This document shows, in pieces, positions 1 through 46,427 of a DNA stretch of 46,427 nucleotides. The position numbers were made by a program, and so were the translations under genes. Origin of the DNA: a virus; IMG/VR virus record IMGVR_UViG_3300031565_000074, positions 1 to 46,427 of that record. One strand, written 5' to 3'. The notes below the pieces were generated by a model that saw only the letters and a program-made list of their open reading frames with translations, was not told the origin of the DNA and ran no database searches. Numbering within the stretch: position 1 is the stretch's first letter; each line of letters starts with the position of its first letter.

Positions 1-93
1 TTTCAGGTGTATGCCGGGTTGCTTGGTCAGGATCTCTATGATGATCTGTAGCTTCGCCTTCTTGCTCAACCTCGTGGGCTTGGGCTGTTTTCT
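1..93. repeat. Terminal redundancy, left copy
   Basis: These 93 bases are repeated at 46335-46427 with a single difference (G at 74, A at 46408). This indicates a circular or circularly permuted genome whose assembly overlaps itself, or a short terminal repeat. The repeat lies inside one coding frame that crosses the junction, which favours circularity over a true chromosome end. The mismatch may be a population variant or an assembly error. Confidence 0.9.
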
Positions 94-126
94 CGGCTTG
101 CTGGGCTTTTTGGCGTTGGGCGTCAC
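1..126 (-). CDS. N-terminal part of the junction-spanning gene (continues at 46427)
   Basis: An open frame enters at GTG (124-126) with AGGAG about 11 bases upstream and runs off the left edge. Through the terminal repeat it joins the frame ending at 45990, giving a predicted protein of 156 residues on the closed circle. Its first residues are basic and proline-rich (VTPNAKKPSKPRKQPKP), then LSKKAKLQIIIEIL. In this copy codon 18 is ACG (Thr), while in the right copy it is ATG (Met). That Met could be mistaken for the start, but the upstream GTG with its ribosome site is the better choice. Confidence 0.6.
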   Translation of the reverse strand, partial: MTPNAKKPSKPRKQPKPTRLSKKAKLQIIIEILTKQPGIHLK

Positions 127-150
127 GCGGTTTTCTTCTCCTCTGTCCTG

Positions 151-351
151 TTAGTGTGTGCGCTCGTTATCCCCACGCTCCGCAAGCCGCCGCTCGACAC
201 ATTCGCAATACGTCCAGCACATGCTGTGTGTGTCGCCGTGCTTGTGAACAACCCCCGGTGTCTCGCTGTCGTAGCACTCGCAGTTTTCATCGGCCAGGTG
301 CGCCACGTCGTCGGGTGATAGGTCGGCACGGATTTCTTCGGCTTTGGTCAT
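151..351 (-). CDS. Small cysteine/histidine-rich protein, possibly zinc-binding
   Basis: This 66-residue protein starts at ATG 351, preceded by AAAGGGGGAGCT, a strong ribosome site. A longer reading from 378 has no such site. It holds CxC pairs at residues 24-26 and 49-51, a single Cys45, and His36, His38 and His42 between them, which looks like a metal-binding core. The family is not recognised. The start overlaps the stop of the upstream gene by four bases (ATGA), so the two are translationally coupled. Confidence 0.65.
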   Translation of the reverse strand: MTKAEEIRADLSPDDVAHLADENCECYDSETPGVVHKHGDTHSMCWTYCECVERRLAERGDNERTH

Positions 352-593
352 AGCTCCCCCTTTGCTTGCTCTAACCATCGCTTTGCTTTTTCGGCGAGCG
401 ATAAAGACTTCCCGTTCACCACAACTCTTTTTCTTATCGCCATAAACAAACTGTCATTAAGTTCATCGCGCCGCAACATAGCATCCCGATAACCCTCGTA
501 GTAAGCCACAAAGCAGGACGGGCATCTTCCGTCGGTGTCAACGCGCTTGTCTTGATTCAAAAACCTGCCGCACTTACATTTCTTTCCGCTCAT
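348..593 (-). CDS. Small zinc-ribbon-like protein
   Basis: This 81-residue protein has a paired cysteine pattern (C6xC8 and C24xxC27) near its N-terminus, typical of a zinc ribbon, followed by a basic helical tail. ATG 593 shares one base with the stop of the upstream gene (TGATG) and is preceded by AAAGGGGGAG. The C-terminus QAKGEL is the translation of the next gene's ribosome site. Function unknown; small zinc ribbons of this kind are common in the early regions of phages. Confidence 0.7.
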   Translation of the reverse strand: MSGKKCKCGRFLNQDKRVDTDGRCPSCFVAYYEGYRDAMLRRDELNDSLFMAIRKRVVVNGKSLSLAEKAKRWLEQAKGEL

Positions 594-1162
594 CACTCCC
601 CCTTTGCTTGTTTCGCTGCTTCGCACTCCTCGGTGCTGGGGGTGTAGTCCTCCCCCTTTGCTTTGTCGATCGCTCGCTTCACAATTCGCTGGCAAGACAA
701 TCTTGCGTCATTCGCCCCACAATGATAGTCCATAGCTTCCACTGCGTTCCTCGCCCCGTTCTTTAGCGACCCCATCACAACATACAACCTCTCCAGCACC
801 GCCGCTGTGTCTGGTTGTAGGCGGGTGAGTAGCCCTTCTTCCATCAGCTTGTGGAATGTCGGCCAGATATCTTCCGCCGCGACGAAGTTGGCATCCTCAT
901 CGGTTAGGTCGCAACTTTTCCTTACCGCTCTCCGTATCTCCTCTACGGCAGCCCCGGCTCTTTCGTTTCGTTCCTCCACCGCCTCGTCTATCCCGATGCT
1001 CGGTGTGGGTTGGAGGTTGGTTAGGATTGCTTTTAAAGCCTCCATAAAGAATCCCCACCTTTCCTGTTCCAGCCGCAATCCTTGTTTGTCCGATAGTTCA
1101 AGTATCTCCTCCGCCGCCTCGTCTAGCGTTAGCTTGTCGCGCTTCGCTGCTTTAGCGTCCAT
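593..1162 (-). CDS. Hypothetical helical protein
   Basis: A 189-residue, mostly charged and helical protein that I do not recognise. It begins MDAKAAKRDKL, which echoes the start of its upstream neighbour (MDAKAAAVEAIRDKL), and the two starts share an exact 20-base repeat. ATG 1162 overlaps the upstream stop (TAATG) with GGGGGAT in front. Its last codons (KQAKGE) encode the ribosome site of the following gene. Probably an early accessory protein. Confidence 0.7.
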   Translation of the reverse strand: MDAKAAKRDKLTLDEAAEEILELSDKQGLRLEQERWGFFMEALKAILTNLQPTPSIGIDEAVEERNERAGAAVEEIRRAVRKSCDLTDEDANFVAAEDIWPTFHKLMEEGLLTRLQPDTAAVLERLYVVMGSLKNGARNAVEAMDYHCGANDARLSCQRIVKRAIDKAKGEDYTPSTEECEAAKQAKGE

Positions 1163-1164
1163 TA
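1145..1164. repeat. 20-bp direct repeat at a gene start (second copy 1438-1457)
   Basis: The 20 bases at 1145-1164 are identical to those at 1438-1457. Both copies cover the first codons (MDAKAA) of consecutive minus-strand genes and the bases just before the ATG. This suggests a partial gene or gene-start duplication. Confidence 0.8.
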
Positions 1165-1455
1165 ATCCCCCTTGTTAGGCTGTAGTAGGTTGAGGACTTT
1201 GTCTAACCTTACCGTCCACGTCCCGCACTCTTCTCGCTTTGACAGTAGCTTCCCCACCTCCTCCGCTATGCTCTGGCGGATAGCTGTCTCGTATTCCGCG
1301 AGGGCTGCGAAAAGAATGTTGTCAAACCTTATCCTCCGTAGTTGCTCCGGGTCTTCGCCATTGTATTTTTCCCCGCTCATTTCTTGGCGATAGAGATTTG
1401 CCGCTTCAATTAGCTTATCCCTTATCGCTTCCACCGCCGCTGCTTTAGCGTCCAT
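1162..1455 (-). CDS. Hypothetical protein
   Basis: 97 residues. The start is ATG 1455, which has AGGAGG six bases upstream; an ATG 45 bases further upstream lacks a ribosome site. It overlaps the end of the DUF5131 gene by 11 bases. The sequence is helical and charged and resembles no family I know. The N-terminal MDAKAA...RDKL is shared with the next gene. Confidence 0.65.
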   Translation of the reverse strand: MDAKAAAVEAIRDKLIEAANLYRQEMSGEKYNGEDPEQLRRIRFDNILFAALAEYETAIRQSIAEEVGKLLSKREECGTWTVRLDKVLNLLQPNKGD

Positions 1456-2116
1456 TAGTTGCCTCCTCGACTTGTTTCCTAATTTTGCTCTCTGGGTCAT
1501 ATAGCTTCCAGCATAAATCTCTCGGCCCGTCAGCCTTGATGTTATTCTTCCAGTAAACCTTCGTGCCGACGCTCTGGTAATACTGCGTCAACTGCCGCGC
1601 CCAGGTATCGCTCCACTCTGACTTGTGATTAGTCGCTCGACCTATTACCACCTGCTGAGCATTCCAGACGTTCTCGGGATCCGGCACCCCGAACAGCGGC
1701 TCGTAGCTATACCAGATGTTCTCGCCCTCCATCACTTCGCGCTTCCATGCGTCCTCTGGTCCCGTGATGCTCGCGCCCAGCCACCAGTTCGACCGGATCC
1801 AACTCTCATCATATCTCGGGTTCTTGGTCAGCCACAGATAGGTATGCCATGGCGCCGCGTCAGCTGCGGCCTTAACCCGGTCCCTCCATGCCGTCCTGGT
1901 CCCCGGGCTGAATATGTCGCCCATGTCACAGACAAACACCACGCACGGCTTCTTCATCTTGGCGGGTTGATCCAGGCGGTCGGGATGTAATGCCGGCTCG
2001 AAGCTGCGCCCGTACCTCTTGCAGATCTTCGCCGCATAACAGAAATCGCACCCATGCCGGCAGCCCGTCATCGGGTTCCAGGTATGGGTGCAATATTCTA
2101 TCTTGGTCTTATTCAC
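1445..2116 (-). CDS. DUF5131 / phage Gp37-Gp68 family radical-SAM-like protein
   Basis: A 223-residue protein with an N-terminal cysteine cluster CRHGCDFCYAAKICKRYG (about residues 19-36), which holds the Cx3Cx2C spacing used by radical-SAM enzymes to bind a 4Fe-4S cluster. It begins KIEYCTHTWNPMTGC and continues with FVCDMGDIFSP and WLTKNP motifs, the signature of the DUF5131 (phage Gp37/Gp68) family. The chemistry and substrate are not known to me. The start is GTG 2116, inside the last codons of the upstream gene. The length is close to the family norm. It sits in the early operon among small unknown genes, so it may act on host or phage DNA or nucleotides, but that is inference. Confidence 0.8.
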   Translation of the reverse strand: MNKTKIEYCTHTWNPMTGCRHGCDFCYAAKICKRYGRSFEPALHPDRLDQPAKMKKPCVVFVCDMGDIFSPGTRTAWRDRVKAAADAAPWHTYLWLTKNPRYDESWIRSNWWLGASITGPEDAWKREVMEGENIWYSYEPLFGVPDPENVWNAQQVVIGRATNHKSEWSDTWARQLTQYYQSVGTKVYWKNNIKADGPRDLCWKLYDPESKIRKQVEEATNGR

Positions 2117-2489
2117 CCTTGGCTTTTCTCCGCAGCACGACCTCCATCCCCAGGGCTTCGGCCAGCCGCTGCAGGTCAGCCATCCCCTCCTTCAGGTCCT
2201 CGAGCGCCTTGGTGAATTGCTCCACCGTCACCAGGTTAACAGCCTCCACCGTCGGCGGCGCCTTCCTTGGTTTCTCGGTTCCTACCACGCCGCGCTTCTT
2301 CGCCTTGCTCCTGTCGTAATGTCCTCTTGGCATTTTCTCCTCCTCTTTAGGTTCCGCTGTTATCTCCGGCTCCACGTCCGGCTTCGCCGCCTCATGCCCG
2401 CACGTCGGGCAGAAAAACACCTCGCCGTTGGGGTGCTCGACCATCTTCACTTCCTCGCCGGCCTCTATGTAACATGGATCGCATTCCAT
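2109..2489 (-). CDS. Zinc-ribbon protein with alternative internal start
   Basis: The full frame gives 126 residues: a CxxC at residues 3-6 and FFCPTCGHE at 25-33 form a clear zinc ribbon, followed by an acidic linker and then MPRGHYDRSKAKKRG with a C-terminal helical part. The ATG at 2489 has no good ribosome site. The internal ATG at 2333 (residue 53) is preceded by a strong AGGAGGAG, so a second 74-residue product, or only that product, may be made. The C-terminus RKAKGE overlaps the GTG of the next gene. Function unknown. Confidence 0.6.
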   Translation of the reverse strand: MECDPCYIEAGEEVKMVEHPNGEVFFCPTCGHEAAKPDVEPEITAEPKEEEKMPRGHYDRSKAKKRGVVGTEKPRKAPPTVEAVNLVTVEQFTKALEDLKEGMADLQRLAEALGMEVVLRRKAKGE

Positions 2490-2661
2490 TTTGGATCAGA
2501 GCGGACCAGCGGCAGCCGGTTATCCCACGCGTTCCCGGCCGGCGGTTGAGCTATCGAAGGACAGGATCCTCCGGCGTGGCCGCGCGGCCGCTAGGTCTCG
2601 CTCCCTTTAACCCGGGCCACGCTACCAAGGCGCGCAGCCCGGTTCCAGATCCAGGGGGGCA
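2490..2661. other. GC-rich non-coding island with inverted repeats
   Basis: No convincing gene lies in these 172 bases. They contain a perfect 12-bp palindrome (GGCCGCGCGGCC, 2578-2589), a CCGGGC/GCCCGG stem (2612-2617 with 2637-2642) and a GCCGG/CCGGC stem (2515-2519 with 2535-2539). One stretch on the minus strand resembles the start of a tRNA (TCCTTCGATAGCTCAACC), but no matching T-arm or acceptor closes it. It could be a structured RNA, an attenuator or a replication or packaging site. Confidence 0.45.
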
Positions 2662-3969
2662 CTATCTGGACCCGGACAATTTCTCCGACTTCTTATCCGT
2701 GTACTCCTCCCACCGTTGGATTATCTGATCCACCTGCGCCGGCGCCATCTCGATCGCCACGCAGCGCCGCCCTATCTTCTCGGCCGCTATCAGGGTGGTC
2801 CCGGACCCGGCGAATGGATCCAGCACCAAGTCGTCTCGCTGTGTCATCAACAGCATCGCCTGCACCGGCAGCGCCACCGGGAAACAGGCCTTGTTGTCAT
2901 CGGTCTGCGAGTCCATCGTGGTGATCCGCCAGTAGTTGCTCACTCCCCGCAGCGCCTTCTTGTTGAAGTAGTGCGCCTTCTGGTTGGTCCCCAGGAAGCA
3001 AAGCTCGAGATCCTGGGCCACGTCCTCAGCTGTGCCCATCGCCAGGATGTTCTCATACTGCCGTGTCAGTCCTCCCTTGCCAACTACCGGCATGGCCTTC
3101 CCCTTGTCCCAGACTATATTCTCCAGGAACATCAGGCCGGTTTCCTTGATGATCCTGTAGTAGATCTCGATCCACTCCCAGCACGCGTTCTTGTTATAGC
3201 TCAGGTTCCAGAATAGAAAGCCGGCCAGGTGACCGACCACGTTCTTGATCACCGCCAGGTTGAGGTCTATGTATTCCTTGCCTTTCAGATCGTCGGTGTA
3301 GTTCTTGTACATCGCCCCGGCCATGTTGTATGGCGGCGACGTGAAGCACAACTTGGCCTTCTCCCCCTTGATCACAGCCTCGAGGACCTGGGGCTTTGTA
3401 GAATCTCCGCAGGTTAGCCGATGTTCCCCCAGCCTATAGATATCCCCCGCCTTGGAAGATGGCTTGCTGGGGGCCTTTGGGATGTCGTTTTCGTCTTTCT
3501 TCCCGGCGGCCACTATACCAGCCACCATATTGGCCACCTTGTCGTCTATCTCCCCGAAGCTGAAGCTGTCGCTCACTTCTTCGATCGTGATATCCGTGTC
3601 CTCGATGAATCCCTGCAGGCCCTTCATGTTGGCCCGTCCGTATTGCGACGCCATGGCCAGCACCTTCCGCTTCGCGTCTTTGTAATCCTTCGCCTGGACC
3701 AGGCTGACCGGCAGCTTCGGTATCGCGTAGCCTTCTTTCTTCAGCTCCTTGAGGATCAGCAGCCGCTGGTGGCCGTTGAGCACGTAGTTGGTCCCGGCCG
3801 ATTTCCAAACGCTTATCGGCTCGCTGAAGCCCAGCTCCAGGATCTCCTTGCGCAGCTTTCTGAAATTGTCGCGGGTTAGTTTCTTAAGCTCGCCTTGAAA
3901 GGCGGTCAATTCCTGCAGGTCGATTGAGGTTGCCCCCTCACACCTGATCTTGATCTTACCCTTGGCCAT
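2662..3969 (-). CDS. ParB-domain / DNA methyltransferase fusion (N4-cytosine or N6-adenine type)
   Basis: A 435-residue protein. Residues 1-100 resemble a ParB/Srx-like domain (NGHQR at 65-69, NYVLNGHQRLLILKEL context). The C-terminal half is an amino-methyltransferase with the catalytic TSPPYN at 210-215 and the S-adenosylmethionine-binding DPFAGSGTT at 384-392. Catalytic motif before SAM motif is the beta-class order. SPPY is commonest in N4-cytosine enzymes, but N6-adenine cannot be excluded. ATG 3969 is preceded by AGGAGGAG; a longer frame to 4212 is low-complexity and unsupported. No partner restriction enzyme is seen, so this is probably an orphan enzyme for protecting or marking phage DNA. 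Confidence 0.88.
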   Translation of the reverse strand: MAKGKIKIRCEGATSIDLQELTAFQGELKKLTRDNFRKLRKEILELGFSEPISVWKSAGTNYVLNGHQRLLILKELKKEGYAIPKLPVSLVQAKDYKDAKRKVLAMASQYGRANMKGLQGFIEDTDITIEEVSDSFSFGEIDDKVANMVAGIVAAGKKDENDIPKAPSKPSSKAGDIYRLGEHRLTCGDSTKPQVLEAVIKGEKAKLCFTSPPYNMAGAMYKNYTDDLKGKEYIDLNLAVIKNVVGHLAGFLFWNLSYNKNACWEWIEIYYRIIKETGLMFLENIVWDKGKAMPVVGKGGLTRQYENILAMGTAEDVAQDLELCFLGTNQKAHYFNKKALRGVSNYWRITTMDSQTDDNKACFPVALPVQAMLLMTQRDDLVLDPFAGSGTTLIAAEKIGRRCVAIEMAPAQVDQIIQRWEEYTDKKSEKLSGSR

Positions 3970-4019
3970 CTTCTCCTCCTCGCCAGACAGTATATCACGG
4001 CTGCCGGCGGTGGCAATAT

Positions 4020-4559
4020 TTATTCTTTCCCCAGGTACTCGAAGACCGGATCGGTCACCTTCTTCACCTTCACCGGCACGACCTCGAGGACGTCCTCCAC
4101 TATCGTCTCGGCCAGGTCCCGCAGTTCCGCCCTTGTCCATACCTCCTTGCCGCTGATCTTCGCCCACCTGATCAGGTACAGGCCCACAGACTTGTCCTTC
4201 TCCGGCTTGCACACCTGGACGAATCCCACGCCGACCAGCCCGTCATATTTTTCCATCGTTCTGGTCTGCACGGCGTTGAGCTTATTGATCCTGAAGTTCA
4301 TGCCCTTTTCCGTTCGCGCCTTCACCGTCTTGACCTCGATCCACTGGCTCACCAGGGCGATGTCGGCCGGCTTGTAAGGCGTGAAGCGCTGGTTAGGATC
4401 ATCCCCGGCGCCGCGGCCGCAGCGATCACACACCAACCCCGATCCGCAGTGCTTACATTTGCCGGACATCTCGGCCCAGGTATCCGGCGGCTTGTAGGCC
4501 ATGATGCCCTGCTTCTCGTAGTGCTTCTTAAGTTTTTTGTGGAAGTCTCTTTCGATCAT
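4020..4559 (-). CDS. RecU/Holliday-resolvase-like PD-(D/E)XK nuclease with zinc-ribbon insert
   Basis: A 179-residue protein. The core PADIALVSQWIEVKT (about 64-78) supplies the D66 ... E75-x-K77 pattern of PD-(D/E)XK nucleases. It is followed by a region resembling RecU-type resolvases (NKLNAVQTRTMEKYDGLVGVGF). A four-cysteine ribbon (C35, C38, C44, C47) is inserted just before the catalytic strand, which is unusual for RecU. It would plausibly resolve recombination or replication branches alongside the Bet annealing protein. It overlaps the RMF-like gene upstream by 32 bases and has GAGCGAA before ATG 4559. Confidence 0.65.
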   Translation of the reverse strand: MIERDFHKKLKKHYEKQGIMAYKPPDTWAEMSGKCKHCGSGLVCDRCGRGAGDDPNQRFTPYKPADIALVSQWIEVKTVKARTEKGMNFRINKLNAVQTRTMEKYDGLVGVGFVQVCKPEKDKSVGLYLIRWAKISGKEVWTRAELRDLAETIVEDVLEVVPVKVKKVTDPVFEYLGKE

Positions 4560-4740
4560 TTCGCTCCTCCGCTATGCTGTCAAAACCATCGCGCCACGCT
4601 TGGGTGTACCTCTGAGAAAAACCGCCCATCACCGAGGTATCATACGGGCAGGCGCTCTTATTCTTTCCGTCCATCGCCGCCACCTGTCCCTTCAGGTAGG
4701 CGCCGCTGAAGTTCTTGCCTCTCTCGAGCCAGTTGGTCAT
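4528..4740 (-). CDS. Ribosome modulation factor (RMF)-like protein
   Basis: A 70-residue basic protein whose middle matches the bacterial RMF pattern: AYLKGQVAAMDGKNKSACPY followed by a W..G module (AWRDGF). Host RMF reads similarly, with G-x-A-G-x-x-x-K-x-x-CPY and then W-x-x-GW. RMF binds the 30S platform and dimerises ribosomes into inactive 100S particles in stationary phase. A phage copy could dampen or preserve host translation. ATG 4740 overlaps the upstream stop (ATGA) and has GAGG eight bases in front. It overlaps the nuclease gene downstream. The call rests on pattern similarity alone. Confidence 0.65.
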   Translation of the reverse strand: MTNWLERGKNFSGAYLKGQVAAMDGKNKSACPYDTSVMGGFSQRYTQAWRDGFDSIAEERNDRKRLPQKT

Positions 4741-5126
4741 CTTTTATTCCTCGTAGCGTATATCTCGAAGTTTGACAGTGATGGTCCTGCTTCCAACTTA
4801 TGATGATTGGCGAACAGTCTTAGTAGTCCGCTTTTCTTCAAGCAATCCACAGACCATCCTTTCGGCGGCACCATGCTCGGTATACCATTCCAAGGCCTAT
4901 GCCCATACCCTCCTATCCCATCCAGGTTAATTACATCGCTGCCGCCGGCCAAGCGGCATATCGGCTTTCCCTTTATCGCAGCAACACATTCAATACATCT
5001 GAATCCGCTATCATGCACGTGGCGGGTGGGCATTATTACCAAACTGTCGAACTCACCTACATCCTCATCCCATTCGCGCGAGGGTAGTCTCTCGAACTGT
5101 CGCCTTGACATCTTAAAGATATTCAT
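4737..5126 (-). CDS. Conserved hypothetical phage protein
   Basis: A 129-residue protein starting MNIFKMSRRQFERLPSREWD, with a DSGFRCIECVA segment, a GGSDVINLDGIGGYG stretch and a C-terminal cysteine-containing PPKGWSVDCLKKSGLLRLF. I recall similar proteins in other phages without assigned function. It could be a small enzyme or a modulator. It ends in a four-base overlap with the RMF-like gene, so the two are coupled. Confidence 0.75.
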   Translation of the reverse strand: MNIFKMSRRQFERLPSREWDEDVGEFDSLVIMPTRHVHDSGFRCIECVAAIKGKPICRLAGGSDVINLDGIGGYGHRPWNGIPSMVPPKGWSVDCLKKSGLLRLFANHHKLEAGPSLSNFEIYATRNKR

Positions 5127-5150
5127 TGTGCCTCCAGTCTTAAAGAAGTT

Positions 5151-5186
5151 GGGGGAGGGCAGTGGGGCTGTATCCTACCCTCCCCC
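5151..5186 (-). terminator. Possible hairpin between genes
   Basis: Perfect 9-bp arms (GGGGGAGGG at 5151-5159, CCCTCCCCC at 5178-5186) lie between the stop at 5210 and the start at 5126. No T-run follows on the minus strand, so this is either an inefficient terminator or an RNA-processing/attenuation stem. Confidence 0.3.
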
Positions 5187-5209
5187 TGGCCGACCAGGCG
5201 AGGGTTAGC

Positions 5210-5458
5210 TCACCCGGCCGGCTTTTCTTTCTTGTCCTTCTTGAAGGGCAGCGGTAGTGTCAGGTTCGCAACATGCTTCGCGGCTATTGCGGTTTCCTTG
5301 GCCAGCAGCTCCATCGCCTCGGCCTGGTCGTCTACCACGATCCCCTCGTTGTCATAGGTGGTCTTGAGCTTGCCACGGCCAGTGTCGCTGGCCTTCACCG
5401 TCACCAGATACCGTCCCTTCGCGAGTCGCTTGACGTCAGTCTTCAATCCCTTAAGCAT
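5210..5458 (-). CDS. Small hypothetical protein
   Basis: 82 residues, starting at ATG 5458 with GGGAGG in front; a longer reading from 5488 lacks a ribosome site. It has a beta-rich first half (RYLVTVKASDTGRGKLKTTY), a helical middle (AEAMELLAKETAIAAKHVANL) and a Lys-rich tail. Family not recognised. It lies between small early genes downstream of the ParB-like gene. Confidence 0.6.
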   Translation of the reverse strand: MLKGLKTDVKRLAKGRYLVTVKASDTGRGKLKTTYDNEGIVVDDQAEAMELLAKETAIAAKHVANLTLPLPFKKDKKEKPAG

Positions 5459-5489
5459 GCGCTTTCCTCCCTCTTGAAACTCCTCCAAG

Positions 5490-5663
5490 CTAGTCCACCA
5501 AGTCCCACGAGATAAGCAGCTCCAGTTTCAGCCACGCGAAACTCACCTGGTATGTGCCGTAGCTGGTCTTTTCCGTTTCCTTCTTCGGCTTTTTCTCCCA
5601 TTGAGAGCGCCACCAATAGAGCGCGACGTGGTCCAGCTTCTTCTTCATCTTACCTTTGGCCAT
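5490..5663 (-). CDS. Small tryptophan-rich hypothetical protein
   Basis: 57 residues from ATG 5663, preceded by GGAGGGAG. It begins MAKGKMKKKLDHVALYWWRSQWEK and is basic at the N-terminus and hydrophobic at the C-terminus (FAWLKLELLISWDL). Function unknown. A strong GC hairpin (5681-5708) lies just upstream of its ribosome site. Confidence 0.6.
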   Translation of the reverse strand: MAKGKMKKKLDHVALYWWRSQWEKKPKKETEKTSYGTYQVSFAWLKLELLISWDLVD

Positions 5664-5680
5664 GATCTCCCTCCCGGCTC

Positions 5681-5708
5681 CAGGGCCCGGGAACATCCCG
5701 GGCCCCTG
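5681..5708 (-). promoter_or_regulatory. GC-rich hairpin upstream of a ribosome site
   Basis: GGGCCCGGG and CCCGGGCCC (5683-5691 and 5697-5705) form a perfect 9-bp stem with a 5-base loop, extended by CAG/CTG. It falls after the ParB-like stop and before the ribosome site of the 5663 gene. With no T-run it is more likely an RNA stabiliser or attenuator than a terminator. Confidence 0.4.
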
Positions 5709-5737
5709 CGGCCGTCTTAGTCTCCGCACCGTTAAGG

Positions 5738-7276
5738 TTACGAAGCGACCGCTTTCTTCTTGCCGGTCTTCTTCTCCTTGGCCTTGGCCTCCTTGTCAGC
5801 CTTGGCCTTGGCCGCCTTGATCTCCTCATCCACCAGCAGCGCCCCGTTCTTTCCGATGACCTTCAGGTCTATCTTGTAGAACTTGGCCATCGCCTTACAT
5901 CCGTTGCCGTCGTCTCTTGCCAGCGCCTCCATCAGGATCCCCACCAGCACGTTGGGCCTGGACTTGGGGATGGCGTTGATCTTCAGCCGTTTCATAGCCT
6001 CTCTAACCCGCCACCTGATACCTCCGTAGCCGCTGGTCAACGCCACCATCACCATCTTCAGCTCATCGCCGGCAAGCTCCTTCGACCTGCTCGCCCGGTC
6101 ATAGATCTGAATGTAAAGCATCTCGCGGCAGCGGTCCCTTATCGCTTCCTTCCTCTCGTCGCGCGCCTGCTCCGCAGGGTTGGCGCGATGCTGAAGCTCG
6201 ATATACGGCAGCCGCTTGAACCCGAGCCGCTTCATCGCCTCTCGCAGCTCCGCCGTCTTGGCCACCGTGTACTTCTTGCCGTTGGTACCGAACACCACGC
6301 CACGCCGCAGCTTGTCGTCGGCCTTCAGGACCTTGGCCCACAGGCGGTGCTTCTCGTCGTATTCGCATTGACCCGAGATGTCGGTCCAGTTGCCACCGAC
6401 TCCCATGTATCCCTTGGGCCTGGCGCTCGCCGCCTCCTTGGCCTCGAGGACGTCTTCCCCGCGCTTCTTCGCCTGCTCAATCGCTCGCTTGATGTGGGCC
6501 TTGACCTTCTTTTGGAAGCAGGCGGGATCAGTGCAAAGGTCTTCCTTCCCGATGTCCTGGAACAGCTCCGGCTGTTTGCCGGTCCGCTTCGGGCAGTCCT
6601 TACACGCTCCAGCCTCGGGGACCAGCTCCTTGTCCGAAGTGCTGAAAGAGGCCTTGGCAAGCTGCAGCATGTACGTGGATTTGATATGGTCCCTGGCGTC
6701 ACCGTCGCCATCCATGTATTGAGCCTCATCAACGATGTGCTCTGCCGCCTTGTCCTGCAGGCCAGCGTCCGGGATCCTGGCGATGTATAGCGCCACGGTC
6801 GTTGAGTACTTCCCTTCCCGGAATAGCTTGCGCGCCTTCTCGCTCAGCTCGGTCAGCTTGAGCCTCTGATAAATATAGGTCGGGCTTTTCCCGACCTCCT
6901 TGGCCACCTGCGCCGCGGCGTATCCGTGCTTGCTGATCAGCGCCTTGTAACCGTCCGCTTCCTCGAGCGGGTGAACGTCGGCCCGGTGCAGGTTTTCTAT
7001 CAGCTGGATCTCCAGCACCTGCTCGTCGTCGAACTCTCCGACCCGCACGTCCATCTGCTTCAGCCCGGCCGCCCTGGCCGCCCGGTAGCGCCTCTCGCCG
7101 GCGATGATCTCATAGCCGCCGTTGCGCTTCCGGACCAGTATGGGCTGTAGCACCCCGTGGGTCCGCACGCTCTCGGTCAGTTCCTTGAGAGCGGCGGCGT
7201 CAAATGTTTTCCTCGGGTTGAGCGGCGACGTCTGTATATTCGCCAACTCCACCCTCGCGGTCTGTGTGTCCTGCAT
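5738..7276 (-). CDS. parB: ParB/RepB/Spo0J-family DNA-binding protein
   Basis: A 512-residue protein. Residues 8-110 carry the ParB N-terminal domain (NPRKTF near 20, GVLQPILVR, GERRYRAAR at 60-68, which is the CTP/arginine-patch box). Residues 112-150 form the helix-turn-helix (YAAAQVAKEVGKSPTYIYQRLKL, written here as its parts: AAAQVAKEVGKS and PTYIYQRLKL). A CxxC/CxxxxC set (C224, C227, C247, C252) suggests a metal site, and the long C-terminal part ends in a Lys/Ala tail. No ParA is visible, so a role in plasmid-like partition is unsupported; regulation or replication-site binding is as likely. AGGGG precedes ATG 7276. It follows SSB by 12 bases. Confidence 0.85.
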   Translation of the reverse strand: MQDTQTARVELANIQTSPLNPRKTFDAAALKELTESVRTHGVLQPILVRKRNGGYEIIAGERRYRAARAAGLKQMDVRVGEFDDEQVLEIQLIENLHRADVHPLEEADGYKALISKHGYAAAQVAKEVGKSPTYIYQRLKLTELSEKARKLFREGKYSTTVALYIARIPDAGLQDKAAEHIVDEAQYMDGDGDARDHIKSTYMLQLAKASFSTSDKELVPEAGACKDCPKRTGKQPELFQDIGKEDLCTDPACFQKKVKAHIKRAIEQAKKRGEDVLEAKEAASARPKGYMGVGGNWTDISGQCEYDEKHRLWAKVLKADDKLRRGVVFGTNGKKYTVAKTAELREAMKRLGFKRLPYIELQHRANPAEQARDERKEAIRDRCREMLYIQIYDRASRSKELAGDELKMVMVALTSGYGGIRWRVREAMKRLKINAIPKSRPNVLVGILMEALARDDGNGCKAMAKFYKIDLKVIGKNGALLVDEEIKAAKAKADKEAKAKEKKTGKKKAVAS

Positions 7277-7288
7277 TTCCCCTCCCGC

Positions 7289-7708
7289 TTAAAATGGAAC
7301 GTCATCCTCACCATCGCCCTTCATCTGCTGCTCCACCTGGTCCATGTTGGATCCAGGCTCCGGCGGCTCCCCTCCTTCGCTCGCCGTCTTACTCCTCAGG
7401 AATTGCACCTTGCGCGCGATGACTTTGGTCATGCTATGCTCCCGGCCGTCATCGTCTTTCCACTTGCTGGTCTCCAGCTCGCCGACCGCGAAAACCGGAT
7501 CACCCTTGCTCAGATACTTCGCGCAATTCTCGGCTTGTGTTCCCCAGGCCGTCACCGGCTGGAAATGAACCTTCTTCTCTCCCCCCTTCTTGTATGAGTT
7601 TATCGCCACCGTGAAGTTGCATACCGGCGTATCCTCCGCGCCCACGCGCTTCAGCACCGGGTCCTTCGTCAGTCGGCCCATCACCATCGCCTGCTGGAAA
7701 TCCGGCAT
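7289..7708 (-). CDS. ssb: Single-stranded DNA-binding protein
   Basis: A 139-residue OB-fold protein with the SSB order: an N-terminal VMGRLTKDPVLK, a central VHFQPVTAWGTQAENCAKYLSKGD, then VGELETSKWKDDDG. The acidic tail ends DDVPF, the hydrophobic tip that docks partner proteins in bacterial SSBs. It protects ssDNA during phage replication and recombination and belongs functionally with the Bet, DnaC-like and ParB-like genes around it. ATG 7708 has GGGAGG in front. Confidence 0.92.
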   Translation of the reverse strand: MPDFQQAMVMGRLTKDPVLKRVGAEDTPVCNFTVAINSYKKGGEKKVHFQPVTAWGTQAENCAKYLSKGDPVFAVGELETSKWKDDDGREHSMTKVIARKVQFLRSKTASEGGEPPEPGSNMDQVEQQMKGDGEDDVPF

Positions 7709-7721
7709 CGCGCCTCCCGTG

Positions 7722-8459
7722 TTACAAGCTCGAGTAAGACGAGCTCTCCTTCTGGAATGGCCTTACCCCCGGGATGCTTACCTGTCCCTTCGACGCCCGG
7801 ACCACCTTTCCGATCTCCTCCCGGCTGATCTTGATGAACTCCCTCGAGACCTTGCCGTCGATCACAGCCTGGAGCAGCGCTGTCTTGTCGAATATCTCAA
7901 AGTCCCAGACCTGCCGCGCCGCGCCGCCGTCCACCTTCTTCAGTGCCGGCTTGGTGTCTACCGCGGCGACCACCAGCGGCTCATCTTTCAACTCCTCCAG
8001 CTTCTCGGCGGCGTTCGGATCCTTCTTGGCCAGCTTGGCCAGCCGCTTCTCCTCGGCCTCGCGCTCCTTGAGCGCCTTTGCCTCGGCCTCCTCCCTGGCC
8101 TTGCGGTCGCGCTCCTCCTGGATCAGCCGTTTCTTCCTCCGCCAAGCGAGAACCTGTGGGTCAACCAGCTCCTCGGCCGCCGCGGGGATCCTCAGCAGCT
8201 TGTTCTCCAGTTCCCGCATGCGCTTCAGCGCCTCGTTCTGCGGGTCCTTGATCAGCTTCATCTCGGCCTTGATGTCCCGCTCGAGCGTTTTAACGCCCCG
8301 CATGAATATCACGGCCTCCTCGTGTGTCGCTTCGCTGGTGACTTTGATCTCTTGAGCCCGGGCGAGCAAGGCGTTGCCCTCCTTCTGTAGACTCTCGAGC
8401 TTCGGTGGGATAATCATCGCAGTGCCCGTCGCCATCGCGGTTCCTGTTTTCGCAACCAT
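7722..8459 (-). CDS. Coiled-coil phage protein adjacent to ssb
   Basis: 245 residues from ATG 8459 (GGGAGGGAGCG in front). Residues roughly 25-190 are strongly helical and charged, with a long Lys/Glu/Arg coiled coil. The C-terminus has WDFEIFDKTAL ... SREFIKISREEIGK ... IPGVRPF, which resembles the end of other phage proteins found next to ssb or recT. Molecular role unknown; the neighbours suggest replication or recombination. A promoter (8541-8569) sits just upstream. Confidence 0.75.
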   Translation of the reverse strand: MVAKTGTAMATGTAMIIPPKLESLQKEGNALLARAQEIKVTSEATHEEAVIFMRGVKTLERDIKAEMKLIKDPQNEALKRMRELENKLLRIPAAAEELVDPQVLAWRRKKRLIQEERDRKAREEAEAKALKEREAEEKRLAKLAKKDPNAAEKLEELKDEPLVVAAVDTKPALKKVDGGAARQVWDFEIFDKTALLQAVIDGKVSREFIKISREEIGKVVRASKGQVSIPGVRPFQKESSSYSSL

Positions 8460-8540
8460 CGCTCCCTCCCGTTTTAACATGATAACCGATCTGCCTGACG
8501 CTCAGCTTTGCCGACGAGCGCCCATCAATCAACGACGCAT

Positions 8541-8569
8541 ATTATACCAGCATCACCCCCTTCCGGCAA
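8541..8569 (-). promoter_or_regulatory. Sigma70-type promoter for the coiled-coil/ssb/parB genes
   Basis: On the minus strand TTGCCG (8564-8569), a 17-base spacer and TATAAT (8541-8546) with an extended -10 (TGG) form a convincing promoter. The predicted start near 8534 gives a leader of about 75 bases. The -10 box contains the stop codon of the upstream gene. Confidence 0.65.
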
Positions 8570-9075
8570 GGAAAGACTTTTATGTCCATTGCGAATACCG
8601 CAGCAGCCGACAATATCACGTCTTCCAGGCTGGTGTCCTCTCCCATTGTCGGCAGCCACCAGGTTAGTCCTCGGCCGCGCATCAGCTGCTCTGCCACTAC
8701 TACCGGCGTCTCGCCGGCGAGCAGCTTCAGGGCCCAGCATTGGATCCTGGCCTGCGCCTGCCAGTAGCCCTTGAGCTTCATCTGCCCGGGCTCTGTAGCC
8801 GTCTCATCCCAGAAAGGATTGGCCGCTTTCGCGTCCAGGCCATGCGCCCAGCCCATGTGCTCGTTCGCTACGGGGAAGTCGGAGATCGGGAAATAGTTTT
8901 CCGGCCGTTCGTATTCATCCACCAGCCTTCCGCCGGCGATGTGATGGACTATCGCCGGCTTCTTCAAGCTCAGCCTCCAGCCCCTCTCTCCCAGGATCGG
9001 CGCCCAGCTGAATAGATGCGTGTCCCGGTAAGCCTTCCTCCGCTTCGCGGCTTCATGCTTCGAGATCTTGCTCAT
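8542..9075 (-). CDS. Conserved hypothetical phage protein
   Basis: 177 residues from ATG 9075, preceded by GGAGG. The sequence has KPAIVHHIAGGRLVDEYERPENYFP and a later region rich in Trp and Ala (KGYWQAQARIQCWALKLLAGE). Two adjacent His and several acidic residues could form a metal site, but I cannot name a family. It is coupled to the 52-residue gene upstream by overlapping stop and start. The end overlaps the promoter for the next genes. Confidence 0.7.
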   Translation of the reverse strand: MSKISKHEAAKRRKAYRDTHLFSWAPILGERGWRLSLKKPAIVHHIAGGRLVDEYERPENYFPISDFPVANEHMGWAHGLDAKAANPFWDETATEPGQMKLKGYWQAQARIQCWALKLLAGETPVVVAEQLMRGRGLTWWLPTMGEDTSLEDVILSAAAVFAMDIKVFPCRKGVMLV

Positions 9076-9233
9076 CAATCCTCCAGGCTCTTGTCTAGGT
9101 CGTCGGCCCGCTGGCGCAAGATATCAATATCTCGGTCCAGCCGGTTGCGAGCGTCTTCCTTCTTCCGGATCGCGGCCTTCACCCGCTTGAGGTCCTCGTT
9201 GATCGCCTGCCGTGCGCTGTCGTTGATGGTCAC
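9075..9233 (-). CDS. Small coiled-coil protein
   Basis: 52 residues from GTG 9233, with GGAG eight bases upstream. The sequence runs VTINDSARQAINEDLKRVKA and continues with heptad-like I/L spacing to DDLDKSLED, predicting a single coiled coil. Its TGA shares a base with the next ATG, and its GTG overlaps the stop of the previous gene, so it is part of a coupled chain. Function unknown. Confidence 0.65.
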   Translation of the reverse strand: MTINDSARQAINEDLKRVKAAIRKKEDARNRLDRDIDILRQRADDLDKSLED

Positions 9234-9400
9234 TTTTTGCTCTCCTTATTCGCCTTTACAATCTCAAGCGCCTTCTCCTCGCAAGCAGAGCAAACACCGT
9301 CGGCCCCGTCATTCATGATCCAGAAACACGGACCCATGTCTGTCATGCAGGCCATGCTGTCCTCGCAGCCACATATCAAGCATTTGGTCGTGTCTGCCAT
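9230..9400 (-). CDS. Small cysteine-rich (zinc) protein
   Basis: 56 residues from ATG 9400, with AGGAGG in front. It has CLICGC at residues 7-12, further Cys at 18 and 25, and CSAC at 37-40, which looks like one or two zinc sites, then a helical Lys-rich tail. The stop overlaps the next GTG. I know of similar small phage proteins but not their function. Confidence 0.65.
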   Translation of the reverse strand: MADTTKCLICGCEDSMACMTDMGPCFWIMNDGADGVCSACEEKALEIVKANKESKK

Positions 9401-9408
9401 CGGTCCTC

Positions 9409-9558
9409 CTACCTTTTAGTTGGTCGCTTCCCGTTCTCGTCGCAGTCCTGCTCGATCCAGCTGTGGCCGCATTCATCGCAGCTTATCGTCTGCCTGTCCC
9501 CGCTTGGCGATGAATGGATCTGCATCAGTTTTTCGCTACCGCACTTGGGACACTTCAT
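9409..9558 (-). CDS. Small zinc-ribbon protein
   Basis: 49 residues from ATG 9558 with AGAGGGAAGAT in front. CPKCG at residues 3-7 and CDECGH at 27-32 form a textbook zinc ribbon with a short acidic tail. It lies 14 bases after the helicase-loader stop. Such ribbons often bind nucleic acid or polymerase, but no target is evident. Confidence 0.7.
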   Translation of the reverse strand: MKCPKCGSEKLMQIHSSPSGDRQTISCDECGHSWIEQDCDENGKRPTKR

Positions 9559-9571
9559 ATCTTCCCTCTGG

Positions 9572-10642
9572 TTAATCCCAGTCGGGCATGGCCCCTGGGT
9601 CTACCTGGTCGCCTGCTCCATCACCACCACTCTCTCTCGGGCTTGGCTTTGCCCCTTCGCCAGGCCCGCGGCGTAACCCAGCAGGTACATCACCGCCAGC
9701 ACCACCACAAACAACGCCGACAACAGCATCAGCTTCTTGGCCAGCTGCCTTTTCAATCCGCCTCTTTCTCTCTCGTTCCGCCAGCTTAGCCTCTCGATCC
9801 CGCGCCTTTTTTCGCTCATGCCACGCCTCCGGTATCAGGTGCTTGAACTTACCGCCCAGCAGCCAGTTGTAATAGCTGACCTCCAGCGCTCCCTTGTCGT
9901 TTACATCGTCAATGGCCTTGGTGATGTCGGCCTCGGTCGCGTCGGGAAGATCCGGCTCCTTCACCACTTCTTCGTAGACGGGGAACAGCGCCGGGATCCT
10001 GTCCCCGAGCTCGATCCGCTTGCGCGGCTTCCCATCCTTGTCGTTCCCTTCATCCAGGTGCGTGCGCTCCTTGAATTTGAATACCTCGTTCTTTCTCCGG
10101 TCCCCCTGGAAGAAGTATATCCTGGTGTGATCACAGAACCTGGAGAAGATCCTGCCGCGGTCATCCCCTCGCTCGTTCCCTTCCTCGGGGTCGTCGTGGT
10201 CGTAGCGCTCAGCCAACCGCTCCGGCGTAATGTTGGTCGTGATAATCGTGCGGTAGTTGGAGCGGCACCTGGCCATCAAGGTCCGGCGGAATATCTCCTT
10301 CGGGCTATAGCTTGTCCACCTCTTGCTGAAACGATCATCCCCCTCGTCGGCCAGGTCGTCTATCACCAGCCGCGGCGCGATTTGCAGATGCGCCTCCCTC
10401 GTCACTACCCCGCCGTCGGTCTTGCACCCGTTCCGCATTTCGTCGATCAGCTCCCGGGCGTTGCAGTACTCCCAGCCCGCTCCGCCGGCGGCTATGCCGA
10501 CCGCCCACCTGGTCTTGCCGCTGCCGGCGCTCCCGTACAGGATGGTGATCGGCGTGTCCATCTTGAGTTTTGGGAACACACCACCAGCTTTGAGTATCCG
10601 TTTAACATCGTCGCGCACGTCCTTCGGGATCGGCCAGTTCAT
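9572..10642 (-). CDS. DnaC/IstB-like AAA+ helicase loader
   Basis: A 356-residue ATPase: Walker A GSAGSGKT at 37-44, Walker B LVIDD at 92-96, sensor I TIITTN at 132-137 and a likely arginine finger further on. It would load the replicative helicase onto phage DNA, with the upstream gene as the probable partner. A four-base overlap (10639-10642) couples it to that gene, and AGGAG precedes the ATG. The last 70 or so residues are Gly/Pro/Asp-rich and overlap, in another frame, a membrane-protein gene (9601-9819), so this tail may be a by-product of the overlap. Confidence 0.85.
   Translation of the reverse strand: MNWPIPKDVRDDVKRILKAGGVFPKLKMDTPITILYGSAGSGKTRWAVGIAAGGAGWEYCNARELIDEMRNGCKTDGGVVTREAHLQIAPRLVIDDLADEGDDRFSKRWTSYSPKEIFRRTLMARCRSNYRTIITTNITPERLAERYDHDDPEEGNERGDDRGRIFSRFCDHTRIYFFQGDRRKNEVFKFKERTHLDEGNDKDGKPRKRIELGDRIPALFPVYEEVVKEPDLPDATEADITKAIDDVNDKGALEVSYYNWLLGGKFKHLIPEAWHERKKARDREAKLAERERKRRIEKAAGQEADAVVGVVCGGAGGDVPAGLRRGPGEGAKPSPRESGGDGAGDQVDPGAMPDWD
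9601..9819 (-). CDS. Small membrane protein nested out of frame in the helicase-loader gene
   Basis: 72 residues from ATG 9819, which has GGAGG seven bases upstream. It has a basic N-terminal half (about residues 1-30), one clear transmembrane segment (LMLLSALFVVVLAVMYLLGY) and a short charged tail. It lies wholly within the 3' part of the DnaC-like gene in a different frame. A hydrophobic segment plus a well-placed ribosome site argues for a real gene. It could be a spanin- or exclusion-type protein, but nothing fixes the role. Confidence 0.5.
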   Translation of the reverse strand: MSEKRRGIERLSWRNERERGGLKRQLAKKLMLLSALFVVVLAVMYLLGYAAGLAKGQSQARERVVVMEQATR

Positions 10643-11442
10643 ATCTTCTCCTGCAGGTCTGCCATTTGATATTTACCATCCCGCTTCGTCGGGGTAGCCT
10701 TGTGGTTTATATACCTCTCCAACCTGACCAGGTCTCCAAAGAACCAGGCCGCGCCCCTGGTTGAGTTCGGCGCAAAGCCGTTGCCGCCTTTCCAGAAGCG
10801 CTCATCGTGCTCGCGGTTGTCTATCGCCTTAAGGCAGCGGTCCACTCCGAACTTCTTTATCGCCCGGGCTATCTCCAGCCGGTGCTTCGGCAGGTCCTGG
10901 ATCTTTGGCTGAATCTTAAGCTTGTAATACGAGAAAACGGCCTTTACTTCTTGCCCTTCTGCTTCTTCTTCTACTTCTACCTTCTCCTTCTTACTTAATA
11001 CTTCTACTCCGAAAGTTTCAGAAACTTTTCTACCTTTTTCAAACAACTTTCTGCAATTCCCGTTTTCCCATTCAGCGTTTGACACAGCCCTGGCCAGCGA
11101 TGGTGGCCTCGGGGCCTTTGGCTTTGTTTTGTTTTTGAAATAGTTATCACCAAACCATCGTCTGAGAAACAACCATTCACGCCCGCTTGCATCCTTCCAC
11201 CGCTCGATCGTCTCGCTCTTACACATCTCATCAATCGCTTTTACCAGGTCGTCCACGCTCGGAGCACGCGGCGGCTGGTCCCCGCCAAAGGCGTCGACGT
11301 GGATCTTTGCCGGTATGTACTCACAAGTCCCCTGGTAACAAACAGCTCTTTCAAGGTAAGGATATATCCCCTTTGAATTCCACGAGAGCGCCCTCTCAAA
11401 AAAGCTGGCGCCAAACTCACCAGACAGCATCGTAGATTTCAT
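10639..11442 (-). CDS. Putative phage replication protein (O/DnaD-like)
   Basis: A 267-residue protein. The C-terminal third (LEIARAIKKFGVDRCLKAIDNRE, split here as IARAIKKFGVDRCLKAIDN, then WKGGNGFAPNSTRGAAWFFG) resembles the C-terminal part of phage replication-initiation proteins that precede dnaC genes. The middle is Lys/Glu-rich, and residues 60-110 contain a helical segment with WLFLRRWFGDNYF. It probably recognises the origin or recruits the loader. AGGAA lies before ATG 11442. The DnaC-like gene starts in its last four bases. Confidence 0.6.
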   Translation of the reverse strand: MKSTMLSGEFGASFFERALSWNSKGIYPYLERAVCYQGTCEYIPAKIHVDAFGGDQPPRAPSVDDLVKAIDEMCKSETIERWKDASGREWLFLRRWFGDNYFKNKTKPKAPRPPSLARAVSNAEWENGNCRKLFEKGRKVSETFGVEVLSKKEKVEVEEEAEGQEVKAVFSYYKLKIQPKIQDLPKHRLEIARAIKKFGVDRCLKAIDNREHDERFWKGGNGFAPNSTRGAAWFFGDLVRLERYINHKATPTKRDGKYQMADLQEKI

Positions 11443-11452
11443 ATCATCTTTC

Positions 11453-12643
11453 CTATTTAACCTTGCGCGGCGCCAGCCTGGTGGTCACCTTGCGTTTAAC
11501 CAACCCCTTCTCCGCCTCGAGGAACTTCGTGATCTTGCTCTGCGGCAGCCGGGCGAAAAGCTGGTTCCTACTCTCGTTGTAGACCGCGGATGATACCGTA
11601 AGCAGCGGCGTTATATCAAGCCCATTCTGCATGAATAATTCTACCGTCGCCTTGGCGTTCCGCTCCTTGCCCTCGGTCTCCCAGTAGTACCATTCCCGCA
11701 GCCCTTCCTCCACCGGGATCCGGCCGTGCTTCTCCACCTTGCCCGCCATGAATAATCTAACCTGCTCGCGGCGGTTCTGGATCAGCGCCTTCTTTGCCTC
11801 GAGGTCAACCCACTCAGCGTGCGCCTTCTCGACGTCGGCCAGGTCCTCTTTGTTGACCACGTAGCGGTCCTTGTAAGCAGGGCATTGGACCCGCCGCAGA
11901 CATGAGTGGCACCAGTCGTTGATCCTCGGCTCGTAGTCCTTGGCCTCGATGCCCTCTATCACGTGTTCCAGGTATTCCCTGATGTGCGCCACGTCCTCCC
12001 GGTTGACCTCCACCGAGTTCTTGAAGCCGTAGCGCAGCATGTCCTGCGTTAACTTGAAGCGCTCAAGATGCGGGTTGATGATGCTATAGGCGTAACAATA
12101 GATATTCAGCTGGGGATCCCTGAGCAGGTCTTTCTTGCTCAGGATCTTGAAGGCGTATTTGTAGTCGGTCAACTCCGCACCGTTCTCCTCCCAGGTATCT
12201 ATCCTGTCGATGATCACCAACAGGTTGAGACCCTTCTTGAACTCAACCTGGACCTCACACTCCGCTTCTATCATCGTGCCGGTCGTGCGGTAGATCCTCT
12301 CGGCCGATCGTTGCAGCGAGACCATCATCTCCTGCATGTCCCGCGGCTCGATCTCCCCGGGCTTAGTCTCCGCCCGCACGGCCTTCTTGAAGATCCGCGT
12401 CACGTCCTCATACGCCAGCTGCCCCACCTGCCCCTCCACGTCCTCAACCCCCGCCGCCTCGGCCGCCGCCAGGTCGTTGAGCTCCTTGAGCGCCGTGTGC
12501 ATGACGGCGCCGCGCTTCATCGGGTAATTGGTCGGCGGGATGATCCCGTCCTCATACTTGAGCTTGTAGAGAAGCGGGCAGGTAGAATACGTCAGCGCCT
12601 GCGTGTGGCTGATGTAGCCCTTAGGAGTTTTTCTTTTCGCCAT
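11453..12643 (-). CDS. Cas4/RecB-like PD-(D/E)XK nuclease with Fe-S cysteines
   Basis: A 396-residue nuclease. H49 in GAVMHTALKEL, D146 in IIDRID, and D160-Y-K162 in ELTDYKYA form the RecB-type active site, followed by DPQLNIYCYA. Cys22 in STCPLLYK and the cluster C245, C248, C254 (WCHSCLRRVQCP) match the four-cysteine iron-sulphur site of Cas4/AddB nucleases. Next to Bet it probably acts as the resecting exonuclease of a two-gene recombination system. The ribosome site lies within the end of bet (23-base overlap). Confidence 0.85.
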   Translation of the reverse strand: MAKRKTPKGYISHTQALTYSTCPLLYKLKYEDGIIPPTNYPMKRGAVMHTALKELNDLAAAEAAGVEDVEGQVGQLAYEDVTRIFKKAVRAETKPGEIEPRDMQEMMVSLQRSAERIYRTTGTMIEAECEVQVEFKKGLNLLVIIDRIDTWEENGAELTDYKYAFKILSKKDLLRDPQLNIYCYAYSIINPHLERFKLTQDMLRYGFKNSVEVNREDVAHIREYLEHVIEGIEAKDYEPRINDWCHSCLRRVQCPAYKDRYVVNKEDLADVEKAHAEWVDLEAKKALIQNRREQVRLFMAGKVEKHGRIPVEEGLREWYYWETEGKERNAKATVELFMQNGLDITPLLTVSSAVYNESRNQLFARLPQSKITKFLEAEKGLVKRKVTTRLAPRKVK

Positions 12644-13736
12644 CCTTCTCCCCCTTTGCTGCCGGCAGCCCGCGGCGCGTCGCGGTCCCCTGTTTCTCCG
12701 CCTTCTTCTCCAGGATCAACGTCGCTTCCTTCAGCTGCTCGAGGCTCAGCTCCTTCGCGCTGTCCTTCACCCCATAGCGTTCCCTGAGCCAACCCATTAT
12801 CTTCTCGTGGTTGCCGCCGGCTTTTGTCCCGGCTATATACATCTTCTGGCAGGCCTTCGTCAAGGTCTTTTCGTAATCCTCCCTGATCTTATCGACCGCC
12901 GGTCCACTGGGGATCTGCGCGGTGTCGGGCATCTCCTCGTGGCTATAGAACCCGCTCAGCTCCTGGGGGTTGGCCTTGCGATGGGCCAGGGCCTCGGCGC
13001 ACTTGGCCAGCATCGTCGTCGGCATCTTGCGCCACATGGCCGTCGGCTCGCCGTTGGAGATCTGGACGTATTCAGCGTATCGGGCGACTCCCCAGAAGGG
13101 CTCCTGCGCTCCTTCCTTGTATACACCCACGCGCGAGGCGGCGGGCAGATACTTCTTGGTCCACACCCTCACCCAGCCAGAGATATAAACTTCATCTTGC
13201 TTCAGCGTTTTCTTTTCGCTGTCGCCGGAATCGTCATTGACCATATCGTCGGGGCCTATCAGCCCAGCTTCCTTCAGCTCTTTGATCTGCGCCACCTTGC
13301 ACTTCATCTTGTAAGGATCCCACCACTCCGGCGGCGTCTGCCCCCGGTACTTGCCCGTCCGCTCAGAGATCAGACGGAAGCCGTCGATGCTGACCTGCAT
13401 GCACATACGGTTTTCCCAGCGCTCCGTCTTGCCTTCCTTGACCTTCGTCGGCCGGATGACGCAGTAGATCTGATTGGCGATCGGGTTCAGGTTTCTCATC
13501 CTGCAAATGTCCATATAGATAGAGAACTGATCCCAGTCGGTCTTCGGCGCGAACTGCGCCTTGATGATCTCCGCCCGCCGCGGTGCCCAGAAGGCATCGG
13601 TGCGCACGTCGATCTCCCGCGCCAGCTCGAGCTCCACGCTGGGCCCGTCGTCTTTCTTTACCATCGCTGTCCTGGGTTTCCTCTGGTGCTTCTTAGGTGG
13701 GGCCTTCTTCTCCTTCGTTGCCGACTTGTCCGCCAT
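12621..13736 (-). CDS. bet: Bet/RecT-family single-strand annealing protein
   Basis: 371 residues. It has a Lys-rich N-terminus, then the lambda Beta-like core: AQFAPKTDWDQFSIYMDIC, RMRNLNPIANQIYCV, MQVSIDGFRLISERTGKYRG and, later, PTTMLAKCAEALAHRKANP. It anneals complementary single strands during phage recombination and works with the nuclease encoded next. It is longer than lambda Beta (261 residues) by a C-terminal extension that resembles SSB-interacting tails. The ATG has GGGAGGGAATC in front. Its residues AAKGE overlap the ribosome site of the nuclease gene. Confidence 0.92.
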   Translation of the reverse strand: MADKSATKEKKAPPKKHQRKPRTAMVKKDDGPSVELELAREIDVRTDAFWAPRRAEIIKAQFAPKTDWDQFSIYMDICRMRNLNPIANQIYCVIRPTKVKEGKTERWENRMCMQVSIDGFRLISERTGKYRGQTPPEWWDPYKMKCKVAQIKELKEAGLIGPDDMVNDDSGDSEKKTLKQDEVYISGWVRVWTKKYLPAASRVGVYKEGAQEPFWGVARYAEYVQISNGEPTAMWRKMPTTMLAKCAEALAHRKANPQELSGFYSHEEMPDTAQIPSGPAVDKIREDYEKTLTKACQKMYIAGTKAGGNHEKIMGWLRERYGVKDSAKELSLEQLKEATLILEKKAEKQGTATRRGLPAAKGEKDGEKKNS

Positions 13737-13751
13737 GATTCCCTCCCGCGC

Positions 13752-14114
13752 TTAGAATGAAAATGCCGACTGCGTGGTATTAGAACGCTGCTCCCCCCTT
13801 CCGGTCAAAGGTTTTTCTTTATTCTCCGGCAGCAACTCCAGGGGATCTTCCGGGAATAGAGCCGTCGCCGGCACGATCAGCTTCCAGATGAATATTGTGC
13901 CGTCCTCGTCCCTGCCGATCTGGCGGCCAGGGATCCAGTCGCCCTCCGGGTGGGGCCCATACTTAGCGGCCATGTCCAGCCGCAGCTCCGAGATCCTGGT
14001 CCTGTATGTCGACGCCAGGCCGTGCTTACGGCTGGTCAACTCCCCGTTCGTCGCTCCGCGCAGCACAAGCCGATAAGCCCTGACCCGCTGCGTCTCTTTC
14101 TTGGCTTCGTTCAT
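13752..14114 (-). CDS. Helix-turn-helix-like small DNA-binding protein
   Basis: 120 residues with AGGAGGGG before ATG 14114. The first 65 residues (RVRAYRLVLRGATNGELTSRK then YRTRISELRLDMAAKYG) resemble the winged helix-turn-helix found in many phage early proteins, with a basic recognition-like segment. The rest is proline-rich. It probably regulates transcription or replication, but there is no direct evidence. Confidence 0.6.
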   Translation of the reverse strand: MNEAKKETQRVRAYRLVLRGATNGELTSRKHGLASTYRTRISELRLDMAAKYGPHPEGDWIPGRQIGRDEDGTIFIWKLIVPATALFPEDPLELLPENKEKPLTGRGEQRSNTTQSAFSF

Positions 14115-14130
14115 AACCCCTCCTTGGCTT

Positions 14131-14307
14131 TCACCCGCGCTCTGCTTCCTTCTCCTCCTGCAGCTCCTTCACCTTATACAGGACCTGCACGAGCCACGGC
14201 GAGAACTTGGTCCCCGGCCTCTTGTTAAGCTCGGCCTGTACCCACTCATCCAGCGTCGTCGGCAGATCTGCCGCCCGCCTTCGCGTCGTTCCCTTGTCCT
14301 TCGGCAT
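14131..14307 (-). CDS. Small basic protein, possibly ribbon-helix-helix
   Basis: 58 residues from ATG 14307, preceded by GAAAGGGGAAGTG. The pattern TTLDEWVQAELNKRPGTKFSPW is reminiscent of ribbon-helix-helix repressors but short of a firm match. It overlaps the 35-residue gene upstream (TGATG) and is followed by a helical C-terminus rich in Glu and Lys. Confidence 0.55.
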   Translation of the reverse strand: MPKDKGTTRRRAADLPTTLDEWVQAELNKRPGTKFSPWLVQVLYKVKELQEEKEAERG

Positions 14308-14414
14308 CACTTCCCCTTTCTCGCTAGATAGTTCCTCACCGCCTCGAATATCAGGCAGATGCAATCCCAGCAGATATCAGTTGGTGATTCCCGCTCGCAG
14401 TAGTGACAGCGCAT
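14307..14414 (-). CDS. Very small zinc-ribbon protein
   Basis: 35 residues from ATG 14414. Cys3 and Cys6, then Cys15, Cys18 and Cys20 give a compact zinc-binding pattern (MRCHYCERES, ICWDCICL). The start has GGGAGGCGAGGCG in front, and the frame ends in an overlap with the next start. It lies directly after one copy of a 31-base repeated leader. Confidence 0.6.
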   Translation of the reverse strand: MRCHYCERESPTDICWDCICLIFEAVRNYLARKGK

Positions 14415-14421
14415 CGCCTCG

Positions 14422-14452
14422 CCTCCCTCGTTAAGTGTTACCGTCTAGCCGT
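14422..14452. repeat. 31-bp direct repeat in two gene leaders (second copy 14631-14661)
   Basis: The 31 bases at 14422-14452 are identical to 14631-14661. On the minus strand each copy ends in GAGGGAGG and lies immediately before the start of a small gene (14414 and 14624). The repeat could be a duplicated untranslated leader, operator or ribosome site, or mark a recombination event that inserted the 43-residue gene. Confidence 0.85.
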
Positions 14453-14458
14453 CTACTA

Positions 14459-14482
14459 GCACCCCCTCAAGCGAGGGGATGC
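14459..14482 (-). terminator. 10-bp hairpin upstream of the repeated leader
   Basis: GCACCCCCTC and GAGGGGATGC (14459-14468 and 14473-14482) form a 10-bp stem with one wobble pair and a 4-base loop. It falls between the stop at 14493 and the leader of the 14414 gene. No T-run follows, so attenuation is as likely as termination. Confidence 0.4.
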
Positions 14483-14492
14483 CGATAGAAGG

Positions 14493-14624
14493 TCAGGCCG
14501 TGGCCTTCTTTTCGTTCTTCTCTATCTCGCTCTTGAACCAGGCAATCAATTCGGTGTGGTGGCTCGACCCGTTCCCTTCCAACTGCTCAATCGCCCGCTC
14601 GTAGGTTTCCTTGCTGTAAGCCAT
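14493..14624 (-). CDS. Small hypothetical protein
   Basis: 43 residues from ATG 14624, with GAGGGAGG seven bases upstream. It is acidic-to-basic helical (MAYSKETYERAIEQLEGNG ... EIEKNEKKATA) and holds two adjacent His. Function unknown. It is bracketed by the two copies of the 31-base repeat. Confidence 0.55.
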   Translation of the reverse strand: MAYSKETYERAIEQLEGNGSSHHTELIAWFKSEIEKNEKKATA

Positions 14625-14630
14625 CGTCTA

Positions 14631-14661
14631 CCTCCCTCGTTAAGTGTTACCGTCTAGCCGT
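14631..14661. repeat. 31-bp direct repeat, second copy
   Basis: This stretch is identical to 14422-14452 and likewise contains the ribosome site of the gene that follows on the minus strand. It overlaps the 3' end of the gene ending at 14647. Confidence 0.85.
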
Positions 14662-14919
14662 TGACCTCACCGCATCAATCCCGATTTGCGCCAGGTCCAG
14701 CTGGAAGCTGGCCGTCACCACAGCCTCCATCCCCACCGTGTTCGCCAGGTCCTTGGCGTGCTCCTCCACCAACCCGGGGATCCTGGCCCGCGCCAGCTCC
14801 TTCACCTTCTCTGCCACCTGCCCGTAGTCGACTTGATCCTTCAGCCCGTGCGCCAGAATGTAGGCGCTGGCTCCCTTCGTGATCGTCTCGGCGATCGCCC
14901 GCCCTTGCTCGTCGGTCAT
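14647..14919 (-). CDS. Hypothetical helical protein
   Basis: 90 residues from ATG 14919, with AGGAGCAACC in front. It reads as an alpha-helical protein (IAETITKGASAYILAHGLKD then VAEKVKELARARIPG) without a recognised family. Its 3' end overlaps one copy of the 31-base repeat, which suggests that the repeat-borne insertion extended or replaced the original end of this gene. Confidence 0.6.
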   Translation of the reverse strand: MTDEQGRAIAETITKGASAYILAHGLKDQVDYGQVAEKVKELARARIPGLVEEHAKDLANTVGMEAVVTASFQLDLAQIGIDAVRSTARR

Positions 14920-14940
14920 GGTTGCTCCTGTTTTGCTCGG

Positions 14941-15351
14941 TTAGTTGATCCGCTCGATCTTGTCACACCGCTGACACCTGAAGTAATAACCATCCACGTC
15001 GTGCCATACGTTCATCCAGTAGCCGGTGCAGCATGGCGATTCCTTGGGCGTCGCTGATTCCAACGGTTGCCCGGGCTGCAGGATCGGCTCAGCCTTCTCC
15101 AGCCGAACGTTCCAGTGCGCCTGGCAATGCACGTTGATGTTCCCATCATATTCGCCATGCCGGCCGGTTGCTCTTTGGGTGATCTCGATGACCTTCTCGT
15201 GCAGATAGCCGTTGCCCGTCCCTACGTTAACCTTCAACCATCCCCAGCCAGTTCCCTTCCCGTGGCTGACATACGCGTTGATACCATACGCCCTCAGCGC
15301 TTTCTTCACTACCGCGGTCTCTTTCCGCCTCTCCATCCTATCTTCGCTCAT
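14941..15351 (-). CDS. Hypothetical protein with C-terminal zinc-ribbon motif
   Basis: 136 residues from ATG 15351, with GGGAGGCGAC in front; the 11 residues before it have no such site. A middle region rich in Gly and His (HGKGTGWGWLKVNV, VHCQAHWNV) is followed by a C-terminal pair PCCTG ... FRCQRCDK that can bind zinc. Early gene; function unknown. Confidence 0.6.
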   Translation of the reverse strand: MSEDRMERRKETAVVKKALRAYGINAYVSHGKGTGWGWLKVNVGTGNGYLHEKVIEITQRATGRHGEYDGNINVHCQAHWNVRLEKAEPILQPGQPLESATPKESPCCTGYWMNVWHDVDGYYFRCQRCDKIERIN

Positions 15352-15384
15352 GTCGCCTCCCTGTTTTTGCTCGTGTTCCTGCAA

Positions 15385-15597
15385 TTATACTTCGCTTATG
15401 ATCTGCTCGTCGCCGCCACTCTCTACCATCCGGCGAACCGCCTCGCTCGTCGCCTCCATCAACCCGCGAACTGTCATCTTGTCATCCGCGTTGCGCGCGC
15501 TGACGACCTGATACTGCTTTTCGTTTTCGCTTGGGGGTCCAGACTCGAAAGGGCCGACGATGCTTCCCACTTCTTCCTTCATCCTGTCTTTGCTCAT
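15385..15597 (-). CDS. First early gene, small acidic protein
   Basis: 70 residues from ATG 15597, with GAGGAGGAGTC in front. It is the first gene after the early promoter (predicted leader of about 18 bases). The sequence is acidic and partly disordered (GPFESGPPSENEKQ) with a helical C-terminus. Immediate-early phage genes often redirect the host, but nothing in the sequence identifies a target. Confidence 0.65.
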   Translation of the reverse strand: MSKDRMKEEVGSIVGPFESGPPSENEKQYQVVSARNADDKMTVRGLMEATSEAVRRMVESGGDEQIISEV

Positions 15598-15621
15598 GAC
15601 TCCTCCTCGTTTGATGAGTCA

Positions 15622-15650
15622 ACTATACCACTGGCCCGATACCCTGTCAA
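15622..15650 (-). promoter_or_regulatory. Strong early sigma70 promoter
   Basis: On the minus strand TTGACA (15645-15650, consensus), a 17-base spacer and TATAGT (15622-15627) make a near-ideal promoter. AT-rich DNA (15651-15680) lies upstream like an UP element. A TTGA/TCAA dyad overlaps the expected start near 15615 and could bind a regulator. It drives the early operon. Confidence 0.88.
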
Positions 15651-16036
15651 GGGATATATTACAAATAGTTACGATTTATTCCTAGGGGTTATCCCCGCCC
15701 GAGATCCGCCCGGGCGCAGCTGTTCCACCGAGATATAAAGCGGATTTGCCCCGAGGTTGCCCTGTGGCGGCCGAACAGAAGGCCGGGCATATGACCACGC
15801 CCGTCAGCTATTCGGATCAAATGGCGGCCCCGTGGGGCCCGTGTGGATGGTCCTACGTAGAATAAAGGCGGGCCTGCCCCTCCGGCGTGTCGGCTACGCC
15901 TTCGGGAAGACAGGACCAGGCGCGGGAGGGCTCCCATGACCTGGACCCATCAACAGGCCCACCTAAGGCAGGCGCCGGACTCTCGCCGAGAGGAGGAGTT
16001 CACAGCCTTTCGGTCCGAGCTTCGGCGCCCGCCAAC
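15651..16036. other. 386-bp non-coding, hairpin-rich region
   Basis: No convincing gene. The first 30 bases are AT-rich promoter flank; the rest is GC-rich and densely self-complementary. Stems I could place: 15685-15688/15693-15696, 15704-15709/15740-15745, 15768-15772/15781-15785, 15785-15788/15799-15802, 15826-15831/15834-15839, 15884-15888/15896-15900, 15916-15920/15940-15944 enclosing a second stem, and 15971-15977/16023-16029 enclosing several small stems. The last closes 8 bases after the final late-gene stop. This may be a structured RNA, a replication origin or a packaging site. Hammerhead, HDV and tRNA cores were looked for and not found. Confidence 0.6.
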
Positions 16037-16702
16037 TCAATACTCTATCATCACGCCCATGCAGCCCCAAAGGAATCCGACGCGGCCCTTGTCTTCCTCG
16101 GCCTCCTGGGTATTCAGAAGCTCGCCGGCAACCCAAAGACCTATGGCCGGGATCAGCGGCTTGGTCGTCGTGCCGTCCACTCGCGTCCTGGCCAGCACCA
16201 GCTTGTAAGTCAGCCCGGTCACCAGCGCCCGGTGATCGGTGTTGAGCAGCCCACCGAGCCGCGCCTGGAATCCCCACCGCTCGTAGATCTTCGCCGTGGC
16301 GATCCCCACCGTCTCGACGCGGAACGGCTTGTAGTCCACGACCGCCAGCCCGGGACCAGCCTGCAGGTCCAGCTTGTCGATCAGCGGCAGGAGCTCGGCG
16401 CTGGCCATGGTGCCGATCAGCAACAGCCCGACCAGCAACGCGGGCAGTTTCGCGCTCCCCTTCTCGCCACTATCACTCGCTCCGTTCTGCGCCGGCTTAC
16501 CACTGCGCAGCGCCACGCAGTCCTCGATGGTCTGCGAGATGATGAACCCAAGAACCAGCGCGGCCAGGATTATGGCCTTGGTATCTGATAGCTTGTCTCC
16601 CCATAGCACGAACACCACGCCAAGGGCGACGACCGAGCCCAGTCTCTTGGATAGGAACCCGATCAACTTCTGCACCAACGGAATCCAACTTGCCAACGTC
16701 AT
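16037..16702 (-). CDS. Membrane protein of the distal late operon
   Basis: 221 residues from ATG 16702, with GGAGG seven bases upstream. It has two to three hydrophobic segments: VVALGVVFVLWG and AIILAALVLGFII near residues 25-60, and LLVGLLLIGTMA near 90-100. The second half is beta-like (GFQARLGGLLN, ALVTGLTYKLVLA) and ends in Tyr, faintly like a small outer-membrane barrel. Family not recognised. It is the last gene before the structured non-coding region. Confidence 0.6.
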   Translation of the reverse strand: MTLASWIPLVQKLIGFLSKRLGSVVALGVVFVLWGDKLSDTKAIILAALVLGFIISQTIEDCVALRSGKPAQNGASDSGEKGSAKLPALLVGLLLIGTMASAELLPLIDKLDLQAGPGLAVVDYKPFRVETVGIATAKIYERWGFQARLGGLLNTDHRALVTGLTYKLVLARTRVDGTTTKPLIPAIGLWVAGELLNTQEAEEDKGRVGFLWGCMGVMIEY

Positions 16703-16727
16703 CTTCACTCCTCCTCTTTGGTTAGAA

Positions 16728-17168
16728 TTACTTGAACGCCCCTACCGCCTCATAGGGAGTCAGCGCGAACTCCACCCGGTCCTTCAGGTGGTCAAGCGCC
16801 AGCTCGCATTGTAGATACACGGCCTTGTTGTCCCTGACTTCCTGCTCGGTCAGCTTCTCGACCGACGGATATAGAGATAGCCGCTTGTTGAATTCCACTA
16901 CGTTCTCCTCCGGGATCACCATCACCACTATCGCAAACCGCGCGTCGCGCATGTTCTCGGAATCGTAAAGCACGATGTCCATCTTCCGCAGCTCCCGCAG
17001 AGCTCGCGGAATAGCCGGATGCAACCTGCCGTCATACCTGATCGGGACCCGCACGGCAATGACTTCATCCGTTGTCTTCACCGGGTCCGCCGCCTTGCTG
17101 GTATCAAACGACTGCGCCACCAACATCGCACCCGCCACCACCAGGATCATAAGCGCCAGCTGTTTCAT
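16728..17168 (-). CDS. Predicted exported protein with signal peptide
   Basis: 146 residues with AGGAGG before ATG 17168. The N-terminus MKQLALMILVVAGAMLVAQS is a Sec-type signal (Lys, hydrophobic core, small residues near the cleavage point). The mature part is mixed alpha/beta with no family I recognise. It sits with three other exported or membrane genes after the lysis genes, so it is probably a late accessory (moron-like) protein acting in the envelope. Confidence 0.65.
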   Translation of the reverse strand: MKQLALMILVVAGAMLVAQSFDTSKAADPVKTTDEVIAVRVPIRYDGRLHPAIPRALRELRKMDIVLYDSENMRDARFAIVVMVIPEENVVEFNKRLSLYPSVEKLTEQEVRDNKAVYLQCELALDHLKDRVEFALTPYEAVGAFK

Positions 17169-17176
17169 CTATCCTC

Positions 17177-18556
17177 CTAATCTTCCGTTGGGAAACTTGT
17201 TTTTGCGTCGGTGGATAATCGCACTTCGTCTATAAGGCCGTATTGAAACACGTTGCCATTATTAAGGCCGCACCCGAGATAGTGCAGGGTGTCCGACGGG
17301 GAATTGTTGGTCGCCAGCGTTAGCCTTTCCGTGTTGTCGATGTAAAGATACACATCGCTCCCATCGTCCAGGATCAGTCCGAAGTGATACCAGACGTTCG
17401 TGGAAAGATTGTAAGTGCCGGACCAGCCGTTAGAATAGATGCGAGTGCTTACCTGGCCGCCGACCCTGTCAAACCGCAGATTCATCTGCACCCCGCCGTC
17501 GCTCGTTTCCCACGCTCTATCATCCGCAAAGTCGCCGCCGGTAAATACGAGGGCATACATCTCCACTGTCTTGATCGTGGCAACGACGGTGTTGGTAATA
17601 GATTCAGCAATAGCGAACGGCCCAGCAGAATATGATCCCACTTTATAGGTCGTTCCGTTGAACGGAACCGGTCCGGTGTTTACCCAGTTATCCTCCAGGC
17701 CAGTAGCGTCAACCACGTTGTTCTCGAGGTGAAGCAGTGACGCAGTACCTTCGGCAAACGTCACCGGATGCCCCTTCCAGATGAGCCTCTTGTAGTCCTG
17801 GTATACGGGGGTCGGCGTAACTGCGGGCGTGTTCGTTATAGTAGGAGTGGCCGTTGGTGTGTCTTCGGGGCAAGGTGGGTGTAGTTCTACCGCGTGTATG
17901 ACACCGGGATTGCTTGCCGTGTAGCCGTAACTCATAACCACAGCGCCAGCAACCGCCTTGCCCTCGTCATCACCAAGCATCTTCGTTCTGGATATTACAG
18001 TGCCCAAAGTAGCCAAGACCGTATACCGTTCTGTTTGACTGACATCCTCCGTGATTATTCCGCTGCCCTCCCACGCCGCAGTCCCAAGCACCAGCGAATC
18101 GTCCTCCGTGGTCGTGACCGTAACAGCGCCGCTCGCCGCATTCACTGTCACGCCGGAGCTGTTTCCAAGCGGTGTCGCCTGGCATACGCCAGTATAACTC
18201 CTTACCCCGATCGCACACTTCACCGAGGCCGAAAGAAAGATGCTGACCGGATGCGCTCCGGGATTTGGATCCAGCACATAATAGACATACAATCCTTCGC
18301 TGGCGCTTTCGAGATTGAAAAGTTCCGTCGCCGTGGTCCCGTTGTAAGTCACCAGCGTCACCGGATCTGCAGTGGTGGGATCATAGCCTATCTCTATGAG
18401 CAGAAACCTGTTGATGCCGTTGCACGTATGCGATTGCACAAAGACGCTCGCGGTCCCGTTGTTCGTCGATGCGTTATCAAAAACCGGAGCCGTCACCGCA
18501 TAGCCCACCACCGGCAGTAAGACCACCGAAACTGCAAACAACAGTTTTCTAAGCAT
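17177..18556 (-). CDS. Exported LamG/concanavalin-like adhesin-type protein
   Basis: A 459-residue protein starting with a Sec signal (MLRKLLFAVSVVLLPVVGYA). An N-terminal beta domain (about 25-235) is joined by a Thr/Pro linker (TPTATPTITNTPAVTPTP) to a C-terminal concanavalin/LamG-like fold (about 265-459; WYHFGLILDDGSDVYLYID and GLIDEVRLS). Such lectin folds are common in phage tail fibres, but fibres made in the cytoplasm do not carry Sec signals. Export suggests display in the periplasm or on the host surface. AGGAGGAGC precedes the ATG. Confidence 0.75.
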   Translation of the reverse strand: MLRKLLFAVSVVLLPVVGYAVTAPVFDNASTNNGTASVFVQSHTCNGINRFLLIEIGYDPTTADPVTLVTYNGTTATELFNLESASEGLYVYYVLDPNPGAHPVSIFLSASVKCAIGVRSYTGVCQATPLGNSSGVTVNAASGAVTVTTTEDDSLVLGTAAWEGSGIITEDVSQTERYTVLATLGTVISRTKMLGDDEGKAVAGAVVMSYGYTASNPGVIHAVELHPPCPEDTPTATPTITNTPAVTPTPVYQDYKRLIWKGHPVTFAEGTASLLHLENNVVDATGLEDNWVNTGPVPFNGTTYKVGSYSAGPFAIAESITNTVVATIKTVEMYALVFTGGDFADDRAWETSDGGVQMNLRFDRVGGQVSTRIYSNGWSGTYNLSTNVWYHFGLILDDGSDVYLYIDNTERLTLATNNSPSDTLHYLGCGLNNGNVFQYGLIDEVRLSTDAKTSFPTED

Positions 18557-18563
18557 GCTCCTC

Positions 18564-20696
18564 CTAGTCTATGATGTACCCAGTTGCCCTGATCCCGTGA
18601 TCAACCGCCTGCGTCGTGTCGATCTCAAGATCTTTGTCGGTATCCAAAATCCAGAGCGGCATATTCTTGGCGCCAGGCTCGACAGCACCAGACCCCTGAC
18701 CATTACAGTAGACGGTGGGAGAAACATCAGTATCGTCTTCATCTTGAAATTGGAATGTCTGAGTATCGTTCGCTGTGTAGAAGGCATAGGTGAAAACTAT
18801 TCGCTTGCCAGCGGGGCAGGTCATGACAACAGTGTTCGTTTGAGCCGCGGCCCAGTCGGCCACAAAGTGCCACTCCGACCCATCTAGGACGGCTCGCGCT
18901 CCAATCGTGTTAGCGGAAGCGTCGGCGATAATCACCGTGCCGTCTACCGTAATCGTGTTTCCGCCATCCTGTATGTTTACAGCAGAAGCGCCGGCCGCGT
19001 TGTTAATCGTAGCATCACCGATGTCTACGCCTGAGTTGGCGCCTAGCGTTCCGATGCTCGCTGTTCCAGCCGCGAGCTCTACCGTCTCACCATCGAGCGT
19101 CACCTTGACATCGCCGCCAGCCTCGCCGACCACTTCCAGATTGCCGCTGCCATCCAGGCTCGAGGAATCCGTGCCGTCGGTTAGCCTTACATAGAGATAG
19201 TCCACCACCGCGCCATCACCAACGTCGGCCGTTACAGCGCTACCATCGGCGATGGCCACGTTTCCTATCTGCTGCGTCCCAGCCGGAAGCTCGGCCACCA
19301 CGTCCATCTGCAAATTGCCATCGGTGTCAGTCATTATATCCTGGGTGTTTCCGGCCCCGTCTTTTCCTCCAATGCGAAGCGGGAGTCCGACAACGCCCGA
19401 GCCATCAGCACCACCTCCAACAACGACCACTCGCCCGCCGCTATCTGTAAAGATATCCTGAGCATTATCGCTATTGTCTCTCCCGGCTATGCGGAGACTA
19501 CCTCCAACCGCAGCTGCACCGTCCGCCTGCTGTCCTTGAACATAAACACCAGCGGCGCCAGTAGCGTTGTTTACAGTGACGTCTCCTATATCAGTGCCGC
19601 TAACCATCTTGCCATCGATGCTTACCAGAGCCGCGGTGCCGGTGGTGCCGTTGCCCTCTATCACCCCGAGCTGCAGGGACTGGCTCTCTACCTCTGCCAG
19701 AAGTGTATTGCCGTTCCCTTCTATCGCCCCAAGTTCAAGCAACGCACTGTCCAGCCTCGCCACTGCAGTTATGCCGTTCCCCTCTATCACACCAAGCTGG
19801 AGTTTTATGATTTCCTGATTGGCTACAGACGTGGTGCCGTTCCCTTCAATAACCCCGAGCTGTAAAGATTGGCTGTCAAGCTCAGTGTTGATCGCAGTCA
19901 CCCCTGCATCAATCGCACTCGCCGTGACGTTTAACGTCGTTCCGTTCCCTTCGATCACGCCTAGCTGCAAAGACTGAGCATCCAGCTCGCTATTGATCGC
20001 CGTCACTCCTGCGTCGATTGCGGTGGCGGTAACATTGAGCGTTGTGCCGTTGCCTTCTATGACTCCTAGTTGGAGTTTCATTATTTCCTCGTTGGCCACG
20101 GACGTCGTTCCGTTGCCTTCAATGACACCCAGCTGTAATGACTGTGCTATCTGCTCTAGCTCGATTGCCGCGAGGCTGGCAGTTCCAGTTGTGCCATTCC
20201 CTTCGATGACTCCGAGTTGCAACGACTGACTATCAAGTTCTGTGTTGATCGCGGTTACTCCGGCGTCTATCGTGGACGCTGTCACGTTAAGCGTCGTGCC
20301 GTTCCCCTCGATGACTCCGAGCTGCAGCTTCATGATCTCCTGGTTGGCCACGGCGGTAGTACCGTTGCCTTCGATGATTCCCAGCTGCAGGGATTGAGTC
20401 TCGAGCTCGGCGAGCGTCGTGTTCCCGATCCCCTCGATCGCCTGGGTCGCGTCCTTGATCGCCTCCAGCTGCGGCCCGGCCACCGTGATGGTGTTGGGCC
20501 CGGCGTCAACGATGGTATGGCCGCTGACGTTTAGCCGGACGTTGAGCGGGATCAGGTTGCCGCTCCCGGCGTCGTAGACGCCCATCTCCACCTTGTAGTT
20601 GTACTTATCCTGGGCCGCTACCTCTGCCCGCGGCGCCGCCCATGAGCTGACCACTAACAAACCGGCCGCCAGCATGGCCGTGATGATTTTCTTCAT
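18564..20696 (-). CDS. Exported 710-residue repeat (fibre-like) protein
   Basis: A signal peptide (MKKIITAMLAAGLLVVSSWA) and a short head are followed by 11 copies of a 12-residue box (consensus LQLGVIEGNGTT) at residues 82-352. The boxes are spaced by 9, 16 or 23 residues, so each unit is 21, 28 or 35 residues, always a multiple of 7. A Gly/Asp-rich shaft (two LRI-x-G-x-D ... QDI-x-TD-x-x-G repeats near 400-470) and a C-terminal globular domain follow (PAGKRIVFTYAFY to the end). This looks like a trimeric fibre or autotransporter-like adhesin. ATGA overlap couples it to the transglycosylase gene. Start ATG 20696 with GGGAGCGAG. Confidence 0.75.
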   Translation of the reverse strand: MKKIITAMLAAGLLVVSSWAAPRAEVAAQDKYNYKVEMGVYDAGSGNLIPLNVRLNVSGHTIVDAGPNTITVAGPQLEAIKDATQAIEGIGNTTLAELETQSLQLGIIEGNGTTAVANQEIMKLQLGVIEGNGTTLNVTASTIDAGVTAINTELDSQSLQLGVIEGNGTTGTASLAAIELEQIAQSLQLGVIEGNGTTSVANEEIMKLQLGVIEGNGTTLNVTATAIDAGVTAINSELDAQSLQLGVIEGNGTTLNVTASAIDAGVTAINTELDSQSLQLGVIEGNGTTSVANQEIIKLQLGVIEGNGITAVARLDSALLELGAIEGNGNTLLAEVESQSLQLGVIEGNGTTGTAALVSIDGKMVSGTDIGDVTVNNATGAAGVYVQGQQADGAAAVGGSLRIAGRDNSDNAQDIFTDSGGRVVVVGGGADGSGVVGLPLRIGGKDGAGNTQDIMTDTDGNLQMDVVAELPAGTQQIGNVAIADGSAVTADVGDGAVVDYLYVRLTDGTDSSSLDGSGNLEVVGEAGGDVKVTLDGETVELAAGTASIGTLGANSGVDIGDATINNAAGASAVNIQDGGNTITVDGTVIIADASANTIGARAVLDGSEWHFVADWAAAQTNTVVMTCPAGKRIVFTYAFYTANDTQTFQFQDEDDTDVSPTVYCNGQGSGAVEPGAKNMPLWILDTDKDLEIDTTQAVDHGIRATGYIID
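19641..20453 (-). repeat. Heptad-locked protein repeat array (11 boxes)
   Basis: Eleven coding repeats, of which nine or ten are near-identical in protein but differ at most third codon positions. Unit lengths in order are 21, 21, 35, 28, 21, 35, 35, 21, 21 and 21 residues. The DNA is thus diverged while the protein is conserved. Confidence 0.85.
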
Positions 20697-21340
20697 CGTC
20701 TCGCTCCCTGTTGAAAGATTACCGCTCGTATCTGTTCCAGCCGCTCCTTGTGATTCAGATGATGTGTATAGGTCAATTTCACGCTTCCCGCTTCTTCTTG
20801 AGCGATCAACGCATCCGCCTTGGGCTCGCCCGAATTATACGCCAGCAACACCCGGCGCAAATCGCCATCATATTTGTAATACAATCCCTCGACGTGCAGC
20901 ACCATGAGCCTGATGTTGAATCCGGGATTGAGCAGGGCATAACGCAAGTTGGTGACCTCGATCCCCTCACGCCGGCAGATACTCCCACCGGTTCCCAGCG
21001 TGATGCTTCCCAGTCCATAGCTGCGGCCCGTCCCCTCTTCGACGTTGTTAGTTGCATCGCCGAGCGATTCAATGTCTATCAAGGCAGCATACCATTCCAC
21101 GTCCTTGATAACCGTGTCCAGCTGGTCGACCAGTTCCAGCCAACTGCGGACCTCCTTTGGCATCGGCCTATACCGCCCGTTCTTGCTCCAGCGCTTATGA
21201 CAAGCATCGGCCAGATCAACCAGGTCGCGCTCCGCTTGCTGGCGCCGGGCCTCTGCCACTATATCCGCCGTTGCCCAGACCGCCACACCTATCCCGCAGA
21301 AGATCAGGACCAGGAGCGCTGTGCTTTTCATTGTCTGCAT
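20693..21340 (-). CDS. Membrane-anchored lytic transglycosylase-like protein
   Basis: 215 residues with a single N-terminal membrane segment (ALLVLIFCGIGVAVWATA). The catalytic-type region YAALIDIESLGDATN is followed by SYGLGSITLGTGG and the helix IRLMVLHVEGLYYKYDGD ... RVLLAYNSG. This is the SLT/lysozyme-like order, with the Glu of IESLG as the likely catalytic acid. It cleaves peptidoglycan from the inner-membrane side. It sits next to the glucosaminidase and holin, completing the lysis module. ATG 21340 has GGAG seven bases upstream. Confidence 0.75.
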   Translation of the reverse strand: MQTMKSTALLVLIFCGIGVAVWATADIVAEARRQQAERDLVDLADACHKRWSKNGRYRPMPKEVRSWLELVDQLDTVIKDVEWYAALIDIESLGDATNNVEEGTGRSYGLGSITLGTGGSICRREGIEVTNLRYALLNPGFNIRLMVLHVEGLYYKYDGDLRRVLLAYNSGEPKADALIAQEEAGSVKLTYTHHLNHKERLEQIRAVIFQQGARR

Positions 21341-21351
21341 GTCTCAGCTCC

Positions 21352-21915
21352 TTAGAGCGCGGCCTTCAGCTGCCGGTAAATGCTCATACAATTCTTGCAG
21401 TATTCCTCTGGATCATCGGTAGCGAACTTGTAATCATCGTTGAATAGCCCTGGGAAATATCTCTCGGCGTTCTGGCGGTTGGCGTATGCCTCGGGCCACA
21501 GACTCTTGATATGCGCCCCGTAATACTTTACCGCCAGCGGCTCCCGCGACCAGTCGCAGAACTTCTTGTAGACGCCAAACTTGAACCGCTCCAGCCTGGT
21601 GTCGTAGCTGATCCTGATCATGTCTTCCAGGTGGTAGTTTATCCATCCTGCAAACCACTTCGGATCGGCGGCAGCCCTGCCGGACGTGATGTATTCGGTC
21701 GTCGGAATCCGAATCGGCTCCAGGTCGATCGTGTCCCGGCGCCATTGCGTCCTGGGATATTGCAGGCCCCAGAAGTTGTTAAGCCCGACCATCTTCTCGA
21801 ACCAGCCGCTCTCGTGCGCCGCGTGCGCGTATGGTATCAGCGGGTCCCAGCCGGCGGGAACCAGGATTTCATGCACCGCAGCGATGAACTGATTTTCCTT
21901 TGCCTTGTCAACCAT
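21352..21915 (-). CDS. Endolysin, glucosaminidase (FlgJ/GH73-like)
   Basis: A 187-residue protein with the GH73 motif PYAHAAHESGWFEKMVGLNN and FWGLQYP (residues about 28-53); the Glu of HESGW is the predicted catalytic acid. It hydrolyses glycan strands of peptidoglycan at lysis. There is no signal peptide, so it needs the holin encoded immediately upstream. The ATG overlaps the holin stop (TGATG), with GGGGAGG in front. Confidence 0.85.
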   Translation of the reverse strand: MVDKAKENQFIAAVHEILVPAGWDPLIPYAHAAHESGWFEKMVGLNNFWGLQYPRTQWRRDTIDLEPIRIPTTEYITSGRAAADPKWFAGWINYHLEDMIRISYDTRLERFKFGVYKKFCDWSREPLAVKYYGAHIKSLWPEAYANRQNAERYFPGLFNDDYKFATDDPEEYCKNCMSIYRQLKAAL

Positions 21916-22295
21916 CAGATAGCCCTCCCCTTAACCAGCTTGTCCCACAGCTCCTTGACCTCCACCATCATCACCCGGAGCTTCGGGAAGTTGTTGTTGT
22001 CTTCCTCGGTAACTAGCTTGTGCATGTCTCCTACGTCGCGCTCGATGGCGGCAAGCCTCTTGTCGTGCTTCTCGCCGTTATTCTTGGTGACTTCGATCAG
22101 CTCGTCAAACTTGGTCTCCAGCACTTTCCCGTTTTGCTTGCCGTTGCCATTCAGCTTCTTCTTGAAGAACGTCACCAGACACCAGTCGCGCAGCATACTG
22201 ATCAGCGCCTGCAAAAAGGAGTAGACAAAGATGGCGAATAGCACGCCCATGATCACCATCCAGTATTCAGATATCGCTGCCGCTAGTTTCTCCAC
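21915..22295 (-). CDS. Holin-like membrane protein
   Basis: 126 residues from GTG 22295 with GAGAGG in front. It has one hydrophobic segment (WMVIMGVLFAIFVYSFLQAL, residues about 12-31) and a basic cytoplasmic or periplasmic coiled coil (about 60-125). Its position, coupled to an endolysin without a signal peptide, supports a holin, although a single membrane span with a long tail is uncommon and a tail-associated role is possible. Confidence 0.65.
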   Translation of the reverse strand: MEKLAAAISEYWMVIMGVLFAIFVYSFLQALISMLRDWCLVTFFKKKLNGNGKQNGKVLETKFDELIEVTKNNGEKHDKRLAAIERDVGDMHKLVTEEDNNNFPKLRVMMVEVKELWDKLVKGRAI

Positions 22296-22313
22296 GATGT
22301 CCTCTCTTAGCCC

Positions 22314-23312
22314 CTATCGCTTGACCTTGTAACCGATTACCCTGGCGATATTCACCGTCGTGTTGGCACCGTTTTTCTTCGCCCTCAATACGTTCCCGCT
22401 ATTCGCCGCCTCGCTCGTCCTCAACCAATATGTTCCTTCGAGCACCAGCGTCGCCCCGGTCGGTGTAGCCGTAAGCCCGATGTTCTGTCTGTTTGTTCCT
22501 GATTGCGAGAAGTCCATTGAAATCGTCGTGCCACCGACCACGTCGCTAAACTTGATATATAGGAGTATTTCAACTGTGTTTTGTGGCAACTGAGTAATAG
22601 CGACATCGGAGGCGACGACCCCGACTGCGTCTAGCTTTGCCTGTATATCTATTCCAATATCTGCGATAACATACTCGGTAACAACCTGGCTCTGCACCTG
22701 AGACACGCCGCCTCGAAGCAGTGGGTCAACGTGGATCCAGTTAGTTCCATCCGATTTGAATTTAATCGAATCATACTGGCCATAAAGGAAATAGTCCGTC
22801 GAGCCATCCGTTATCATGACGGCACCCTCGTTCGCGTCTACCTTCATCACCGTATAGATATTGTCTGTATCTGCGGCGGCCGGCAGCGTGATGGTGACAT
22901 CTTTGCGCCAGTCCAGGTTGCCGCCGCCGCCACCTGCGTTGACCGTGCCGTCGAGAGAAAAGGTGTCATCGTTTATTCTCGTGACGGTGTAGTGGATGTT
23001 GCCAATCTCCCCCGCGACTGTAGAGCCAGACACCACTATCGTGTCCCCGGTCACCAGCCCGTGTGCCACATCAGACACCACAGACGGGGTGGCGGCGCTG
23101 AACGCCTTGGTGGTTTCCTTGGTGTTAGCGTTTGTCACCCTTACGAGGCCGGCCTTGTCCGCGGCCAGTATCGTATAATCAACGCTCTTGGCGATCCCCA
23201 GCATCATCTCGCTGATGTTCTGGTACACCCTGGCGAATTCGCTGTTGAGCACCGTCCCGTCATTATCGCTGGTCAAGTCCCAGGTCCTTACTTGAGCTGG
23301 ATTGTAGGTCAT
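22314..23312 (-). CDS. Tail fibre/tail-tip structural protein
   Basis: 332 residues. Residues 75-125 (VVSDVAHGLVTGDTIVVSGS, HYTVTRINDDTFSLDGT) match a small beta domain found repeatedly in phage tail proteins, usually labelled FCCH-like. A glycine run (GGGGG near 128-132) separates it from a beta-rich C-terminal part that looks like a receptor-binding tip. It follows the baseplate genes and precedes lysis, where tail fibres usually lie. TGATG overlap with the upstream stop. Confidence 0.65.
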   Translation of the reverse strand: MTYNPAQVRTWDLTSDNDGTVLNSEFARVYQNISEMMLGIAKSVDYTILAADKAGLVRVTNANTKETTKAFSAATPSVVSDVAHGLVTGDTIVVSGSTVAGEIGNIHYTVTRINDDTFSLDGTVNAGGGGGNLDWRKDVTITLPAAADTDNIYTVMKVDANEGAVMITDGSTDYFLYGQYDSIKFKSDGTNWIHVDPLLRGGVSQVQSQVVTEYVIADIGIDIQAKLDAVGVVASDVAITQLPQNTVEILLYIKFSDVVGGTTISMDFSQSGTNRQNIGLTATPTGATLVLEGTYWLRTSEAANSGNVLRAKKNGANTTVNIARVIGYKVKR

Positions 23313-24235
23313 CAGTCGGTCTCCTTCATTCTGAATATGAATATTGTTTCATCATCCTTCAGCTTTCCCGTGAAAGCGTCCGCCCACATCATCTCGGCCC
23401 CCTTGAATAGCGCGAACTCGTTTATCGTCTTGGTGTCCAGCTCGCTCTGCTCAATCGTTATCTGGTGGTACTTCTCCCCGTTCTGCGTGAAGCTGACCGC
23501 CGGCTTGCGCAGCAACTCGTTGACCAGGGCCACGTCCCCGCCGCCCGGCTCTCCCGCCGCACCGTCGCCTACGGCAATAAAGCTCGGTGTGAAATCCCGG
23601 CTGGTGGGGTTCAGCGCCGTCTCGCCATCCAGCAATACAGTCCCGTCCCAGAGCGAACTATAATCCGTGTAGTCCACTCCCTGCGACTCATCCATGTTGA
23701 AAATGAAACCGATTATCGCCTCGACCCCGGCCGCCCGCACCGCGTTGATGCTGGTGCTGATCGCGAAGTCCCCGGTGGCATCATCAACATTCAGGTCCTG
23801 GAAGAAAGCGAACGCGGCCGACCTGTCCTGGCCGTTAAGCAGAGTGTTGCCGTCCAGCAGCCTGGTCCCGTCCCACCTAAGCCCGCCGTTGTATAGCTCC
23901 TGGATGTTTATGTTGGTAAAGCCCAGCGCCGTGGCAATAGAGTTGATTGAATTGATGTCACCTCGGCTGGCCAGCTGCTGGATCGCCACGCCTAAGAACA
24001 CCCGGTAAGTCTCATCGTCCCGCCCTTGTCTCAACTCATTCAGGTTCTGGCCCAGGTTGTCCAGGTTCTGCCCGGCCATCGCCGCTATAGAGTTGATGGT
24101 CCGCAGGTCGGCAAACACCGCGGCCAGCTCATCAAGCTCGTCGGCGATCGGCTTGAAGACCTTGTACTGCGTCGTGTTAGTATCCCGCGAGAGGATGTTG
24201 TTAGGCAGCTTCTGTATCGCGTCTATTGCCGGCAT
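23312..24235 (-). CDS. Baseplate/tail protein (DUF2612-like)
   Basis: 307 residues. The N-terminal half (LDNLGQNLNELRQGRDDETY, RVFLGVAIQQLASRGDINSI) matches the helical tail-fibre adaptor found after baseplate J in many contractile phages. The C-terminal part is beta-rich (EYHQ-like, then IFIFRMKETD at the end). It probably joins the fibre to the baseplate wedge. ATG 24235 overlaps the baseplate J stop (TAATG). Confidence 0.75.
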   Translation of the reverse strand: MPAIDAIQKLPNNILSRDTNTTQYKVFKPIADELDELAAVFADLRTINSIAAMAGQNLDNLGQNLNELRQGRDDETYRVFLGVAIQQLASRGDINSINSIATALGFTNINIQELYNGGLRWDGTRLLDGNTLLNGQDRSAAFAFFQDLNVDDATGDFAISTSINAVRAAGVEAIIGFIFNMDESQGVDYTDYSSLWDGTVLLDGETALNPTSRDFTPSFIAVGDGAAGEPGGGDVALVNELLRKPAVSFTQNGEKYHQITIEQSELDTKTINEFALFKGAEMMWADAFTGKLKDDETIFIFRMKETD

Positions 24236-25788
24236 TACACCACCGTTATAACTATCTTCGCGTCGTCAGTCCGCGCGCGTTCGTCGTTGTCTATCGCCAC
24301 GATGTCCAGGGCGGGGAAAGCAGCCAGCCCGACCTCGACCACCACCGAGTCGATCCCAAGGATGTCGTCGAAGTTGGCTATGATCTGCCAACTCCTGACG
24401 TCAGCCCCGATCCCCTTCCCGGCGTAAGTCACGCCGTCGGAAGTTCCACCGACTATCTCCGCCACCCGGGCCTTCACGGTGTCCTCATAACTACTATCCC
24501 ACAGGGCGTTGCTGGTGATATTGACGTCAACCCAGATGTCAACCGGCGTGGGCGTATCCCAGTAGAAGGTCCTGGTCTGGCCGGCGTTGTCCACTATCTC
24601 ACCACTCACCGAGCCGAAGCTCTCGATCCCGGCAGGCTTGTAGTTGAGCAGCACCGTCAGGATCTCGGTCGTGTTCCCGCCGTCGATCACCGCGTTGATC
24701 GAATGGGCCGGCAACCCGTCAACTACCGCGCCGGTCGCGTTCTCGAACACCGTCGCCGTGATCACGCTGTCCAACTCGTTCAGCGCGGTCTGTATCGCCA
24801 CGGCCGAGGATCCGCCCGACGTCCCGCGCAGCAGGTACCTCGATCGCAGGCTCGCGTCGGTTTCTATGTCAGCCCCGCCGCTCGCTTCCGCCCGGTTGTT
24901 TACACTGTCCACGCCGGTCAGGGTAGACACCAGCTGCGTGATCGTGTCCGCCGGCACGTTGCCGTCCGGGCCCGTCAGGATAGCCCGGGCCGGTATATCG
25001 GCCCGCCCGTCATCTCCAACCACGGCCGTCAGGATAGCCGTGGTCATGTTTGAAACACTGGCGTCTATGTAAGCCAGGATGTCTCCACCGCCGGACCCAG
25101 CCGTGCCGGCCGCGATCAACACACTCGATGCCGGTCCCGTGGTGGCTGACGTGATCTTGATCCGGCCGTCCTCTATAACTACGGTCTCAGTGCTGCCAGT
25201 TGCTACTTGCAGGGCCGCTTCAATTACCGCCACTATCGCGTCCCAGTCATCGGTCACGGCGATCGCAAAGGCCAGCTGGTTCAAAGCCCCGCCGTCGATC
25301 GTCACGTCAAGATCATAGGTGTTCGCCGCTATCGCCGGCACCGTGATCCCGTTGAAGTCTACCGGGGTAGATGCGATCTCCTGGTATCCGGCCACGGCCG
25401 CGATCGTCGCCGCCGCGGTGGTAATGAACTGCACGCCCGTCGCGGTCTGGGCGATCAGCCCCACCGGCACCGCGGTCCCGGCGGTCCCGAATACCTCAAG
25501 CTCCACCGAGGACTGCACAGCTGGGTTGCGGGCGATCCCCCCGAGGCCGGCCACCAAGTCCAGCGTGACTCCCTCGGCGGTGTAGATGTAATTGTTATAG
25601 AACACGTCCTCGGCCAGCTGCCACAGCTCATCCATTTCATCGGCGGATGTCCCCAGGATATAACTGAGCGCCGCCTGCGGGCCCAGGTCGACGTCGGCGC
25701 CGAATAGCGTCCTGTAGTTAGCTTCCATGCTGGCCACCACCTGGGCACGCGTCTTGCGCTCGAATCCTGCTGCTGTTATTCCACTCAT
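24235..25788 (-). CDS. Baseplate J-like wedge protein with inserted repeat domain
   Basis: 517 residues. The N-terminal helical part (LSYILGTSADEMDELWQLAE) and the TLDLVAGLGGIARNPA ... FGTAGTAVPVG and DGRADIPARAIL ... GPDGNVPADTI motifs identify the P2 J/Mu gp47 baseplate family. Residues about 134-248 are an inserted domain (GYQEIASTPVDFNGITVPAI ... SATTGPASSVLIAAGTAGSG), which recurs in both cement-like proteins of this phage. J anchors fibres to the wedge. Start ATG 25788, ribosome site GGGAGG about 10 bases upstream. Confidence 0.9.
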   Translation of the reverse strand: MSGITAAGFERKTRAQVVASMEANYRTLFGADVDLGPQAALSYILGTSADEMDELWQLAEDVFYNNYIYTAEGVTLDLVAGLGGIARNPAVQSSVELEVFGTAGTAVPVGLIAQTATGVQFITTAAATIAAVAGYQEIASTPVDFNGITVPAIAANTYDLDVTIDGGALNQLAFAIAVTDDWDAIVAVIEAALQVATGSTETVVIEDGRIKITSATTGPASSVLIAAGTAGSGGGDILAYIDASVSNMTTAILTAVVGDDGRADIPARAILTGPDGNVPADTITQLVSTLTGVDSVNNRAEASGGADIETDASLRSRYLLRGTSGGSSAVAIQTALNELDSVITATVFENATGAVVDGLPAHSINAVIDGGNTTEILTVLLNYKPAGIESFGSVSGEIVDNAGQTRTFYWDTPTPVDIWVDVNITSNALWDSSYEDTVKARVAEIVGGTSDGVTYAGKGIGADVRSWQIIANFDDILGIDSVVVEVGLAAFPALDIVAIDNDERARTDDAKIVITVV

Positions 25789-26144
25789 GGGATCGCGGCC
25801 TCCCCTCTGACCAGGCCAACATCGGTGGTGACGGCCCAGCTTACGGTTAACTTCCTTGCCGACCTGTCAAACGAACTCTCGTATTCAGTTATCCCGGTAA
25901 CGGCCGGGTCGCTTATCAGCTCTGCTCTTAGCCTGCGGTCAACCTCCACCAGGTTCGCCGGCTTTGACTCCAGTATGTCCAACCAGTCTATCCCCACTGT
26001 TGGCGCCAGGAACCACTCGCCAAGCCACAACAGCATTCTGTTTTTCAAACGCTGCCGCAAGGCTTCCGCGTCGGTGATCACCGTCAGGGCGTTATCAGCG
26101 AACTCTATCTCATCCCCGACTATTTTCAGCGCTATGATTCCCAT
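25785..26144 (-). CDS. Baseplate wedge protein, gp25/W-like
   Basis: 119 residues. The gp25 pattern is seen in NRMLLWLGEWFLAPTVGIDW, LDILESKP and a C-terminal beta stretch (RKLTVSWAVTTDVG). It forms the inner wedge of contractile baseplates, contacting the sheath and hub. ATG 26144 shares a base with the spike stop (TAATG). A longer frame to 26216 lacks support. Confidence 0.85.
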   Translation of the reverse strand: MGIIALKIVGDEIEFADNALTVITDAEALRQRLKNRMLLWLGEWFLAPTVGIDWLDILESKPANLVEVDRRLRAELISDPAVTGITEYESSFDRSARKLTVSWAVTTDVGLVRGEAAIP

Positions 26145-26740
26145 TATGATCCCACTGTAGGCGCTAGTGTGCTCACGCCAGTTTCGACATGAACGTGCGT
26201 CATGAAGTTGGTCCACACAGCGCCATCGAATACACGCACCCCGCCATTTGACATCTCCACCTTCTTAGTGCCAAATACAGCCGTCGCCTTGTCACTCTCA
26301 AATTTCAGATAAGCATCGCCGTCCTTGTGTCCTATCAGCAGCCCATCCTCGGCGCCGAACTCGGTCGGTGGCGTCCAGCCGTCAGGCGTCACCCCCCCGA
26401 CCACACAGGCGCTCGCCAGATCGAACGTCTTGACGCTCTTAGGCAGCTGCTTCTCGCCCAGGCTATCGTCGATGTCATGCGTGGCAAAGGTCACCCATAC
26501 CAGGTCGCCGGGCTGGTAGTCCGGGCGGATATAAAAGTCCCCCGCTATCAGCATCTGCACCGGGATCTTCGGCAGCGTCGGCCAGTCGATCAGCTCCGAT
26601 CCTGCCTTGTCCTGCAGGAAGGGCTTAACATCGGCCCGCATGGCCTCCTTGTCGAATAGCACGACCTTGGCCACCAGCCCCTGCTGGGCCTGCTTGAGCC
26701 GCGCCAAGATCCATTCCTCTATCACGCTGTTGAAGTTCAT
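26144..26740 (-). CDS. Baseplate spike/puncturing protein (Gp138-like)
   Basis: 198 residues. The N-terminal OB-type part (LVAKVVLFDKEAMRADVKPF, PVQMLIAGDFYIRP, GDLVWVTFA) matches the Gp138 family of membrane-piercing spikes. A triple-stranded beta-helix segment and the tip motif THVHVETGVSTLAP follow; the HxH at the tip usually binds iron. It overlaps hub and wedge genes by a few bases. Confidence 0.85.
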   Translation of the reverse strand: MNFNSVIEEWILARLKQAQQGLVAKVVLFDKEAMRADVKPFLQDKAGSELIDWPTLPKIPVQMLIAGDFYIRPDYQPGDLVWVTFATHDIDDSLGEKQLPKSVKTFDLASACVVGGVTPDGWTPPTEFGAEDGLLIGHKDGDAYLKFESDKATAVFGTKKVEMSNGGVRVFDGAVWTNFMTHVHVETGVSTLAPTVGS

Positions 26741-27576
26741 GCCGCCGCCTTCATCTTGTGGATCTGATAGTTAGAAGCATAGGTCGAGAACACCGTCTGC
26801 GTCTCGAATATCCGGCCGTCGATGCGCTTCTTCCCGTTGCCGTAGATCACGCCCATCGTGCGCCCCAGGCTCACGCCGGGAATATACAACGTGCGGAACT
26901 CGTAGCCGCGCTCATCTTTCAACCCGGTCGCCAGCTTCTCTGGCCGCCTTAGTAGCCCGCTGTCCTCGTTGATCAGCGTCGGCTCCTCAAGTGGCAGGTC
27001 GTTGGGTATCACCGTTAGCAGGCCACCGCGATACCACAATACGCTGCTACTCGCGCTAACCAGGCTCCTTACCGCCTGTATCTCATCGGTGAAAGCGAAC
27101 CGCGGCAGCACCTTATTCTCCCCGACGCTGATCCTGGTGTAATACGGCGTGGCGATCCTGGTCAGAAGTTCCACCACCGACATCGGCACACGGTACTCGC
27201 GCTTCAAGCCTGTTACGTTCAGCTTGGCCGCGTCCTCCATCAATATCACCAGGGCCTTGTCGGCGCCGTGTTCCTCGAGTTTATAGCTGGTCACATATCC
27301 CAGGGCCAGGACCTCGCTGCGCTTCTCTCCCGGCGCCGGCTCATAGCCTGCATGCACCACCATCCAAGGCTTGACCTCGAGCTCCGGGTCTAGCGGATCC
27401 TGGCGGGAGTCACAGGCCCCGATGGTGTCGGGGTTGGGATTCCAAAGCGTGACGCTCGTGACGGCGAACTTGTTGAAAGCCTCATGCCGGTCAACGTCTA
27501 TGTCCAGCCCCTGGTCGGATGAGAATATCCTGCCGTCCAAGAACACCTTGATCTTTCTGTTTAGCAGCCTGGTCAT
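26737..27576 (-). CDS. Baseplate hub protein (gp27/gpD-like)
   Basis: 279 residues. RKIKVFLDGRIFSS ... VTSVTLWNPNP at the N-terminus and VVHAGYEP ... LALGYVTSYKLEEHGADKAL match phage hub proteins that form the base of the spike. The C-terminal half (AVRSLVSASSSVLWYRGGLL, TVIPNDLP) matches the interface module. It sits between the plug and the spike, the usual gene order. Confidence 0.82.
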   Translation of the reverse strand: MTRLLNRKIKVFLDGRIFSSDQGLDIDVDRHEAFNKFAVTSVTLWNPNPDTIGACDSRQDPLDPELEVKPWMVVHAGYEPAPGEKRSEVLALGYVTSYKLEEHGADKALVILMEDAAKLNVTGLKREYRVPMSVVELLTRIATPYYTRISVGENKVLPRFAFTDEIQAVRSLVSASSSVLWYRGGLLTVIPNDLPLEEPTLINEDSGLLRRPEKLATGLKDERGYEFRTLYIPGVSLGRTMGVIYGNGKKRIDGRIFETQTVFSTYASNYQIHKMKAAA

Positions 27577-27890
27577 GCCGCCTCCACATACAGCTTCACC
27601 CGGTCACCCAGGTTGTCGCTGGTCACGTGCTCGCTTGATCCGTCAACCCGGTCCCGCGGCACTATCGCGCTGGTCAATTCCAGCACTATCCCGGCCGAGA
27701 GTATGTTCCCGTCTATCACCAGCCTGGTCGTGTAAAGCAGCGTGCCGTCGGCGTCGCTGATCTCAACCGTGTAGCGATCGAAGTCTTCGTTGTACTTGAC
27801 GTTCCAGATGTAGCGCTTCCCGTCTACCTCGGGCTGTATCTTTATCGGCACCTCCGACGCCGCCAGTGGGATGTAATTATAATCGGTCAT
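27573..27890 (-). CDS. Baseplate plug-like protein (DUF6983-type)
   Basis: 105 residues, all-beta. YIPLAASEVPIKIQPEVDGK, RYIWNVKYNEDFDRYTVEI and LVIDGNILSAGIVLE match small baseplate proteins encoded before hub genes in similar phages. It overlaps neighbours on each side by four bases. I assign the family from memory. Confidence 0.65.
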   Translation of the reverse strand: MTDYNYIPLAASEVPIKIQPEVDGKRYIWNVKYNEDFDRYTVEISDADGTLLYTTRLVIDGNILSAGIVLELTSAIVPRDRVDGSSEHVTSDNLGDRVKLYVEAA

Positions 27891-28405
27891 GGTATGGTTT
27901 CTGTTTCCTGGTCTCGGGTTCCGGCGCCGCCAAGACTCACGGCGTCGGTGTCGGCTATCCTGATCTGCTTCAAGGTCAGATCATATACTCTAGCGTCTGC
28001 CGTCTCCGCTTCCCGGCTGGTAGATAGCGACTCGATCATTACATTCTCAACCGTCTCCTTGCCGTCAAGCGTCAGCACCGCGCCTTTCTCCCACCAGCTT
28101 TCAAGCTGCTCAGCCCTCACGTTAGGATCTGTCTGGAAAAGCCCGCTCAAGCCCAAGCCTATAATCGCTCCTCCAGGGCCGGTTTCCTGTACCAGCATAA
28201 CGCCCAGACGCAGCTCTCGGTTGCCACGCTTTACATGGTCGGTAAGATCTACCCCTTCCTCAACCGCGTGCTCCGCTATCTGCCCGGGCATGGTCTTGCC
28301 CCATGAATTTGTAACATCGAACACTACTTCATTAGTGCCGTCAGTCAGCAGCCACCTGGTTGCGAATCCCTGCAGGGCTTTTGATACCGCGGTCAGCGTG
28401 CCCAT
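27887..28405 (-). CDS. Dit-like baseplate/tail protein
   Basis: 172 residues. VVFDVTNSWGKTMPGQIAEH and AVEEGVDLTDHVKRGNRELRL match the Dit-like domain that caps the tube in contractile tails, where it orients the protein against a metal- or fibre-binding partner. Located just after the tape measure, as usual. It overlaps the tape-measure stop by 13 bases. Confidence 0.75.
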   Translation of the reverse strand: MGTLTAVSKALQGFATRWLLTDGTNEVVFDVTNSWGKTMPGQIAEHAVEEGVDLTDHVKRGNRELRLGVMLVQETGPGGAIIGLGLSGLFQTDPNVRAEQLESWWEKGAVLTLDGKETVENVMIESLSTSREAETADARVYDLTLKQIRIADTDAVSLGGAGTRDQETETIP

Positions 28406-29775
28406 TGCAACCCGGCCTCCATTCTTATCTGTGGTGCCAGATCGTTCAGCGCATCCATGAACGATTGCGCGGCACGCCTGCCACCTGCCGCGTCGTTGGC
28501 ATGCACCACCACCTGGCCAATCTTTACCGAAACACCTCCACCCCCTGGCGTGATCATTCCAGATGCACTAGGCGTAAACAATTCCGGGCCGCGCTCGCCG
28601 ACCAGAAATGATTTGCCTGCATCAACAGGACCACCATCAGCTCGAGGCCCACCAAATAATTGTTCCTGTAAACGAAATTGTGTAGCTTGCGCCCCGAGTA
28701 GTTTACCGGCTGATGGTATCGGAGATATTCTTTCAAGTAGCTGTCCAAACGGCGTTCTTTTGAATTGAGAGTAGGCAGCAAAAACCCTGGTTATTACAGC
28801 CATGAGTCTTAGCGTCCCCTTCAATACGTCAGCTAAATCCTTCATCGTATCTCGGAGTCCTTCAATGTTTTCTTCAACCCTCAGCCAATCCAGTGTAGAT
28901 TTGGCCATCTCAATCATCAGCAGACTTATCTCCTTCAGCGGCTGTAATGCCTCCTTGCCAAGAGTGCGCTTGACTATCTTCTCAAATCCAGTCAGCGTAG
29001 AAAGCACACCGCCGGTAGTTAGCGCCAGACGTTGCATGCCGTCCTCGAAGTCGCCCCCCTGGCCGGTCATCTTCTTGAAGGCCTCATTGAACTTCTCGAA
29101 GGTTATCTCACCCTTGGATCCCATCTCCAGTATCTGCTCGGTGGTGTCCACTCCCATCACTTCAGCCAGGGTTGATAGGATAGGGATCCCTCGCTCTGCC
29201 ACCTGCAGCAGCTCCTCGGTTTGGGCCTTGCCCTTACTGAATACCTTGGCGAAGATGTTTGTCAGGTCTTGGATCGGCACACCCGAGATGGCGGCGATGT
29301 CGCCTATCCTTCTCAGGTCGTCAATGACGCCCTCAACCGGCCGCCGCGCAGCCAACAATGCTTTACCAGCCCTGATGATCGGATCCGGCTCGAACGGAGT
29401 GGCCAGCGAGAAGTCCTGTAAAGATTGCAGCACCTTCCTGCCACGTTCCGCGCTGCCCAGCAACGTCGCGAAGGATATCTCCGTCTGCTCAAAGTCGATT
29501 GCCAGCGTAACCGCTTCTGTTCCCATCTTCCTGAATTGATTAAGCACGAAACCAACACCGGCAATCCCGGCGAATGACCTCCACGCAGAACCCAGGCCCT
29601 GGGTGCTTTTCTTCAGTCTGCTCTGTTCCTCGCGAACGCGCTTAGTCTCGCGGGTGGCCTTCCGCATCGCGTCCTTGGCACGGTCCATCTGCTTGTTGGT
29701 ATCGCGTACCGCCTTGCTGGCTTTATCTCGCACCACCAGGCTGACGAAAAGCTCTCTTATAGACATTGTTGCCAT
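28393..29775 (-). CDS. Tail tape measure protein
   Basis: 460 residues with a long N-terminal coiled coil (about 15-60), a hydrophobic stretch (FAGIAGVGFVLNQF), the TMP-typical region FEQTEISFATLLGSAERGRK ... FSLATPFEPDPIIRAG, and a C-terminal Gly-rich tail ending in an SFMDALNDLAPQI helix. Tape measures set tail length; at 460 residues the tail would be short, near 70 nm by the usual 1.5 angstrom per residue (an inference). The following genes are hub and baseplate components. Confidence 0.85.
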   Translation of the reverse strand: MATMSIRELFVSLVVRDKASKAVRDTNKQMDRAKDAMRKATRETKRVREEQSRLKKSTQGLGSAWRSFAGIAGVGFVLNQFRKMGTEAVTLAIDFEQTEISFATLLGSAERGRKVLQSLQDFSLATPFEPDPIIRAGKALLAARRPVEGVIDDLRRIGDIAAISGVPIQDLTNIFAKVFSKGKAQTEELLQVAERGIPILSTLAEVMGVDTTEQILEMGSKGEITFEKFNEAFKKMTGQGGDFEDGMQRLALTTGGVLSTLTGFEKIVKRTLGKEALQPLKEISLLMIEMAKSTLDWLRVEENIEGLRDTMKDLADVLKGTLRLMAVITRVFAAYSQFKRTPFGQLLERISPIPSAGKLLGAQATQFRLQEQLFGGPRADGGPVDAGKSFLVGERGPELFTPSASGMITPGGGGVSVKIGQVVVHANDAAGGRRAAQSFMDALNDLAPQIRMEAGLQWAR

Positions 29776-29779
29776 GCTA

Positions 29780-29908
29780 CTACTTTCTCCAAGGCCCGTA
29801 GATCACACTCTGCCACCAAGCCTTTTTCATATCCTCGTGCATCTTTATCGCTGCCACCGCCTCCAGCAGTTGTGCCCCTGTTGCCACCTCGGCTTTTTCA
29901 GCCGTCAT
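29780..29908 (-). CDS. Small ORF downstream of the tail chaperone; possible frameshift product
   Basis: 42 residues from ATG 29908 (MTAEKAEVATGAQLLEAVAA ... WWQSVIYGPWRK), with GGAGGGAGCG in front. It overlaps the end of the upstream chaperone by 11 bases in the +1 frame. The same frame is open back to 30055, so a +1 or -2 programmed shift before the stop would produce a longer fusion, as in lambda G/GT and Mu. Independent initiation is equally possible. Confidence 0.5.
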   Translation of the reverse strand: MTAEKAEVATGAQLLEAVAAIKMHEDMKKAWWQSVIYGPWRK

Positions 29909-30308
29909 CGCTCCCTCCAGCACCACCAGCCACGTCATCCAGTTTCTCTCCGCCGCCGCCTTCGCCGCTATCGTCGCCTTCTCCCTTGGCAACAACAAGT
30001 CCTGAACCTTCAAAACCTGACCAGTTCCTTCCGGCCTCCAGCTCGCCCCGGACAAGAAAGCCCAGCAGCAGGGGGATCCAGTCCTGCTGCCCTCCTATCG
30101 GTAATGTGTCCAGGTTTAGCTTGAGACCTTTCTTCGGATGGACTACGTGCTCAAAGCACCAGTCCAGGAAAGCCACTACGTCCGGCTGGTCCCCGCTCAT
30201 GTACTTCTGATAATGAGAAAGCCACGCACGGTTGCCCGGGTGCTGGAGCACATACTCCATCCCGTCCAGCTCGAGTGTGGCTTTCGGCCTGCTCACCTTC
30301 TCGCTCAT
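29898..30308 (-). CDS. Tail assembly chaperone-like protein
   Basis: 136 residues with AGGAGGAGTGACAC before ATG 30308. Residues 1-80 (PKATLELDGMEYVLQHPGNR, LSHYQKYMSGDQPDVVAFLD, WCFEHVV) read like the small chaperones that bind the tape measure. The C-terminal 50 residues are Gly/Asp-rich and disordered. It lies directly before the tape measure gene, where chaperone pairs sit, and overlaps a second small frame (29908). Confidence 0.7.
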   Translation of the reverse strand: MSEKVSRPKATLELDGMEYVLQHPGNRAWLSHYQKYMSGDQPDVVAFLDWCFEHVVHPKKGLKLNLDTLPIGGQQDWIPLLLGFLVRGELEAGRNWSGFEGSGLVVAKGEGDDSGEGGGGEKLDDVAGGAGGSDDG

Positions 30309-30339
30309 GTGTCACTCCTCCTCTTTAGGCTGCTTGACC

Positions 30340-30750
30340 CTACCCTGCGATCGCGTTAGACCGTAGCTGGCGGACGCCGATCACATACTCCACCATCTCC
30401 TCCTCCTCGCCGTAACTGACCTCCGGCTCGTTGGCGATCCAGGCCTCTGGGCCGCCGGCCAGGTGCTTCTGGTCGCTGTTGTTCTTGACCCAGCAAGGCA
30501 CGACGGCTCCAAGTTCCTTGGCCGCGTCCAGCACCACTCGCGCCGGCGACGTGCTCTTAAGCCGGAAGGTCACGGTGCCATACCGCTTGTTGTTCTTGGT
30601 GCGGCTCTGCTCCCCGTCCGCGCCCTCGTGGCTCTTGTAGCGTTCCGGATCGGCGAACGCTATCACGATGAATGTGCCATCGGCATAGCCGCTGACGAAG
30701 TCATCACCGAAGTTGAGCTGCACGTCCTTGGGGTCGTATGTCAGTGCCAT
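30340..30750 (-). CDS. Tail tube protein (DUF3277-type)
   Basis: 136 residues. LTYDPKDVQLNFGDDFVSGY and ADGTFIVIAFADPERYKSHE, then YGTVTFRLKSTSPARVVLDA, match the DUF3277 tail-tube family that accompanies DUF3383 sheaths. It forms the inner tube of the contractile tail. AGGAGGG precedes ATG 30750, and the sheath gene is immediately upstream. Confidence 0.82.
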   Translation of the reverse strand: MALTYDPKDVQLNFGDDFVSGYADGTFIVIAFADPERYKSHEGADGEQSRTKNNKRYGTVTFRLKSTSPARVVLDAAKELGAVVPCWVKNNSDQKHLAGGPEAWIANEPEVSYGEEEEMVEYVIGVRQLRSNAIAG

Positions 30751-30787
30751 TGGTATCCCTCCTGCTATTTAGATGATTGCCTTTGCG

Positions 30788-31816
30788 TTAGATCGTTGCC
30801 ACGCCCACCACCACCGCCTCATGCACGGCGCCGGCCAGGATATAAGAGAACGTCACGCCGGTCAGCTTTCGGGCTGCCAGGTCCGCCGTCGAGATGTCCT
30901 CCCGCAGCGGCATGTTGACCTTGTACTGGTAGATGTTGTCGTCGCTGTTGGCCTGCTCGGCCTTGGTGGTGCAGGCCGCGATGATGCCGTTGGCCCCGGC
31001 CTGGTCCAGCACCTTGCGGATCTTCGCCTCCACTCGGGCGATGCCGGGGTTGTCCAGGGCGATCTTGGGGTTGTTAAGCATCAACTGCAGGATCTCGATC
31101 TCCAGCTGGGCCTTGACCCAGGCGCGGCCCCAGATCACGTCGATGTATTCCCCGCTGGTGCAGATGCCCTCGTTGATGTTGATCACCCCGGCCTGGTTCT
31201 GCGGCGCCTGGGTGTTGTTGGTCCGGATGGTCTGCAGCTGCGTCTTGGTATATCCGGCCGCCGTGATGCCGCTCGGATGCTTCCACTTGAAGGTCAAGCT
31301 GCCGGGCAGCTGGGGTATGGTCTCGCCAACCCATGCGCACTCCGGAAACTCCGTTGCGCTGTCGCTGATCAGGAACGCCTCATCGACCGACCGGGCGCTC
31401 CCGGCGGTCACGTCATCAACGCAGCCGATAAACAGCCGATCATTGGCGGCTCCCCACGTCCCCACCAGCAGCAGGTCCGCCAGCGTCCGCGATGCGATGC
31501 AGATGCTCCAGAAGTCGTTGGCCGTGGTAACGATCGGCACCAGCGCCGTCAGTGCCGCATCATACGCGGTGGCCGCCAGCTTGCGGTACACCGTGATCTC
31601 GGTCGGGCTGGGGTTCTGCGAGAACATCTGGGCGCACATCAAATACTCATCATCGGTGATCAGGTAACCGGCCGCGATCACGTCCGCCAGGTCTTCCACC
31701 ACCACCATCGTCTTTTCAGCCACTCCACTACCCATCACCAGCGGCCGGAAGCCGGCCTGGGAAACTCGCGCGCTTCCGCTGGCTATGCTTACATCAATGT
31801 CCTGGAGAAAAGGCAT
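30788..31816 (-). CDS. Tail sheath protein (DUF3383-type)
   Basis: 342 residues. AGFRPLVMGSGVAEKTMVVV, FWSICIASRTLADLL and the C-terminal LTGVTFSYILAGAVHEAVVV resemble the DUF3383 contractile-sheath family. The sheath is what marks this phage as a myovirus. It is somewhat short of the usual family length, consistent with a compact sheath. GGGAGG precedes ATG 31816. Confidence 0.85.
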   Translation of the reverse strand: MPFLQDIDVSIASGSARVSQAGFRPLVMGSGVAEKTMVVVEDLADVIAAGYLITDDEYLMCAQMFSQNPSPTEITVYRKLAATAYDAALTALVPIVTTANDFWSICIASRTLADLLLVGTWGAANDRLFIGCVDDVTAGSARSVDEAFLISDSATEFPECAWVGETIPQLPGSLTFKWKHPSGITAAGYTKTQLQTIRTNNTQAPQNQAGVININEGICTSGEYIDVIWGRAWVKAQLEIEILQLMLNNPKIALDNPGIARVEAKIRKVLDQAGANGIIAACTTKAEQANSDDNIYQYKVNMPLREDISTADLAARKLTGVTFSYILAGAVHEAVVVGVATI

Positions 31817-31829
31817 TTCAACCTCCCTG

Positions 31830-32360
31830 TTAAACTACCGTCACGGTTATCTTCGGCTTCACGTCGCCATCCACGGTCGGCGTCATCTCGGTCGTCTTGT
31901 TGCGCTCGAAGCTCTCCACGCGCTCCTCGGCCGCGTCCACTCGCACGTCCAGCAGCAACCGCTGCTCGTAGTTCTGGTTGATCCACTCAGTCATGCGCCG
32001 CACCTGGGGGGATAGCACCCGCAGCACCACGCCGGAGATCCTGTTCCAGTAGATCCAGTTGATGGTGTTGCTGGCCAGCTGGCGCAGCGTGTCTATGTCA
32101 TCGTTGCTGTCGCCGATGAACTGCAGGCTGACCGTCACCCGCGAGGCCTCCCAGCGGCTCACGTTGATGTTGTCGGCGCCGTTGTCCTCGCTGGTGTAGA
32201 CGTTCTGATGCAGCGACTCCGGGGATTCGGTGATCGGGTTGTAGGTCACGTATGGCCTGGTCGGCTTCTTGCTTTTCTGATCGGCCAGCTTGAACTCGAC
32301 CCCCAGCGCGGTCGCTATCGTCTCGCCGAAGATGGTGTCTATGGTTGCCTGGCTGATCAT
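31830..32360 (-). CDS. Neck/tail terminator protein (LIC12616-like)
   Basis: 176 residues, matching the family of short proteins next to contractile sheaths (PRPYVTYNPITESPESLHQN, NISRWEASRVTVSLQF... split here as VSRWEASRVTVSLQF; then LRQLASNTINWIYWN). They cap the tail tube or join it to the neck. It overlaps the next gene upstream by four bases. Confidence 0.75.
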   Translation of the reverse strand: MISQATIDTIFGETIATALGVEFKLADQKSKKPTRPYVTYNPITESPESLHQNVYTSEDNGADNINVSRWEASRVTVSLQFIGDSNDDIDTLRQLASNTINWIYWNRISGVVLRVLSPQVRRMTEWINQNYEQRLLLDVRVDAAEERVESFERNKTTEMTPTVDGDVKPKITVTVV

Positions 32361-32725
32361 TGGTCGCTCGTTTCGTTATCGCCGACCTTCTTCGCTACAT
32401 ACATGGTAAAGCCGCCGTCCTTGTTGCGGTCGCTGTTGCTCGTAACCCGGAACTCGCTGCCCTCGAACACGATGACTGATTGCAGCGTGATCGTCTTGGC
32501 GCCCAGCTCGTAAGCCTTGATGTCCTCACTGCTGTATTGCCCCTGGGGCAGCGACATCAGGTCCCGGTAGCCCAGCCGGAAGATCGCCAGGTCCTTGGTC
32601 GTTTCCTGCTGCAGGTTACGCTGCGCCCGGCCGCCCGAATCGGTCTCGCCGGTGTCCAGCCGCACCACGTAGGTGGCCACATGCTCCTGGATCACAGACT
32701 GTAGCATTCCTATCCCGCTTGTCAT
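32357..32725 (-). CDS. Head-tail joining protein
   Basis: 122 residues. VATYVVRLDTGETDSG, then SLPQGQYSSEDIKAYELGAKT ITLQSVIVFEG form an all-beta protein of the size of connector/neck proteins. The position between the gp10-like and the terminator genes supports this role. I have no family name. GAGGCAAG precedes ATG 32725. Confidence 0.6.
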   Translation of the reverse strand: MTSGIGMLQSVIQEHVATYVVRLDTGETDSGGRAQRNLQQETTKDLAIFRLGYRDLMSLPQGQYSSEDIKAYELGAKTITLQSVIVFEGSEFRVTSNSDRNKDGGFTMYVAKKVGDNETSDQ

Positions 32726-33219
32726 CTTGCCTCGTTCCCGCTTACCACCTGGCCCTGTATGCTGTTGCGGTAGCGCCCAGTGTCCACCAGGGGCGTGGTC
32801 CCGCTGCCGCGCCGCGCCTGGTACTTCTCGTTAAGCTCGGGCGATATCCCCCGGTCTATCTTTTCCTTCACCGCGTCGGCCAGCACTATCGCCGTCATTA
32901 GCATGATCTGCCCGACCGATCCGGCCATGGCATAGACCTGGTTGAGCCGCTTGACCGTGTTGCGCATCACAGCCCGGTCATCCCAGGTCGCCCTTAGGTG
33001 GCTGCGCTCCGGGATGACCACGTTGTGATTCTTTCCTGCCCGGTCGGTGCCGAACTCATGCACGGCGCCAAGCCCGGCCATCGTCAGCCCATCGCCCACC
33101 TGCTCGCTGGCAGTGTCGCCCAGGATCCCCACGCGGATCTCGGCGGCGCCGGCTTCACGCAATCTGCTCAGCAGCTTCGGCGTGTTGTTCCTGTCTATAA
33201 CCTGGTCCTCACGTGCCAT
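32722..33219 (-). CDS. HK97 gp10/virion morphogenesis-like head-tail connector
   Basis: 165 residues. AEIRVGILGDTASEQV, LGAVHEFGTDRAGKNHNVVI and PERSHLRATWDDR match the gp10/G-like connector family, including the conserved VHEFG motif and the IPERSHLR pattern. It closes the head-tail interface. It overlaps its downstream neighbour by four bases and the upstream gene by 11. Confidence 0.8.
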   Translation of the reverse strand: MAREDQVIDRNNTPKLLSRLREAGAAEIRVGILGDTASEQVGDGLTMAGLGAVHEFGTDRAGKNHNVVIPERSHLRATWDDRAVMRNTVKRLNQVYAMAGSVGQIMLMTAIVLADAVKEKIDRGISPELNEKYQARRGSGTTPLVDTGRYRNSIQGQVVSGNEAR

Positions 33220-33562
33220 CTAACTCTACTCCGCTAAACCTGTGCTCCATTCCAACGGCGGCGCCCAGGACTATCCGGTAGGAATCCCACATGGTAGGTT
33301 GCGACTTGGTGCTTCCGGCCACACTGGCGTAGGTCGCCGCTACGTCGGCCACTCGCTTGGAGGTAAGCTGCCCGTCAATGACGCCGGCGGAAAGCATGAA
33401 CGCCCCGGCCGCCAGGGCCACGAGCTGGTCGTAGTGCGAGTCGCTGGCCGCTACCCCGTCATCCGCGACACGCTGCTGGGCGTTCGTTACGTGAACGCCC
33501 AGCGTTGCGTCAGTCACGGCTGCCAGCCCGCCATAATAGTTGCGGACCTCGGCATACGCCAT
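33209..33562 (-). CDS. Head-tail connector, DUF4054-type
   Basis: 117 residues from ATG 33562, preceded by AGGGGATC; the longer reading to 33616 has no ribosome site. The helical sequence (SHYDQLVALAAGAFMLSAG, VADVAATYASVAGSTKS) resembles DUF4054 connectors that follow the capsid gene in comparable phages. Confidence 0.6.
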   Translation of the reverse strand: MAYAEVRNYYGGLAAVTDATLGVHVTNAQQRVADDGVAASDSHYDQLVALAAGAFMLSAGVIDGQLTSKRVADVAATYASVAGSTKSQPTMWDSYRIVLGAAVGMEHRFSGVELDGT

Positions 33563-33563
33563 G

Positions 33564-34535
33564 TTAGATCCCCTTACCGATGTAGGCTGCCATCGGGTAG
33601 CGGAACATGATGCCACCGGTGATCAGCGTCACCGCCTGGCGGGAGCTGCCCAGCTCATCATAGATCGGGGGGAACAGGTTGATGTCCTGCAGCGTAGCTA
33701 TCTGCGCGACCTCGGGGCGGTTGTCGATGATCATGAAATAGTCCACGGTGTCACCGTTCCCGCCTGTCGCCGCGGTGCCTGCCTTCAGGCGGTTGTCCGT
33801 GACGATGTTCTCGAAGTAAGCGCCCGGGCCCACCAGGAAGCTCTCGATCGTCTGCGGGGTGTCGGAGCCGAAGGGCTTGCGCAGGCGGATCCGCTGCTTG
33901 CTGGGAAGCACCAGGGTCCGGCCCTTGAAGATATTGCCGTCCTCGACGAAGGTCAGCCCGGTCGTCAAGTCGTCAATGATCTCCTGGGGGGTCTTGTGCT
34001 CCCACTGGCGCTTCTGCGCCACGGTGCCGGAGTAGGCGCCCTGCTGGACGTCCGCCTTCTTGCCCAGGGTCTTGGGGTCGTTGCCGTAGTAGCTGTTGTC
34101 CAGGATGCCGGTGATACCAAGAGCGGAATCACCAACCCACACCAGGCGGGATTCCTCCTCCCAGATGTACCGGCGCGCCGTCATCGGGCGCAGCATGTCC
34201 AGCCGGATGGTGGGCCCATGCCCGATCCGGGCGGCCGCCGCGGCCTTGGCGATCTCGGTGCGGTCGTACTCGATCGCGTCGCCGATCTCATACGTCCCCT
34301 GCTTGCGCCGCTCCTTCTTGTCGCCCACGGTGGGCAGGTCTTTCGCGCGGGCCCGGCCGGCGAATACCTTGGCTGCGCCGGTGCGGTCGTAAACGTCAAA
34401 GCCGATCACGTCAGCGCCCGGGTCGAAGTTGGTGTTGATGCCGAAGATCTCGCGGTGCATCAGCTCCTCCACCTTCGGCTCATACAGCACACTCTCGATG
34501 CTGAGTAGGTCCTCTTGCGGGATCAAGTTAGCCAT
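33564..34535 (-). CDS. Major capsid protein (DUF2184-type)
   Basis: 323 residues. LLSIESVLYEPKVEELMHRE, then ADVIGFDVYDRTG, DLPTVGDKKERRKQGTYEI, YDRTEIAKAAAAARIGHGPT and a C-terminal QAVTLITGGIMFRYPMAAYI match the DUF2184 capsid family used by myoviruses of this gene order. AGGAGGAGACG precedes ATG 34535. The downstream order (connectors, sheath, tube) supports it. Confidence 0.88.
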   Translation of the reverse strand: MANLIPQEDLLSIESVLYEPKVEELMHREIFGINTNFDPGADVIGFDVYDRTGAAKVFAGRARAKDLPTVGDKKERRKQGTYEIGDAIEYDRTEIAKAAAAARIGHGPTIRLDMLRPMTARRYIWEEESRLVWVGDSALGITGILDNSYYGNDPKTLGKKADVQQGAYSGTVAQKRQWEHKTPQEIIDDLTTGLTFVEDGNIFKGRTLVLPSKQRIRLRKPFGSDTPQTIESFLVGPGAYFENIVTDNRLKAGTAATGGNGDTVDYFMIIDNRPEVAQIATLQDINLFPPIYDELGSSRQAVTLITGGIMFRYPMAAYIGKGI

Positions 34536-34544
34536 CGTCTCCTC

Positions 34545-35840
34545 CTAGTCGTCTATTACAGTTACTGGTTGCAGTAGCAGCAAGGCCACCGGGCCCGCGC
34601 CACTCGTCACACCCCGGAACTCCACGCCCACCAGCCTGGCCGTCTTGCCTGGCTCGGCGGTCGTGCAGAAATTGCCGGGTTCCATCAAGGGCGACGGGTT
34701 GCTCTGTCCCGCCCGGGCGGCGCCTATCGTGGCGCCGCTGGCGGTGGTAGAGCCGTCAGCCGGATCCTCTACAGTCGTGGCGTAGCCAACCAAGGCGTCA
34801 ATGGCCGCCAGCAAGTCCCCGCCACCGCTTCCCGCGGTCCCGGCGGAGATCCTGATAGCTGATCCAGTGCCTTGCTTGGCAGACGTAACCAGGATCTGTC
34901 CACCAGCTATAGTTACCGTCTCCGTGCTGCCCGTCTCCAGCCGTAGCGCCACCTGCAGCGCCGCGGCTATAGTGTTCCAGTCGTCAGTCGCCGTCAGGCT
35001 TACGACCAGTTGCCTGGTGGCCGTCGTATCCGCCTTTACGTCCAGGTCGTAGTCCTCGGCGCTGATCCCCGCCACTGTCGCGCCTATGAACGTGGTCGGC
35101 GTGGATGATACGCCCTGGCTCCCGGTGGTTGACAACACCTGAATGGCAGTGATGAAATCCCCTCCCCCACTACCAGCCGTGCCGGCCGCTATCAATATCG
35201 TGCTGGTGTCCCCTGTGGTGCTCGATGTCACCAGGATAGTCCCACCAGCCACCACCACTGTTTCGGCCTCGCTTGTCTGAGCTCTCAGGTCCGTCTGTAT
35301 CTTCAGCGCTATTCCGTCCCAGTCATCAGCTGGCAACAGGTCAAAGGTCACCTGCCATAGCGTCCCATCAACCGTGATGTCCAGGTCGTATGTCTCGGCG
35401 GGTATCTCGGGAACAGCGCTCCCGATTATCGCCTCATCGAAGTTGATCGCCTGGTAGCCGGACGTGGCCGCCTCCTCGGTGTGCCGCACCCTTACAGCAT
35501 CAAGCTCGGTCACGGCCTCCTCAACAAAGCCGGTCCCGAACCCTGTCTGCATCAGGCCCATCACGTCCTTGTCCTCGTATTGCCCTACCGTCTTGGCCAC
35601 CGTGTCCTCGGTGTTTACTCCCTCGGCGTCTTCAGCGATCAAGGGCAAGCCGGCGAACGTCGCGCCGGCGCCGGCGTAGACCTTGGCGTGATCTCCGTCA
35701 GATCCGATACAGGCGGCGCGCCCGAACTTCACCGTGCCTTCGGCGATGAACGTGCGCACCAGCTCTGCATCGTAATCCGATGGAACACTCCCGACCTTCC
35801 CGGGAGAACTGATCCTCGCTTTCACTACATTAGTGGCCAA
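34545..35840 (-). CDS. Cement/decoration-like structural protein with two repeat domains
   Basis: 431 residues from TTG 35840 with a weak AGGTAGAG in front. Residues 27-110 (VRTFIAEGTVKFGRAACIGS ... GLPLIAEDAEGVNTEDTV) match the structural-cement family encoded next to DUF2184 capsids. Two tandem copies of a domain of about 110 residues (127-235 and 236-353) share the pattern YDLD..DG...DDWD.I...I...L, then TV.I..G.I.VTS, then AGTAGSGGGD with the sibling gene and baseplate J. The C-terminus returns to the cement fold. Confidence 0.75.
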   Translation of the reverse strand: MATNVVKARISSPGKVGSVPSDYDAELVRTFIAEGTVKFGRAACIGSDGDHAKVYAGAGATFAGLPLIAEDAEGVNTEDTVAKTVGQYEDKDVMGLMQTGFGTGFVEEAVTELDAVRVRHTEEAATSGYQAINFDEAIIGSAVPEIPAETYDLDITVDGTLWQVTFDLLPADDWDGIALKIQTDLRAQTSEAETVVVAGGTILVTSSTTGDTSTILIAAGTAGSGGGDFITAIQVLSTTGSQGVSSTPTTFIGATVAGISAEDYDLDVKADTTATRQLVVSLTATDDWNTIAAALQVALRLETGSTETVTIAGGQILVTSAKQGTGSAIRISAGTAGSGGGDLLAAIDALVGYATTVEDPADGSTTASGATIGAARAGQSNPSPLMEPGNFCTTAEPGKTARLVGVEFRGVTSGAGPVALLLLQPVTVIDD

Positions 35841-35860
35841 GTTACTCTACCTAACTAAGA

Positions 35861-36754
35861 TCAAGTGTCCGCCGTTGTGGTGAATATCCCTTCCAGCCGA
35901 ACCACCGCGGCCCGCACGCTGCCGGTCAGGCTGATCACCTTGCTGGCCTGGACGAAGCTGATGCCCGTCACCAGCACCGTCTTGTTGGCCTCGGCCGTGG
36001 TGGCAAAGCCACCGACCGGGAACAGGGTGCCGTCGATCGGCACGTCCACCGTCACCGTCATGTTGGTCACCTGGTTGATCGCGTCGATCAGGCCACCGCC
36101 GGCGCTGCCGGTCGTGCCTTCGGTGATGCGCACGCTCGAGCTGGTGCCCGTCGTCGCGCTTGTCACCAGGACCTTCCCCGCAGCGATCGCCACCGTCTCG
36201 GTAGAGCTGGTCAGGGCGCGCAAGACCACCTGGATCTTGGCGGCGATCCCATCCCAGTCATCACCGACCAGCAACGGCGTCGGGCAGGGGTAGTTGGTCC
36301 CGTCGATCTCGATGTCGATGTCGTAGGTGGCGCTCGCCAGGGCCGGCACGGTCGCGCCGACGAAGGTCAGCGGCGCCGAGCTCAGCGTCCCGTAACCGGC
36401 TGCCGCGGCTTTCGCCGTGTGCCGGATCCGGACCGCCCCGCCCTTCAGCACGTCTTCCTCGACGAAGACAACACCGCTCCCCTTCTCTATGATCCCCGCC
36501 ACGTCCAGGGCCGCATAGGCTTCGGTGTCGGCGTTGGTCGCGTCGTAGCTCCAGGAAGCCACTCCCTTGAGCACGCCGCCCGCACCGGAGAAGTTCTTGA
36601 CCTGCTCCCCGGTTGAGCCGACCATCACGGCCCGACCGAACAGGAAGGCGTCCTCGGCGATGTAGGTGCGGATGATCTCGTCGGCCATCTGCAGCTCGCC
36701 GGGCCCGCCGAACCTGTTGGGCTGGTCGGTGATCTGGCCTTTCTTCATGTCCAT
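35861..36754 (-). CDS. Cement/decoration-like structural protein with one repeat domain
   Basis: 297 residues from ATG 36754 with GGAGGAATACC in front. It is paralogous to the neighbour at 34545-35840: residues 27-118 match (IIRTYIAEDAFLFGRAVMVG, then AVRIRHTAKAAAAGYG) and residues about 119-231 are a single copy of the shared domain. It likely decorates the capsid. A promoter at 36783-36811 lies just upstream. Confidence 0.75.
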   Translation of the reverse strand: MDMKKGQITDQPNRFGGPGELQMADEIIRTYIAEDAFLFGRAVMVGSTGEQVKNFSGAGGVLKGVASWSYDATNADTEAYAALDVAGIIEKGSGVVFVEEDVLKGGAVRIRHTAKAAAAGYGTLSSAPLTFVGATVPALASATYDIDIEIDGTNYPCPTPLLVGDDWDGIAAKIQVVLRALTSSTETVAIAAGKVLVTSATTGTSSSVRITEGTTGSAGGGLIDAINQVTNMTVTVDVPIDGTLFPVGGFATTAEANKTVLVTGISFVQASKVISLTGSVRAAVVRLEGIFTTTADT

Positions 36755-36782
36755 GGTATTCCTCCGTTTGATTACAAGTTAC

Positions 36783-36811
36783 ATTATAGGTTAGGTAGAT
36801 AGATCAGTTAA
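36783..36811 (-). promoter_or_regulatory. Sigma70-type promoter upstream of the cement/capsid genes
   Basis: TATAAT (36783-36788) lies 17 bases from TTAACT (36806-36811) on the minus strand. The predicted start near 36776 gives a 22-base leader to ATG 36754. It sits in the only gap between the protease/scaffold and cement genes and would allow extra capsid and cement production. Confidence 0.65.
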
Positions 36812-36820
36812 ATGGTTACC

Positions 36821-38026
36821 TTACTTACCCGCCGCCTGCCGCTCCGCTTCCCGCTTGGCGTGCCAGTCGCCGATCATGCTCCGCTTGGCCTGCACGGCGT
36901 CCGCCGTCACTACCGGCTTGCCAACCTGGCCGGCGCCCTTCTCGTTGGCCTGGGCATGCAGCATGTCCACGATGGCCTCGTAGCGATCCGTGATGGCCGC
37001 GTCAGACTTCTCATCCACGTTCACGCCCTCTTTGTAGGGCATGTGCTTGGCGATGATCTGCTCCATCACCTGGCGGTCACCCAAGCCGTCGAAGGCCTCG
37101 ATGCCGGCGTCCTTGGCGTCGCCTTCCAGCTTGGCCCTGGCCGCGACCAGCTTCTGGATCTCGGCGGGCTTGCCGTCGGCCGCCTTCTTCAGCTCATCCT
37201 CGGCTTTCTTCTTGGCGTCGTTGGCGGTCTCGAGCTTGTCGTTGGCGTCCTTGAGATCCTTCTCGAGCTTCTTGACGTCGTCTGCCTTGTCGGCGTCAAG
37301 CTTGGTCTGCAGCTCGTCGATCTGCTTCTGCAGCTTCTCGACCTCCGCACCACCACTGTCCCCCTCCAGCTTCTTCTTCGCCTCGTCGCGCTCCTGCTTC
37401 AACGTGGTCAGCAAGCCGTGGATGGAGCTGGCGTCCGCACCGTCGATGGTAAGTTCCTTCCCTTCGTCAGTCCTGAATTTCAACATTACATCCTCCTTCA
37501 TGTCGACGTGAAAGCGCGCTTCCGGGCCGGCCCGTCCGGCCTTCACCAGCGCCGCGTGGTTTACTCGTATGTCCCGCTGCGCGCTATCGAACGTTTCGCT
37601 CTGATAGCTGCCCGGGGTGTCATCGTCTTCGGTCAAGAATCCTATAGATGCCTCCTTTTTTTCACCTGATTTGATCTCCTTCTGTAGCTGCGCGTCATAG
37701 ACGATCGCCGGCGCTCTTAGGAAAAGACCATCGACCCACGGCTTGCCGATCGTGCCGCGCACCAGCTGCTTGTAGTTGTCCGGCTTAACCAGCATCGGCT
37801 GGCCGTCTGCGTCCAAGGGGTGTCCGTCGGTGATCGGCGCCAGGTCGGCGCTCGCCCTGGTCGCCGCGCTGAATAGATCCTCTGGCAGCTTCGCCTTCTT
37901 GACCATCTTACCGTCCACGTAATAATCGTAGACGCCAACCTTGCTCAGTGTGATGGTTCCCTTCAGAAAGTCCGCGCCGATCTGGTCGATCTCGAACTGG
38001 CCTTGATCAGTAATGAAAATGCTCAT
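36821..38026 (-). CDS. Prohead protease/scaffold fusion (DUF2213-type)
   Basis: 401 residues. The N-terminal part (YDYYVDGKMVKKAKLPED, DGHP at 67-70, KEASIGF near 124-130) matches DUF2213 maturation proteases, with His69 and Ser127 as candidate catalytic residues. Residues about 205-300 form a long coiled coil typical of scaffolds, followed by a helical C-terminal domain. It processes and shapes the capsid. The start codon at 38026 lies in a perfect dyad and has no Shine-Dalgarno; the promoter at 38033-38060 predicts transcription starting at this ATG, so the message is probably leaderless. Confidence 0.85.
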   Translation of the reverse strand: MSIFITDQGQFEIDQIGADFLKGTITLSKVGVYDYYVDGKMVKKAKLPEDLFSAATRASADLAPITDGHPLDADGQPMLVKPDNYKQLVRGTIGKPWVDGLFLRAPAIVYDAQLQKEIKSGEKKEASIGFLTEDDDTPGSYQSETFDSAQRDIRVNHAALVKAGRAGPEARFHVDMKEDVMLKFRTDEGKELTIDGADASSIHGLLTTLKQERDEAKKKLEGDSGGAEVEKLQKQIDELQTKLDADKADDVKKLEKDLKDANDKLETANDAKKKAEDELKKAADGKPAEIQKLVAARAKLEGDAKDAGIEAFDGLGDRQVMEQIIAKHMPYKEGVNVDEKSDAAITDRYEAIVDMLHAQANEKGAGQVGKPVVTADAVQAKRSMIGDWHAKREAERQAAGK

Positions 38027-38048
38027 GCAGTTATTCTAGCATGAGCAT
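38019..38048. promoter_or_regulatory. Perfect 10-bp inverted repeat over the late start
   Basis: ATGCTCATGC (38019-38028) and GCATGAGCAT (38039-38048) are exact inverted repeats with a 10-base centre. They cover the late promoter's -10 box and the ATG of the protease/scaffold gene. This is suited to a dimeric repressor or activator, or to an RNA hairpin at the start codon. Confidence 0.75.
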
Positions 38049-38060
38049 CTTCGGGGTCAA
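38033..38060 (-). promoter_or_regulatory. Late virion-operon promoter
   Basis: TTGACC (38055-38060), a 16-base spacer and TAGAAT (38033-38038), preceded by an extended -10 TGC, form a strong promoter on the minus strand. Counting from the -10, the first transcribed base is 38026, the A of the ATG, so the transcript would have no leader. It drives the head, tail and lysis genes. Confidence 0.75.
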
Positions 38061-38095
38061 TCTGTATTGGTCGCCAGACTACATTATCTTGTGTT

Positions 38096-38127
38096 CCTAT
38101 GTCTCATAAAGGCGCCTATGTCCCATA
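38096..38127. repeat. Two 13-bp direct repeats upstream of the late promoter
   Basis: CCTATGTCTCATA (38096-38108) and CCTATGTCCCATA (38115-38127) differ at one base and are 19 bases apart. They lie about 70-100 bases upstream of the predicted late start, a typical place for an activator to bind, in the gap after the helix-turn-helix gene. Confidence 0.7.
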
Positions 38128-38337
38128 TCAGCGGCCCTGCGTCTTCGTTGTCCGGCTCACCCTGGTCCTGGCCAGGAATTCGCGCAGCGCCTTCTCCGGT
38201 ATCCGGAAGCACCGCTCGCTGACATTGAAGTAATCGATCCGCTTCTCCTTGCACCAACGCAGCACGGTCCGGCGCGAAACACCAAGGTAGTCGGCGGCCT
38301 CCTCCAGCGTGTATAGCTTGCCGTTATCGTCGACCAC
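38128..38337 (-). CDS. Small helix-turn-helix DNA-binding protein (excisionase/MerR-like)
   Basis: 69 residues from GTG 38337 with GAGGAGGGGAAC in front. KLYTLEEAADYLGVSRRTVL then RWCKEKRIDYFNV is the HTH_17 motif of excisionases and MerR-like regulators; the rest is a basic tail. It is encoded directly before the late promoter with its dyad and direct repeats, and is the best candidate to regulate it. An excisionase role is unsupported because no integrase or attachment site was found. Confidence 0.75.
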   Translation of the reverse strand: MVDDNGKLYTLEEAADYLGVSRRTVLRWCKEKRIDYFNVSERCFRIPEKALREFLARTRVSRTTKTQGR

Positions 38338-38347
38338 GTTCCCCTCC

Positions 38348-38524
38348 TCACCCGCTCCGGTTAACCAGGTCGATCACGGAATCCAAAGACACCAGGTCGA
38401 TGGTCCTGCGATTGACGATCTTCCGCTCCACCACCGGCAGCGCCTTGACGTCTATCAGCAGCGCGTCTTTGCGGATCATGCCGGCAGCCTCCTTCTTTGC
38501 GTTTTCCTTTTCTCCCTTAGCCAT
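38348..38524 (-). CDS. Small hypothetical protein
   Basis: 58 residues from ATG 38524, with GGAGAGGTC in front. It is Lys-rich at the start (MAKGEKENAKKEAAG) and then hydrophobic/acidic (LLIDVKALPVVERKIVNRRT, DLVSLDSVIDLVNRSG). It ends 10 bases before the helix-turn-helix gene start. No family recognised; a virion minor component or a regulator partner is possible. Confidence 0.6.
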   Translation of the reverse strand: MAKGEKENAKKEAAGMIRKDALLIDVKALPVVERKIVNRRTIDLVSLDSVIDLVNRSG

Positions 38525-38537
38525 GACCTCTCCTTTG

Positions 38538-39488
38538 TTAGATTCCTACCCTCGCCATCTCCCGCAGCTCCTCGATGTCCAGCAGCACCGGCTCTACCTT
38601 GCGCAGCTTCGCTATCTTGCGCCGGTCCTTATTCATGATGTTGATGTCCTTGGCCCATTGCGACTTGGAGATCTGATCAGAAGGATCAAGCGACGCCCTG
38701 GCCTCGCACCGGCAGTTGTAATCTTCGCCAGGCTTCAGGCCGGGCCCGTCCCACCGGAAGAACCTGCCATGCCGCCAGGCGTGATCGGGCCGCACCCGGG
38801 CGTCACGCGACGTGATCCAGATGTAACCAGGGAAGCCGGCCTGCGTCTGCCGTACCTGGCTGAAGTCGCCCAGCATCTTCCCTACCTGGTCGCGGGCCCA
38901 GAACTTTGCGCGGCTCGTCGTCACCCCGGTTAGTTGCTGGAACTTACCGGCCAGCGCCTTGCCGCTGATCCCCTTACCGACCGCTTCCTCTGTCAGCTTC
39001 CCTATCTCATCCAGGTAGTCGGCCCTGGTGGTGGTGATCAGGTTGGCGTTCAGCTCCGCGGCGCGCAGCATCGCCCGCTGGATCTCCGGCGTCTCGTCGG
39101 CCAGGCTGATGATGAGATCTCGTGGCCGCTGCAGTTTCCCCGCGCTTCCCAGCTGGCGCATGGCGGTCGCTACCCGCTTGATGTTCCACTCGTTCAGCTC
39201 CTTCACCAGCTTGACGATCTCATCACGCATCGTGACGGGGATCATCACCCCGCCGTAGTTGACAAGTCGGCCCCTGGTCGCCGGATCGGCTTGGCCGACA
39301 ATGCCTTTCTCCAGGTCGTTGATCTTGTCCCAGATGTCGTCGGTGGTTGGCCGGACCTCGAGCTTGTATTGCTTCTCCAGCCCGGGCAGGGTAGCGGACG
39401 CCAAGCGGTAGACGTATCGCTCGAACAGCAGCTCGAACTGGCGCTCAAGATGAAAGGGATATCTGTGGCTGGGTTCCTCTATCGGCAT
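38538..39488 (-). CDS. Head morphogenesis protein (Mu F-like minor capsid)
   Basis: 316 residues from ATG 39488, with GAGG four bases upstream; an open extension to 39629 looks spurious. The C-terminal region (GFPGYIWITSRDARVRPDHA, then HGRFFRWDGPGLKPGEDYNC, RCEA) matches the Mu gpF/SPP1 gp7-like minor head family, and a Cys/His-rich spot (CRCEA) is typical. It would assist portal and capsid assembly. Confidence 0.85.
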   Translation of the reverse strand: MPIEEPSHRYPFHLERQFELLFERYVYRLASATLPGLEKQYKLEVRPTTDDIWDKINDLEKGIVGQADPATRGRLVNYGGVMIPVTMRDEIVKLVKELNEWNIKRVATAMRQLGSAGKLQRPRDLIISLADETPEIQRAMLRAAELNANLITTTRADYLDEIGKLTEEAVGKGISGKALAGKFQQLTGVTTSRAKFWARDQVGKMLGDFSQVRQTQAGFPGYIWITSRDARVRPDHAWRHGRFFRWDGPGLKPGEDYNCRCEARASLDPSDQISKSQWAKDINIMNKDRRKIAKLRKVEPVLLDIEELREMARVGI

Positions 39489-39692
39489 GGGTCCTCGTAG
39501 TAGTTGAACGCGGCGTATTACCTGGCATTCCCGCGCTCTACCGGCTGTCAATTCTCCCCAGGAACCGGCTTGCATCCGGCGCTGTGCTGCCGGAGTAGTT
39601 GGCCCGCCTTTTCCCGGCCGTCGCGTCACCTCTCAGCTTCGCGCTCTCGCCAGGCGGGCCAAGCGCCCGTATCCGTTCGGATCAGTCGGCGC
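39489..39692. other. 204-bp non-coding stretch with large inverted repeats
   Basis: No gene I can support. It carries an 11-bp perfect inverted repeat (39599-39609 with 39652-39662) separated by 42 bases, and a 7-bp pair (39661-39667 with 39688-39694) that overlaps the stop of the upstream gene, enclosing a smaller stem. On the minus strand this falls after the 39693 gene. It may be a terminator-like or processing structure. The reading frame of the F-like gene is open through the first 141 bases but lacks a ribosome site. Confidence 0.5.
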
Positions 39693-39923
39693 TTACTTCA
39701 ATAACCGCTGCGCGCACTCATCGCTCGCCACGGCGTAATGCCCCTCGGTCAGGTCCAGGATCCACTCGCCCGGCAGCACTACCCGGGGCCCGTCGATGGT
39801 GTTGACCGTCCGCTTCGCCTTGGTCTGCCAAGCCTGCACCTTCAACACCTGCAAGCCCGAACTTTCCTTCTTGGCGGGCGCTTCCTTCGCCCCGGGTTTC
39901 TTCGCCTCTTTCTTCTCGTCCAT
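39693..39923 (-). CDS. Small hypothetical structural protein
   Basis: 76 residues from ATG 39923 with AGGAGGAACTGAG in front. A Lys/Glu/Ala-rich head is followed by a beta-like part (LQVLKVQAWQTKAKRTVNTI, VVLPGEWILDLTEGHYAVA). Unknown family; its place in the head cluster suggests a virion or assembly protein. Its stop codon is in a hairpin arm. Confidence 0.6.
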   Translation of the reverse strand: MDEKKEAKKPGAKEAPAKKESSGLQVLKVQAWQTKAKRTVNTIDGPRVVLPGEWILDLTEGHYAVASDECAQRLLK

Positions 39924-39924
39924 C

Positions 39925-40122
39925 TCAGTTCCTCCTCGCTTTAATTACGTCCTCTGGTTTGTTTCTCCCGTCCACCACCTGGATCACGCAGGAACGCCGC
40001 GCTGCGTCCAGCCGCACCGGCACCGTCATGTACGCCCGGGCCTCGGCCACCACGGCATGCACCGTGTCCAGCGCGGCCTGCTCCACCAGGATCAATCTAC
40101 CTTTTGGCCCTGCGTTACTCAT
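39925..40122 (-). CDS. Small hypothetical protein downstream of the portal
   Basis: 65 residues from ATG 40122, with GAGG eight bases in front, overlapping the portal stop by 8 bases. Sequence: SNAGPKGRLILVEQAALDTV and HAVVAEARAYMTVPVRLDAA, then a basic end. No family recognised. Likely a head accessory protein. Confidence 0.6.
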   Translation of the reverse strand: MSNAGPKGRLILVEQAALDTVHAVVAEARAYMTVPVRLDAARRSCVIQVVDGRNKPEDVIKARRN

Positions 40123-42316
40123 CCCTGTTGCCTCGCTTCTTTGCTATCCGCCTTGACGCTTCCAGCTTGGCGAACTGTGCCGGCACCTTTGACAACTCGG
40201 TGGCCAGCCAGCTCTCGGCCTTCACGTTGTCCCACTGGTCGCCGGTGAAGCGGATGCTCTGGAACCCTACCTCGCCATTATCCCGTAGTACACCCTGCAA
40301 GGCGATCACTCCCTTGTCCAGGTCCAGCTCCTCGTGTCTCATCATCGGCTCATCCTCGAACTCAGCCCAGGGCAGCAGCTTGATCTCTGTCGCGCGCGGC
40401 TCCGGCAGGTAGTTGTCGCCGGTGATCTTGTGCTTCTTCACCCAGCGCTGCGCCTCTCCGGCGGTCCATTGCTCACGGTCGAAGCGCAACGACTGCCACG
40501 AGGCCGCCGTCTTCCCTTTTAACCTGCCGACGATCGCCCGCACCCCTTTCGCTCCGGCAACCTTCTGCGACTTGAACCCGTGATCCTGGTCGAACAGCCT
40601 CGGGCTCTTGAGCCGGATCCGAATCTCGTTCTCGGTTGTCTCTACCGGGTCCGCCTGGATCATCAGCCGGTCGACTTCGAGTATGGATAGCTTGTCGGCT
40701 GAGTAGTCCACTACCCGCCTTACACCAGGCAGATGCTTGTCGGCCCATGCCTTCTGCGCTTCCGCGCTCCAGCCCTTGCCGAACAGCACCGCCTGGGTTG
40801 CCAGCTGGTCGGTCGAATCCATAAGCCCGGTGATCACCAGCACCCCTTCCCCCTCGCGCCTGCTATCTATCCTGAACCCCTTGGCTTTGAATAGCCCAGG
40901 GCGCCGCACCTGCAGGCGCTGCCATTCGCCGCCAAGGTTTACACGGTCGAACGCTATCCGCCCGGCGCCGACTCGCTTGCCGTCCACCACCATGCTGCCG
41001 CGCCCGTCCTGCTGCTGCGTCTCGTCGTCGGGCTTGTCGGTGTCGTCACTCTCGTCATCGCCATCTTCCGCCGGTTGGCTCTGGTCCAGTACCGAGAAGT
41101 ATGGGTCGCGGCCCCGTAGCTCCTCGGGGGTCTTGACCTTGCCGCTCTGCGTGTCCAGCACGTCGCGCTCTGAATTCCGTTTCTCTATCTCGGACTTCAG
41201 GCTCGGCGACAATTCCCACAGGGTGTTGAACTTGATATTGTAGATCAGCTTGCCCCCCATGGATGAGTAGGCGGGGCCCTGCCGCTCCCTTACCACCAGG
41301 TCGATCAGCTTGCGCCATTCAGGCTCGAGCTTGTCCTGCTGGAACTCCGAGATCGAATTGTAGTAGTTGATGCTGTCTTCCTCGGCGGACGTCAGCACGC
41401 CCTGCACCCTGCCCAGCAGGATGTTGACCGGCATCTGCGTGGCGCCGGCGATGCTCTTGAAGATGAAATCCAGGATGTCGCCCAGGCCGCTCAGCTGCAC
41501 GTTGACCCGGCCCAGCTCCTCATCCTTCGCCACGCCCATCATGCTGCTGGTGTCGATCCACTCGCGGATCTTCTTGAGCACCGCGGCCTGCTTCTCCTTT
41601 GGCAGCGTGACGAACTCATCACTCTTGAATACCAGCATCGACAGGACCTGCATCAAGTGGGACACGCTCCACAACGCGCTGTCCTGGGCGCTGATCGCGT
41701 CCCATACGGTGTTGACCCGGCTGATCCCCATCGACGTGCGGGTATTGAATTCGTTGCTCACCCATATCATCCGGCTCTGGTGGACCTCCACTCCCTGCAC
41801 GGTGAAGTAGATCTCCTTGTAGTTCTTTGCCGTAGGGTGCAGCGCCCGCCGCACGTTGACGGTGAACTCGCCTGGCTCGGAGAGCAGGTTGATGTAGTCC
41901 ACCCGCCTGATGTTCTCGGGCATGGGCTTCCAGTAGTTGATCTGGTCGTCAAGGTTCTCCGCGATAACACCGATGAAAGCGGCGCAGCCCTTGGGGTAGA
42001 TCCCCGCGTGCTTCACCACTTCACGCATCACGTGCTTGGCGCCCAGTTCCTTCAGGCGCGTCTGGACGTATAGGTTGGTTTCTTGCTTCTTGGTCTCGAG
42101 CTCGAACCCGGCCCGGGTTGAATCGTCGGCGGGAGCCTCTATCACTCGCTGCATGAATCCGTTGGAAGAATATCGGTCGTATAGATCCTGATCGCCCCAC
42201 ACATTCGCGCCGCCCTGCAGCCGCTGCGTCCTGTCGTTACTTCCACCGCGGCCGGTCAGTGGGTCTTGGTAAGCATCAAACGCGGCCTTCAACCGACTCA
42301 CTATCTTGATCGCCAT
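40115..42316 (-). CDS. Portal protein (DUF1073-type) with three C-terminal repeats
   Basis: 733 residues. Residues 40-430 match the DUF1073 portal family: DLYDRYSSNGFMQRVIEAPA, RTSMGISRVNTVWDAI, LGRVQGVLTSAEEDSINYYN, then LEPEWRKLIDLVVRE. After an acidic linker (417-437), three diverged repeats (about 466-530, 567-630, 664-706) share G-V-x-x-[IL]-x-G-x-[LM] ... Q-[SA]-x-x-F-x-x-x-x-W-[ST]-x-x-x-A-x-x-W. The motif is familiar from prohead proteases and head-maturation proteins, and finding it in a portal is unusual. The portal is the entry channel for DNA. AAAGGAGACGCT precedes ATG 42316. Confidence 0.88.
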   Translation of the reverse strand: MAIKIVSRLKAAFDAYQDPLTGRGGSNDRTQRLQGGANVWGDQDLYDRYSSNGFMQRVIEAPADDSTRAGFELETKKQETNLYVQTRLKELGAKHVMREVVKHAGIYPKGCAAFIGVIAENLDDQINYWKPMPENIRRVDYINLLSEPGEFTVNVRRALHPTAKNYKEIYFTVQGVEVHQSRMIWVSNEFNTRTSMGISRVNTVWDAISAQDSALWSVSHLMQVLSMLVFKSDEFVTLPKEKQAAVLKKIREWIDTSSMMGVAKDEELGRVNVQLSGLGDILDFIFKSIAGATQMPVNILLGRVQGVLTSAEEDSINYYNSISEFQQDKLEPEWRKLIDLVVRERQGPAYSSMGGKLIYNIKFNTLWELSPSLKSEIEKRNSERDVLDTQSGKVKTPEELRGRDPYFSVLDQSQPAEDGDDESDDTDKPDDETQQQDGRGSMVVDGKRVGAGRIAFDRVNLGGEWQRLQVRRPGLFKAKGFRIDSRREGEGVLVITGLMDSTDQLATQAVLFGKGWSAEAQKAWADKHLPGVRRVVDYSADKLSILEVDRLMIQADPVETTENEIRIRLKSPRLFDQDHGFKSQKVAGAKGVRAIVGRLKGKTAASWQSLRFDREQWTAGEAQRWVKKHKITGDNYLPEPRATEIKLLPWAEFEDEPMMRHEELDLDKGVIALQGVLRDNGEVGFQSIRFTGDQWDNVKAESWLATELSKVPAQFAKLEASRRIAKKRGNRDE

Positions 42317-42348
42317 AGCGTCTCCTTTCAGTTGCCATCACCATTGTT

Positions 42349-42377
42349 AGTTTAGCAATCGCCGGGTTCCCTGTCCA
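42349..42377 (-). promoter_or_regulatory. Possible promoter upstream of the portal gene
   Basis: TGGACA (42372-42377), 17 bases and TAAACT (42349-42354) with an extended -10 TGC fall between the terminase stop and the portal start, with a predicted 26-base leader. The -10 is only a partial match. Confidence 0.45.
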
Positions 42378-42389
42378 TTCTTTTTTCAC

Positions 42390-43682
42390 TTAATATCTGT
42401 CCTCCAGCCGGCGCCGCATCCCTATCCGCATCGCCCTGATCAGGCTGGCCAGGCTGTCCGGCGCGTCGTCGGGCTCCTCGCCTTCGCGGTAGTCCAGCAC
42501 CTGGGCCATGTACTCCGGCTGCGTCTCGGGGATCCAGTGCAGCAGCCTGAAGTTCTTTACCGCGTAGGTCAGGATCTTGATGTGCTTGTTCTCTACCTCG
42601 TTGACCTCCATCACGGCCGGCCAATACTTACGCATCTCCTTCGCACACCATCCCTTGTCAGCGTTGCTCTCGACGTATAGCGTGCCGGTGTTGTATTTGC
42701 TGATGAACTCCGCTACCTCCTCGCAGATCGTCGTGCTGTCCTTGCGCCACATCTTCCCGGTCGCGTAATACTTCCCTTCCCAGAATCCGATCACTGACAC
42801 GGCCGTGAAATGCGTCCCCTTGTATGCCGGGTCCTCGTAGGCCCTGCCCTCGCAGCGCTTCGGCCATTCTTTGGCTTCAACAGGATCAGGGAACAGGCGC
42901 TCGCTGTCAGCGATGATGTGCAGCAGGTAGTTGCGCGCATACATCGGCGCGCTCATGCTCCCCTTAAGTTGCAGCAAGTATTCAGGCGTGAATCCGGGGA
43001 TAGCCAGCGTCCCGATCGGGTGCTTGATGATGCCCGGCTTGTCTTTCCACTGGCCATCATCATTCTGCCGATGCCATCCGTCCTGCTGGTGCCACGGCGT
43101 TCCAAGATTGCCTATCACTCCACCAGGGTTGCGCACGTTCTGCTGCTCGTCGCGGTAGTACCTGGTCGCCTCCCGCTCCGCCTTAGATACCATGTCCTTG
43201 ATGGTGTCCAGGTCATCGTTGATCAGGAACTCGAAATGACTGCCGGTCACCTTTGTGTCGCGGCCGGCGCAGTCGATTGATCCTTCCTTGCTGGGTTCCT
43301 TCTTGGTAGGCAATACGATCCGGCCGCGGCGGTCTACCCGCAGCCTGAAGTTGTCTATCCCCCGGACCTTCCGGTATAGCTCTTTGATCTTTGGGCCGCG
43401 GTAGTGCCCGGCGATCTCCTCGAGCGTGTCGCATGAATTGGTGTAGGTCTTTCGGCTGAGTAGGATCCTGTCTTCAGCCTTGAATAGGTGGCGCCAGATG
43501 GGCCCCACTACAGTGACGGCCGTCGTCTTGAAACTACCGCGGTGGGCTTGCTTCCATACGTCCTTGGTTGCTGTCCAGAACTCCTTGATCCATTTGCCGT
43601 GGTCCTCGGTTAGCTTGTCGTACCCCAGGAAGTGCCCGAGTATGTGTGGCTGGTCATATATCTTTGCGCCGAGCTCGTTCAC
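42390..43682 (-). CDS. terL: Terminase large subunit
   Basis: 430 residues. Non-classical Walker A QAHRGSFKTT (45-54), Walker B FLINDD (152-157), and a C-terminal nuclease part with EDPAYKGTHFTAV, TLYVESNADKGW and DDAPDSLASL supplying acidic residues. It cuts and pumps DNA into the head through the portal. It starts with GTG 43682; upstream is a 12-base gap. No clear small-subunit gene is adjacent; the junction gene is the best candidate. It is followed by the portal, the standard packaging order. Confidence 0.9.
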   Translation of the reverse strand: MNELGAKIYDQPHILGHFLGYDKLTEDHGKWIKEFWTATKDVWKQAHRGSFKTTAVTVVGPIWRHLFKAEDRILLSRKTYTNSCDTLEEIAGHYRGPKIKELYRKVRGIDNFRLRVDRRGRIVLPTKKEPSKEGSIDCAGRDTKVTGSHFEFLINDDLDTIKDMVSKAEREATRYYRDEQQNVRNPGGVIGNLGTPWHQQDGWHRQNDDGQWKDKPGIIKHPIGTLAIPGFTPEYLLQLKGSMSAPMYARNYLLHIIADSERLFPDPVEAKEWPKRCEGRAYEDPAYKGTHFTAVSVIGFWEGKYYATGKMWRKDSTTICEEVAEFISKYNTGTLYVESNADKGWCAKEMRKYWPAVMEVNEVENKHIKILTYAVKNFRLLHWIPETQPEYMAQVLDYREGEEPDDAPDSLASLIRAMRIGMRRRLEDRY

Positions 43683-43694
43683 CCTGGGCTGTCC

Positions 43695-43907
43695 TTAGAT
43701 CATCCGACGTAGGAGTTTCCTCAACTGGTCTTGTAGGTCCTGCGCGTTGCTCTTGCTGATCATCAGCAGCTGGCGCTCCAGCTTTTTGCCCTCTCTGGTG
43801 ATCCCCCTGACCACCAGGCCGATCGCCCGCCGCTCGCACTTGGATCCCTTCTCAATCGTCTTGTATTCCCCGGCCTCTACCTCCGCCTGGATTACCTCGA
43901 TGCCCAT
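43695..43907 (-). CDS. Small hypothetical protein before terminase
   Basis: 70 residues from ATG 43907 with TGAGGAC in front. A beta-rich first half (IEVIQAEVEAGEYKTIEKGS) is followed by a basic helical end (LLMISKSNAQDLQDQLRKLL). No family recognised. Position suggests a packaging accessory. Confidence 0.6.
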   Translation of the reverse strand: MGIEVIQAEVEAGEYKTIEKGSKCERRAIGLVVRGITREGKKLERQLLMISKSNAQDLQDQLRKLLRRMI

Positions 43908-43911
43908 GTCC

Positions 43912-44061
43912 TCACTCCGGCGTCGGCGTCACCACGGCCGGGTCAAAGGGATTGTTGCGCGCCTGTGACTTCACACAGCCCAGCGCCCCCACCACCAACA
44001 ACACCACCACCAACACGAACATCACCGTCACTCCTACCTGCGCTTTGGTCTTCATCATCAT
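43912..44061 (-). CDS. Small lipoprotein
   Basis: 49 residues from a run of three ATG codons (first at 44061; GGGAGGGAGA in front). MMMKTKAQVGVTVMFVLVVV then LLVVGALGC is a hydrophobic signal ending in a lipobox-like Cys at residue 29, followed by a short polar tail with PTPE at the end. It would be lipid-anchored in the envelope. Rz1-like spanin, superinfection-exclusion lipoprotein and virion accessory are all possible. It is coupled to the zinc-ribbon gene upstream. Confidence 0.6.
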   Translation of the reverse strand: MMMKTKAQVGVTVMFVLVVVLLVVGALGCVKSQARNNPFDPAVVTPTPE

Positions 44062-44192
44062 TCTCCCTCCCTGATTAGCTTACCACACTCGTGGCATTTA
44101 TAATACCTTACCCCGTCCTTCATCACCACCTGGTCTAGCCGCGTTCTCTGGTAACAGTAAGGGCAGATCACTGTGCGCGGCCCCTTCCTCAC
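44058..44192 (-). CDS. Small zinc-ribbon protein
   Basis: 44 residues from GTG 44192 with GGAG in front. CPYC at residues 10-13 and CHEC at 33-36 form a zinc ribbon with a basic surface (VRKGPRTV, GVRYYKCHECGK). The start overlaps the upstream stop (GTGA), and the stop overlaps the lipoprotein ATG. A nucleic-acid-binding regulator is plausible. Confidence 0.65.
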   Translation of the reverse strand: MRKGPRTVICPYCYQRTRLDQVVMKDGVRYYKCHECGKLIREGE

Positions 44193-44431
44193 CCTCGCAC
44201 TCCGTCCTTCCTGTGGACGCCAAGGTCCGGCTTCGTGCCTGGATCCAACTTGGTCGGCTTGACGAATTGAGCTTTGGCCAGCTCGATCCGCAGGTTGACG
44301 ATCATGTCTGAGGCGTAGTTGATCACCTTGCCGACGCCGCGCTCCTCTAGCAGGTTGCGCAGCTCCTCCACCTGGTCCATCACCATCTTGTCCCGTAGCA
44401 CGTCGGGCGCTTCTTGCTCGTTGCCGATCAT
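44189..44431 (-). CDS. Hypothetical protein, helical N-terminal half
   Basis: 80 residues from ATG 44431 (GGGAGCCAAGAC in front). The first half is helical and acidic (MVMDQVEELRNLLEERGVGK), the second basic and proline-containing. No family recognised. It overlaps neighbours by four bases at each end. Confidence 0.6.
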   Translation of the reverse strand: MIGNEQEAPDVLRDKMVMDQVEELRNLLEERGVGKVINYASDMIVNLRIELAKAQFVKPTKLDPGTKPDLGVHRKDGVRG

Positions 44432-44592
44432 GTCTTGGCTCCCTTCGGACGTTTCCTATATCTCACCTTGCCACACCCCTCACATGCCCGGCCCTGCTGA
44501 TCATAAGCCAGGTCAAACCAGCGCGTCCAGTCGTGGCCCTTGATGCCGCACCAGGTTCGGCGCCACCAGCAGGCTATGCGCCAGCCTATCAT
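44428..44592 (-). CDS. Small Trp/Cys-rich protein
   Basis: 54 residues from ATG 44592. A Trp/Arg-rich head (MIGWRIACWWRRTWCGIKGH) with Cys8 and Cys15 and a later CEGC give a possible metal site. The frame begins in the stop of the previous gene (ATGA). Function unknown. Confidence 0.55.
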   Translation of the reverse strand: MIGWRIACWWRRTWCGIKGHDWTRWFDLAYDQQGRACEGCGKVRYRKRPKGAKT

Positions 44593-44993
44593 CCCTTGCC
44601 TCCCTTCTCGCGCTCTGCCAGCATCGCGTCGGCTATCTTGTATACCTCTTTGGCCAACTTCTTGTCGTCAACCACTGATGCCGGTTTGCGAAGCCCGAGC
44701 AAGCCCGTCAGCACCGCGGCCGCGAACTGGTCGCGCAGCTCTGTCCTCGCCCTGGCCTTTTCCCGGCGCTCCAGCTCGTCCACCTGCTCGTTGGTCATAA
44801 CCATCGCCGTCGGCTTGCCTATCTGCTCAGCAACTATCTCCTGAATCACCCCGGGCAGTGCGTTCGTCAATTCTCTGGCCTGGCCAGTTAGCTTGACTCC
44901 TCCTATAACTTCTACCCGGCGCCGTATCTCCTCTGCGTCAACCTCCTTGGTCGCCAGCTTCGGAGTTCTTTGCTGGTCTTCCCACTTGGCCAT
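44589..44993 (-). CDS. Hypothetical protein
   Basis: 134 residues from ATG 44993 (TGATG overlap; AAAGGGGTTGAGTG in front). A helix-rich, charged protein (EVDAEEIRRRVEVIGGVKLT, VIQEIVAEQIGKP, ERREKARARTELRDQFAAAV). It could be a packaging or regulatory protein; the region is upstream of terL. Not recognised. Confidence 0.65.
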   Translation of the reverse strand: MAKWEDQQRTPKLATKEVDAEEIRRRVEVIGGVKLTGQARELTNALPGVIQEIVAEQIGKPTAMVMTNEQVDELERREKARARTELRDQFAAAVLTGLLGLRKPASVVDDKKLAKEVYKIADAMLAEREKGGKG

Positions 44994-45244
44994 CACTCAA
45001 CCCCTTTCGTTTCAATTCCCATAGCCTTTACCTCCAGCACCGTCTTGCTTACATCATGTGTTTTCTCTTTGCGGCTTCCGGTTTTCGCAAAGACGAGTCT
45101 TATGCGTTTGCCCTTCTTGCTGGCCAACCACAGCACCTCAGCGTGAGTTAATGGCATCAGGTCTATAATCATTGAGTCGGTCTTTTTCACAAATTCGCGC
45201 ATTTTCCTTCTTGCTTCGCGCGCTAGCACTATTCCAAGATCCAT
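44993..45244 (-). CDS. Hypothetical small protein
   Basis: 83 residues from ATG 45244, sharing a base with the upstream stop (TGATG). Basic, with a beta part near IIDLMPLTHAEVLWLASKKG and a Lys-rich middle. The C-terminus ETKGVE encodes the ribosome site for the next gene. No family recognised. Confidence 0.6.
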   Translation of the reverse strand: MDLGIVLAREARRKMREFVKKTDSMIIDLMPLTHAEVLWLASKKGKRIRLVFAKTGSRKEKTHDVSKTVLEVKAMGIETKGVE

Positions 45245-45756
45245 CACTCACCCCCCTGCTTCCACGCCAGCATCTTCTGGATGCACTCGGACCAGCTCGC
45301 GCCCGACCACGTCTTCGAGATTCCCAGGTCGGCTTTGTCCTTGGCTTCCTCGCCCCAGTTTGGCTGCCGATACCACGTAATGGAATAAGTCATTATCGCG
45401 CTGTTGGTTTCTGGCTTGTGTTCCGCAGCACACTCGGCCGTGTATCTCCCTCCCAGCCCCATCAGCGCGGCTGCCATCTTCGCCATCCGCTCGGCCTCCA
45501 AGCCGGCGTAGTCCTTCAGCGAGGCTATGGCCAGGGCGTCGGTCACTGGCTCGGTGGGCGCCGCTTCAGAAAGCAGCACGTCCGGCCCGGACACGTGCTC
45601 GGCAATCATGTAAGCTTCCGTCTCCACAACATTCTCGTTGATGCGGTCGATCAAGACCATCAGCCCGGTCAGCGCCACCAGCCCCAACGCCAGCACCATC
45701 AACTTCCCCAGCCACGCTACCCGATCCTCCAGCTTCTGCATCCTGCTCTTTCCCAT
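45244..45756 (-). CDS. Membrane protein with periplasmic domain
   Basis: 170 residues from ATG 45756 with GGGAGGGTGAC in front. A short basic helix (1-16) is followed by one membrane segment (LGKLMVLALGLVALTGLMVL, about 16-35) and a 130-residue soluble domain with two Cys and several Trp (SITWYRQPNWGEE, SGASWSECIQKML). Type II membrane topology is likely. The function could be spanin-like, exclusion or entry control. Confidence 0.6.
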   Translation of the reverse strand: MGKSRMQKLEDRVAWLGKLMVLALGLVALTGLMVLIDRINENVVETEAYMIAEHVSGPDVLLSEAAPTEPVTDALAIASLKDYAGLEAERMAKMAAALMGLGGRYTAECAAEHKPETNSAIMTYSITWYRQPNWGEEAKDKADLGISKTWSGASWSECIQKMLAWKQGGE

Positions 45757-45770
45757 GTCACCCTCCCGCG

Positions 45771-45974
45771 TTATTCGCCGTCCCTTAAATGAATCAGCGC
45801 TCGCCTCGCATAGAGTGCGGCGCCGTTCGCTACGTAGAGTATCAGATATTCCCCCGGAGTTGCCACGTATTCATTCGCAAGATACATCGCCCCCAGCTGG
45901 CCCACCGTCCAGATCACCGCCGCGATCCATATCCCCGTGTCCACCACCATCATGCTCATCCTTGTCCTGCTCAC
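45771..45974 (-). CDS. Small two-span membrane protein
   Basis: 67 residues from GTG 45974, with GGGAGGGGATA in front. Two hydrophobic segments (VVDTGIWIAAVIWTVGQLGA and GEYLILYVANGAALYARRAL) suggest a small inner-membrane protein, possibly holin-like or exclusion-related. Not recognised. Confidence 0.6.
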   Translation of the reverse strand: MSRTRMSMMVVDTGIWIAAVIWTVGQLGAMYLANEYVATPGEYLILYVANGAALYARRALIHLRDGE

Positions 45975-45989
45975 TATCCCCTCCCGCGT

Positions 45990-46427
45990 TTAACTTGCCG
46001 CTTTCTTCTTCCCCGTCTTCTTGTCAAAGAAATCCTCCAGCGCCTTGCCCTCCGGCGTGTCGACAATCTCCATCGAATGCTTGTCCACCAGGTGCCCGTC
46101 CAGCTTCTCCATATCCCGAAGCGTCTCCTTCTGCCCCCTTTTATCTTGTGCCTTGACCTCCTCCTCATACAATCGCTGGTGTTGCAGCATGTACCAGCGC
46201 TTACTGTGTAAATAGGTTTTAGCCCTCTCCAGGCTCTCCAGTGCCTCTTTTACCAGTTCGCTCGTGTATCCTACCGATAATCTGGTGTTATATAGCGCGT
46301 TGAACTGCTCTCTTAGCTGCACCTGGAACCCTCTTTTCAGGTGTATGCCGGGTTGCTTGGTCAGGATCTCTATGATGATCTGTAGCTTCGCCTTCTTGCT
46401 CAACCTCATGGGCTTGGGCTGTTTTCT
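45990..46427 (-). CDS. C-terminal part of the junction-spanning gene; possible small terminase-like protein
   Basis: The frame ends at 45990 and runs off the right edge; on the closed circle it continues to GTG 126 (left copy), for 156 residues in all. The body has a helix-turn-helix-like start (LSKKAKLQIIIEILTKQPGI), a helical middle (LVKEALESLERAKTYLHSKR, WYMLQHQRLYEEEVKAQDKR) and a Lys-rich end. This order, along with its place upstream of the packaging genes, is compatible with a terminase small subunit, but I have no firm match. ATG 46409 is an internal Met, not the preferred start. Confidence 0.6.
   Translation of the reverse strand, partial: RKQPKPMRLSKKAKLQIIIEILTKQPGIHLKRGFQVQLREQFNALYNTRLSVGYTSELVKEALESLERAKTYLHSKRWYMLQHQRLYEEEVKAQDKRGQKETLRDMEKLDGHLVDKHSMEIVDTPEGKALEDFFDKKTGKKKAAS
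46335..46427. repeat. Terminal redundancy, right copy
   Basis: Second copy of the 93-base end repeat (see 1-93), with A instead of G at 46408. The difference changes codon 18 of the junction gene from Thr to Met. Confidence 0.9.

Follow-up and report, generated by a model that had tools for sequence, protein, structure and literature searches.

A candidate exported fibre with a heptad-spaced repeat in an uncultured tailed phage

What holds a repeat in a phage protein to length steps of seven residues, and what would that protein do with an N-terminus resembling a signal peptide? Both questions are raised by a 710-residue open reading frame on the minus strand of the window, by which we mean the whole stretch of DNA analysed, a 46,427-base IMG/VR record of a tailed bacterial virus that was sampled from the environment. 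Minus-strand coordinates 20453..19641, corresponding to residues 82–352 of the frame, contain a box with the pattern L.LG.IEGNG.T in 10 strict copies (at residues 103, 124, 159, 187, 208, 243, 278, 299, 320 and 341) and a degenerate 11th copy, DATQAIEGIGNT, at residue 82. Successive boxes lie 21, 21, 35, 28, 21, 35, 35, 21, 21 and 21 residues apart, each a multiple of 7, so that the eleven boxes, the coordinates and the 21/28/35 spacing of the original prediction were all right. The spacers behind the 12-residue box measure 9, 16 or 23 residues (2 mod 7) and fall into six distinct types (TLAELETQS, [AS]VAN[QE]EI[MI]K, LNVTA..DSQS, GTASLAAIELEQIAQS, AVARLDSAL and LLAEVESQS); if spacers are taken as independent, the probability that all six share one class mod 7 is estimated at ~7^-6 to 7^-5.

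Table. Window coordinates of the fibre-like gene, its parts and its signal-peptide-like neighbours, with the basis of each assignment.
Feature	Coordinates	Strand	Basis
CDS, 710-residue fibre-like protein	18564..20696	-	Open reading frame; unchanged in second contig
Signal-peptide-like N-terminus, residues 1-27, MKKIITAMLAAGLLVVSSWAAPRAEVA	20616..20696	-	KK n-region, hydrophobic core, A-x-A-type c-region
N-terminal region, residues 28-81	20454..20615	-	Family searches: no match
Heptad repeat region, residues 82-366, 11 boxes and spacers of 9/16/23 residues	19599..20453	-	
Continuous modelled helix, residues 289-348 (60 residues)	19653..19832	-	AlphaFold2 with alignment, pLDDT mostly 71-88
First DIGDVTVNN module, residues 369-377, behind last heptads	19566..19592	-	DIGDVT[IV]NN conserved, 12 aligned sequences
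Second module, GVDIGDATINNAAGASAVNIQDGGNTITVDGTV, about residues 555-588	18933..19034	-	Up to about 90% identity to relatives
C-terminal tip domain, residues 598-710	18567..18905	-	Iterative profile and alignment
215-aa SLT transglycosylase, hydrophobic N-terminus	20693..21340	-	Pfam SLT 4.7e-5, above cut-off
459-aa protein, signal-peptide-like start, LamG-like C-terminal half	17177..18556	-	Fold reading; no own Pfam match
146-aa protein, signal-peptide-like start	16728..17168	-	L017 counterpart, E = 3e-13

The copies are old. Among 540 pairs from the ten boxes, 308 codon differences are synonymous and 43 non-synonymous, with a median dS of 1.7 and a mean dN of 0.04 (rough estimates, as dS comes from saturated 36-base copies). 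Since codon use is very different and non-synonymous changes are few, the boxes are not recent duplicates and their residues are held by purifying selection. A second IMG/VR contig, L082, matches the window at 99.8% identity over 11,166 bases, and all 20 mismatches lie outside the 710-residue gene; because this twin carries the gene with zero differences, the array is not an assembly artefact.

We then placed the repeat in a heptad register in which the box start is column 1 and columns 3 and 6 are taken as a/d. In this register I, L, V, M or F occupies 48 of 81 a/d positions versus 38 of 204 elsewhere (p = 7e-11, with the register picked post hoc, a choice that costs a factor of ~10 in p), and the spacers alone give p = 9e-7. 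Fourier analysis of the I/L/V/M/F pattern found a signal at 3.5 residues above that of shuffles (p = 0.001), with a third harmonic at 7/3 (2.33 residues) stronger than 7/2, above all in hydropathy. AlphaFold2 run on the full-length single sequence returned strands with hairpins around GNG at low confidence (pLDDT 41). Run on residues 278–393 with a shallow alignment of 15 rows (the repeat's other copies, L017 and relatives spanning the DIGDVTINN junction, chosen without regard to heptads and consisting within the repeat mostly of the protein's own copies), it modelled the monomer with one continuous helix passing through two GNG motifs. Against a coiled coil, a rough COILS-type score stayed low (P no higher than 0.1), as it mostly did for relatives, and G and T abound in the box.

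Together, the a/d counts and the helix modelled with the alignment back the strict register and coiled-coil stalk of the original prediction, and residues 82–366 are best read as such a stalk, about 42 nm long. The modelled helix is support for a coiled coil and not proof of one; taken strictly, the heptad rule establishes a heptad build for the variable spacers alone, and the box could in principle hide a non-helical element of fixed length. The periodic GNG-type insertions that had also been proposed find no support: GNGTT takes up normal heptad positions, and the helix as predicted continues through GNG. Box and spacer would both run in whole heptads along one continuous coiled coil, with units gained or lost only by sevens because other steps would break the a/d register. 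A beta-hairpin or beta-solenoid stalk with GNG turns, whose sevens come merely from a few duplicated spacer types, would suit the low-confidence single-sequence hairpins, the 7/3-residue hydropathy periodicity and the V, T and G content of the repeat, but is unlikely given the with-alignment helix (pLDDT mostly 71–88), the helix-like spacers NQEIIK, LLAEVESQS and GTASLAAIELEQIAQS, the a/d register that the spacers hold, the 2 mod 7 length of six differing spacers and a junction that aligns with the family segment TTLAAINTKL.

The heptad rule explains the observation without a new principle, because a coiled-coil stalk predicts such steps; the array nonetheless offers a tidy example from nature of a stalk whose length shifts only in whole heptads, against a background of saturated synonymous sites. 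Alpha/beta coiled coils with beta-layers, in which insertions give hexads or nonads, are known in phage fibres and bacterial adhesins (PMC4786415). The window protein resembles these as a probable coiled-coil fibre, yet its repeat contains no hexad or nonad insertion, every spacing being whole heptads.

Which proteins are its relatives? The 710-residue protein carries the marks of a large mosaic fibre family of uncultured phages (IGDVTINN/NIQDGG), namely DIGDVT[IV]NN at residues 369–377 and a NIQDGGN.ITVDGT module at ~555–588, and viral contigs yielded 216 candidate stretches that code for a relative. Pfam, PHROGs, PDB and GenBank phages contain almost no trace of the family. Sequence searches of Pfam, PHROGs and PDB with the 710-residue protein, and of PDB with its L017 relative and the tip-domain profile, returned nothing above curated cut-offs; tblastn against 50,697 phage records found no match for the window protein and one weak match for that of L017. 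Pfam matches to Pr_beta_C and DUF4876 fell below cut-off and were rejected as chance. Some relatives match PHROG virion structural proteins, and the genes adjoining family members most often match portal, major head, minor head, decoration and head morphogenesis families.

L017 (IMGVR_UViG_3300031673_000073; phmmer E = 5e-6) is an uncultured phage whose fibre has a signal-peptide-like start, AIDAGVT/NTSL heptads in 14-residue two-heptad repeats, the same modules and a box equivalent, LGVISGDTTSIDGK. Since LGVISGDTTSIDGK fits LGVIEGNGTT plus spacer and the junctions align, the box is a local variant of a pair of heptads (LGVISGDTTSIDGK, IAGDTTSIDGK) of the family, in which GDTTS[IL]DGK is present in 17 loci. 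The box had originally been described as matching no known fibre family; this stands for curated families, but it is a variant within a widespread, uncharacterised phage fibre family. An exact scan for IEGNGTT in 2.9 million viral contigs gave 59 stretches, with more than one copy in the twin contig only and the single copies in proteins outside the mosaic family. The window protein therefore shares beta modules, a heptad helix before DIGDVTINN and a C-terminal tip domain with the family, but differs in its multi-copy box, LQLGVIEGNGTT, found only in the window virus and the twin contig, in its long pure-heptad array and, from most members, in its signal-peptide-like start, present in 9 of 112 family ORFs.

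The last unit, TAALVSIDGKMVSGTDIGDVTVNN, aligns with the family's helix-to-beta junction, TTLAAINTKLVTGTDIGDVTINN, and continues into MVSGTDIGDVTVNN; DIGDVT is invariant in the aligned relatives, where TTLAAINTKLV precedes it. The helix would thus lead into IGDVTINN-type beta modules and then into the tip domain of about 115 residues, which aligns with family C-termini at low identity (12–34%) and whose iterative profile reaches 74 of 111 of them. This domain presumably binds something outside the cell.

Homologues only partly follow the seven-residue rule. Unit lengths are 14 in L017, the nearest relative, 21 or 28 in L187, 21 in L201 and 7 in L164, all multiples of 7, but 13 in the distant relative L200, a departure that the original prediction had itself named as counting against it; the strict heptad form is therefore not family-wide. 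Helix-like repeats across the family gave 5 offsets of 0 mod 7 and 9 of 6 mod 7, many of them spanning beta modules, and so gave no sign of a general seven-residue rule.

We then considered where the protein acts. The minus strand of the window carries terminase, portal, head, tape measure, hub, wedge and Baseplate_J genes, and behind a wedge-like 307-aa gene come, in order, genes for a 332-aa protein, a 126-aa protein with a hydrophobic segment, a glucosaminidase-like protein, the SLT protein and the 710-, 459- and 146-aa proteins. The 710-residue gene is placed after the lysis genes, away from the usual fibre position, on the same strand as the tail, baseplate and lysis genes, and its ATG (20696..18564) shares 4 bases with the stop of the upstream gene (20693..21340). 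Signal-peptide calls were made by eye and with a simple n/h/c rule; among about 55 window ORFs, such starts are confined to the four-gene run 16728–21340. L017 likewise has a trio of fibre, LamG-like and 148-aa proteins with signal-peptide-like starts (30% identity, E = 5e-16, between the 459-aa protein and its counterpart), heptad repeats and shared modules, but differs in having about four repeats only, two further signal-peptide-like genes and a block flanked by the major head protein gene and connector-like genes. A search for further copies of the ~147-residue protein found L017 only. Over 112 fibre loci, adjoining genes had signal-peptide-like starts in 11 of 18 cases beside signal-peptide fibres versus 10 of 194 beside other fibres (p = 1e-8), and in 7 of 14 when the two founding loci were left out (p = 2e-5).

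The protein is thus probably an exported coiled-coil fibre of a tailed phage that works outside the cytoplasm. It would be expressed late, in a phage with a Mu/P2-like baseplate; residues 1–27 would direct it out through the host Sec pathway, and it may oligomerise, adhere and act together with the exported LamG-like and 147-residue neighbours. Its most likely role, we think, is to decorate particles or act as an adhesin, coming into contact with virions or cell surfaces beyond the cytoplasm no later than lysis. Of these two sites we slightly prefer the virion, as relatives of the protein include annotated virion structural proteins and adjoin head genes. A signal peptide is, however, at odds with virion assembly in the cytoplasm, and the gene's place behind the lysis genes instead of at the usual fibre position also speaks against this reading.

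Alternatively, the protein could be an accessory, non-virion product that is exported and displayed at the surface or in the surroundings of an infected or lysogenic cell, where it might, for instance, block superinfection or alter adhesion. The signal-peptide-like start, an exported gene block behind the lysis genes, the LamG-like neighbour and the retention of the trio in the distant phage L017 all fit such a role, which we nevertheless regard as somewhat unlikely: most relatives have no signal peptide and lie next to head genes, matches to virion structural families occur among them, the gene is tightly packed on the same strand as the late genes and a Pfam search matched no outer-membrane anchor. 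Trimeric autotransporter adhesins of the YadA type would be comparable in being exported and modular with a heptad stalk, but have a C-terminal anchor of which the Pfam search found none in the phage-encoded 710-aa protein.

Tailed phages as a rule put their fibres together in the cytoplasm. An ordinary fibre assembled at this usual site, with the hydrophobic N-terminus as a virion-attachment or membrane-insertion segment, is nonetheless unlikely here, as the full n/h/c organisation occurs in four adjacent genes only of about 55 ORFs and signal-peptide-like genes cluster in unrelated phages too. Evidence in favour of a cytoplasmic fibre also comes from a survey that counted a lack of signal peptides as support for the phage origin of variable binding proteins (PMC6199706).

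An exported fibre remains our preferred reading. Blocks that combine exported fibre and lectin-like proteins are unusual in tailed phages, we found no description of exported tailed-phage fibre blocks in the open-access literature, and the block, as read from rule-based signal-peptide calls, may be what is new here beyond the stalk. Less expected than the heptads is that family fibres of several unrelated phages have signal-peptide-like starts and sit in runs of such genes. Tentatively, it is possible that some tailed phages export a matched fibre, LamG-like and 147-residue set before lysis, loading adhesion proteins onto particles or cell surfaces outside the cytoplasm. If so, the infected cell would export phage adhesion proteins, contrary to the assumed folding and assembly of fibres in the cytoplasm, and a missing signal peptide would be no safe mark of phage origin.

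Further runs were seen in other contigs. Five consecutive signal-peptide-like genes lie in the head module of L017 (4747–10057), including a Laminin_G_3 protein and a possible beta-helix protein; four lie ahead of a terminase-like gene in L172 (4696–12727), where a 147-aa product resembles a lone fibre tip domain; and L190 (1132–10145), L199 (2585–6689) and L086 (7566–10645) each have a three-gene run that includes a family fibre. Between the window and its twin contig, 13 of the 20 mismatches are concentrated in the LamG-like gene (17657–17858); most of these are synonymous, and the cluster resembles a recombined patch. The 332-aa gene (22314–23312), which holds the usual tail-fibre position and may encode the actual receptor-binding fibre, differs from the twin at five sites, all non-synonymous and within codons 207–263 in its C-terminal third. 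Elsewhere in the window (2662–4212 and 5738–7276), two separate ORFs carry ParB-like domains, one of them fused to a DNA methyltransferase domain.
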